Positions 1-35,982 of a stretch of DNA of 35,982 bases are shown one piece after another; the first letter of the stretch is position 1; every line of letters starts with the position of its first letter. Origin of the DNA: a virus; the IMG/VR virus record IMGVR_UViG_3300032092_003110, positions 1-35,982 of that record; one strand, given 5' to 3'. The translations under genes and the position numbers were made by a program. The notes beneath the pieces are model-generated. The model was not told the DNA's origin, made no database searches, and saw only the letters and a list, made by a program, of their open reading frames with translations.

Positions 1-378
1 GAATTCACTGACTGGTTGATGAGTCCAGCGGCCGGCGGCAGAGATGACTTTAGATACGCACCAATTGACACCCCAATTCAAGGTCCTGCGGCCACAACAC
101 CTGTGCCCGGCGTCATTGACATTGAGCCAGATGTAGAACAGAACTTTGTGCCTGGCAGTACTTTAGATCTGCAACGTCAGCGCCAGTACGCCGGCGCCGT
201 CACCGGCGGCAACTGGGACGGCCAGTGGAAGGTCGTAGACAGCAATACCGGAGACGAATTGTATAGATTCGGCGGTATAGGCAACAGTCAAGCAGATGCC
301 AACAGAATTGCAGGCCAATGGGTTAGAAGCAACAACATCAGTGTACCAATTGAAGTGTATCCAGTTATGGAGCCATAA
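1..378 (+). CDS. Partial phage protein of unknown function, 5' end outside the window
   Basis: The reading frame is open from base 1, so the gene is cut by the window edge and the TTG at 16 or ATG at 19 need not be the start. The first residues are E-F-T-D-W-L, so an MRAHEF start, as in the next two genes, is possible but unproven. A proline-rich linker (PIDTPIQGP, TPVPGVIDIEP) leads to a C-terminal domain of about 50 residues with W-K-V-V-D-S-N-T-G and an FGGIGNSQADANR motif. I remember similar small domains in uncharacterised phage proteins but know no function. The stop overlaps the next ATG by one base. Confidence 0.7.
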   Translation, partial: EFTDWLMSPAAGGRDDFRYAPIDTPIQGPAATTPVPGVIDIEPDVEQNFVPGSTLDLQRQRQYAGAVTGGNWDGQWKVVDSNTGDELYRFGGIGNSQADANRIAGQWVRSNNISVPIEVYPVMEP

Positions 379-2012
379 TGAGAGCACACGAATTCATAGT
401 TGAATACAGAGATAGACTATTGCAATATGTCAAGAGTCTGTTACCTAACTATCCGGAGTATGTTCTTAAAGATTGGTTAGTGCCCAACAAAGGCAACTTT
501 AGTAATCTGCCTGTGGACGCAATCAAAAACGGAATAATGGAAAAATTAAAAGGACAAGGTCTTTCTCCAAGTACTAAATGGCAACTTGTACCCGATATGA
601 AGTTTACAATGAACATGTTTGAGCCAATGACTAAGGAACGCCTGATAGGTCGTGCTGGCGGACACAGTGATATGGGATTAGATGTGCCACGGGATAAAGA
701 ACGTCACGCTACTCAAGCGACATTGGCACAACAACAAGGCGGTGTTAGAAAAGAGCCGGTACTACTAATAAAAACCGAAAAAGGTTATGAACTATTGGAA
801 GGTTGGCATAGAACAATACAACACTTTGCCAAGTATCCCAACGGTTATACAGGGCCTGCTTATGTGGCAGTTGCACAGCAAGGTGTGGCGGAAGGCAAAT
901 TAGTAGAATCAGCTGTGTTCTTAAATCCAACCACAGTGGTAGTGGGACAGGCACATGGACAACCACTAGAATTGTCACCTAACACATTAAAAAAAATTCA
1001 AGCCATAGCGGCCAAACATGGTGCATACTATGAGGGCAACGGCACTGACCGCAGTTACACAAAGGGACAGATTGACAGATATGTTGGCAGTTGGGATGAC
1101 GAAGTTGCCAAAACTGCCAGCCCCAATGATCCCAAATGGTTGTATGTGTTGTTTGCCAATGTAGATGAAAACAACAGAGTTCAGCGAGTTGGAGTTGACC
1201 CTAAAGATACAATATTCAACCGATTGTTGACTACTGCCCAAGACAACTCGTTCCAAGGAATAGGATACACAGCTCAAGCCCTGCAAAAGTTTCTGCAAAT
1301 GGCCAGTGAAGGCAAGTATGATTTTGTAAAAATGAGCCAACAACCTGCCACACAGCAAAATCTCACTAGATTTCTCAAAGCAGGCGAGTCTTTGATGTGG
1401 CCTAGCAATTGGGAACAATATCCCAACCGGGCAGGAAAAATAGCCAAAGCAGCCACAGTTGATGTTAGAGATCAATACCTTGCTACAAGGAAAGCTGGTG
1501 TCTATGTCACCGGCAGTGGACACTTAAAAGCTGTACAAAATATAACTGGTCAACAGGCTATGACGGAAAGTCTCAGAGTTGATGTGCCCAATGAAGACTG
1601 GCTCGACGATGCTATTGAGTATGCCAAGTCACACAGCCCTGACCGTAGAGGATTACCTTACATGGGCAAGACCACTGCCACTGTTAGAAAAGTTGAAGTT
1701 CCTGTTGGCTTACTACGACGAATACCTGGCATGCGAAACGAACAACAAAATGTTCGCCAAGCAGATCTTGCTGCAATTATGAAAATAATGAACGACACTG
1801 GCAAGCTGCCATTGCATGCACACACTAACGAAGAATACAAGCCTTTCATCAATGTGGCCTACGATGGCAGTGCCTGGGTCAACGAAGGCAATCATCGTAT
1901 CATGGCTGCTGCTGCTCTGGGCTGGAACGAACTGCCAGTGGAAATCAGCTACTTTGATGGCGGCGAACGGGTTGAGTCTGGCCCAATGTATCCAGGAAAG
2001 ATTGGCCTATGA
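378..2012 (+). CDS. Multidomain phage protein with MRAHEF N-terminus and two ParB/sulfiredoxin-like segments
   Basis: 544 residues, starting MRAHEFIVEY. Three modules can be seen. Residues 1 to about 165 end in a ParB/sulfiredoxin-like stretch (PVLLIKTEKGYELLEGWHRT). After the linker QQGVAEGKLVESA there is a central domain (about 180-390) that I do not recognise. The last 150 residues contain a second ParB-like segment with EGNHRIMAAAALG. The GWHR and GNHR motifs resemble the nucleotide-binding G-x-H-R of ParB-fold nucleases and ATPases; this is a motif-level inference. IVE at residues 7-9 and LVE in the linker fit the (I/L)xE sites cut by T4-type prohead protease. The protein may therefore be an internal head protein cut into pieces. 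The stop is coupled to the next ATG by an ATGA overlap. Confidence 0.75.
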   Translation: MRAHEFIVEYRDRLLQYVKSLLPNYPEYVLKDWLVPNKGNFSNLPVDAIKNGIMEKLKGQGLSPSTKWQLVPDMKFTMNMFEPMTKERLIGRAGGHSDMGLDVPRDKERHATQATLAQQQGGVRKEPVLLIKTEKGYELLEGWHRTIQHFAKYPNGYTGPAYVAVAQQGVAEGKLVESAVFLNPTTVVVGQAHGQPLELSPNTLKKIQAIAAKHGAYYEGNGTDRSYTKGQIDRYVGSWDDEVAKTASPNDPKWLYVLFANVDENNRVQRVGVDPKDTIFNRLLTTAQDNSFQGIGYTAQALQKFLQMASEGKYDFVKMSQQPATQQNLTRFLKAGESLMWPSNWEQYPNRAGKIAKAATVDVRDQYLATRKAGVYVTGSGHLKAVQNITGQQAMTESLRVDVPNEDWLDDAIEYAKSHSPDRRGLPYMGKTTATVRKVEVPVGLLRRIPGMRNEQQNVRQADLAAIMKIMNDTGKLPLHAHTNEEYKPFINVAYDGSAWVNEGNHRIMAAAALGWNELPVEISYFDGGERVESGPMYPGKIGL

Positions 2013-2212
2013 GAGCACATGAGTTTTGCCTAAAAGAAGGTGTGGCACCAGGATTTGATGTGTACATGGCCCGTGTCAAGGTCAAAAATCCCATGTATAG
2101 CAGCAGCATTGACGTGGCTGTTTTTGCCAAATCACCTGCCATGGCTAGACTTTTGTTGCAGGGTCAGTACGGCACAGACAGTGTGGTCAGCAACGTAACT
2201 AAAATTTCTTGA
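2009..2212 (+). CDS. Small phage protein with MRAHEF N-terminus
   Basis: 67 residues beginning MRAHEFCLKEG, the second complete MRAHEF copy in the window. It overlaps the preceding gene by ATGA, which fixes the start. After the tag and the short linker VAPG there is a compact domain of about 50 residues (VYMARVKVKNPMYSSSIDVAVFAKSP) predicted to be mostly beta with one helix. LKE at residues 8-10 fits the (L/I)xE prohead-protease pattern, so a mature domain of about 57 residues could be released. The function is unknown. A role as an injected or internal head protein is inferred only from the tag. Confidence 0.75.
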   Translation: MRAHEFCLKEGVAPGFDVYMARVKVKNPMYSSSIDVAVFAKSPAMARLLLQGQYGTDSVVSNVTKIS

Positions 2213-2238
2213 CATTTGTAGGTCTGATACATACAGAC

Positions 2239-3081
2239 ATGATTGATGTTATTACTGTAGTATTTAGAGACGAGTTGAAGATTCTGCAAGCACAAGCACA
2301 AAGTGTTGCACGTTATTGCAAACAACTGAACATAGGCAATATCTATGTTGTGGTCAACGACGAAGACAATATCACACAACTAATTGACGGAAGTTGGTGG
2401 GGTGATTTGCACGATCGTGTGATTGTTACTCCTAGGTCTGTGTTTTCAACTCAATGGCACAGCAACGGATGGGTCAGTCAACAAGCACTCAAGCTGCTGA
2501 CTGCCAGCATCAGTTACAGTCATTACAGCATGATTCTAGACGCCAAGACTATATTTGTTCGAGAACTCACGCTGGACAAATTGTTCAATCAATCAGCACA
2601 GTTACAAATAGGACAACTGGATGTATTTCCTGTGTTTGAACCCTGTCGACAAATAGTCAACCGGCTCTGGAACATTGACTTGCAAAAACAAGCAGGTCCT
2701 GGTGGCGTGCCATTCTTTGTATGCAACGACGTTGTACGTGCCATGATTGCAGATGTGTATGCATATACTCATCAAAATTTTCCCACTTGGTTTCAAAGCC
2801 AAGGCCTGGTAACAGAATTCATGTTGTATTCGGGCTACATTGTGAAAGGTGCAGGCAGTCTTGACATATTATACAGCCAACACAACAACATAGGTGGCAT
2901 AATTAATGTGTGCCATTCAGAAGTTGAAGCATGGGATCGCAAGTTTGCTGAAATGAAAAAACCCAACACCCTCACTGTGAGTATACATCGTGCTGCTTGG
3001 ATAAAAATGACTCCTGAGCAGCAACAACAATATCAAATGTTCTTGATTGATCGTGGAGTAACACAAGCATGGCAAATATGA
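2239..3081 (+). CDS. Glycosyltransferase-like protein (DUF6492 type)
   Basis: The ATG at 2239 starts directly at the first beta strand (MIDVITVVFRDE); an in-frame TTG at 2209 would add ten residues and is less likely. About 280 residues. The N-terminus has a GT-A style opening (VITVVFRDELKILQAQAQSV). GWVSQQALKL is followed by YSMILDAKTIFVREL, where the D of LDAKT sits where a DxD-like metal site would be. The layout matches DUF6492-type phage and bacterial glycosyltransferase-like proteins, and the minus-strand gene at 5482-6342 has the same GW..QQA.KL arrangement, so the two look like distant paralogues. Donor and acceptor are unknown. It is followed with overlap by a deacetylase and an SGNH-type gene, which suggests glycan tailoring. 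Confidence 0.65.
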   Translation: MIDVITVVFRDELKILQAQAQSVARYCKQLNIGNIYVVVNDEDNITQLIDGSWWGDLHDRVIVTPRSVFSTQWHSNGWVSQQALKLLTASISYSHYSMILDAKTIFVRELTLDKLFNQSAQLQIGQLDVFPVFEPCRQIVNRLWNIDLQKQAGPGGVPFFVCNDVVRAMIADVYAYTHQNFPTWFQSQGLVTEFMLYSGYIVKGAGSLDILYSQHNNIGGIINVCHSEVEAWDRKFAEMKKPNTLTVSIHRAAWIKMTPEQQQQYQMFLIDRGVTQAWQI

Positions 3082-3608
3082 AAGCACTTTGTTTGGTGGC
3101 TCATCCTGATGACTGTGTAATCTTTGCCTACAGTTATATCCATGCTCATCTAGAACTGGACTGGACCATAGGGTACTTGACCTACACACCACAAGATCCA
3201 CGTGGTGCAGAACTTGCTGCATTTTGGCGGCGGCGTGGTGTTGAATGTGTGTTTTTGGGATTTGAAGATCATTGGCACGACAATGAACAAAATCAATTCA
3301 CACGTTGGAATGAGGCAGAGGCAAAACATGCATGTTGGGAGCTGGCACGTGACTATAATCTAGTGCTCACTCATGACAAACATGGTGACTACGGGCACAT
3401 ACATCATAGACTGGTGCATGATGCTGTGGCACATCATCACAACCTAATCACGTTTGCTCCGCACAATCAAGGCACAGTCACATGGTCAATTCCAGCAGAA
3501 ACGTATAGTCTGACTGAATTACCATTGCATGGTGAGATCATTTCCAGTTTTCATCTAACAGAACACAAAAATAGTTACACAGAACCTCACAAGGAAATAG
3601 CCCCATGA
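3078..3608 (+). CDS. PIG-L/LmbE-family zinc deacetylase
   Basis: The family signature AHPDD stands near the N-terminus right after the first strand (MKALCLVAHPDD). These residues give the catalytic Asp and two zinc ligands in LmbE/PIG-L N-acetylglucosamine deacetylases. A histidine-rich GHIHHRLVHDA around residue 115 fits the third zinc ligand region. About 176 residues, somewhat short for the family. ATG 3078 makes an ATGA overlap with the preceding stop, the habitual arrangement here; ATG 3069 would add MAN. The substrate is unknown, and a sugar N-acetyl group is inferred from the neighbouring glycosyltransferase. It overlaps the next gene by ATGA. Confidence 0.8.
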   Translation: MKALCLVAHPDDCVIFAYSYIHAHLELDWTIGYLTYTPQDPRGAELAAFWRRRGVECVFLGFEDHWHDNEQNQFTRWNEAEAKHACWELARDYNLVLTHDKHGDYGHIHHRLVHDAVAHHHNLITFAPHNQGTVTWSIPAETYSLTELPLHGEIISSFHLTEHKNSYTEPHKEIAP

Positions 3609-4414
3609 AACTAATGGTAGCAGGGTGCAGTTATTCTGCAACAAGTCAACGCCTGCCAGGCACCAGCTGGAGCGAAGTGCTGGCCCGGCGACTGGGCTGG
3701 GAACTGGTTAACCTAGCACGACAAGGATGCAGCAACGGAGGCGTGCGTGTGCAGATTGATGAAATACGCAGACAACGGCCAGACTTTGCCATTGTCACAC
3801 CCACGTTCTGGGACAGAATGGAAATACCAGCCACTGCTGCTCCTTTTGATTGGAAAAAAAGCACTGGTGGATGGGATCCTGAGATCCAACGGCACCTGCA
3901 GGATCGCACTCTCAAGAACGGCTATGATCGCGAGGATGGCATCAACAATGTCAACTACGGCAACAACAACTACAACATGATCTGCGAGACTATCTATACC
4001 CTAGCAGAAAACTTCAATCATCCTTATCGTTCAGGCCTGATCAGCAAAACAGCACAAACTGCTGTGCGTCATTACATTGATGGCATCTACGATAGCAACT
4101 GGAAAAAACAACAAGACGAATGGATCATTAGAGAAGGCATTCTAATGATGTATCTTGAAGATATCAAGTTTGTGGTGCAGCCCAATCTGCTGTGGCCATT
4201 TGATCCTGCACATTCGTCTCAGTGGAGAGAAGCATTTCCGTACTTGATTCCAGATCATTATATACAGTTAGATCCAAGTACCACCGTACAAGCACTCAGC
4301 GGAAACCATCCGTTTGAAGGTGAGGATCCTGGTTATCACAGTTCGCCTGCAGGGCAAGAAGTGATTGCTGCGCACTGGGCCGATCATCTGCATGACCATT
4401 TTGGCCTAAACTGA
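3605..4414 (+). CDS. SGNH/GDSL-like hydrolase-fold protein
   Basis: 269 residues. The N-terminus MKLMVAGCSYSATS matches block I of SGNH proteins (G-x-S after a beta strand). NLARQGCSNGG follows as the block II-like Gly/Asn region. Near the C-terminus HSSPAGQEVIAAHW resembles the block V region, where the catalytic His would lie. SGNH proteins are usually esterases or acyl transferases acting on glycans or lipids. This phage-type version has no proven activity, and the exact Ser/His pair is inferred. It is translationally coupled to the LmbE-like gene and ends against the convergent operon: the last bases overlap the end of the minus-strand gene at 4406. Two more SGNH-like proteins lie at 27479 and 29883. 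Confidence 0.65.
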   Translation: MKLMVAGCSYSATSQRLPGTSWSEVLARRLGWELVNLARQGCSNGGVRVQIDEIRRQRPDFAIVTPTFWDRMEIPATAAPFDWKKSTGGWDPEIQRHLQDRTLKNGYDREDGINNVNYGNNNYNMICETIYTLAENFNHPYRSGLISKTAQTAVRHYIDGIYDSNWKKQQDEWIIREGILMMYLEDIKFVVQPNLLWPFDPAHSSQWREAFPYLIPDHYIQLDPSTTVQALSGNHPFEGEDPGYHSSPAGQEVIAAHWADHLHDHFGLN

Positions 4415-5485
4415 CCAATGCTGAACAGGAATATGTTTCTGCATCAAGCAGCGCATTTCTTGTTGTTTTTCCCGATGTAGTTGACTCATTCTGTGATGAT
4501 TGTGATCAACAATCTCACTGACCAAAGCATCTATATCATTGGGATTTTCCCAGCTCAATAGGTGTGCCTGTTGCATTGCTAGTTTGAAACGTTCAGAATC
4601 AATGGTAATGGTATCGTAGGTTTCGTCAATGATGCCATTGAATGTTTTGAATCCCAGATCCCTAAGATGCTGCAAAAAGAATGATGGTGCAAACATCACA
4701 AACACTCGTTGATTAAACAACACCTTCATGGACTTTTCGCTAAAAAACAACTGAGGACCAGTGCATAAAGTTTCTGTCACAATGGTATATCTACAACGAC
4801 GATAAATTTCAACAGGGCTGATAAAACTCACGGTGTTGTCAATGTTGCCGGCTACTTCCCATGCAGGATCCAGATTGGGACTGACCCAGGGCCAGTTTAC
4901 TTTGGTTTCAGGAAATATTGCTGCATATTCTCTAGTTTGCCCATCAAACACATTGCCAGGAAAAACTGTTCTGTAGTTGAAAATGCTTTTTGATTCAAGT
5001 CCGCTTTGTGTTGCACTCATCATCACATAGTCTCTATGCGGTCTACGAGCACCCATGAGAGCGTCAAACATAAATGGTTTATGTGCTGCTCTAGAATCTT
5101 GATAGGTGTTGACTTCTAGGAATCTTGACAACCAGTAGGGACGGTACATAACACGATCATGTTCTGGATCATTGGGATTGAACCCACCCTTGGCAAACAG
5201 CCAATTCTTTATTCCGAGACTTTGAATCCACTCAAGTGAGGCCGGAACTGAATGGTATTCTGCATCACTGATCAACACTAGATCAAAATCTTTAAGATCA
5301 ATGTTGGCCAATTCTGCTCGATAATCGTACATGTATGGATCGTTGAATCGCAATCGCACTGCTGCCACACGGTATGGTTGTGCTAGTGCCACAGTTATGT
5401 CTGTGGTTGTATTACTGATCCCCCAGTCCTTGGCAACATCAACTATTTCATGATGAGGGTTGTAAACAGTGTACGCAAAAGTCAT
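4406..5485 (-). CDS. Glycosyltransferase-like protein (GT10/exostosin-like C-terminal half)
   Basis: 359 residues. Starting near residue 245 is the pattern SEKSMKVLFNQRVFVMFAP, then FFLQHLRDLGFKTFNGIIDETYD. This resembles the C-terminal nucleotide-sugar binding half of GT10-like and related phage or giant-virus glycosyltransferases (EK..K.....R.F......LE.LR.LGFKTF). The N-terminal half has an alternating alpha/beta pattern (DLVLISDAEY). The substrate is not known. ATG 5485 makes an ATGA overlap with the upstream gene, so it is the last gene of a three-gene minus-strand operon. It is convergent with the SGNH gene and overlaps it by nine bases. Confidence 0.6.
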   Translation of the reverse strand: MTFAYTVYNPHHEIVDVAKDWGISNTTTDITVALAQPYRVAAVRLRFNDPYMYDYRAELANIDLKDFDLVLISDAEYHSVPASLEWIQSLGIKNWLFAKGGFNPNDPEHDRVMYRPYWLSRFLEVNTYQDSRAAHKPFMFDALMGARRPHRDYVMMSATQSGLESKSIFNYRTVFPGNVFDGQTREYAAIFPETKVNWPWVSPNLDPAWEVAGNIDNTVSFISPVEIYRRCRYTIVTETLCTGPQLFFSEKSMKVLFNQRVFVMFAPSFFLQHLRDLGFKTFNGIIDETYDTITIDSERFKLAMQQAHLLSWENPNDIDALVSEIVDHNHHRMSQLHREKQQEMRCLMQKHIPVQHWSV

Positions 5486-6342
5486 TTTAATCTTTCATTT
5501 ATCAAATTCATATAGTGATCAAAGTCCACAACACGGCCGTTTTCAATCTGTAGACTGAGTCTTAGATCAGGTATGGCGTCAGCAATAGCATTGTGTTCGG
5601 GCAACCAATTGGTCATTTTTCCTAGGTTATCGTATTCATAACGCTGATGTGATTGAAAAGAAACATTACCGCAATGTACTGCCCAGTTGCCTACAAATTC
5701 ATACTCGCTGAACCATTTGATAATATTACCGTTGCCCCAGGGTGGCACTGTGGGCATGCCTGGAACCGCATCAATAATAGCATCCAACCAGTGTTTGCCG
5801 GGCCACTTTTTTGCCAGGTGTTCTCGTAATTGAACCCAGTCTGCGTAACGAACTGGCACAAACTCTGTGACAAAACAGTGTGGTGTTTGATGCGGCAATC
5901 CTGTGATACTTTCAAACACTCCGTTGTAACTGCCCTGTGTGGTGTTCATCAAGGCATGAAAGTTTAACACTCCGTCTTGATAACAACGGTATGGTTCTAT
6001 TAGGAATGTGTCTGGATCTTGCATGAGCATGACATCAATCTTCAAGTGATCCAAGAAGCTGAGTTTGATAGCCTGTTGCCTTAGCCACCAACCTCTGTAG
6101 TCTCCTTCAAACACCCAGCGGTTCACTTCGGGATAGTTTTGGTAGATCACATCATCATTGACGTATTCAAAACAGCTGGTATCTATTCCGTGATTGTGGA
6201 ATATAGACCATAACTCATCTTTTGGCACAGGGCTAGCAATTACTGTATAGTCTATGCCCTGCAAGTTGTGATCAAACTGCAAACTCACACATGCATGAGG
6301 AATACGATATCTTGCAAGAAACAATATTCGTGCCACGGTCAT
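5482..6342 (-). CDS. Glycosyltransferase-like protein (DUF6492 type)
   Basis: ATG 6342 (MTVARILFLARY) is preferred because it gives the ATGA overlap with the radical SAM gene; an upstream in-frame ATG at 6369 would lie well inside that gene. About 286 residues. The core GWWLRQQAIKLSF, followed by IDVMLMQDPDTFLIEPY, contains a D-P-D that fits a DxD-type metal site. The same GW..QQA.KL frame occurs at 2239-3081. Conserved Trp/His-rich segments (WGNGNIIKWFSEYEF) are typical of DUF6492-like proteins. It probably transfers a sugar to an unknown acceptor. Confidence 0.65.
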   Translation of the reverse strand: MTVARILFLARYRIPHACVSLQFDHNLQGIDYTVIASPVPKDELWSIFHNHGIDTSCFEYVNDDVIYQNYPEVNRWVFEGDYRGWWLRQQAIKLSFLDHLKIDVMLMQDPDTFLIEPYRCYQDGVLNFHALMNTTQGSYNGVFESITGLPHQTPHCFVTEFVPVRYADWVQLREHLAKKWPGKHWLDAIIDAVPGMPTVPPWGNGNIIKWFSEYEFVGNWAVHCGNVSFQSHQRYEYDNLGKMTNWLPEHNAIADAIPDLRLSLQIENGRVVDFDHYMNLINERLK

Positions 6343-7340
6343 TTGGCTGCTCCACAACTGTTCACACACTGATACAGTCTACCATCTGCTATGCTAGACT
6401 TGGTCCAGGTGGCTTCCACTTGATCAAACCAGGCCATACTGTGTTCTAGTCCGTACTCAAGTGCAAGGTTTTCTTTTACCAATGGCAGCAATTGTTCATT
6501 GCCTGGATGTGTCATTTGTCCAGGATAGAACCCCAAGTAACAGCAAGGATACACAGAACCATCTGCTGCTATGTATATTTCTTGTGCTCTTTTATGTTGG
6601 CAGTTGTATTTTATTTCAGGTGTGTCTTTGGGAGAGTTGACTGTGTCTACACGGAACCAGGTCACGTGACTGTGCAGCATGTCTTTGATGGGCGGAGCTG
6701 ATTTTTCTGCAAGTCCAAGCCAATGCGAAAACTCCCCATCTCTTTTGTAAACAGGACCACGATCACGACCATCATAGATATTTTCAAATCTTTTAAATCC
6801 TAGAGCACGACTCATGTCTTTGCATGCTTGTTCTTGATGACGGTTATGATCAAATGGCACAAATCTCCACACTGCATGACCGCCTGCTGCAATATATGCA
6901 CTGGCATTGTCAATGATTTTTTGCCAGTCTGTGTCTTGTCGGTACAAGTGATGTGTATCAGCTAGTCCGTCTAGTGCAAAGCCAATGCTGACTCCTGGCA
7001 AGGCCAACCGACTCCACCAATCTGTGTTTCTAGTGCTGCCATTGGTGTTGATTGTTACTTTGATGTTGTGGTCAATGAAAAATTTAACAATTTCAACTCC
7101 GTCCCGGGCATTGCTAAAGTCACCAACATTGCCATTGAAGTTGGCTGTACAGCCTTGTAGTTGAGACAATACTTTGGCTGTGAACATTTTTTTAATGTCA
7201 GTCAAGGTCAATTCGCAAGTGGGATATCCTGAATTATAATCATGGCCTCGATAATTGCGCACACACATGGGACATCTTGCATTGCACCTGGTTGTAAGCT
7301 CTATGTGAATGGATTTTAGCTGTTCTAATTTCTGCAACAT
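6339..7340 (-). CDS. Radical SAM protein with extra C-terminal cysteines (SPASM-like)
   Basis: The iron-sulfur signature C19-x3-C23-x2-C26 (TTRCNARCPMC) lies close to the N-terminus. NGNVGDFSNARDG and TINTNGS match the Gly-rich and beta-strand SAM-binding motifs. Toward the C-terminus YNCQHKR, YPCCYLGF and CVNSCG supply cysteines for an auxiliary cluster as in SPASM or twitch enzymes. About 333 residues from ATG 7340; an ATG at 7358 would add six residues but overlaps a late-promoter-like box. It heads an operon with two glycosyltransferase-like genes, so a modified sugar or peptide acceptor is a reasonable guess. The reaction is unknown. Confidence 0.8.
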   Translation of the reverse strand: MLQKLEQLKSIHIELTTRCNARCPMCVRNYRGHDYNSGYPTCELTLTDIKKMFTAKVLSQLQGCTANFNGNVGDFSNARDGVEIVKFFIDHNIKVTINTNGSTRNTDWWSRLALPGVSIGFALDGLADTHHLYRQDTDWQKIIDNASAYIAAGGHAVWRFVPFDHNRHQEQACKDMSRALGFKRFENIYDGRDRGPVYKRDGEFSHWLGLAEKSAPPIKDMLHSHVTWFRVDTVNSPKDTPEIKYNCQHKRAQEIYIAADGSVYPCCYLGFYPGQMTHPGNEQLLPLVKENLALEYGLEHSMAWFDQVEATWTKSSIADGRLYQCVNSCGAAK

Positions 7341-7345
7341 GCAAA

Positions 7346-7353
7346 TATTTATA
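7346..7353 (-). promoter_or_regulatory. T4 late-type promoter box TATAAATA
   Basis: The minus strand reads TATAAATA, the exact T4 late promoter consensus, with five bases before the ATG at 7340. In T4 the last A of this box is at about -6, so the predicted transcript would start on the A of the start codon. Function is inferred from the match and spacing only. Confidence 0.5.
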
Positions 7354-7366
7354 GGCATACATTTTG

Positions 7367-7373
7367 CTAAATA
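7367..7373 (+). promoter_or_regulatory. Late-type promoter box CTAAATA
   Basis: CTAAATA with five bases before the ATG at 7379. It mirrors the minus-strand box across a 38-base divergent intergenic region. The predicted start site again falls on the start codon. Seven bases are a weak signal on their own; the shared geometry is the argument. Confidence 0.4.
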
Positions 7374-7378
7374 TTCTT

Positions 7379-7684
7379 ATGAAGTCAGAGTTTATAACTG
7401 TGTTAAGTGACATATACTGCAAGTGTAGAGACACACCAGCGCGATACCGTGCATATGTCAACAACGAATTGTTTGCAGAACGCACCTGGGTATGGTCAGA
7501 CATGTATCTTGAAGAAATGTTGCAGATCAATGCTGCGCCAGGCAAATACACTATTCGCTACGAGCTAGTGGACGGATACAATAATAATGCAAGTCTGAAA
7601 ATTCGCAACATGCGAGTAGAACACGGTCCAGGACGTATAGTTGATAAACAAGGCACATTGGAGGTTTGGCATGCGGGCTTATGA
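7379..7684 (+). CDS. Small conserved-type phage protein, probably beta-rich
   Basis: 101 residues from ATG 7379; an in-frame TTG at 7364 is rejected because it runs through the promoter-like box. The sequence has RYRAYVNNELFAERTWVW, then YLEEMLQINAAPGKYTIRYELV and a run of beta-forming residues. This looks like a small beta-sandwich or virion decoration-type protein. I have a memory of similar R-x-Y-V-N...LEE.LQI..PG.Y proteins in T4-like marine phages, annotated as hypothetical. It overlaps the next gene by 14 bases. No function is assigned. Confidence 0.65.
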   Translation: MKSEFITVLSDIYCKCRDTPARYRAYVNNELFAERTWVWSDMYLEEMLQINAAPGKYTIRYELVDGYNNNASLKIRNMRVEHGPGRIVDKQGTLEVWHAGL

Positions 7685-7883
7685 AATAATGGAAAACGCT
7701 TCGGCAGGTGCTACATCAGCAGGCAGTGTTGCTCCTGTCGGTATGGCCCTGGGCACACAAACAAGAATGGGTGGATCACTATTAAGTGGTAAATACACCA
7801 ACGATCCTACGCCTAACACGCCCAAGGAATACAAAAGGAACAAGAATGCTCGCGGACAATTTAAAAACTCTATTGGCAAGTAA
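7671..7883 (+). CDS. Small protein with MRAYEIME N-terminal tag
   Basis: 70 residues. ATG 7671 is chosen because GGAGG stands six bases upstream; the in-frame start at 7641 lacks this. The protein opens MRAYEIMENASAG, a variant of MRAHEF, and IME fits the (I/L)xE prohead-protease pattern. The rest is Gly/Ser/Ala-rich and then basic (KEYKRNKNARGQFKNSIGK), as expected for a small DNA-binding internal head protein. The end overlaps the Dps-like gene by 38 bases. The function is inferred from composition and the tag only. Confidence 0.6.
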   Translation: MRAYEIMENASAGATSAGSVAPVGMALGTQTRMGGSLLSGKYTNDPTPNTPKEYKRNKNARGQFKNSIGK

Positions 7884-8286
7884 TTTTGCTTATTATCTCA
7901 AAGCACAACAGTTTCACTGGAATGTGGAAGGTCCAGACTTTGGCGAACTGCATGAGTTTTTTCAAAATATCTATGAGGATGCCTATTCAGCTATAGATCC
8001 TGTCGCAGAATACATAAGATATCTTGACGAGTATGCACCCGGAAGTTTTGAACGTTTCAGCGAGCTCACACAAATTTCAGGTCAGACCAAAATACCACGT
8101 GCTCGACTCATGATTGAAGAACTGTTGGCCAACAATCAACAAATGATTGATCTGTTGAATCAATGTTTTGCAGCAGCAGAACAAGAAAATCAACAGGGCA
8201 TTGCTGACTTCGTGGCAGGACGTCTGAGCCAACATGGAAAATATCATTGGCAATTGCGTAGTTATTTGAGAGATACCAGAGCATGA
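7846..8286 (+). CDS. Dps-like ferritin-family protein
   Basis: 146 residues from ATG 7846, which has AAAGGAA seven bases upstream; the longer frame from 7786 would be a read-through of the preceding gene. The signature FHWNVEG..F..LHEFF is that of Dps mini-ferritins. The ferroxidase ligands are all present at the right spacing: H24, H36, D51 and E55. IDPVAEYIRYLDEYAPGSFERFSELT matches the family helix that follows. Dps proteins oxidise and store iron and protect DNA from oxidative damage. The basic N-terminal tail that binds DNA in E. coli Dps is missing; the start is short. Its position among putative head-associated genes is notable. ATGA overlap with the next gene. Confidence 0.85.
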   Translation: MLADNLKTLLASNFAYYLKAQQFHWNVEGPDFGELHEFFQNIYEDAYSAIDPVAEYIRYLDEYAPGSFERFSELTQISGQTKIPRARLMIEELLANNQQMIDLLNQCFAAAEQENQQGIADFVAGRLSQHGKYHWQLRSYLRDTRA

Positions 8287-9023
8287 GCAACGACATCAAG
8301 AGTATTCTAGAGCGCATGGCCGTGCTGGAAGGCAAGATCACTCCGGTCAGTGTCAAGCACGGACTAAATCCCCAACAAAAATCAGTTCACCAACTGCCGG
8401 CCTTGTTCAAGCCCAGAGACATCAGCACAGTGCTCAAAAGCAAAACAGATCCTGAACATCCCATGAAAGGGGAGTTGGTAGGAGACAGTGTTGAGCCAAA
8501 ACAAAATGCACTCGAAGAAGCCATGGGTGAGATTGAAGAAGACATGGTCAGCAAAGTCAAAAAAGACCTCACCCACTATCTTGATCAGCTGGCAAAGAAA
8601 ATGTCCGATGACGGCCGCCGTGATCGAGACGACTCTCCATTGGACAAACTGGAAAAGAAACAACATGTTGATCGTGCTCTCAAAATAAAAGCCGTCGATG
8701 CTGTGCAAAAACGTCAAGCAGAAGAAAACTACGAACTAGACGAAGATCCCACTCAGCAAGAGATAGGTGTCGAAACTCCGCCGCCACCCATGCAGGATCC
8801 ACAATTGCCTGAATCAGCTGTGAAAAGTTATGCCATGGAAGATGGAATTGCACTTGAGGCATATGGAGATCAAACTCGTGGTTTTGAGCTCCGTCGTGGC
8901 GGCCGCAAGTTGCCAACCCGATTCCGCAACATAGATGACGCAGATATTGCAGTCAAGTTGTTTCAGAAACGCAAGGCCAATCAAGCACAAGAGCTTGATC
9001 AAGATTACATAGAAGAGCGATGA
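8283..9023 (+). CDS. Highly charged phage protein, possible head-core or scaffold-like role
   Basis: 246 residues rich in Lys, Asp, Glu and Gln. The N-terminus MSNDIKSILERMAVLEG contains ILE and VLE, which fit (I/L)xE cleavage sites. The middle (about 75-140) is a charged helical segment (MVSKVKKDLTHYLDQLAKKM, DKLEKKQHVDRALK). A C-terminal domain (YGDQTRGFELRRGGRKLPTRF, then DDADIAVKLFQKRK) looks like a separate small fold. The composition resembles head-core or scaffold proteins, but I do not recognise the family. It is coupled to the Dps-like gene upstream and followed after one base by the LysM gene. Confidence 0.65.
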   Translation: MSNDIKSILERMAVLEGKITPVSVKHGLNPQQKSVHQLPALFKPRDISTVLKSKTDPEHPMKGELVGDSVEPKQNALEEAMGEIEEDMVSKVKKDLTHYLDQLAKKMSDDGRRDRDDSPLDKLEKKQHVDRALKIKAVDAVQKRQAEENYELDEDPTQQEIGVETPPPPMQDPQLPESAVKSYAMEDGIALEAYGDQTRGFELRRGGRKLPTRFRNIDDADIAVKLFQKRKANQAQELDQDYIEER

Positions 9024-9024
9024 T

Positions 9025-12021
9025 ATGATTATTGAACAACTTTACACTAAAAAAATAACAACACCCAAACGTCAAGGGAAACTGTTGTATGAAAGCATGC
9101 TCATGGAAGATCCTGTCTACCGTAACTTCAAACGGATAGGACGTTATATTGCTGAACGCCGCATGAGCGAGAAAGAAATTTTGCAAGTGTTTGCTGATGC
9201 TGAAGCGGGCATGACTGACAAGGCCACTGGTGCCAACCGTACCATGCTGGGTCGTGGCAAAGATACCACCATGGATTTTGCCAGCGGTGTAGCTGATGCT
9301 CTAAAAGGCGTCTGGAGCGGCATACAAAATTCAGTTCCTGTTTCTGCTGTTGATGTGGCCTATGACCAAGCCACCGATGCTTTGGCTGGCCTGGCTGGCG
9401 GACAAAAAGGACAAGTAATGCAGGCGATCAAGAAGTATCGCATGTTGGCCAAACAGTATCCTAAAACAGCTGGCTTAGCCAAAGCAGCCTTGGTTGGTAT
9501 CACTGGCTTGGTCACAGGCGGCGCTGGCCTACCGGGCGCCGTGGCCTTGATCTATGGTTTAGATTCAGCCATCAAAGGTGAGAAGTTTTCAGATATTGCA
9601 CGCAAGGCCACCATCGCAGCCGCAACTGCCTGGGCAGCTGGATCTATTGCCGGTATGTTTGGGGCAGAACCAGCAGCTGGTGCCGAAGTTGGTGCAGACC
9701 CAGCAGCTGGTGCCGAAGTTGGTGCTCAAGACAGTATGGGTGCAGGTGAAGAAATTGTAGGCCCCGGTGCCACAGATGCTGTGCCATCAAGATTTGATAA
9801 TATTGTAAGCAATGCTGTAGACTACAAGGTCAAGCCAGGCGACACACTGTCTGATATTTTGGCGGATAGAAAAATCAATCCAGAAGCGTTCAGGCGTCTG
9901 CCTGGCAGCGAAGTATTTTTTGGACCCGATGGCAACCCTAACATCATAAAAGCAGGACAAACTATCAAACTGCCGGATCCAGCTGACATTGCTGACTTGA
10001 ATAGAATGAGTTATAGCACTCCAGATCCTGCTAATTTTGCACGGTTTGATCCAAACTATGACACCACTGACACCACTGGCTATACTGGTCAGTATAATCC
10101 AAACAACAGTCCATACAGTCTTGACGCTACAACCAATTTAAAACAACAAGGTGCTGGCCGCCTTGGGCCTGACGGCGGCATAGCAGCTGACCGTGTGGCT
10201 CAAGATGCAGGAACCAGAATGACAACTGATGTGAGTCAAGCTGCTGTTGATCCAGGAAAATATTCTGCTCCTATTGATTACAGTCAATCGGGACCAACCA
10301 GCACTGACTCACTGGGGCAAAACTTAGAATACGGCATTCCTGTCAACGACAAGGGTAGTTTTATTCCACCAAACACTGGTTTGCCCGCTGACGAACTGGC
10401 CAGACAAACAGCCGCTTATGATGCCTGGAAAGCAGACTTTACCAAACGTTTTCCAAATGCTGAACTACAGCCAGACGGATCTATGAAAGCTACCAAACCA
10501 GGGTTGGCACCAATGGGTCCATCAAATTACACACCCGGTGGTGCCAGCGGCAGCGGTTCAATAAGACCAAAAGGATTCACAGAATCTGTCAAGGTAATAA
10601 GATTGCCGGTCAGTCAGTTGATTGACAAAAAAACAACCATCTTGAATTGGAAATTGAACGAAAGCACAGGGCGCAAGAGCAAAACTGTGAACTTAACCAC
10701 TGCTGGCGCCTACACAGTGTTTGAAAACGTTGACCGATACCGCAAAGCCATCATGGAACTCAAGGGTGTTCCTGGAAGCACACGCCCGGCATTGTATCGT
10801 CCCGACATGGCGGGTGCTCCAGTTGCACCTGCAGTCAAAAAACCCGGCCTGTTGAGCCGTGGGCTCAGCAAAGTAGGTGGTGCACTGAGCACATTTGGTC
10901 GTCAATTTACCACCAACGTTACCAAAGAGAAACTCAAGATGAACTGGCACCAAAAGGGCAAACCCAGTGATTCGGATCAATTGGCTGCTTGGTTGGTCAC
11001 ACAAGGTGTGCCGCAAGAAGTGGTAACTTCAGTTTACAGTAAAATGGGTATACCTTACACAGCACCTGTTGCACCCGTGGCTGATCCACAAACAGCCACT
11101 AGCACCACAGCAAAAGCTTCTGAATTTGAACTTCCTATTGATACAGGATTTTTAAATCCTGACACTGGCAAGTCTTACTTACCAAGCGAACTTGCTGCAA
11201 AACGTCAAAAAAGAATTGCTGATGCACTCGCCAAGGCACAACAATCTGCTGCTGATGATACTGCTGATGAACCTGCTGATGATACTGCTGCTGTTTCAAA
11301 TCCATTTGGACAAATGACAAACCAGTTGCAAAATTATGGAACAAGCAGTACCAGCACCGGCGGTCGAGTAACAAAAACAGCAACAGGGCTCAAAAATACT
11401 GCTAGTCCAAATAATCCCAATGCTGTTGGTGCTGCTGCACCTACATCAACTACAGCAGCAACAACAGCAGCGGCCACAACCACAGCAGCTGGCAAGTTCC
11501 CGGGCGAGGATCCACAAGGTGCTGGTTATGTTGGTCGTAGAGAAGTTGCTCGTCGTCAAGCTGCACGTGATGCAGCGGCTGCCAAGAAACCAGCTACGCC
11601 TAATTTTGCAGGGCCTACTGGATATTCCAGTGTGAACTATGCACCCAATATCAAAACTGGTATTAGTTTGCCTAAACCAACTGTTCCTAGTTTAACATCA
11701 ACACCTGCAAAAGTTAAACCACTGGCAGCTACCACAAGCGGTGCAAATAAATTAAACAAGAATGAACTTGATTATATCAATCGTATCAATGCCAAGCTAC
11801 CTGCAGACAAGGCAGTGGCCGAAACAGTCAAGCAAGTCAAACACATGCTGGAGTCTGTTACCACTCGCGACGATGTAGAAAAGATCAAAAAATACATTGA
11901 CCGTCAATTTACCAAACATGGGTTGATCAACGAAGTAGCATTTGCACAACGAAATCACCTGATTGAACGTGTGGTGTATATTGGTGCTCAACGCCGCAGA
12001 GAACATGCTCGAATGAGCTAA
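9025..12021 (+). CDS. Very large Ala/Thr/Pro-rich protein with a LysM domain
   Basis: 998 residues. The N-terminus has a charged region with MLME (an LxE-type site) near residue 28. Residues about 140-215 hold glycine/alanine-rich hydrophobic stretches (ALVGITGLVTGGAGLPGAVAL and ATIAAATAWAAGSIAG) that could be membrane-active. A tandem ten-residue repeat follows. A LysM peptidoglycan-binding domain starts near residue 265 (YKVKPGDTLSDILADRKIN, ending AGQTIKLP). Residues about 520-700 form a second ordered region (ESVKVIRLPVSQLIDKK). The rest is low-complexity linker up to a helical, charged C-terminus with HMLESV. No catalytic lysozyme or peptidase motif was found. It may be an ejected internal protein that contacts the cell wall. 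Confidence 0.75.
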   Translation: MIIEQLYTKKITTPKRQGKLLYESMLMEDPVYRNFKRIGRYIAERRMSEKEILQVFADAEAGMTDKATGANRTMLGRGKDTTMDFASGVADALKGVWSGIQNSVPVSAVDVAYDQATDALAGLAGGQKGQVMQAIKKYRMLAKQYPKTAGLAKAALVGITGLVTGGAGLPGAVALIYGLDSAIKGEKFSDIARKATIAAATAWAAGSIAGMFGAEPAAGAEVGADPAAGAEVGAQDSMGAGEEIVGPGATDAVPSRFDNIVSNAVDYKVKPGDTLSDILADRKINPEAFRRLPGSEVFFGPDGNPNIIKAGQTIKLPDPADIADLNRMSYSTPDPANFARFDPNYDTTDTTGYTGQYNPNNSPYSLDATTNLKQQGAGRLGPDGGIAADRVAQDAGTRMTTDVSQAAVDPGKYSAPIDYSQSGPTSTDSLGQNLEYGIPVNDKGSFIPPNTGLPADELARQTAAYDAWKADFTKRFPNAELQPDGSMKATKPGLAPMGPSNYTPGGASGSGSIRPKGFTESVKVIRLPVSQLIDKKTTILNWKLNESTGRKSKTVNLTTAGAYTVFENVDRYRKAIMELKGVPGSTRPALYRPDMAGAPVAPAVKKPGLLSRGLSKVGGALSTFGRQFTTNVTKEKLKMNWHQKGKPSDSDQLAAWLVTQGVPQEVVTSVYSKMGIPYTAPVAPVADPQTATSTTAKASEFELPIDTGFLNPDTGKSYLPSELAAKRQKRIADALAKAQQSAADDTADEPADDTAAVSNPFGQMTNQLQNYGTSSTSTGGRVTKTATGLKNTASPNNPNAVGAAAPTSTTAATTAAATTTAAGKFPGEDPQGAGYVGRREVARRQAARDAAAAKKPATPNFAGPTGYSSVNYAPNIKTGISLPKPTVPSLTSTPAKVKPLAATTSGANKLNKNELDYINRINAKLPADKAVAETVKQVKHMLESVTTRDDVEKIKKYIDRQFTKHGLINEVAFAQRNHLIERVVYIGAQRRREHARMS
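9664..9723 (+). repeat. Tandem 30-base repeat inside the LysM gene
   Basis: Two adjacent 30-base units differing by one base (GCAGAACCAG versus GCAGACCCAG at their starts). They encode two copies of a ten-residue A-E/D-P-A-A-G-A-E-V-G type unit just before the LysM domain. This looks like a recent in-frame duplication that lengthens a flexible linker. Confidence 0.9.
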
Positions 12022-12123
12022 TCAAACACCCTTAGGACCGGTACTTGTTACCGTAAGTGTGGGGTGGCTTCTACCCTGGGGAAACAATTCGCTACTGCGT
12101 ACCCTAAAACGAGCAACAACACA
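12022..12123 (+). other. Intergenic stretch with possible RNA structure
   Basis: This gene-free stretch follows the LysM stop. It contains a perfect hairpin CGGTA-CTTGT-TACCG near 12040, a GGGT...ACCC pair near 12062-12076 and the hexamer TACCCT twice. The 5' GGTAC could also pair with a later GTACC. It has no ATG and no T-tract, so it is not a clear intrinsic terminator. It could be a processed 3' end or a small RNA. I see no homology to a known RNA family. Confidence 0.3.
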
Positions 12124-12152
12124 TTGACTTCTCCTGGAGTAACAGTTATACT
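12124..12152 (+). promoter_or_regulatory. Sigma70-type promoter for the DsbA-like gene
   Basis: TTGACT at 12124-12129 and TATACT at 12147-12152 with an exact 17-base spacer. A Shine-Dalgarno TAGGAG stands before the ATG at 12177. Confidence 0.75.
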
Positions 12153-12176
12153 AACTGACTACTTTAGGAGATTTCT

Positions 12177-12440
12177 ATGACACAACAAAAAACATTCAAC
12201 GGCGATCAAAAGATCAAACTGATTCAAATCATCAACGAGGGCATGCAGGTCACTCAAGAAATTGAAACACTCACTGGTGGACTCAACGACACCATCAAGG
12301 CCATTGCGGAAGAACTTGAGATCAAGCCAGGTGTGTTGAAAAAAGCCATCAAGCTGGCACACAAAGCCGAATTTGGCAAGGCTAAACAGGATCACGAATT
12401 GCTGGAAACAATTCTTGAGACTGTGGGCAAAACATTATAA
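12177..12440 (+). CDS. DsbA-like double-stranded DNA-binding protein
   Basis: 87 residues, almost entirely helical. It has an N-terminal helix (DQKIKLIQIINEGMQVTQEI), a middle helix (LNDTIKAIAEELEIKPGVLKKAIKLAHK) and an acidic C-terminal helix. The length and the layout resemble T4 DsbA, an 89-residue DNA-binding protein that acts near late promoters. EELxIKPGVLKKAIKLAHK corresponds to the ELGVDGKMFNRLLALYHK region of T4 DsbA as I remember it. It has its own sigma70-type promoter and a good ribosome site and precedes the DNA polymerase gene. The assignment is by remembered pattern, not by alignment. Confidence 0.6.
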   Translation: MTQQKTFNGDQKIKLIQIINEGMQVTQEIETLTGGLNDTIKAIAEELEIKPGVLKKAIKLAHKAEFGKAKQDHELLETILETVGKTL

Positions 12441-12511
12441 GTATTGCGGCAATACCGAGTCGCTCACGTCACGAGCATGTATCACGGCTTACCGGCCACA
12501 AACGGAGTTAA
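12441..12511 (+). promoter_or_regulatory. Structured leader of the DNA polymerase gene
   Basis: The 71-base leader holds a perfect hairpin GTATTG-CGG-CAATAC right after the upstream stop, a GCTC...GAGC pair near 12464-12478, and then the Shine-Dalgarno GGAG. T4 gp43 represses its own translation by binding a leader hairpin. Whether this leader serves the same role is inference. No strong promoter is visible, so the gene may be read from the 12124 promoter. Confidence 0.35.
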
Positions 12512-15175
12512 ATGAGTTATATTGACGCACTTTATGATCGTGAACACGATCGAATTCACGTGGTAGAACGCCGCAACGGCAATCGAGTCTACCGAGAATA
12601 TCCTGCCAACTACATCTTTTACTATGATGATGCCAGGGGCAAATTCCGCAGCATCTATGACACACCTGTGTCAAGATTCAGCACACGCAACAACAAAGAA
12701 TTTCGCAAAGAAGTTCGCATGCACTCGGGCAAGCAACTGTACGAGTCAGATATCAATCCCATCTTTAGATGCCTGGAAGAAAACTACAAGGATCAAGACG
12801 CTCCTGAACTGTACACAGCGTTCTTTGACATTGAAGTGGACTTTGACAAGGAACGTGGCTTTAGTCCAGTTGAAGATCCGTTCAACCCAATCACTGCCAT
12901 ATCAGTTTATTTGAATTGGCTGGATCAGTTGGTCACACTGGCAGTTCCGCCCAAACACTTGAGTATGGCCACTGCTCAGGAAATGGTAGCTGAGTTTGAC
13001 AACACATTCTTGTTTGAGCGAGAAGAGGACATGATCAAAATGTTCCTGGACTTGATTCAAGAAGCTGATGTACTGAGTGGCTGGAATTCAGAAGGCTATG
13101 ACATTCCTTACACCATAAATCGTTGCACCAGGATTCTCAGCAAGGACGACACTCGCAAGTTTTGTTTGTGGGGACAACATCCCAAGAAGCGTATGTTTGA
13201 ACGCTTTGGTGCAGAACAAGAAACATTTGACTTGGTAGGCCGTGTACACATGGACTATATGCAACTGTATCGCAAGTACACCTACGAGGAACGACACAGC
13301 TACAGCCTGGATGCCATTGCAGAATACGAACTAGGCGAGCGCAAGACACAGTTTGAAGGTACTCTGGATCAGCTGTACAATCAACACTTTAAAACATTTA
13401 TAGAATACAACAGACAAGATACTGCACTGCTGGACAAGCTGGACAAGAAATTGCGTTTCTTGGAATTGGCCAGCGAACTGGCACATGCCAACACTGTGTT
13501 GTTGCAGACCACAATGGGTGCTGTGGCAGTGACTGAGCAGGCCATTATCAACGAAGCACATGAACGTGGCATGGTTGTTCCCAACCGCAAGCACAGAGAC
13601 GACAGCATTGACAACCAAGCTGCTGGCGCATATGTTGCATACCCTCGAAAGGGCATGCACGAATGGGTGGGGTCAGTTGACATCAACAGCTTGTATCCCT
13701 CAGCGATTCGTGCCATGAACATGGGTCCAGAAACTGTTGTTGGACAGTTACGCCAGACCATGACTGACCATTATATCAAAGACAAGATGGCCAAGAATGG
13801 CGGCAAGTTTGCAGATGCCTGGGAGAACTTGTTTGGCAGTCTTGAGTATACCAGTGTAATGAACACTGAAGTAGGCACACAGATCACTATTGACTGGCAG
13901 GATGGTTCTGAAAGCACACACTCAGCAGCAGAAATCTGGAAGATTGTGTTTGACAGTCACCAGCCCTGGATTCTCAGCGCCAATGGCACTATTCTTACAT
14001 ATGAAAAGAAGGGTATTATCCCAGGTCTACTTGAGCGTTGGTATAGTGAACGCAAGGACATGCAGGCCAAGAAAAAAGCAGCAACTGATCCCAAAGACAT
14101 TGCGTTCTGGGACAAGAGACAACTGGTCAAGAAGATCAACTTGAACAGCTTGTATGGTGCTATTTTGAATCCTGGCTGTAGATTCTTTGACAAGCGTATT
14201 GGACAATCAACTACGTTGACGGGTCGTGCAATTGCCAAGCACATGGATGCATACATCAACGAGTGTATCACTGGCAAATATGATCATGTGGGCGAGGCTG
14301 TTATCTACGGCGACACTGACTCGTGTTATTTTAGTGCATGGTCTGTGCTCAAGACCGAAGTAGAACAAGGTCGTATGGAATGGAGCAAGGAAACTTGTAT
14401 TGCTTTGTATGACTCAATTGCAGACCAAGTGAACGAATCCTTTCCAGGCTTTATGGAACGTGCATTTCATTGTCCACGAGACATGGGCGAACTGATCAAG
14501 TGTGGTCGTGAGATGGTTGCAGATCGCAGTTTGTTTATTACCAAGAAACGATACGCTGTAAACATCATTGATCTCGAAGGCAAACGGCTGGATGTGAACG
14601 GCAAGATTGGCAAAACCAAAGCCACTGGACTGGATCTAAAACGCAGTGATACTCCCAAAGTTATTCAAGACTTTTTGTTGGAAATTCTAAATAAGATACT
14701 GAGTGGTGTGCAACGTGATGATGTGATTGAGCACATTCGCAAATTCAAATATGAATTTATGGAGCGACCTGGCTGGGAAAAAGGTTCACCCAAGCGTGTG
14801 AACAACTTGACCAAGTATGGTGCAGCTGAAAAAGAACAAGGCAAAGCCAACATGCCCGGTCATGTCAGAGCTGCTATGAACTGGAACAACATGCGACGAA
14901 TGAACAGTGACAACTACAGCATGCAAATTGTAGATGGTATGAAGACCATTGTGTGCAAACTCAAGAACAATGCGCTGGGTTGGACGTCAATTGGCTATCC
15001 CACAGACGAGCAACGCCTGCCAGAATGGTTCAAAGAACTGCCATTTGATGACGGATTAATGGAAGCCACTGTGGTGGATCAGAAAATTGATAACTTGTTG
15101 GGTGTGCTGGAATGGGACCTGGCAGCAGCTACCAATACTGAAAATACATTTACTAGTTTATTTGCATTCGAATGA
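12512..15175 (+). CDS. 43: Family B DNA polymerase, T4 gp43 type
   Basis: 887 residues, close to T4 gp43 (898). The proofreading exonuclease motifs are present: Exo I FFDIEVD with D106 and E108, Exo II GWNSEGYDIPY, and Exo III YNRQD. The polymerase motifs follow in order: motif A DINSLYPSAIRAMN with D390, motif B KKINLNSLYGA around residue 540, and motif C YGDTDS at 599-604 with D601 and D603. All key catalytic residues are intact, and no intron or intein splits the motifs. It replicates the phage genome with the gp45 clamp encoded at 16147. The stop overlaps the next ATG. If the phage DNA carries 7-deazaguanine installed after replication by DpdA, this enzyme would use ordinary dGTP. Confidence 0.97.
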   Translation: MSYIDALYDREHDRIHVVERRNGNRVYREYPANYIFYYDDARGKFRSIYDTPVSRFSTRNNKEFRKEVRMHSGKQLYESDINPIFRCLEENYKDQDAPELYTAFFDIEVDFDKERGFSPVEDPFNPITAISVYLNWLDQLVTLAVPPKHLSMATAQEMVAEFDNTFLFEREEDMIKMFLDLIQEADVLSGWNSEGYDIPYTINRCTRILSKDDTRKFCLWGQHPKKRMFERFGAEQETFDLVGRVHMDYMQLYRKYTYEERHSYSLDAIAEYELGERKTQFEGTLDQLYNQHFKTFIEYNRQDTALLDKLDKKLRFLELASELAHANTVLLQTTMGAVAVTEQAIINEAHERGMVVPNRKHRDDSIDNQAAGAYVAYPRKGMHEWVGSVDINSLYPSAIRAMNMGPETVVGQLRQTMTDHYIKDKMAKNGGKFADAWENLFGSLEYTSVMNTEVGTQITIDWQDGSESTHSAAEIWKIVFDSHQPWILSANGTILTYEKKGIIPGLLERWYSERKDMQAKKKAATDPKDIAFWDKRQLVKKINLNSLYGAILNPGCRFFDKRIGQSTTLTGRAIAKHMDAYINECITGKYDHVGEAVIYGDTDSCYFSAWSVLKTEVEQGRMEWSKETCIALYDSIADQVNESFPGFMERAFHCPRDMGELIKCGREMVADRSLFITKKRYAVNIIDLEGKRLDVNGKIGKTKATGLDLKRSDTPKVIQDFLLEILNKILSGVQRDDVIEHIRKFKYEFMERPGWEKGSPKRVNNLTKYGAAEKEQGKANMPGHVRAAMNWNNMRRMNSDNYSMQIVDGMKTIVCKLKNNALGWTSIGYPTDEQRLPEWFKELPFDDGLMEATVVDQKIDNLLGVLEWDLAAATNTENTFTSLFAFE

Positions 15176-16116
15176 TACTGAGCGAAGTTGTAAAGTATAA
15201 AAACTTGCTGGATAACATGAGCATGGATCCTGCGTGTGGCGCCGCGGTCAGGCACCTGGCAGGGATCATGCATGTCATCAGCGAACAATCAATTAGACTG
15301 GCCAACGTAAGCGAACATCTAGAACTAAACTTTAACAAAGTAAAAGATTCTATATCTGCATTCAACGACGACATTGTAGATTTAACTCGTAAGCTTCAAG
15401 CAATGATTGACACTTATGAACCAGCGCTGTATCAATTGAGTCAGCGTGTGTACGAAGAAGAAATGTGCTATGAACCCAATGACTACATTTTGAATCGAAG
15501 ATTAACCATTGATCCAGAAAGCAACAATATCCTAAGAGCTAGACTCAAAGGGTACACTGACTGGAGACTGCCCGGAATGATCATTCGTCCTGGTAGAGAA
15601 AATTTTATTGAAGATCTAGTACCGTTAGATCCTTTGTACGTGGTGGATCACAACAATGAACTACTGGCACCTGCAATTGCAGCATTTACTCCCGAATACC
15701 AGCGACGCCTACGTCCTTACGAGGTGAATGACTATCGTGGCATGCCGGCCATGCATCAGCTGCCCGACAATCAGTTTGGCCTGGTATTTGCCTACAACTA
15801 CTTCAACTACAAACCTATCAACATAGTGCAGTCGTATTTGCAGGAAGTGTTTGCCAAACTGCGGCCAGGCGGTGTATTTTTGTTTACCTACAACAACTGC
15901 AATCGCTGGCACGGAGTGGCGCTGGCCGAAAAAAGTTTTATGAGTTATGTGCCAGGACACAGACTGCGTATTATTGCAGAAAATATCGGTTATGAAATCA
16001 CACACGATTACACCGGCGAAGGTGATATCAGTTGGATTGAACTTCGCAGACCTGGTCAAATTGTTTCACTACGAGGCGGCCAGAGTGTTGCCAAAATAAT
16101 TGCAAACCCGCAATAA
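15172..16116 (+). CDS. Coiled-coil plus methyltransferase-like protein between polymerase and clamp
   Basis: 314 residues. The first 110 form a helical, coiled-coil-like region (SEHLELNFNKVKDSISAFNDDIVDLTRKLQ, given here as two overlapping runs of the same helix). The C-terminal half resembles the later part of a class I SAM-dependent methyltransferase fold: FGLVFAYNYFNY, then LQEVFAKLRPGGVFLFTYNN, the usual post-motif III R-P-G-G strand. A clean motif I (GxGxG) is not visible, so SAM binding is doubtful. It is coupled to gp43 by an ATGA overlap and followed by the clamp promoter. Inactive remnant, structural protein or replication partner are all possible. Confidence 0.6.
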   Translation: MILSEVVKYKNLLDNMSMDPACGAAVRHLAGIMHVISEQSIRLANVSEHLELNFNKVKDSISAFNDDIVDLTRKLQAMIDTYEPALYQLSQRVYEEEMCYEPNDYILNRRLTIDPESNNILRARLKGYTDWRLPGMIIRPGRENFIEDLVPLDPLYVVDHNNELLAPAIAAFTPEYQRRLRPYEVNDYRGMPAMHQLPDNQFGLVFAYNYFNYKPINIVQSYLQEVFAKLRPGGVFLFTYNNCNRWHGVALAEKSFMSYVPGHRLRIIAENIGYEITHDYTGEGDISWIELRRPGQIVSLRGGQSVAKIIANPQ

Positions 16117-16128
16117 AACCTATATACT
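16100..16128 (+). promoter_or_regulatory. Sigma70-type promoter for the sliding clamp
   Basis: TTGCAA at 16100-16105 and TATACT at 16123-16128 with a 17-base spacer. It overlaps the end of the upstream gene. AAGGAG stands before the ATG at 16147. Confidence 0.65.
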
Positions 16129-16146
16129 AACACACAAGGAGAATTT

Positions 16147-16869
16147 ATGAGAGATTACTTATTGGACCTGGTCCAGCACACACATGATTTGGGTTGTATT
16201 GACCTGGTCAAAATTGTCGGTGACGACAAAACTACATCAATTTCAGGTCTTGCTGAAGACTTGAGCGTGGTGGTACAAGCAGAATTTAAAAATCCTGTTG
16301 CTGAGTTTATGGGCACATTTGGTATGCCAAACTTGACCAAACTCAAGACACTGCTGAATCTGCAAGAATATCGAGAAGAAGCCAAGCTCACAATTACCAA
16401 ACGAGCCACTGGTGAACCTGATGGCATTGCATTTGAAAACAAAAACGGTGACTTCAAAAACAGCTATCGATTCATGGCCAGTGAAATTGTCAATGACAAG
16501 TTGAAAACTGCCAAGTTCAAAGGTGTCAACTGGCACATTGAGTTTGAGCCCAGTGTTGCCAGCATCATGCGGTTAAAAATGCAAATGAGTGCCAACGTTG
16601 AGGAGCCCAATTTTCAGGCCAAGGTTGAAAACGGTGATCTTAAGTTTTTCTTTGGCGATCATAGTACACATGCTGGAAACTTTGTGTTTCAAGCAGGAGT
16701 CACTGGCACACTTAAACGTGCATGGAGTTGGCCAGCCAACCAAGTAAGCAGCATCCTGGGGCTGACTGGTGACAAAATCATGCGCATCAGCGACGATGGT
16801 GCAGCACAGATCACTGTTGACTCTGGTGTTGCTGTTTACAACTATATTCTTCCTGCACAAAGCAAGTGA
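16147..16869 (+). CDS. 45: DNA polymerase sliding clamp, T4 gp45 type
   Basis: 240 residues, against 228 for T4 gp45. It has the beta-rich clamp pattern, an early ISGLAEDLSVVVQAEF segment, FGMPNLTKLKTLLNL (the gp45-like GxxNLxKLxxLL) and the C-terminal hydrophobic strand VAVYNYILP. The clamp tethers the polymerase to DNA and, in T4, also activates late transcription through gp33 and gp55. A good ribosome site (AAGGAG) and its own promoter lie upstream. The clamp-loader genes gp44 and gp62, which neighbour gene 45 in T4, are not in this window; dpdA takes the downstream position. Confidence 0.9.
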   Translation: MRDYLLDLVQHTHDLGCIDLVKIVGDDKTTSISGLAEDLSVVVQAEFKNPVAEFMGTFGMPNLTKLKTLLNLQEYREEAKLTITKRATGEPDGIAFENKNGDFKNSYRFMASEIVNDKLKTAKFKGVNWHIEFEPSVASIMRLKMQMSANVEEPNFQAKVENGDLKFFFGDHSTHAGNFVFQAGVTGTLKRAWSWPANQVSSILGLTGDKIMRISDDGAAQITVDSGVAVYNYILPAQSK

Positions 16870-18434
16870 TGACTGAGCATGTGCAAGACAATCTAACTGC
16901 CAAGCAAAATGACTATGCTGTGTTCTTGCCGGCTATCAGTGGTTTCTACGCCACGTTTGTGGGCAAGCAACGCAACGAGCACTATGTAGATCCGGCTCGT
17001 TTCCCAGCTGGACTTACCGACATGGAACAAATGAACTGGCTCAACAGTTCTAAAGCCTTGTTTCCATACAAATGGTCATTATACTCGGGCGGGCATGCTA
17101 ACTTGGACTTGAACAAGCAGGATTGGTCAGAAGACATGGTGCGTAATCGGGAGCCTGGCACATTTATGCTAGGCGACTCAGGTGGCTTCCAGATTGCCAA
17201 GGGCTTGTGGGAAGGTGACTGGAAGGCCAATTCAGGTTGTGTCAAAGCACAAAAGAAACGAAGTTTAATCTTGAACTGGCTGGACAATGTAGCAGACTAT
17301 GGAATGATCTTGGATATTCCAACCTGGGTAATCCATGACAAGAAAGCGTCAGCGGCTTGTCAAATCACCACACTACAAGAAGCAGTGGACGCTACCAAAT
17401 TTAACAACGAATACTTCATGAAACATCGCAAGGGTGTTGCCAATGGTGGTGCCAAGTTCTTGAACGTGTTGCAAGGTGACAATCATACTTCAGCAGACCA
17501 GTGGTATGAAACCATGAAAGAATACTGCGATCCTGTCAAGTATCCAGACACTCACTTTGATGGCTGGAGTATGGGCGGCCAGAACATGTGCGATGTACAC
17601 TTGGTGTTAAAACGCCTAGTAGCCTTGCGTTACGACAATTTACTTCAAGAGGGCAAGCATGATTGGATGCACTTCTTGGGAACCTCCAAACTGGAGTGGG
17701 CTGTTTTATTAACTGTAATCCAAAGGGCCGTAAGAAAATATGTCAATCCAAATTTCACAATCTCGTTTGACTGCGCCAGTCCGTTCCTTGCAACAGCAAA
17801 CGGACAAGTCTACTTTGAAAACGTGTTTGAACACGATTCCAAATGGTCGTATCGCATGGCTCCTTCGGCCGACGACAAAAAATATTCCACAGACACACGC
17901 AAGTGGAGTGATGGAGTAGTAGCCGATGGAGTTTATCCACGTTGGGAAGATAGTCCATTGAGCCACCTGTTCAAGATGAAGGACATTTGCATCTACAAAC
18001 CGGGTGACCTAAACAAAATTGGTAAAGAAGGTAAAACATCATGGGATTCATTCTCGTATGCCTTGCTCATGGGACATAATGTCTGGATGCATTTGACTGC
18101 TGTGCAAGAAGCCAACAGACGTTTTGATGCAGGATCTCGTCCTGCTATGATGCAACGTCAAGGTGGTGACTATGCCAAGTTTGAAGATATTGTGGAGGCA
18201 ATCTTTGCAGCACCAGATCGGGCCGCTGCTGAGGCTATTATCGAAACCTACGACAGTTACTGGATGGAGATTGTGGGCACACGAGGTTTCAAAGGCAAAA
18301 AAGCCAAGAATGCTCGCACACAGTTCAACGTATTATTTGATTTAGAGCAAACCAATGTTGACGATAGTGAGGAAGATAGTGTACAATTGAATGAAGCAGC
18401 ACTAGATCAACTTGAAAACGAGCAGGCAAAATGA
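16869..18434 (+). CDS. dpdA: DpdA-like DNA-guanine transglycosylase (TGT family)
   Basis: 521 residues from ATG 16869, which overlaps the clamp stop by one base; a GTG at 16866 is the other choice. TGT-family signatures are visible: MLGDSGGFQ with D103 (substrate-binding Asp and Ser), MILDIPTW with D149, GWSMGGQN near residue 232 (the TGT GGLAVG-like loop) and SFDCASPF with D301, corresponding to the DxxxP nucleophile region. The zinc-binding CxCxxC of queuosine TGT is absent, as in phage DpdA proteins. DpdA exchanges guanine in DNA for a 7-deazaguanine, which protects against restriction. FolE, QueD and QueE in the same window supply the precursor. It is followed with ATGA overlap by two more genes. 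Confidence 0.85.
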   Translation: MTEHVQDNLTAKQNDYAVFLPAISGFYATFVGKQRNEHYVDPARFPAGLTDMEQMNWLNSSKALFPYKWSLYSGGHANLDLNKQDWSEDMVRNREPGTFMLGDSGGFQIAKGLWEGDWKANSGCVKAQKKRSLILNWLDNVADYGMILDIPTWVIHDKKASAACQITTLQEAVDATKFNNEYFMKHRKGVANGGAKFLNVLQGDNHTSADQWYETMKEYCDPVKYPDTHFDGWSMGGQNMCDVHLVLKRLVALRYDNLLQEGKHDWMHFLGTSKLEWAVLLTVIQRAVRKYVNPNFTISFDCASPFLATANGQVYFENVFEHDSKWSYRMAPSADDKKYSTDTRKWSDGVVADGVYPRWEDSPLSHLFKMKDICIYKPGDLNKIGKEGKTSWDSFSYALLMGHNVWMHLTAVQEANRRFDAGSRPAMMQRQGGDYAKFEDIVEAIFAAPDRAAAEAIIETYDSYWMEIVGTRGFKGKKAKNARTQFNVLFDLEQTNVDDSEEDSVQLNEAALDQLENEQAK

Positions 18435-18937
18435 TTAGACAAGGACATGACGAATCAGTAAAGTTCTTTACAGGCACGGAAGTAGAACATACTCCGGCAT
18501 TGGGAAAGAAAACTCTGTTCGTGGTAGGCGTGCAAACAGAGGATGATATTGCTGCTCACTTGCAGGGTTGCGAGCACATCTACTTTGGTGCCAATCAGAG
18601 TTTTCCCAACTATGACACCAATGCTCGTGGTTGGCTAGACTGGGAGAACATGATTGGACCATTCCTAGACCGAGATTATCTGTGTACCCTAGACATAGAT
18701 GTTCAATGCATAGAAGGCTTGCTAGAAAGCGGATTCACTGAACATCACAACTTTATTCCCATGATATCGGTCAAGCTGCCTTACATACGTCAGCTGGGCT
18801 ACAATGCCACACTCAAACTGGACGACAAAGACTTTGCTGCTACCAATCCCGGTGTTTGGTGTCACAGTGTACACAAATTACAAAGTCGCACAGCATTCAC
18901 TGACTGGTCTAAATATACCAAGGACGAAACATTATGA
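18431..18937 (+). CDS. Unknown protein in the dpdA operon
   Basis: 168 residues. It overlaps dpdA by ATGA and the next gene by ATGA, so all three are translated as a unit. Visible features: VKFFTGTEVEHTPALGKKTLFVVG at the start (here described, an alpha/beta opening), HIYFGANQSFPNY, LCTLDIDVQCIEGLL, FIPMISVKLPY, and LKLDDKDFAATNPGVW near the end. The alternation of strands and helices suggests an alpha/beta protein. No catalytic motif is recognised. The coupling to dpdA suggests a role in DNA-base modification, either as partner subunit or in making the final base; this is inference from context. Confidence 0.7.
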   Translation: MIRQGHDESVKFFTGTEVEHTPALGKKTLFVVGVQTEDDIAAHLQGCEHIYFGANQSFPNYDTNARGWLDWENMIGPFLDRDYLCTLDIDVQCIEGLLESGFTEHHNFIPMISVKLPYIRQLGYNATLKLDDKDFAATNPGVWCHSVHKLQSRTAFTDWSKYTKDETL

Positions 18938-19377
18938 ACCAACAACAAAGATCAACTGTAGATAGAATCATGACCGTGGCAGAACGCAAGATCTGGGTCA
19001 CATTTTGCAAAGAAGGAATTCATTGCTATCCTGCTGCTGCCACAGACCCCGCACTGGCCACAGGTGATGAGTACGATGTGAGTTTTTTAGGAACACCACA
19101 TCGCCATATCTTTCACTTTAGAGTGTGGATTGATGTGGTACACAATGATCGAGACATTGAATTCATTCAATTCAAACGCTGGTTGGAAAATCTCTACAAG
19201 GATGGAATCCTACAACTAGACTATAAATCTTGCGAGATGATGGCAGACGATCTGTACATTCAAATTGCAACAAAGTATCCTGATCGTGTGGTCTGGATTG
19301 AGGTATCCGAAGATGGTGAAAACGGAGCCTTGATAAAATATCAAACTCACCGCCCTGTGCAATCTCTTGCAATTTAA
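18934..19377 (+). CDS. QueD/PTPS-like T-fold protein next to dpdA, lacking the catalytic triad
   Basis: 147 residues. The layout follows the 6-pyruvoyl-tetrahydropterin synthase/QueD T-fold: F-C-K-E-G-I-H30, then PH56-R-H58-IFHFRVWIDV as the HxH strand, EFIQFKRWLENL as the D/E-F..LK helix, LDYKSCE101MMADDLY as the (T/C)-x-E..A helix and VVWIEVSEDGENGALIKY as the last V.V.E......Y strand. H30, H56 and H58 fit the three zinc ligands and E101 the pterin-anchoring Glu. The catalytic Cys four residues before the HxH is Leu52, and the Asp-His dyad reads Asp96-Tyr97. Normal QueD chemistry is therefore unlikely. It is coupled to the unknown gene 18431 and through it to dpdA. The fold is inferred by motif order. 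Confidence 0.6.
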   Translation: MNQQQRSTVDRIMTVAERKIWVTFCKEGIHCYPAAATDPALATGDEYDVSFLGTPHRHIFHFRVWIDVVHNDRDIEFIQFKRWLENLYKDGILQLDYKSCEMMADDLYIQIATKYPDRVVWIEVSEDGENGALIKYQTHRPVQSLAI

Positions 19378-19387
19378 GGAAAAACAA

Positions 19388-19615
19388 ATGGCCAAGCCAA
19401 TTATCAAACCCAATCAACGTCTTACAGAAATCTTTGAGGATCTCGAAGTATATCTGGAGTTCTGTCAGGACTTTGGATACCGCTACAATGAAGCGGATCT
19501 CTACAACTTCAAGAGCTATGCCTGGCAACAGTTCAGCAAGCATGCTCAAGGCAAGAATGCCAAGAACATGTGGTGGGAAGACGCTCGTCGACTTGCAGGA
19601 TTTCGTCCAGCATGA
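19388..19615 (+). CDS. Small unknown phage protein
   Basis: 75 residues from ATG 19388, with TTAAGGA upstream; an in-frame ATG at 19367 lies inside the preceding gene and is not used. The protein is rich in aromatic residues (VYLEFCQDFGYRYNEADLYNFKSYAWQQF) with a basic patch KHAQGKNAKNMWWEDARRLAG. Two or three helices are likely. No family is recognised. The ATGA overlap with the next gene suggests joint expression. Confidence 0.65.
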   Translation: MAKPIIKPNQRLTEIFEDLEVYLEFCQDFGYRYNEADLYNFKSYAWQQFSKHAQGKNAKNMWWEDARRLAGFRPA

Positions 19616-20001
19616 GTGCCGCTCGAGAAAAAGATCAAGCAGACTTTGATCTCGAGCGATTTGTTGACATGTTCGACGAAGCCTTGACCAGTCAAGATCC
19701 GCGTGTGATGGATTCATTACGCAGTCTCATGATGATGGTGACGCTGACTCGTCCTGAGATCAAAACAGAACACAGTCGCAATCACGGACCTCTGAGAAGA
19801 TTGTTCGAAGATATGAACCATCTAAATAGTCGACTGCATCGCATGGAAGAAAAAGTCAATGCCATGAGTCGATCTAGTGATTCGGCTGAAAAATATGCAT
19901 ACACACAATACCCCAACGAAAAGTATGTCATGACTGCTTCACAAGCTATGGCCACGCAAATAGATCAAGATGTATTGAACCGAGTACAAGGACTAAAATG
20001 A
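19612..20001 (+). CDS. Unknown helical phage protein
   Basis: 129 residues from ATG 19612, chosen for its ATGA overlap with the upstream stop; the longer frame from 19570 would be out of phase with real coding there. The protein is helical and charged, with a heptad-like stretch LFEDMNHLNSRLHRMEEKVN near residue 75 that suggests a coiled coil. A Tyr-rich tail (KYAYTQYPNEKYVM) follows. No domain is recognised. It overlaps the glycosyltransferase gene by ATGA. Confidence 0.65.
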   Translation: MSAAREKDQADFDLERFVDMFDEALTSQDPRVMDSLRSLMMMVTLTRPEIKTEHSRNHGPLRRLFEDMNHLNSRLHRMEEKVNAMSRSSDSAEKYAYTQYPNEKYVMTASQAMATQIDQDVLNRVQGLK

Positions 20002-21212
20002 GAAAACTATACTACATGGGGCTTGAATCTTATGAAGCCCGCTACACACTGCAACTGACAGAATGGAATCGACGTGTGTTTGATCGTCGCGGCCTTGATG
20101 TGGTATATGTGCCTGGCGAAACCTTAGACAACAGCCAAAAGATCGTGGTTGGACAGGTGCTGGATGCACATGGTCGCAGCTACTTTGGCATGAGCCAGTT
20201 GATGAATCTGGTTCGTCTGATGCAACAAGGAGAAATCACCCATGAAGATGTTATCTACTTTGAAGACATGTTTCAGCCAGGCATTGAATCGCTGCCGTAC
20301 ATACTCAATCAAGTTCCTGAGAACCTGCGTCCTCGTATTTTTGTTCGCTGTCTTGCTCAGTCTATCGATCCCGATGACTTTGTTCATGTCTGGGGGATGG
20401 CTAAGTGGATGGGTCTCTATGAGAAAATGGTGTGTGAAATGGTTCGGGATAGCGGTGGAGCAGTTCTTGCAACTAATGAAGAAATGGTCATGCACATGAG
20501 AGTGGCTGGATGGGATGTGCCTATCTACAACATCTCAGGTCTTGCATTTGGCAAAGCAGAAGTGCTGGAACGCATTGGCGGTATCGAAAACGTCCGACCA
20601 TTTCAAGATCGCCCACGTCGTGTGGGTTTTGCAGCCCGCTTTGATCAAGAGAAGCAGCCCGGCTTCTTCATGGATCTGATTGAGATGTATGGTGAACTTA
20701 CTAACGAGCCTTGTGAGTTTGCTATCTACTCCGGCGGTGCATTGCGCAGCAACAATCCTGAATTTGTGACCCGTGCTAGACGAATGGAAGCAGCCGGTAA
20801 ATTAAAAATCTACGACAACATCACAAAAAATGATTACTATTCTCACCTTAATGATACTCGTGTGCTGTTTAATTGCGCCCTGCAAGATTGGGTTTCCAAC
20901 ACAGTCAGTGAAGCAGATACTCTTGGCTGTAATGTTCTATACCCTGCTTATAGGTCTTTCCCTGAAACTTTTTCTAATGACCCTAACAGGCTCTATGTTC
21001 CTTGGAGCATAGATGATGCTTATCACAAGATGCAGAACTTGTTGCGTGAACCACATCACAACATGGGCTTGATCAGTAACTGGAACAACGGCACAGTTGA
21101 TCGCGTAATCGATATCATTGAGGGCAAGGGCGAACAATGGAATCGTGCTGGCAATCGATATCGTGATCATGTGGCACAAGACAAATATCATGTGAGAAAG
21201 ATTGAATCATGA
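19998..21212 (+). CDS. GT-B type glycosyltransferase
   Basis: 404 residues with two Rossmann-like halves. The C-terminal half shows the GT4-like order: RRVGFAARFDQEKQPGFFMDL (the R/K-rich strand after which the donor binds), CEFAIYSGG, LKIYDNITKNDYYSHLNDTRVLFNCALQDWVSNTVSEADTLG described piecewise, where the E of SEAD matches the E-x7-E style acidic residue contacting the nucleotide sugar. It forms an operon by ATGA overlaps with GalE and a DegT-like gene. The product may be UDP-galactose-dependent glycosylation of a virion protein, the host surface or a base; the acceptor is unknown. Confidence 0.7.
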   Translation: MRKLYYMGLESYEARYTLQLTEWNRRVFDRRGLDVVYVPGETLDNSQKIVVGQVLDAHGRSYFGMSQLMNLVRLMQQGEITHEDVIYFEDMFQPGIESLPYILNQVPENLRPRIFVRCLAQSIDPDDFVHVWGMAKWMGLYEKMVCEMVRDSGGAVLATNEEMVMHMRVAGWDVPIYNISGLAFGKAEVLERIGGIENVRPFQDRPRRVGFAARFDQEKQPGFFMDLIEMYGELTNEPCEFAIYSGGALRSNNPEFVTRARRMEAAGKLKIYDNITKNDYYSHLNDTRVLFNCALQDWVSNTVSEADTLGCNVLYPAYRSFPETFSNDPNRLYVPWSIDDAYHKMQNLLREPHHNMGLISNWNNGTVDRVIDIIEGKGEQWNRAGNRYRDHVAQDKYHVRKIES

Positions 21213-22153
21213 GCACTGTTGTAGTCACTGGCGCCGCTGGCTACATTGGTGGTGAAATTGCTCTGTTGTTGAAAGATGCTGGACACACTGTGGTTGGCAT
21301 TGATCGTAGACCCTTGCCAAGTCATCTTGAAGACGTCATGGATTTTGTGCAAGCAGACTTTGACAGCGACGAATCTTATCGCAAGTTAATTTCCGTGCGG
21401 CCCACAGCCATTGTACACTGTGCAGGCACCAGCTTAGTTGGCCCCAGCATTTTGAACCCTAGCGATTACTACAACAACAACGTGGTCAAGACTCTGAATC
21501 TTCTGAACATTGTTATGTCTGCAATGCCACAAACTAGATTTATCTTTAGTAGTAGTGCAGCAGTGTATGGCGAACCCGTCATGACTCCGTGCCACGAAGT
21601 TGATCCCAAAGAGCCTATCAGCCCCTATGGTGAAAGCAAACTGATGGTAGAACAGATCCTGGCTAGCTATCATCGTGCATATGGTCTGGACTATGTGGCA
21701 TTTCGTTACTTCAATGCTTGCGGTGCAGACAGTCAAGGTCGTCATGGACAAGAGCCTGGCGCAACACACATTATTGCTCGAGTGCTAGAATGTTTGCGAG
21801 ACGATGCTGAGTTTACACTAAACGGCACTAACTATCCCACGCCAGATGGCACTTGCATTCGCGACTATGTGCATGTGGAAGATATTGCTCGAGCTCATGT
21901 GTTTGCACTGGACCGTATTGTGCCTGCTGGTGTATACAATCTGGGTTCTGGTTCAGGCATCAGCAATCAAGAAATCATTGCTGCGGCAGAGCGTATTGCC
22001 GGCAAAGAACTAAAAATTGTGTCAGGTAAACAACGTGATGGCGATCCGCCATTGTTGACCGCCAGTGCAGGCAAGTTCGATTCAGTAGTAGATCAGTGGA
22101 AACAACATGATCTTAATGCTATGATCCGCCATGCCTGGGCCTGGTATGTTTGA
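21209..22153 (+). CDS. galE: NAD-dependent UDP-glucose 4-epimerase-like enzyme
   Basis: 314 residues of the extended short-chain dehydrogenase family. The NAD-binding GAAGYIG is at residues 8-14. FSSSAAVYG supplies the catalytic Ser/Thr region, and Y140-x3-K144 in SPYGESK is the catalytic pair. YFNACGAD and the late GxxNLGSGSGISN match GalE. The family usually has about 330-340 residues, so this is slightly short. It interconverts UDP-glucose and UDP-galactose or the N-acetyl forms, feeding the upstream glycosyltransferase to which it is coupled by ATGA overlap. Confidence 0.9.
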   Translation: MSTVVVTGAAGYIGGEIALLLKDAGHTVVGIDRRPLPSHLEDVMDFVQADFDSDESYRKLISVRPTAIVHCAGTSLVGPSILNPSDYYNNNVVKTLNLLNIVMSAMPQTRFIFSSSAAVYGEPVMTPCHEVDPKEPISPYGESKLMVEQILASYHRAYGLDYVAFRYFNACGADSQGRHGQEPGATHIIARVLECLRDDAEFTLNGTNYPTPDGTCIRDYVHVEDIARAHVFALDRIVPAGVYNLGSGSGISNQEIIAAAERIAGKELKIVSGKQRDGDPPLLTASAGKFDSVVDQWKQHDLNAMIRHAWAWYV

Positions 22154-22733
22154 TAAGATTCTAAAGTTTGAACATGCGCTGGCAGAGTTCACTGGCGCAC
22201 CTTATGTGATCATGACTGATTGCTGCACACATGCCATTGAACTTTGTCTACGCCATGATCGAGTACGAAGCTGTAGCTTTACTGCATTTACCTATCTGAG
22301 TGTGGCCATGACCATGCACAAGCTGGGCATCAAATACAGCTTGGAAAATGAAGACTGGACTGGTGAGTATCACATTCATGACACTCGAATCTGGGACAGC
22401 GCTCGACGACTGGAAAAGAACATGTATCGACCTGGTGCCATGCAGTGTCTGAGTTTTGGCCACGGCAAACCTCTGCACATTGGCCGAGGTGGTGCTATCT
22501 TGTTGGATGACCCAGCCGCATACAAGACCATGATCCGTCAACGCTATGATGGTCGCGATCTTGATATCACACCCTGGCAAACACAACACACATTTCAAGT
22601 TGGCTACCACTACAAGCCCACACCCGAAGAAGCTGTTCAGGGTCTCGAACTGTTAAAAGGTATCAAAGAAACCAATCCTGATCCTGTGCATGTTGTGTAT
22701 CCAGATTTAAGAAACATTACCATAGTAGATTGA
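22146..22733 (+). CDS. Half-length DegT/DnrJ/EryC1-type PLP enzyme
   Basis: 195 residues from ATG 22146, overlapping galE by eight bases. The family normally has 360-400 residues. The first part matches the large domain: FTGAPYVIMTDCCTHAIELCL (for the G..YA.....T.AL.L.L segment), SFTAFTYLSVAMTM, and DTRIWDSARRL (for D-A-A-H). CLSFGHGKPLHIGRGGA retains a Lys at the position of the Schiff-base lysine in the S-F-x-x-x-K-x-L-x-x-G-x-G-G motif. The small C-terminal domain is missing. It could be a minimal sugar aminotransferase or a PLP-free dehydratase relative. The next promoter starts at its stop codon. Confidence 0.65.
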   Translation: MFDKILKFEHALAEFTGAPYVIMTDCCTHAIELCLRHDRVRSCSFTAFTYLSVAMTMHKLGIKYSLENEDWTGEYHIHDTRIWDSARRLEKNMYRPGAMQCLSFGHGKPLHIGRGGAILLDDPAAYKTMIRQRYDGRDLDITPWQTQHTFQVGYHYKPTPEEAVQGLELLKGIKETNPDPVHVVYPDLRNITIVD

Positions 22734-22758
22734 CTTCACGGTCTAAATACTATACAAT
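22730..22758 (+). promoter_or_regulatory. Sigma70-type promoter for folE
   Basis: TTGACT at 22730-22735 and TACAAT at 22753-22758 with a 17-base spacer. The spacer contains CTAAATA at 22743-22749, which resembles a late box. Confidence 0.7.
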
Positions 22759-22800
22759 TAACAAAACGCAATCCACTGCGTCAACATCGGAGAAATATAA

Positions 22801-23640
22801 TTGACAAAAGAATTTGTACCAGAAAAACTGCTGCACAGCACAGACGAATTTGTGCCAGATACACTACTACATCCTGTAGCCGAATCAAAAACACATAACA
22901 ATATCATTGCAGGTGCAGAGCAACAAGGCGATGACGATAAAGATTACAAAGAAGCATACCTAGGTGATCATCTTCGCTTCAAGATGAAACGTGAAGGCAA
23001 GCGTTTCTGGGCAGGTGACAACATCAGTGATTACCTAAACGAAGGCGATGTGGAACGACTCATTGACGAAGCAACACCAGCATTTGAACAAGTGCTGGAT
23101 CGACTGCTCATTGATCGTGACGACGATCCCAACTCCAAAGGCACAGCTCGTCGACTGGCCAAAATGTATTTCAACGAAGTAATGGCAGGTAGATATGAAT
23201 CAGCACCAGATGCAACAGCTTTTCCAAACGACAGCGCCGACCGCTACGAAGGTATGCTTGTGGTACGTAGTGAGCTACGAAGTATGTGTTCTCATCATCA
23301 CCAGCCTGTATCTGGGGTTGCCTACATCGGTATCATTGCCGCTAATAAACTTATTGGTCTCAGCAAGTATACCAGAATAGCTCAGTGGTGTGCTAGACGT
23401 GGCACACTTCAAGAAGAACTGTGTAATGACATTGCCCGAGAGATTAGCCGGGCCACTGATTCTGACAACGTGGCTGTGTACATACAGGCCACACATGGCT
23501 GCTGTGAGAATCGCGGCATCATGGCACATTCGAGTCTAACACAGACCACAGTGCTCAAAGGCGCATTCAAGGAAGACCAAGGTGTCAAGAAAGAATTCTT
23601 TGACAATATCAAACTACAACAGGACTTTGCACCACGATGA
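22801..23640 (+). CDS. folE: GTP cyclohydrolase I (FolE-type) with N-terminal extension
   Basis: 279 residues, longer than the usual 190-220. The start is a TTG at 22801 with GGAG upstream; no ATG gives the N-terminus. Zinc ligands are C163 and H166 in MCSHHHQPV and C234 or C235 in HGCCENRG. IGLSKYTRIAQWCARR matches the conserved GTP-CH-I block. The first 30 residues carry an internal repeat, EFVPEKLLHS then EFVPDTLLHP. The enzyme converts GTP to dihydroneopterin triphosphate, the first step of the 7-deazaguanine pathway, so here it probably serves DpdA. Overlaps the next gene by ATGA. Confidence 0.92.
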   Translation: MTKEFVPEKLLHSTDEFVPDTLLHPVAESKTHNNIIAGAEQQGDDDKDYKEAYLGDHLRFKMKREGKRFWAGDNISDYLNEGDVERLIDEATPAFEQVLDRLLIDRDDDPNSKGTARRLAKMYFNEVMAGRYESAPDATAFPNDSADRYEGMLVVRSELRSMCSHHHQPVSGVAYIGIIAANKLIGLSKYTRIAQWCARRGTLQEELCNDIAREISRATDSDNVAVYIQATHGCCENRGIMAHSSLTQTTVLKGAFKEDQGVKKEFFDNIKLQQDFAPR

Positions 23641-24032
23641 CTGATTTAGAACAAGCAATGCAGGACAAAATTGCTCCCTGGAACTTGGAAGTCTCTGAGT
23701 TAACAGATTTTCATGTGGCTGTGTTTCAGGATCGATATCCGGTGACTCATGGTCACTTGTTGTTTGTGCCCAGATACAATACTGTGGGAGTGATCCGGGA
23801 TTGTTTTGAATCTGCCATGGCCGAAGGCAACCGAATGGTCGCAGCCGGCGAATGTGATGCATTCAACGTGGGCATGAACTCAGGCGCCGCTGCTGGTCAA
23901 ACTGTGATGTATCCGCATGTGCATTTGATCCCCAGACGCACAGGCGACTGTACAGATCCTGTGGGCGGTGTGCGTGGTGTTATTGCAGGCCAGGCCAACT
24001 ACAAACAACCCGGCTATCAACAGCCGTCATAA
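23637..24032 (+). CDS. HIT-family nucleotide hydrolase-like protein
   Basis: 131 residues. Family signature: HGHLLFVPRY near residue 38 and AGQTVMYPHVHLIPRRTGD near residue 90. In the HxHxH motif the first His is Tyr (Y-P-H-V-H-L), while the middle, nucleophilic His and the third remain. HIT proteins act on dinucleoside polyphosphates, adenylated intermediates or nucleotide-amidates. Placed by ATGA overlap between folE and queD, it could hydrolyse a nucleotide intermediate of the pathway, but no such step is established. A hairpin follows at 24042. Confidence 0.85.
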   Translation: MTDLEQAMQDKIAPWNLEVSELTDFHVAVFQDRYPVTHGHLLFVPRYNTVGVIRDCFESAMAEGNRMVAAGECDAFNVGMNSGAAAGQTVMYPHVHLIPRRTGDCTDPVGGVRGVIAGQANYKQPGYQQPS

Positions 24033-24041
24033 GTAATGATC

Positions 24042-24067
24042 AAGCGGTCTTGGTGTCATTCCCGCTT
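24042..24067 (+). other. Hairpin between the HIT gene and queD
   Basis: AAGCGG at 24042-24047 pairs with CCGCTT at 24062-24067 across a 14-base loop. No T-tract follows beyond TTTA. It overlaps the -35 box of the queD promoter, so it may slow transcription from upstream. Weak evidence. Confidence 0.3.
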
Positions 24068-24094
24068 TACAAACTCTGCCACCTATGCTATAAT
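24066..24094 (+). promoter_or_regulatory. Sigma70-type promoter for queD
   Basis: TTTACA at 24066-24071 and perfect TATAAT at 24089-24094 with a 17-base spacer. AGGAG stands before the ATG at 24111. Confidence 0.8.
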
Positions 24095-24110
24095 CACATA
24101 GGAGAAAAAC

Positions 24111-24665
24111 ATGGCAAACTCATCAGCCGGCGACTTGATTCGTCACTTGGAAGAAAACTTACAAAACACTAGACCAGTGAACTATAGGTACACCAGCACC
24201 AAAGAGTATCACGACTCTTTTCCCTGTGCTTATCGTCAATGGCGTGCCGACAGTCACTGTAATCTAATACACGGCTACAGCTTCAACATGAAGTTTTACT
24301 TTGGCACCAATGATCTGGATGCTCGCAACTGGGCTGCTGACTATGGCGGTCTCAAAGAACTCAAAGGTATATTAGAAAGTCAATTTGATCACACCTTGCT
24401 GGTGGCCGAAGACGATCCTGAACTGGACTTTTACAAAGAGATGGAACGGCGCAAGTTGGCCAAACTGACCATCCTACCCAAACTGGGCTGTGAAGGTCTA
24501 GCTGATCAGCTGTACAAGTATGTGAATGGTGTTTACATTCCTGACATGTGGGGGCAAGCTGAATCCAAACGCCTGTGGTGCTACCGTGTGGAAGTTCGCG
24601 AGACACAAAGCAACATGGCGTTTCGTGAAGGACATCGTGAGTGGAATGAAGATTTATTTGAATAA
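24111..24665 (+). CDS. queD: QueD-like 6-carboxy-tetrahydropterin synthase, phage type with altered metal site
   Basis: 184 residues, longer than E. coli QueD (121). The catalytic triad is readable: C50 in C-x3-HGY, then the Asp-His of SQFDHTLL and GCEGLA with the pterin-anchoring Glu. The last strand YRVEVRET.SN.A is typical. Compared with E. coli QueD from memory, the first zinc His (AAHRL) corresponds to Tyr41 (CAYRQW) and the second His of HGH is Tyr56 (HGYSF); H54 stays. H34 and H49 could be replacement ligands. It would make 6-carboxytetrahydropterin for QueE. It has its own promoter and is separated from folE by the HIT gene. Confidence 0.82.
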   Translation: MANSSAGDLIRHLEENLQNTRPVNYRYTSTKEYHDSFPCAYRQWRADSHCNLIHGYSFNMKFYFGTNDLDARNWAADYGGLKELKGILESQFDHTLLVAEDDPELDFYKEMERRKLAKLTILPKLGCEGLADQLYKYVNGVYIPDMWGQAESKRLWCYRVEVRETQSNMAFREGHREWNEDLFE

Positions 24666-24674
24666 GAGGACATG

Positions 24675-25499
24675 ATGGATTTCAAGTATGATATTGCAAT
24701 GCTGCTGGCCACCAGGAGCAGAACAGAAAGCCTAGGTCGTAGTATTCGTAGCCTGGTTGAGCAAGCTGAAAATATTGAACGAGTGCAACTTATGTTTGCA
24801 TTTGATCGAGATGATGAACTTGGTACTGAGTACTTTGCAACTGATCTGCAACCTTGGTTGGATGCAAGAAATATTGCATACACTGCAATGAAGTTTGATC
24901 GCATGGGCTATATTGGTCTGCACAAATACAACAACGCCATGGCAGCACAGACCAATGCCAAGTGGTTGTGTATTTGGAATGATGATGCTGTGATGGAAAC
25001 AGCAGCTTGGGATTCAGTTATCATGAGCTACGATAATCAGTTCAAGCTACTGAGCTATCGTACTCACAATCTACATCCATACAGCATTTTTCCTATTGTG
25101 CCGCGAAAATGGTATGATCTACTAGGCTACATCAGTCCACATCCCACACAAGATGGCTGGGTAAGTCAACAGGCATACATGCTGGATATCTACGAGCGTA
25201 TTGCTGTGGATGTGCTGCACGACAGATATGATCTAACAGGCAACAACAACGACGAAACATTCCAGAATCGTCCCATGCTTGAAGGCAAACCTGATGATCC
25301 TAGAGATTTTCACAGCAAACAAATGTTGGAATTGCGACACCGGGACTCGGCTAAACTGGCTACATACATGCGGTCCATTGGGATGAGCACAGTGTTCTTT
25401 GAAAATATTTTCAAAGGCACACAAGATCCCTGGGAAAAGCTGGCCAAAAACGACGTTAACAATCTTATGGTTCAGTTTGCCAATCCGCATAGTAAATAA
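24675..25499 (+). CDS. GT-A type (GT2-like) glycosyltransferase
   Basis: 274 residues from ATG 24675, which fits the GAGG five bases before it; ATG 24672 is the alternative. The N-terminus (DIAMLLATRSRTESLGRSIRSL) is the usual GT2 opening of strand, R, S-L. FAFDRDDELGT and WLCIWNDDAVME give the acidic DD motifs for metal and nucleotide sugar, the latter in the DxD position. LHPYSIFPIVPRKWYDLLGY follows as the acceptor-side segment. It lies between queD and a radical SAM gene, so glycosylation of the modified base is conceivable but equally it may act on virion glycans. Confidence 0.75.
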   Translation: MDFKYDIAMLLATRSRTESLGRSIRSLVEQAENIERVQLMFAFDRDDELGTEYFATDLQPWLDARNIAYTAMKFDRMGYIGLHKYNNAMAAQTNAKWLCIWNDDAVMETAAWDSVIMSYDNQFKLLSYRTHNLHPYSIFPIVPRKWYDLLGYISPHPTQDGWVSQQAYMLDIYERIAVDVLHDRYDLTGNNNDETFQNRPMLEGKPDDPRDFHSKQMLELRHRDSAKLATYMRSIGMSTVFFENIFKGTQDPWEKLAKNDVNNLMVQFANPHSK

Positions 25500-25502
25500 T
25501 CA

Positions 25503-27482
25503 ATGACACACAAAATTGCCTGGGTACAACCCAATTTCCAACAAGGTCCCAAAGAACTCAATGCTCATTACTTGCCATATTCAGCAGGTGTGATATGGAG
25601 TTATGCCATTACAGACCCCGAGATCAAACAAAACTTTGAACTCACTGAGTGGGTGTGGCGTAGAGATGAAGTTGAACCTGTTGTACAACGATTAGCCCAA
25701 AATGATATTGTGGCGTTTAGCACCTATGTATGGAATCACAATTACAATTATGAGCTTGCCCGACGAATCAAAGAGATCAACCCTGATATATTAACAGTGT
25801 TTGGCGGCCCTGAACCTGCTATCACTGACCCTGATCTGTTTCGTAAAAATCCTTTCATGGATGTGGTGATCACATTTGAAGGTGAGATAACTTTTCGTAA
25901 ATTACTGCAAGCCTACGAAAGTCGTAGCTTTGCACACATTCCCGGACTGCTGCTAAATCAAGATGGCGAGGCCGTAAACACTGGCGAAGCCAAACGCATT
26001 GAAAGTCTTGAAGAAGTGGTCAGCCCATACCTAGCCGGAGTGTTTGATCAGTTGATCGAAGACAACCCTGGCATCATGTGGCAGGGCACACTAGAGACTA
26101 GTCGCGGTTGCCCGTTTGCTTGCACATTCTGTGACTGGGGCAGCTTGACCTATAACAAAGTCAAGAAGTTTGAACTGGAGCGTGTGTTTGAAGAACTGGA
26201 ATGGATGGCCAAGCGTAACTTTGACTTTATCTCTATCACTGACGCCAACTTTGGCATGTTTGCTGAACGCGACAGCTTAATTGCAGACAAGATCATTGAG
26301 TGTCAAGAAAAGTACGGATCACCAAGAACATTCAGTGTGGCCTGGGCCAAGAATCAAAAGAAGGAAGTAGTAGACATTGTCAAAAAACTTCTGGATGCAC
26401 GTGGTTTCAACCAAGGTCTTACACTCAGCGTACAAAGTCTGGATCTTGATGTGCTGGAAAACATTCGTCGCAAAAACATGGAAATGAACAAGCTCAACGA
26501 AGTGTTTGAATTGTGTGAACAACGCAACATTCCCACATACACAGAACTGATTCTGGGCCTGCCAGGCGAAAGTCTTGAGTCTTGGAAAAAGAACTTCTGG
26601 ACCTTGTTTGAAATGGGCAACCATACTGGTCTCACAGTGTTTCAAGCACAGTTGCTGGAAAATGCTGAAATGAATCTGCTGCAAAAGAAACTGTTCAAGA
26701 TCTCCAGTCAGCCGGTAACCGACTACTTTTCGGGCAGCTACAGCAATGAGCATGTGGAAGAAAGCATTGATATCATTACCGGTACCAAAGACATGCCGTT
26801 TGACATCATGCTGGATGCACATGTGTTTAGTTGGTTTATCAACACATTCCACATCAATGGTGTCAGCACACTGTTGAGCCGTTTGATGTTCAAGTACAGC
26901 AAAGTGCCTTACAGTGAGTTCTACGATGAACTGTTTGAATTCATGCAACAGGATGAGTGGCTGCATCGTGAGCAAGAAGAAGTTCGCGAATACTATCGCA
27001 GTTGGATGACCACGGGCAAAATCAATCATCCCAACATTGGTATTGAAATACACGGGTGGAACCTGATCCACAGAACCATACTAAACATGCATGTGGAAAA
27101 ACAATACAACGGAATTTTTGACATGCTGGAAAGGTTCATGGCACGATATAATTTGCCTGTGGATCTGTTAAACAGCATCATGAGATTCCAACGTAGATAT
27201 CTAGTGGCATATGATGCCATGAACACATATCCTGAGAATCTTGAGCTAGATTACAATATCTGGGAATACCTCAGTTTTGATCATGACCTGGTACATGCAC
27301 CTACTACCTATCAACTGGAGTTTCCAGAAGACAAGACCATGAGCTTTCCCAAGTTCCTGGAACTGTTTTATTTTGCACGGCGACGAAACTTTGGCAAAGC
27401 CATGGTAGAACGAATTGGTCAAGACTCAAATGGAGCACGGCGTGGCGACGGTGCTAGTCGGGCCAAAATCACAGTAGAATGA
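25503..27482 (+). CDS. Radical SAM protein with B12-binding-type N-terminal domain
   Basis: 659 residues. The N-terminal 190 residues follow the B12-binding-type fold used by many radical SAM proteins (NDIVAFSTYVWNHNYNYELARRIKEIN, then TVFGGPEPAITDPDL). The cobalamin-coordinating DxHxxG is absent, so cobalamin may not be bound through His. The SAM cluster motif is C203-x3-C207-x2-C210 in SRGCPFACTFCDWG. ITDANFGMF and YTELILGLPGES match later radical SAM blocks. The C-terminal 250 residues are helical and specific. No reaction can be named. It follows the glycosyltransferase and overlaps the SGNH gene by ATGA. Confidence 0.85.
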   Translation: MTHKIAWVQPNFQQGPKELNAHYLPYSAGVIWSYAITDPEIKQNFELTEWVWRRDEVEPVVQRLAQNDIVAFSTYVWNHNYNYELARRIKEINPDILTVFGGPEPAITDPDLFRKNPFMDVVITFEGEITFRKLLQAYESRSFAHIPGLLLNQDGEAVNTGEAKRIESLEEVVSPYLAGVFDQLIEDNPGIMWQGTLETSRGCPFACTFCDWGSLTYNKVKKFELERVFEELEWMAKRNFDFISITDANFGMFAERDSLIADKIIECQEKYGSPRTFSVAWAKNQKKEVVDIVKKLLDARGFNQGLTLSVQSLDLDVLENIRRKNMEMNKLNEVFELCEQRNIPTYTELILGLPGESLESWKKNFWTLFEMGNHTGLTVFQAQLLENAEMNLLQKKLFKISSQPVTDYFSGSYSNEHVEESIDIITGTKDMPFDIMLDAHVFSWFINTFHINGVSTLLSRLMFKYSKVPYSEFYDELFEFMQQDEWLHREQEEVREYYRSWMTTGKINHPNIGIEIHGWNLIHRTILNMHVEKQYNGIFDMLERFMARYNLPVDLLNSIMRFQRRYLVAYDAMNTYPENLELDYNIWEYLSFDHDLVHAPTTYQLEFPEDKTMSFPKFLELFYFARRRNFGKAMVERIGQDSNGARRGDGASRAKITVE

Positions 27483-28138
27483 CCCGACTGTTTGCATTTG
27501 GTTGTAGTTTTACCAACTATCGCTGGAGCACGTGGGCAGACTGTTTGGCACCAGAATTTGATAGTTTTGAGAACTGGGGACAGAGCGGGGCAGGCAACGA
27601 ATTCATATTTAACAGCGTAATGGAGGCCGATCAGCGCCAGCAATTTGAGCCGCAAGATACTGTGATAGTGTGCTGGACCACTGCCACCCGAGAAGACAGA
27701 TATGTCAATGAACGTTGGCACACACTGGGAAATATGTTTAGTTGCCCGATATATAACAAAGACTACCTTGCCACACACATTGATGAGCGAGGACTACTAA
27801 TAAAAACCCTAGCTTACATCAAGGCAGTAAAAACATTGTTGGAAAAACGACAAGTGCAATGGAAGTTTTTATCCATGGATCATTTTGATTCTCTAAATAT
27901 CTATCAAGATGTAGTTGATTGTATTTTGCCTAGTTATCGAACTGTGCTGTTCAAAGACGGATGGCCCAACAGAAACGGTGACCCTCATCCTAGTCCTGCA
28001 GAGCATTTGGCCTATTTGGATAAAGTGTTGCCGGGCTGGGTGACAACACAATCTACTCGTGTTATAATGCAACAAGAAAGTATCAATCTAAATAAAGATC
28101 CCCGCAAGTCGGGAATGACAAAGGTAACAAGACTATGA
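27479..28138 (+). CDS. SGNH-like hydrolase-fold protein
   Basis: 219 residues. The N-terminus LFAFGCSFTNYRWSTWAD carries the block I-like G-C-S-F-T after the first strand. NWGQSGAGNEFIF is the block II/III Gly-Asn region. NGDPHPSPAEHLAYLDKVL near the C-terminus places D and H as in block V. These phage GCSFT proteins are probably related to SGNH esterases, but no substrate is known. Coupled by ATGA to both the radical SAM gene before and queE after. CTAAATA occurs at 28088, 40 bases before queE. Confidence 0.65.
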   Translation: MTRLFAFGCSFTNYRWSTWADCLAPEFDSFENWGQSGAGNEFIFNSVMEADQRQQFEPQDTVIVCWTTATREDRYVNERWHTLGNMFSCPIYNKDYLATHIDERGLLIKTLAYIKAVKTLLEKRQVQWKFLSMDHFDSLNIYQDVVDCILPSYRTVLFKDGWPNRNGDPHPSPAEHLAYLDKVLPGWVTTQSTRVIMQQESINLNKDPRKSGMTKVTRL

Positions 28139-28980
28139 AACTTAAAATTAGCGAACTATTTTATTCTGCACAAGGTGAAGGCCGTTATATTGGTGTACCC
28201 AGTGTGTTCTTGAGAACATTCGGATGCAACTTTACCTGTTCAGGATTTGGATGCAAACCCGGCGAGGTCAGCAAAGAGGCTGATGAGGTTGCAAAAACAG
28301 TTGAACTGTACAAGACATTTGAAGAACTTCCGCTGGTGAGCACAGGCTGCGATAGCTATGCCAGTTGGCATCCAGACTTCAAACATCTAAGTCCCACATT
28401 CACTCCTGAGCAATTGGTAGAAAAAATGGCTGCACTGCTACCAAACGGCAACTGGCAACAGCCCAATGGCAATCCGGTCCACTTGGTTATCACTGGTGGT
28501 GAACCATTGCTGGGTTGGCAACGTGCTTATCCAGAACTACTGGACCTGTTGCACGAACGTGGACTACGGCACATCACATTTGAAACCAATGGCACCCAAG
28601 ATCTCACTAGAGACTTCAGAAACTATCTTGCAAACTGGCACGGCGAAATTACATTTAGTGTAAGTCCCAAGCTATCGGTGTCAGGCGAAACCTGGGCAGA
28701 TGCCATCAAGCCCAACATTGTGCTTGATTACGAAACTCACGGAGTCACATACTTGAAGTTTGTGGTTGAAAAAGTCACAGACTTTGACGAACTAGATCGT
28801 GCGGTTGACGAATATCGCCTGGCAGGATTTGCTGGTCCTGTGTTTGTGATGCCAGTAGGCGGTGTTGTTAGTGTGTATGATGGCAACAGAATTCATGTTG
28901 CCGACGAAGCACTCAAACGAGGTTACTGGTATAGTCCACGGCTGCATGTGGACTTGTGGGGAAATGGTTGGGGGAAATAA
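28135..28980 (+). CDS. queE: QueE-like 7-carboxy-7-deazaguanine synthase with split cysteine motif
   Basis: 281 residues, longer than typical QueE (210-245). FYSAQGEGRYIGVPSVFLRTFGCN is the family opening (S-x-Q-G-E-G...G.P..F.R..GCN). C31 and C35 are in place, but the third cysteine two residues later is Phe38. C40 or, more likely, C72 in TGCDSYASW completes the cluster, because C-D is the usual C-D-T context. ITGGEPLL and FETNGT are the next QueE motifs. The enzyme converts 6-carboxytetrahydropterin to 7-carboxy-7-deazaguanine by radical SAM chemistry with Mg. With FolE and QueD it completes the route to CDG. Confidence 0.88.
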   Translation: MKLKISELFYSAQGEGRYIGVPSVFLRTFGCNFTCSGFGCKPGEVSKEADEVAKTVELYKTFEELPLVSTGCDSYASWHPDFKHLSPTFTPEQLVEKMAALLPNGNWQQPNGNPVHLVITGGEPLLGWQRAYPELLDLLHERGLRHITFETNGTQDLTRDFRNYLANWHGEITFSVSPKLSVSGETWADAIKPNIVLDYETHGVTYLKFVVEKVTDFDELDRAVDEYRLAGFAGPVFVMPVGGVVSVYDGNRIHVADEALKRGYWYSPRLHVDLWGNGWGK

Positions 28981-28981
28981 C

Positions 28982-29413
28982 ATGTTTGATTGGTTCAAGA
29001 AAAAAGCAAAAGCCAATGTTAGGCCACTGGATTCGGTGCCATGGGGAGACGAAACTCCTGTGCCTAAGGTCAAAGCAGCCAAGTTCAAAGAACCTGACAA
29101 AACAGCCAAACAGCTGGCCACAGAAAAAGGTGAGCCTTACATTGCCGTGCTGGGCATTGATGTAGATCCCAACAATCTGCACCAAGGTGCATTTGAATTA
29201 GACTGGAATGAGATCTTTGTGAATAGATTGATCAAGGCCGGATACATGCTCAAAAAAGATGATCCAGATTCTGAAATTGTGGACCGGTGGTTTCAAAATG
29301 TTTGCAGGCATGTGGTCATGGAAACTTGGGAACAAGAACAAGCCATTATCAAGGGTGCAGGGCAGTATGTAAACACTCGAGACATTGGCAACGGACGCAG
29401 CGAAGTATCATGA
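28982..29413 (+). CDS. Conserved-type phage protein of unknown function
   Basis: 143 residues from ATG 28982, one base after the queE stop. It has a basic N-terminus (MFDWFKKKAKANVRPLD), an acidic-aromatic middle (PYIAVLGIDVDPNNLHQGAFELDW) and a helical C-terminus with WFQNVCRHVVMETWEQEQA. I have a memory of similar hypothetical proteins in many marine T4-like phages but no known function. ATGA overlap with the next gene. The separate Cys is single, so no metal site is apparent. Confidence 0.65.
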   Translation: MFDWFKKKAKANVRPLDSVPWGDETPVPKVKAAKFKEPDKTAKQLATEKGEPYIAVLGIDVDPNNLHQGAFELDWNEIFVNRLIKAGYMLKKDDPDSEIVDRWFQNVCRHVVMETWEQEQAIIKGAGQYVNTRDIGNGRSEVS

Positions 29414-29886
29414 TTTTCAATCACATCAAACAGCTCAAGGCCGACGGCAAAAAGATTGGCATTACCTTCTCCACCTTTGACATGCTGCATGCAGGCCACA
29501 TTGCCATGCTATCAGAAGCCAAGAACCACTGTGACTATCTCATATGCGGATTACAAACTGATCCCACAATTGACAGACCCAATACCAAGAACAAACCCAT
29601 ACAAAGCATTGTAGAACGACAGATACAATTAGCCGCTTGTCGATATGTTGATGAAGTTGTGGTCTATCAAACCGAACAAGATCTTGTTGACCTCTTGCTA
29701 ATACTACCACTGGATGTTCGTGTGCTTGGTGTGGAATATCAAGATAAAGAATTTAGTGGCCAACACGAATGCTATCAACGTGACATTGAACTAGTGTTCA
29801 ATGGAAGAGATCACAGCTTTTCAAGTTCAAGTCTTCGCAAACGTGTGGTAGCTGCCGAAACTGAAAAAACATTACTGGCAAAATGA
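29410..29886 (+). CDS. Cytidylyl/adenylyltransferase-like nucleotidyltransferase
   Basis: 158 residues from ATG 29410 with ATGA overlap. GITFSTFDMLHAGHIAML is the family signature with HAGH as the HxGH motif, and SFSSSSLRKRV matches the S-S-T-x-L-R/I motif near the C-terminus. The fold joins CMP or AMP to a phosphorylated substrate such as glycerol phosphate, a heptose phosphate or pantetheine phosphate. The length and the phrase GITFSTFDMLHAGH are like TagD or HldE-C types. A role in making an activated sugar or polyol for the glycosyltransferases is a reasonable guess. Confidence 0.8.
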   Translation: MIFNHIKQLKADGKKIGITFSTFDMLHAGHIAMLSEAKNHCDYLICGLQTDPTIDRPNTKNKPIQSIVERQIQLAACRYVDEVVVYQTEQDLVDLLLILPLDVRVLGVEYQDKEFSGQHECYQRDIELVFNGRDHSFSSSSLRKRVVAAETEKTLLAK

Positions 29887-30620
29887 TCTTGTATGTGAAT
29901 GGTGATAGCCATGCGGCCGCAGCAGAGTGTGTGAATTCTCATGCCTGGGCTCTTGACGACGAAGTGTTCTGGGGACTAGGGCAACAACCGCATCCTGACA
30001 ACGAACGAGCCAGCTTTGGTTGCGAACTTGCCAACTGGCTATATGCGGTGCTTTACCTAGACGCACAGGCAGGTTGCAGCAACGCTCGCATCATGCGTAC
30101 CACGCGAGAGTGGATTGCTGCCAATCCTGATGCTGTTCAAGACTGCTTTATGGTAATACAGTGGACTACCTGGGAGCGACAAGAGTGGTGGCACAACGGC
30201 AAAGATTATCAAGTCAACGCCAGTGGCATTGATCACGTGCCACCAGAACTGCAAGATCGATACCGTCAATTTGTGCTGGATATAGACTGGCATCAGTGTC
30301 GTCAACAAGCACATGACGAAATTTGGGCATTTCATAACGAACTCAAACAGGCTGGAATCCGGCATGTGATGTTCAACGGCAATAACCATTTTGAAGATTT
30401 GTCCACACATTACGATTGGGGCACAAGTTACATTGACCCTTACAATGCAACAAAAACGTACGATTTTGTACTAAGACAACAAGGGTTTGTCACAGTTAGA
30501 CCAGATAGTTGGCATTTTGGGCCTGAAGCTCATTGCTTTTGGGGCGAATATCTGTTACAATACATTAAACACCACCAACTACTAGGCACCAATGAAATAC
30601 CTGCTAATCGACACGTCTAA
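29883..30620 (+). CDS. SGNH-like protein with GDS motif
   Basis: 245 residues. LYVNGDSHAAAAECV provides a clear G-D-S of block I. QAGCSNARIMRTT is the block II/III-like region, and DSWHFGPEAHCFWGEYL near the C-terminus holds D and H in block V position (D-x-x-H). It is the third SGNH-like protein in this window and the closest to the GDSL consensus. The likely activity is ester hydrolysis or acyl transfer on a glycan. The last 29 bases overlap the RNase H gene in another frame. Confidence 0.7.
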   Translation: MILYVNGDSHAAAAECVNSHAWALDDEVFWGLGQQPHPDNERASFGCELANWLYAVLYLDAQAGCSNARIMRTTREWIAANPDAVQDCFMVIQWTTWERQEWWHNGKDYQVNASGIDHVPPELQDRYRQFVLDIDWHQCRQQAHDEIWAFHNELKQAGIRHVMFNGNNHFEDLSTHYDWGTSYIDPYNATKTYDFVLRQQGFVTVRPDSWHFGPEAHCFWGEYLLQYIKHHQLLGTNEIPANRHV

Positions 30621-31635
30621 CATGTTCTTTCGTGCTCGGCATCAAGCACACCGAGCAGCAGACACCTGGACCAAGCTGGGCTTTGCACTGCACTTGACTA
30701 TCATGAGTGCAAACAAGGTAGCACGTGATCTTGGATGCGACCATGTGGTATTTGCACTGGAAGGTCGCAGCTGGCGCAAAGATCACTACAAGCCCTACAA
30801 GGCCAATCGTGCTGAAGCCCGTGGTGCCATGACCGAGACCGAAGCAGACGAAGACAAACTGTTCTGGGAGACCTATGATGAGCTGACCAAGTATTTGTCT
30901 ACTCGAACAAACTGTAGCGTGATTCGTTGTGCCACTGCTGAAGCAGATGATGTCATTGCAAGATGGATAGCCTTGCACCCACAAGATCAACACACCATTG
31001 TCAGCACAGATTCAGATTTTGTGCAGTTGGTGGCACCTAATGTGCAGCTTTACAACGGTGTAAATGATCACTTGTTCAGTGTGGATGGTGTTCGTGATGG
31101 CAAGGGCAAGAGCTTGAGTTTTGAAATCAAAAGCAACAGCAAGATCAAAGTGAACAAGCATGATCCTAAATTTGTACTGCCCAAAGACTATCAAAAGTGG
31201 GTGCTGTTTTTGAAATGCATGCGTGGCGATCCTGGAGACAATGTGTTCAGTGCATATCCTGGTGTGCGTATCAAGGGCACCAAAAAGGCAGTGGGACTCA
31301 CCGAAGCATTTGAAGATAGAAACAAAAAAGGCTACGCCTGGAACAATCTCATGCTGCAACGGTGGACCGACCACAATAAAAAAGAGCTGCGGGTATTGGA
31401 TGAATACGAACGCAACTGTACCTTGATTGATCTCACTGCACAACCGCAAGAGATCAAGGACGTGGTAGATGCTGCTATTCGAGAACAAATAAGCCACAAG
31501 GACGTGGGCATGGTTGGTGCGCAGTTCTTGAAATTTTGTGGCAAGTACGAACTGACCAAACTCAGCGATCATGCTGACGCGGTTGGTCGTTGGATGAATC
31601 AGACATACCAAGGAACTCTGAATGATATTAGCTAA
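30592..31635 (+). CDS. rnh: T4 RNase H-type 5'-3' exonuclease
   Basis: 347 residues, close to T4 RNase H (305). The acidic residues of the FEN/5' nuclease family are recognisable: LIDTSNMFFRA (first Asp), FALEGRSWRKDHYKPYKANR (basic arch segment), TAEADDVIARW (E and two D), STDSDFVQL (D-x-D) and RGDPGDNVF (the G-D-x-x-D-N helix-hairpin motif). It removes RNA primers from Okazaki fragments with gp43 and gp45. The start overlaps the SGNH gene by 29 bases, and the stop overlaps the next gene by 14. Confidence 0.88.
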   Translation: MKYLLIDTSNMFFRARHQAHRAADTWTKLGFALHLTIMSANKVARDLGCDHVVFALEGRSWRKDHYKPYKANRAEARGAMTETEADEDKLFWETYDELTKYLSTRTNCSVIRCATAEADDVIARWIALHPQDQHTIVSTDSDFVQLVAPNVQLYNGVNDHLFSVDGVRDGKGKSLSFEIKSNSKIKVNKHDPKFVLPKDYQKWVLFLKCMRGDPGDNVFSAYPGVRIKGTKKAVGLTEAFEDRNKKGYAWNNLMLQRWTDHNKKELRVLDEYERNCTLIDLTAQPQEIKDVVDAAIREQISHKDVGMVGAQFLKFCGKYELTKLSDHADAVGRWMNQTYQGTLNDIS

Positions 31636-32056
31636 ACCAGTGATTGCAGATCGCTACTGGATCTTGAAAAAAGACAACCACAAGGTTGGTGAAATTGAAG
31701 TAGACAACAACGGTGTGGTTGTAAAAATACAAAACACCGTAAAACGCTACACCACTATCAAGATGCTGGGCAGAGAGTCAGGCATTGAGTTTGCTCCGGT
31801 TGAGACCAGTACAGTGGTTCACGGCAATCAGGCCTACGGCTACGATACTGGCACCCCGGTATTCAATGTGCTGTGGGATGTCAAACACAAACTACCGTTG
31901 TTTACCAAAGAAGACAAAAGCAAGTCTTGGTTTGCAGCCGGATGGTATCGCGTGAAACAACACCGTACATGGAAAACCGTTCAGAATCCCAAACTCATTA
32001 CCTTGCAACGCTACACATACCAAGGTCCGTTTCACAGCAAAGAAGAAGCAAAATGA
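31622..32056 (+). CDS. Unknown protein, likely DNA- or RNA-binding by composition
   Basis: 144 residues, basic and beta-rich. Features are YWILKKDNHKVGEIEVDNNGVVV, then FNVLWDVKHKLPLFTKEDKSKSWFAAGW and a tail TWKTVQNPKLITLQRYTYQGPF. I recall similar sequences from many environmental phages annotated as hypothetical. It lies directly after RNase H with 14-base overlap and before a MazG-like gene, so a nucleic-acid related role is plausible but not shown. Confidence 0.65.
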   Translation: MILAKPVIADRYWILKKDNHKVGEIEVDNNGVVVKIQNTVKRYTTIKMLGRESGIEFAPVETSTVVHGNQAYGYDTGTPVFNVLWDVKHKLPLFTKEDKSKSWFAAGWYRVKQHRTWKTVQNPKLITLQRYTYQGPFHSKEEAK

Positions 32057-32421
32057 CCAATCCATTCAGGGACCAAGAAAAGTTTATGCGAGCATGTGAT
32101 CAGAAAACTGATGCGTATGCAATTTCTCAGTACAAGATGTATTTGAATCTAATAGACGAAGAGCATGCTGAACTCAAACAAGCAATTGCAGACGATGACA
32201 TGACTGAACAGTTAGATGCCTTGATTGATATCCTGGTGGTCACAATTGGTGCTATTCACAGTGCTGGCTTTGACGGTGAAGGCGCCTGGAAAGAAGTTAT
32301 GAGCACAAACTTTGCCAAGATTGATCGAGAAACCGGCAAGGTGCGCAAGCGTGAAGACGGCAAGGTACTCAAGCCAGTGGGCTGGAAGTCTCCGGAGTTG
32401 AGCGGTTTTTTAAAGAAATAA
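32053..32421 (+). CDS. MazG-like nucleotide pyrophosphohydrolase
   Basis: 122 residues from ATG 32053 with ATGA overlap. The all-alpha NTP pyrophosphatase pattern is EEHAELKQA (E-x2-E) and, about 20 residues on, EQLDALIDILVVTIG (E-x2-D-x2-D). STNFAKIDRETGKVRKREDGKVLKP is a C-terminal segment I have seen in phage MazG-like proteins. The family hydrolyses (d)NTPs or related nucleotides to monophosphates and can influence nucleotide pools or stringent signalling. Substrate unknown. Confidence 0.8.
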   Translation: MTNPFRDQEKFMRACDQKTDAYAISQYKMYLNLIDEEHAELKQAIADDDMTEQLDALIDILVVTIGAIHSAGFDGEGAWKEVMSTNFAKIDRETGKVRKREDGKVLKPVGWKSPELSGFLKK

Positions 32422-32427
32422 TATACC

Positions 32428-32583
32428 ATGCGACTGGTCCATGATGAATACAACGACTGCTGGGTTTGGGTTGAAGATCACAATGAAGATCTAGAACTCA
32501 GTCCGCATTTTGACTACGAAGAAGACGCAATTCAGTGGCGTGATCGAATGAGACAAGAACCAAGCCATGTCAAAAACTCGTGA
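32428..32583 (+). CDS. Small acidic unknown protein
   Basis: A 51-residue frame MRLVHDEYNDCWVWVEDHNED and on, stopping at TGA 32581-32583. It is rich in Asp, Glu, His and Trp. It overlaps the next gene by 17 bases and starts six bases after the MazG-like stop, so it fits the packing of real genes here. The short length means the call rests on fit, not on homology. Confidence 0.5.
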   Translation: MRLVHDEYNDCWVWVEDHNEDLELSPHFDYEEDAIQWRDRMRQEPSHVKNS

Positions 32584-32815
32584 ACAAATTATAACCAGCA
32601 TGTGCCTTACCTGGCGACATGACTACGGACTAGATCGCCAAGAACATGATGGGCCCGGCGGCTTGATCTCTGCTGGACTAACTGAGCAGGAGCGCAAAGC
32701 ACTGTGGCAACAAATGGCACAAATTTTTGATAACGATATTGCACCCAACATGACTATAAAGAAACCCGTACCGTACGCACACGATTCCTCTAGAACAGAC
32801 TGGATTGAACCATGA
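32567..32815 (+). CDS. Small unknown phage protein
   Basis: 82 residues, MSKTREQIITSMCLTWRHDYG at the start, then a helical segment GLTEQERKALWQQMAQIFDNDI. It is coupled to the next gene by ATGA. I do not recognise a family. The position in a run of small overlapping genes supports a real coding region. Confidence 0.6.
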   Translation: MSKTREQIITSMCLTWRHDYGLDRQEHDGPGGLISAGLTEQERKALWQQMAQIFDNDIAPNMTIKKPVPYAHDSSRTDWIEP

Positions 32816-33027
32816 GCCTGCACATCAATCGCTTTGTTGACAATATCAAGGCACACGAAAGTCGTGGACAAAAAGACTTTATAATGAGCATGCGTGATGC
32901 CAAAGATCTACACAGTGACATTACCAAACTGCTGATAACTTTGGAGCAGTTGCACAACAAAAGTGCTCCACAAAAAGACGAAGTGATAACCATAGAACTC
33001 ACAGGCGGTGGTTTTAAAAGTACCTAG
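32812..33027 (+). CDS. Small helical unknown phage protein
   Basis: 71 residues. MSLHINRFVDNIKAHESRG is followed by a long helix (DFIMSMRDAKDLHSDITKLLI) and a C-terminal strand (VITIELTGGGFKS). I recall near-identical opening sequences in other environmental phages listed as hypothetical. The ATGA overlap fixes the start. Function unknown. Confidence 0.65.
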   Translation: MSLHINRFVDNIKAHESRGQKDFIMSMRDAKDLHSDITKLLITLEQLHNKSAPQKDEVITIELTGGGFKST

Positions 33028-33034
33028 TTTATGT

Positions 33035-33042
33035 GATAAATA
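33035..33042 (+). promoter_or_regulatory. Late-type promoter box GATAAATA
   Basis: GATAAATA lies in the short gap after the stop at 33027, with exactly five bases before ATG 33048. This is the same spacing as at 7340 and 7379. The predicted start site would be the A of ATG. Confidence 0.45.
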
Positions 33043-33047
33043 AACGT

Positions 33048-33344
33048 ATGAGCAGACCCAAACCTCAAGTGTTGATTGAGAACACAAACAAGCAGACCTA
33101 CAAAACTGAGCAGGTGCTGGCCAGCGAGGGTGTATGGGCAGTGTTTTACGATTCGAAGCCTATCAACTTGAAAACTTCAAACATGCTGACACAGTATCCT
33201 GGTCCCAAGTATAAAAAAGTATCTTTTTCAAATCCAGGCCATGCCATCAATCTGGCTCGCAAACTCAATACACAATTCAAAACAGACAAGTTCTCTGTGG
33301 TATTGCTGACACAGGGAGCCCAAGTGTTCCCCAATGCTGTCTAA
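33048..33344 (+). CDS. Small basic unknown phage protein
   Basis: 98 residues from ATG 33048; a GTG at 33033 in frame overlaps the late-type box and is not preferred. The protein is basic (MSRPKPQVLIENTNKQTYKTEQ) with aromatic residues and the segment GPKYKKVSFSNPGHAINLARKLN. The end overlaps the next gene by 11 bases. No family is recognised. Confidence 0.6.
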   Translation: MSRPKPQVLIENTNKQTYKTEQVLASEGVWAVFYDSKPINLKTSNMLTQYPGPKYKKVSFSNPGHAINLARKLNTQFKTDKFSVVLLTQGAQVFPNAV

Positions 33345-33699
33345 ACTAGATTATACCAAACACACGCTGTCGCTGTTGCCCGGCGATTATGGCTTGAATT
33401 TGGAAATAGCTTTGAAAGATTGGTGGCAAGATATTCGCCCCGTTGGTGGCCTACGTCTGAGTTTGGAAGGTTATCAAGTGTTCAAACAACTGGGTATCGA
33501 AAGCTACGAGTTTGATATACCACCTGGTACTACTGCACATGCTGGGCACTTGGTTGCACTGAACAAACATTTGACTCATCCATATTTTATACAACTGGGC
33601 AAAAAGCCTCGCCTGGTATTTTTTGACGGTCAAGAAGCCAGCATGTTTGCACTGTATGGGGACATTGTTAAGTTTACCCGGGGCCTAAATAGAGGTTGA
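33334..33699 (+). CDS. Unknown phage protein
   Basis: 121 residues. Features are DYTKHTLSLLPGDYGLNLEIALKDWW, a beta/alpha middle and PPGTTAHAGHLVALNKHLTHPYFIQLGKKPRLVFFDG described in parts. The hydrophobic pattern suggests a small alpha/beta fold. No catalytic motif stands out. Its stop codon lies inside the -35 region of the following promoter. Confidence 0.6.
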   Translation: MLSKLDYTKHTLSLLPGDYGLNLEIALKDWWQDIRPVGGLRLSLEGYQVFKQLGIESYEFDIPPGTTAHAGHLVALNKHLTHPYFIQLGKKPRLVFFDGQEASMFALYGDIVKFTRGLNRG

Positions 33700-33724
33700 C
33701 CAAAAATCCCAGATCGCTTATACT
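33696..33724 (+). promoter_or_regulatory. Sigma70-type promoter for the gene at 33766
   Basis: TTGACC at 33696-33701 and TATACT at 33719-33724 with a 17-base spacer. CTAAATA lies just upstream at 33685. The -35 to -10 region is nearly repeated at 34019. Confidence 0.75.
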
Positions 33725-33765
33725 GTAATTGTAGTAGTTAGTGACCCAGGCAAAAGGAGCTCAAA

Positions 33766-33954
33766 ATGGCAGAAGTCAAACTTTCCACACTGTACAAAGT
33801 CACAGTGACAGAATATGACTGTGGTGTGCAACGAGTTGATCCCGAAGACACCAGGTATTTCACCACCCTTGAAGAAGCAGAAGCCTACAAATATCGCCAA
33901 GATTGCGGCGGCCCTGAGTGCTACTGGCGTGCTAGCATTGAAAAAGTTGCATAA
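33766..33954 (+). CDS. Small unknown phage protein
   Basis: 62 residues with AAAGGAG upstream and its own promoter. Features are LYKVTVTEYDCGVQRVDPEDT, FTTLEEAEAYKYRQDCGGPECYW. Three cysteines are clustered (one D-C-G and two in DCGGPEC), but the spacing is too open for a known zinc finger. It is single and followed by a terminator, so it is its own transcription unit. Confidence 0.65.
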   Translation: MAEVKLSTLYKVTVTEYDCGVQRVDPEDTRYFTTLEEAEAYKYRQDCGGPECYWRASIEKVA

Positions 33955-33974
33955 CAGCAACACTTTTTGGGGTA

Positions 33975-34003
33975 AAAAGTAGTAATTTTGTAGTACTACT
34001 TTT
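33975..34003 (+). terminator. Intrinsic terminator-like hairpin
   Basis: AAAAGTAGTA at 33975-33984 pairs perfectly with TACTACTTTT at 33994-34003 across a nine-base loop, ending in TTTT. The stem is AT-rich but ten pairs long and follows the stop at 33954. Because the arms are A/T-symmetric it may work in both directions. Confidence 0.65.
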
Positions 34004-34018
34004 CATGTGCAAAAACGG

Positions 34019-34047
34019 TTGACCAAAAACGCAAGATCGGTTATAAT
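34019..34047 (+). promoter_or_regulatory. Sigma70-type promoter for the GIY-YIG gene
   Basis: TTGACC at 34019-34024 and perfect TATAAT at 34042-34047 with a 17-base spacer. Only six bases separate the -10 box from ATG 34054, so the mRNA may start at the ATG. It shares TTGACCAAAAA and AGATCG with the promoter at 33696. Confidence 0.85.
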
Positions 34048-34053
34048 ATACAC

Positions 34054-34389
34054 ATGAACACAAAAACACTAGCCCGTAAAAAGCGCACCGATCGTACTCA
34101 TGTGATTTACATGATTGAGTCTGGCGCTGATTTTTACATCGGTGTTACTGCCAAAACCGAAAGCACTGTGAAGAAATCAGTGATTACTCGTTGCCGCAAG
34201 CACTTTTACCGCATGCGCTCTGAAGACAAGAGCTGGATGCTGTACGAGACCATGCGTGAGCGTGGTGTTGGTGAATTCACTGTGCGTGTTCTGTCTGTGG
34301 TGCGCGGCAAGACCGAAGCCCACAATTTAGAGCGTGGTTTGATCCGCGATATGAAACCCAACCTGAATACCGACACAAGAGGAGTTTGA
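34054..34389 (+). CDS. GIY-YIG nuclease-domain protein
   Basis: 111 residues with one GIY-YIG-like domain. HVIYMI and FYIGVT give the two strands (VIY...YIG); Y19, Y28 and G30 are in place. ITRCRKHFYRM supplies the conserved Arg and His, LYETMRERGVGEF and VRVLSVV follow, and TEAHNLERGLIRDMKPNLN holds the catalytic Glu and the closing P-x-L-N. No extra DNA-recognition domain is present, so it could be a minimal nuclease, a repair-type enzyme or the remains of a homing endonuclease. The promoter's +1 may coincide with the ATG; a leaderless mRNA is possible. Confidence 0.75.
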   Translation: MNTKTLARKKRTDRTHVIYMIESGADFYIGVTAKTESTVKKSVITRCRKHFYRMRSEDKSWMLYETMRERGVGEFTVRVLSVVRGKTEAHNLERGLIRDMKPNLNTDTRGV

Positions 34390-34390
34390 T

Positions 34391-34525
34391 ATGAGCATGC
34401 TTAGAGGAGGCAAGACCGGTACCGCACCCGGACTCCTGCAGGACGATTCAAGGGCTCTGTTCCGCTGGTTTGCCAGCAGAATGGATAGCCGTTGGACGCT
34501 TCGTAGGGTCTTGACAGGTCTGTAA
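34391..34525 (+). CDS. Small basic unknown ORF
   Basis: 44 residues, MSMLRGGKTGTAPGLLQDDS then LFRWFASRMDSRWTLRRVLTGL. GGAG lies about eight bases upstream and the start follows the GIY-YIG stop by one base. The C-terminus is amphipathic and Arg-rich. The 3' end overlaps the next promoter. It could be real or noise; coding fit is moderate. Confidence 0.4.
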   Translation: MSMLRGGKTGTAPGLLQDDSRALFRWFASRMDSRWTLRRVLTGL

Positions 34526-34539
34526 AACTGTGTTATAAT
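34511..34539 (+). promoter_or_regulatory. Consensus sigma70 promoter for the small membrane protein
   Basis: TTGACA at 34511-34516 and TATAAT at 34534-34539, both perfect consensus, with a 17-base spacer. It is one of the strongest-looking promoters in the window and should be active early. Confidence 0.88.
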
Positions 34540-34563
34540 ACATCATCACAACAAGGAATCATC

Positions 34564-34782
34564 ATGAAACAAATTATCACTATTCTTGGCTCAATTATGT
34601 TTGGTATTGCGGGTCTACTGCTACTGAGCTTCTTGCTGAGTTTGCCTGTGTATCTGCTATGGAACGGTTGCTTGGTTAGCGCTGTTGCAGGTGTCTCTGA
34701 AGTGACCTGGTTGCAGGCCTGGGGGCTGACTGTGTTGTGCGGCTTCTTGTTTAAAACCTCCACACATACATCAAGCAAATAA
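34564..34782 (+). CDS. Small membrane protein, two transmembrane segments
   Basis: 72 residues. Hydrophobic segment 1 is IMFGIAGLLLLSFLLSLPVYLLW (described as residues about 11-33), segment 2 is WLQAWGLTVLCGFLF near residues 49-64, joined by a short loop. A Lys/Ser-rich tail follows. AAGGAATCATC precedes the ATG. Small phage membrane proteins of this kind often act on the host membrane, for example in superinfection exclusion or early takeover, but no specific function is shown. It is driven by a consensus promoter. Confidence 0.7.
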   Translation: MKQIITILGSIMFGIAGLLLLSFLLSLPVYLLWNGCLVSAVAGVSEVTWLQAWGLTVLCGFLFKTSTHTSSK

Positions 34783-34797
34783 TCAAAAGGAATCATC

Positions 34798-34971
34798 ATG
34801 GCCGGCAAAGCAAAATCGATTTACTTGACAATCAGCCCCAAGGGCACATTTACCTCTGTGTTTAAAAAAATGTTCTTTGAAGCCAAGAGCTACAACGAAT
34901 ATGTCAAGAGCGAAGAGTTCAAAAAACAGTGGCCTGCTGATCAGTTTGACATTGTAAAAGAAACATACTGA
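34798..34971 (+). CDS. Small basic unknown protein
   Basis: 57 residues, MAGKAKSIYLTISPKGTF then KKMFFEAKSYNEYVKSEEFKKQW. It has AAGGAATCATC before its ATG, identical to the leader of the gene before it, which suggests a duplicated ribosome site. It overlaps the next small frame by one base (TGATG). Real coding is likely from the ribosome site and composition. Confidence 0.6.
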   Translation: MAGKAKSIYLTISPKGTFTSVFKKMFFEAKSYNEYVKSEEFKKQWPADQFDIVKETY

Positions 34972-35081
34972 TGTACATTGCCAACCACAACAACACCATA
35001 CAGTTGCCTTGGGAACCGGGCCTGCTAGAATGGTTGCAGGAGACTTATCCTTATTCCAGGTACAAGATTGTGACAATGTGA
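34971..35081 (+). CDS. Tiny unknown ORF
   Basis: 36 residues, MYIANHNNTIQLPWEPGLLE and WLQETYPYSRYKIVTM. The ATG overlaps the preceding stop (TGATG), so it could be translated by coupling. There is no own ribosome site. The small size keeps confidence low. Confidence 0.4.
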   Translation: MYIANHNNTIQLPWEPGLLEWLQETYPYSRYKIVTM

Positions 35082-35138
35082 TTTCAAAAAAAACTGCCAG
35101 TGGATAAACATTGTTATATACACATACAAGGATACAAC

Positions 35139-35393
35139 ATGAATGATATTGACCAAAAAGTAATTGCAATTATTGCCAAAGAGCTTAATCTTAAAAAACT
35201 ACCGTCACCAACAGACGAACTAGCAAAATTTAATGCTGACAGTCTAGATCGTGCTGAAATTATTTTTAGCTTAGAAGAAGAGTTTGATATCACGCTTAAT
35301 ATTCCAGACAAAGAAACTGCACGTAAAATTTTTACAACAGTGCAGGGTGTCATCGACATGATTACCGAGCAAATGGCAGAGCACAAAGGTTGA
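35139..35393 (+). CDS. acpP: Acyl carrier protein
   Basis: 84 residues from ATG 35139, with AAGGA nine bases upstream; the ATG at 35100 would add 13 residues and lacks this. FNADSLDRAEII carries the 4'-phosphopantetheine attachment Ser35 in D-S-L. SLEEEFDITL and KIFTTVQGVIDMI match ACP helices III and IV; the acidic, Lys-flanked composition is typical. ACP carries acyl groups in fatty acid or polyketide-type synthesis and also donates acyl groups to lipid A and other acceptors. No synthase is in the window, so it presumably works with host enzymes or with a distant phage gene. Directly followed by 35395. Confidence 0.85.
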   Translation: MNDIDQKVIAIIAKELNLKKLPSPTDELAKFNADSLDRAEIIFSLEEEFDITLNIPDKETARKIFTTVQGVIDMITEQMAEHKG

Positions 35394-35394
35394 C

Positions 35395-35808
35395 ATGGAA
35401 TTTTTACCTGTACTGGAACTGATTGATCGACTGTGCATTGCTCGTATCAAATACGAGCGCACTAAAGGTGCCAACCAGGATGAACTGGATTGGTATGAAG
35501 ACAAATACAGCCAGCTGGTCAAGACTTTGACCGCAGACCAACGTGAGACTCTGGATCACAACATCCAAGAGATCACTGTGATCCATAACCGGATCTGGGA
35601 TCTGGAGTGGCAGCTTAAATCCGGTGTGGAGCACCTGTTGCCCCTGGACGAGATCGGTCGCAGAGCCATTGCCATCCGCGACTGGAACAATCGACGCATT
35701 ACCTACAAGAACTCCATTGCCGAGTTGTTCAGTCTCAAAATGCGCGAGATCAAAACGGATCATCTCAGCGACCCCGAGCAGTTGTTTAAAACTGTTGACA
35801 CTAAATAA
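35395..35808 (+). CDS. Unknown helical protein coupled to the ACP gene
   Basis: 137 residues, one base after the ACP stop. It is helical and charged: LELIDRLCIARIKYERTKG, DELDWYEDKYSQLVKTLT, then HNRIWDLEWQLKSGVEHLLPLDEIGRRAIAIRDWNN and KNSIAELF. A weak resemblance to the DUF6165-type ID(R/K)L...IK.E opening was noticed but not confirmed. As the partner of ACP it may be an accessory factor. The last bases overlap the tRNA promoter. Confidence 0.6.
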   Translation: MEFLPVLELIDRLCIARIKYERTKGANQDELDWYEDKYSQLVKTLTADQRETLDHNIQEITVIHNRIWDLEWQLKSGVEHLLPLDEIGRRAIAIRDWNNRRITYKNSIAELFSLKMREIKTDHLSDPEQLFKTVDTK

Positions 35809-35823
35809 CGTTCCTGTTACAAT
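35795..35823 (+). promoter_or_regulatory. Sigma70-type promoter for the tRNA genes
   Basis: TTGACA at 35795-35800 and TACAAT at 35818-35823 with a 17-base spacer. The predicted +1 near 35830 lies two bases before the first tRNA. The spacer begins with CTAAATA at 35801-35807. Confidence 0.8.
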
Positions 35824-35831
35824 ATAGTTTA

Positions 35832-35909
<78 letters not shown>

Positions 35910-35914
35910 TGTAT

Positions 35915-35982
35915 CTGGCGTTCGTATAATGGATAATACAGGGGATTTCTACTCCCCTAATAGCAGTTCGATTCTGTTACGC
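35915..35982 (+). tRNA. tRNA-Arg(UCU), 3' end cut by the window
   Basis: D-arm GTAT/ATAC, anticodon stem GGGGA/TCCCC with loop TTTCTAC (anticodon TCU read as UCU), T-arm AGCAG/CTGTT with loop TTCGATT and the start of the 3' acceptor ACGC pairing with GCGT. The last acceptor bases are beyond the window. It reads AGA, a codon often rare in hosts, and it follows the first tRNA by five bases, so the two are probably co-transcribed. Confidence 0.8.

Follow-up and report, generated by a model that had tools for sequence, protein, structure and literature searches.

A T-fold protein of phages, here called TfL, is probably a metal-dependent enzyme of QueD descent that takes over after QueE, in the place of QueC, and converts 7-carboxy-7-deazaguanine (CDG) to 7-deazaguanine for the DNA guanine transglycosylase DpdA; a dedicated glycosyltransferase possibly acts next. 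It was analysed in a 35,982-nucleotide stretch of viral DNA, referred to as the window. TfL is a relative of QueD (6-carboxy-5,6,7,8-tetrahydropterin synthase) in which the catalytic triad is lost throughout the family, and its gene excludes QueC. What is new here is that TfL carriers split into two insertion modules, one of them coupled to a glycosyltransferase. To our knowledge, neither the coupling nor the split has been described before. The following genes of the window are concerned:

16866..18434, plus strand: DpdA (DNA guanine transglycosylase), KVP40/nt-1-like long type with D104-SGGFQ and D302 (AlphaFold2 and fold search)
18431..18937, plus strand: conserved 168-aa protein between dpdA and the TfL gene (homologues in 138 of 267 loci)
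18934..19377, plus strand: TfL, QueD-like T-fold protein that lacks the catalytic triad of QueD, proposed 7-carboxy-7-deazaguanine decarboxylase (phrog_17812, E 2.9e-35; profile, structure and fold evidence)
19998..21212, plus strand: GT4-like glycosyltransferase of 404 aa, a member of the family accompanying TfL and long DpdA (64% identity to Synechococcus phage BUCT-ZZ01)
22801..23640, plus strand: FolE, GTP cyclohydrolase I (PF01227, E 2.5e-39)
24111..24665, plus strand: QueD of the PTPS family that retains the catalytic Cys and Asp-His (PF01242, E 9.1e-14; alignment)
28135..28980, plus strand: QueE, 7-carboxy-7-deazaguanine synthase-like radical SAM protein (TIGR03365, E 1.1e-13)

TfL is a T-fold relative of QueD

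The TfL reading frame runs from an ATG to a TAA codon and encodes 147 aa. The stop of dpdA overlaps the start of the 168-aa reading frame by four bases, and the stop of the latter overlaps the TfL start by another four, so that these overlaps link all three genes. Searches of Pfam, PHROG, NCBIfam and the PDB matched the 168-aa protein to no family or structure. In phage PA5oct and two contigs, its homologue is preceded by an MDR alcohol dehydrogenase gene and by one that resembles a Gfo/Idh oxidoreductase. An alcohol dehydrogenase was rejected as a general partner of TfL, as ADH_N was present in no more than 5 of 51 records.

For TfL itself, information came solely from deeper profiles and from the fold. 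NCBIfam and PDB sequence searches returned no annotation, a Pfam search gave no PF01242 match at E 1, and the PHROGs search placed TfL in phrog_17812, which has no annotated function; GenBank lists it as 'hypothetical protein'. Relatives were found in 27 phage records, more than 580 IMG/VR records and 15 genome contigs. The structure predicted by AlphaFold2 had a pLDDT of 92.6, and the top 28 matches in a fold search of the PDB were all QueD/PTPS proteins (best E 3.5e-5, TM 0.61/0.74), with QueF appearing as a weak match from rank 36 downwards. When the family profile was run against 17,851 ORFs, the best match after the family itself was a QueD (E 0.0017), and QueDs came next as well. Profile-profile comparison with 13 QueDs gave an E of 3.7e-5, whereas the negative controls QueF (E 0.13), FolE (E 0.17) and QueE (E 0.037) were not matched; TfL is therefore a QueD relative. 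A profile of 46 TfL sequences aligned over its whole length with the QueD structures 2dj6, 4ntm and 3qn0 (E about 0.1), so that H30, H56 and H58 coincide with the metal ligands of QueD, and E126 with the glutamate of the ET motif.

These results bear out the T-fold that a first-pass annotation had read from the sequence. It had counted TfL as the second T-fold gene of the window; FolE is a T-fold protein too, so that TfL is the third. The residues that it had listed in QueD order were all found (H30, H56-R-H58, C100-E101 and the closing strand V124-S-E126-D127), and the loss of the triad was confirmed, L52 occupying the position of the catalytic Cys of QueD and D96-Y97 that of Asp-His.

Gene fusions were considered as a functional clue and dismissed, as the long ORFs of Bakedbeans, MA9V-3 and others showed no fusion to a pathway enzyme. 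That of phage MA9V-3 resembles, by eye, an HNH-type region.

The metal site is retained and the catalytic triad is lost in the whole family

Among 218 distinct homologues, counting rows with a residue at the position, H30, L52, H56, H58, R73, E76, S99, C100, E101 and E126 were invariant, although for R73-E76 and E126-E129 this is partly built in, since both motifs seeded the DNA scans. Conservation of R73, E76 and E126-E129 was also seen in phages found by tblastn. H30, L52, H56, H58 and S99-E101 lie outside the seeds and were likewise invariant in 12 phage homologues retrieved by plain tblastn. The three histidines of the metal site, as recognized from sequence, were present in 216 of 216 homologues, and so was the leucine at the position of the catalytic Cys of QueD. 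At the Asp-His position the window has D-Y and the family is variable. In contrast, all 13 aligned QueDs, that of the window included, retain both the Cys and the Asp-His. A cysteine at the position of the QueF nucleophile was absent from the TfL family alignment. Loss of the triad is a family trait and not local decay; since it is common to all members while the metal site and the ligand-anchoring glutamate are kept, TfL appears to catalyse a different reaction and not to be a degenerate copy. The QueD of the window (24111-24665) has HGY for HGH and no obvious first metal histidine, like several phage QueDs.

TfL occurs where QueC is absent

TfL co-occurs with FolE, QueD, QueE and a transglycosylase, both in diverse loci and in complete phages. 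In 60 diverse loci, FolE was encoded near TfL in 37, QueD in 32 and QueE in 39 cases; among TfL carriers, 46 of 59 records had PTPS and 43 of 49 a QueE-like match. A large B12-type radical SAM protein lies between QueD and QueE in the window (25503-27482; KedN5-like, E 6.9e-77, under the curated cut-off); its gene is rare in related loci.

QueC acts on CDG, so that a phage with QueE and without QueC must either insert CDG or convert it otherwise. QueC is almost always part of the gene set in phages that have DpdA and the pathway; among 65 such phages, the exceptions named are two (Hutinet et al. 2019, PMC6884629). QueC was not seen in the window, which means little alone, because a 36-kb fragment gives no verdict on the QueC status of its own genome. 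We searched 55 viral records, among them 12 complete phages, and 37 more records. Full-length QueC was found in 0 of the 12 complete TfL phages and 0 of 80 IMG/VR records (92 viral records), most of the latter being fragments in which absence is weak evidence; the same search detected QueC in 12 of 14 control genomes. In 2 of the 92 records, neither of them among the 37 additional ones, a partial match exceeded the cut-off: phage D479 matched 69 of the 210 QueC positions (133-201), and one contig matched 59 (3-61), the latter passing the cut-off only together with its neighbours. Conversely, tblastn located QueC in 324 phage records, and the TfL profile found no match in 14 QueC phages picked across hosts (0/14). 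A Fisher test of TfL carriers against QueC carriers was set aside, since presence had been the criterion for choosing both sets and the test was therefore circular. The contrast is also visible among Cellulophaga phages, phi38:2 having QueC and QueF and phiST a TfL gene with neither annotated nearby. Thus, the TfL gene excludes QueC and appears where QueC is absent.

The exclusion of QueC bears on two other readings of TfL. The first-pass annotation had left the choice between a tailoring enzyme and a non-catalytic subunit. A paralogue without catalytic function, which might serve the phage QueD as a regulatory or structural subunit, or DpdA as a chaperone or substrate channel, would agree with the loss of the QueD triad in all members and with the presence of QueD alongside TfL. 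However, the metal ligands and other polar residues are invariant across very diverged members, TfL replaces QueC and not QueD, and in phages its gene has dpdA, the glycosyltransferase, FolE or QueE as a neighbour no less often than QueD; we therefore regard such a role as improbable. The tailoring enzyme is favoured because the metal site and the anchoring glutamate are invariant and because a mere QueD subunit would not exclude QueC. Less probable still is a divergent active QueD or QueF, that is an additional CPH4 synthase or a nitrile reductase/amidinotransferase. It would share the fold, but the Cys nucleophile is missing in every TfL member, the profile comparison with QueF was negative, the window encodes an intact QueD, and the absence of QueC implies that no preQ0 is formed as substrate for QueF.

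TfL carriers use two different transglycosylases

The predicted structure of the window DpdA (AlphaFold2, pLDDT 90.0) had TGTs as its best five PDB fold matches (E 1e-7 to 6e-6); profile searches of Pfam, PHROG, NCBIfam and PDB gave no match. In this TGT fold, D104, the aspartate of DSGGFQ, and the nucleophilic D302 were invariant in 38 sequences. The long DpdA family includes KVP40.0122 (5e-153) and pf16_80 (3e-169). KVP40 is a Vibrio phage that we presume to be close to nt-1, and on this ground we refer to the window protein as DpdA2-like.

Long DpdA was encoded near TfL in 29 of the 60 diverse loci, and 17 others contained a short TGT-like protein. Eleven of the 12 complete phages with TfL carry one or the other, and Roos carries neither. 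The association of TfL with a transglycosylase gene, which the first-pass annotation had named as a point to check, is thereby supported. The short family matches Campylobacter phage F379 (E 5e-21), and Campylobacter phages of this kind are highly dADG-modified with no then-known DpdA (Hutinet et al. 2019, PMC6884629). Its members have about 260 aa and the motifs LDNS, HxLG and RSxDT (phrog_20335). The match to F379, together with dADG in phages lacking a then-known DpdA, leads us to regard the short family as presumably the later DpdA3.

Several features of the short family (phrog_20335/19058), which replaces long DpdA, were recorded. Its gene in phiST is located at L002 12816-13595, and members occur at L013, L009, L010 and L270. 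In several phages a small gene resembling an NMP kinase lies next to it, and in phiST a MazG gene does. Bacillus phage BSTP10 carries a member annotated there as polynucleotide kinase.

A glycosyltransferase accompanies TfL together with long DpdA

The glycosyltransferase of the window shows GT4-like E-K and E-x7-E patterns on reading of the sequence, and a relative exceeded the Pfam cut-off with 45.5 bits. Its 64% identical counterpart in BUCT-ZZ01 adjoins the TfL gene there; further members lie at L003 13969-14997, L004 13861-14922 and L102 8832-10001. The family was present in 29 of 29 diverse TfL loci with long DpdA and in 0 of 17 with the short TGT-like protein, counts that overstate independence because loci share ancestry. 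The safer figures come from complete phages, where it occurred in 5 of 5 with long DpdA (ACP17, PA5oct, Phosso, X1 and BUCT-ZZ01) and in 0 of 6 with the short protein (phiST, RHph_I1_18, Bakedbeans, Ahp1, D479 and MA9V-3). The QueC phages KVP40 and pf16 have long DpdA and lack the family, which ties the glycosyltransferase to TfL plus long DpdA and not to DpdA as such. Among the QueC phages searched, PhiXhv-16 alone gave a weak glycosyltransferase match (3.8e-26). In this Xanthomonas phage (L282 4693-6407), a QueC-domain protein adjoins a GlcNAc-malate-deacetylase-like gene and the weakly related glycosyltransferase.

The coupling suggests glycosylated 7-deazaguanine DNA, of which we know no case. 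With somewhat less than even confidence, we envisage that the TfL product is inserted by the KVP40-type DpdA and then glycosylated by the GT4-like enzyme, giving glycosylated 7-deazaguanine DNA in window-type phages and some Magnetospirillum-like bacteria. Window positions 21209-22733 and 3069-3608 resemble, by eye, a UDP-sugar epimerase, a DegT-type aminotransferase fragment and a PIG-L-type deacetylase, a possible sugar supply for the glycosyltransferase. Within the literature examined, nothing usable came up on glycosyltransferases with deazaguanine DNA or on DpdL; a jumbo-phage review and analysis covers deazaguanine systems in PA5oct and others and mentions neither a glycosyltransferase coupling nor a two-module split.

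A glycosyltransferase partner also raises the possibility that the TfL product carries an acceptor group. TfL would then perform other chemistry on CDG, for example leaving a hydroxyl or another acceptor as 7-substituent, and the coupled glycosyltransferase would add a sugar after insertion by DpdA. Such a role is in keeping with the strict coupling to TfL and long DpdA, with an alcohol dehydrogenase-type gene beside the 168-aa homologue or the glycosyltransferase in some carriers, and with a T-fold match in a viral protein of 459 aa that bears the name 'alcohol dehydrogenase, N-terminal'. We nevertheless consider it unlikely. The TfL family also accompanies the short TGT-like protein without the glycosyltransferase in six complete phages, so that its product needs no glycosylation; there is no conserved Cys at the QueF/QueD nucleophile position, no cofactor site was seen, and ADH_N is as scarce as stated above.

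A related cassette occurs in bacterial contigs. Magnetospirillum assemblies, including M. aberrantis SpK, contain a glycosyltransferase - TfL - dpdA arrangement (L101-L105, Magnetospirillum and relatives), with the TfL gene directly before dpdA and a QueD-like gene just downstream. FolE and QueE were not found near the TfL gene in these contigs. As QueC was detected elsewhere in both Magnetospirillum assemblies searched, the queuosine pathway of the host could supply CDG to the cassette.

Proposed function of TfL

Decarboxylation of CDG to 7-deazaguanine is the simplest reading of TfL where QueC is absent, while the exclusion of QueC as such fits any enzyme that diverts CDG. In the proposed mechanism, the QueE product CDG would bind in the old pterin pocket, where E126, the counterpart of E110 of QueD, would anchor its guanine edge. 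A metal on H30, H56 and H58 would sit near the 7-carboxylate, and TfL would release CO2 to yield 7-deazaguanine, for which DpdA would exchange guanine in DNA. In window-type phages, the dedicated glycosyltransferase may act next on the modified DNA. The fold, the metal-site residues, the loss of the triad, the gene linkage, the exclusion of QueC and the coupling to the glycosyltransferase were established by the analysis, from which the substrate, the decarboxylation and the sequence of steps are inferred. We know of no biochemically proven decarboxylase that uses the metal site of a T-fold.

Relation to known deazaguanine systems

TfL shares with QueD the T-fold, the three-His metal site, the pterin-anchoring C-terminal Glu and the gene neighbourhood. 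Unlike QueD, it has Leu for the catalytic Cys, no conserved Asp-His and no match to PF01242, and it coexists with a true QueD. QueF and QueF-like proteins (preQ0 reductase and archaeosine synthase) are T-fold proteins as well and tailor 7-deazaguanines; TfL differs in the missing Cys nucleophile, a pathway without preQ0, the negative profile comparison and the weak fold matches. DpdA2 systems with QueC, such as that of Vibrio phage nt-1 (Hutinet et al. 2019) and those of KVP40 and pf16 tested here, resemble the window in a homologous long DpdA, FolE and QueE. They have QueC in place of TfL and no glycosyltransferase of the GT4-like family.

Another close counterpart is DpdL. In 2023, Cui and colleagues reportedly gave this name to a predicted 7-carboxy-7-deazaguanine decarboxylase of phages, said to be expected where FolE, QueD, QueE and DpdA occur without QueC, and are said to have reported 2'-deoxy-7-deazaguanine in phage DNA; the TfL carrier Cellulophaga phage phiST was presumably one of the phages that they studied. 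TfL matches this description in its context of FolE, QueD, QueE and a transglycosylase without full-length QueC, whereas neither a coupled glycosyltransferase nor the Magnetospirillum cassette is known to belong to it. Likened by description and not by sequence, TfL is quite likely DpdL. The earlier proposal of a new 7-deazaguanine tailoring enzyme accordingly holds for the tailoring, and the novelty is doubtful; the exclusion of QueC and the glycosyltransferase link go beyond what that annotation could have seen.

Phage DNA is protected from restriction by deazaguanine bases (Hutinet et al. 2019, PMC6884629). A pathway branch that lacks QueC and leads to unsubstituted 7-deazaguanine would account for the hundreds of phages with a seemingly broken pathway, and the unannotated family phrog_17812 gains a testable function. 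T-fold decarboxylases would widen the chemistry of a classic fold. TfL phages probably incorporate plain 7-deazaguanine, which many of them perhaps decorate with a sugar. If the glycosyltransferase acts on DNA, jumbo phages, including the Pseudomonas PA5oct group, would possess a new class of sugar-modified guanine, which, if true, could help to explain their resistance to DNA-targeting defences.
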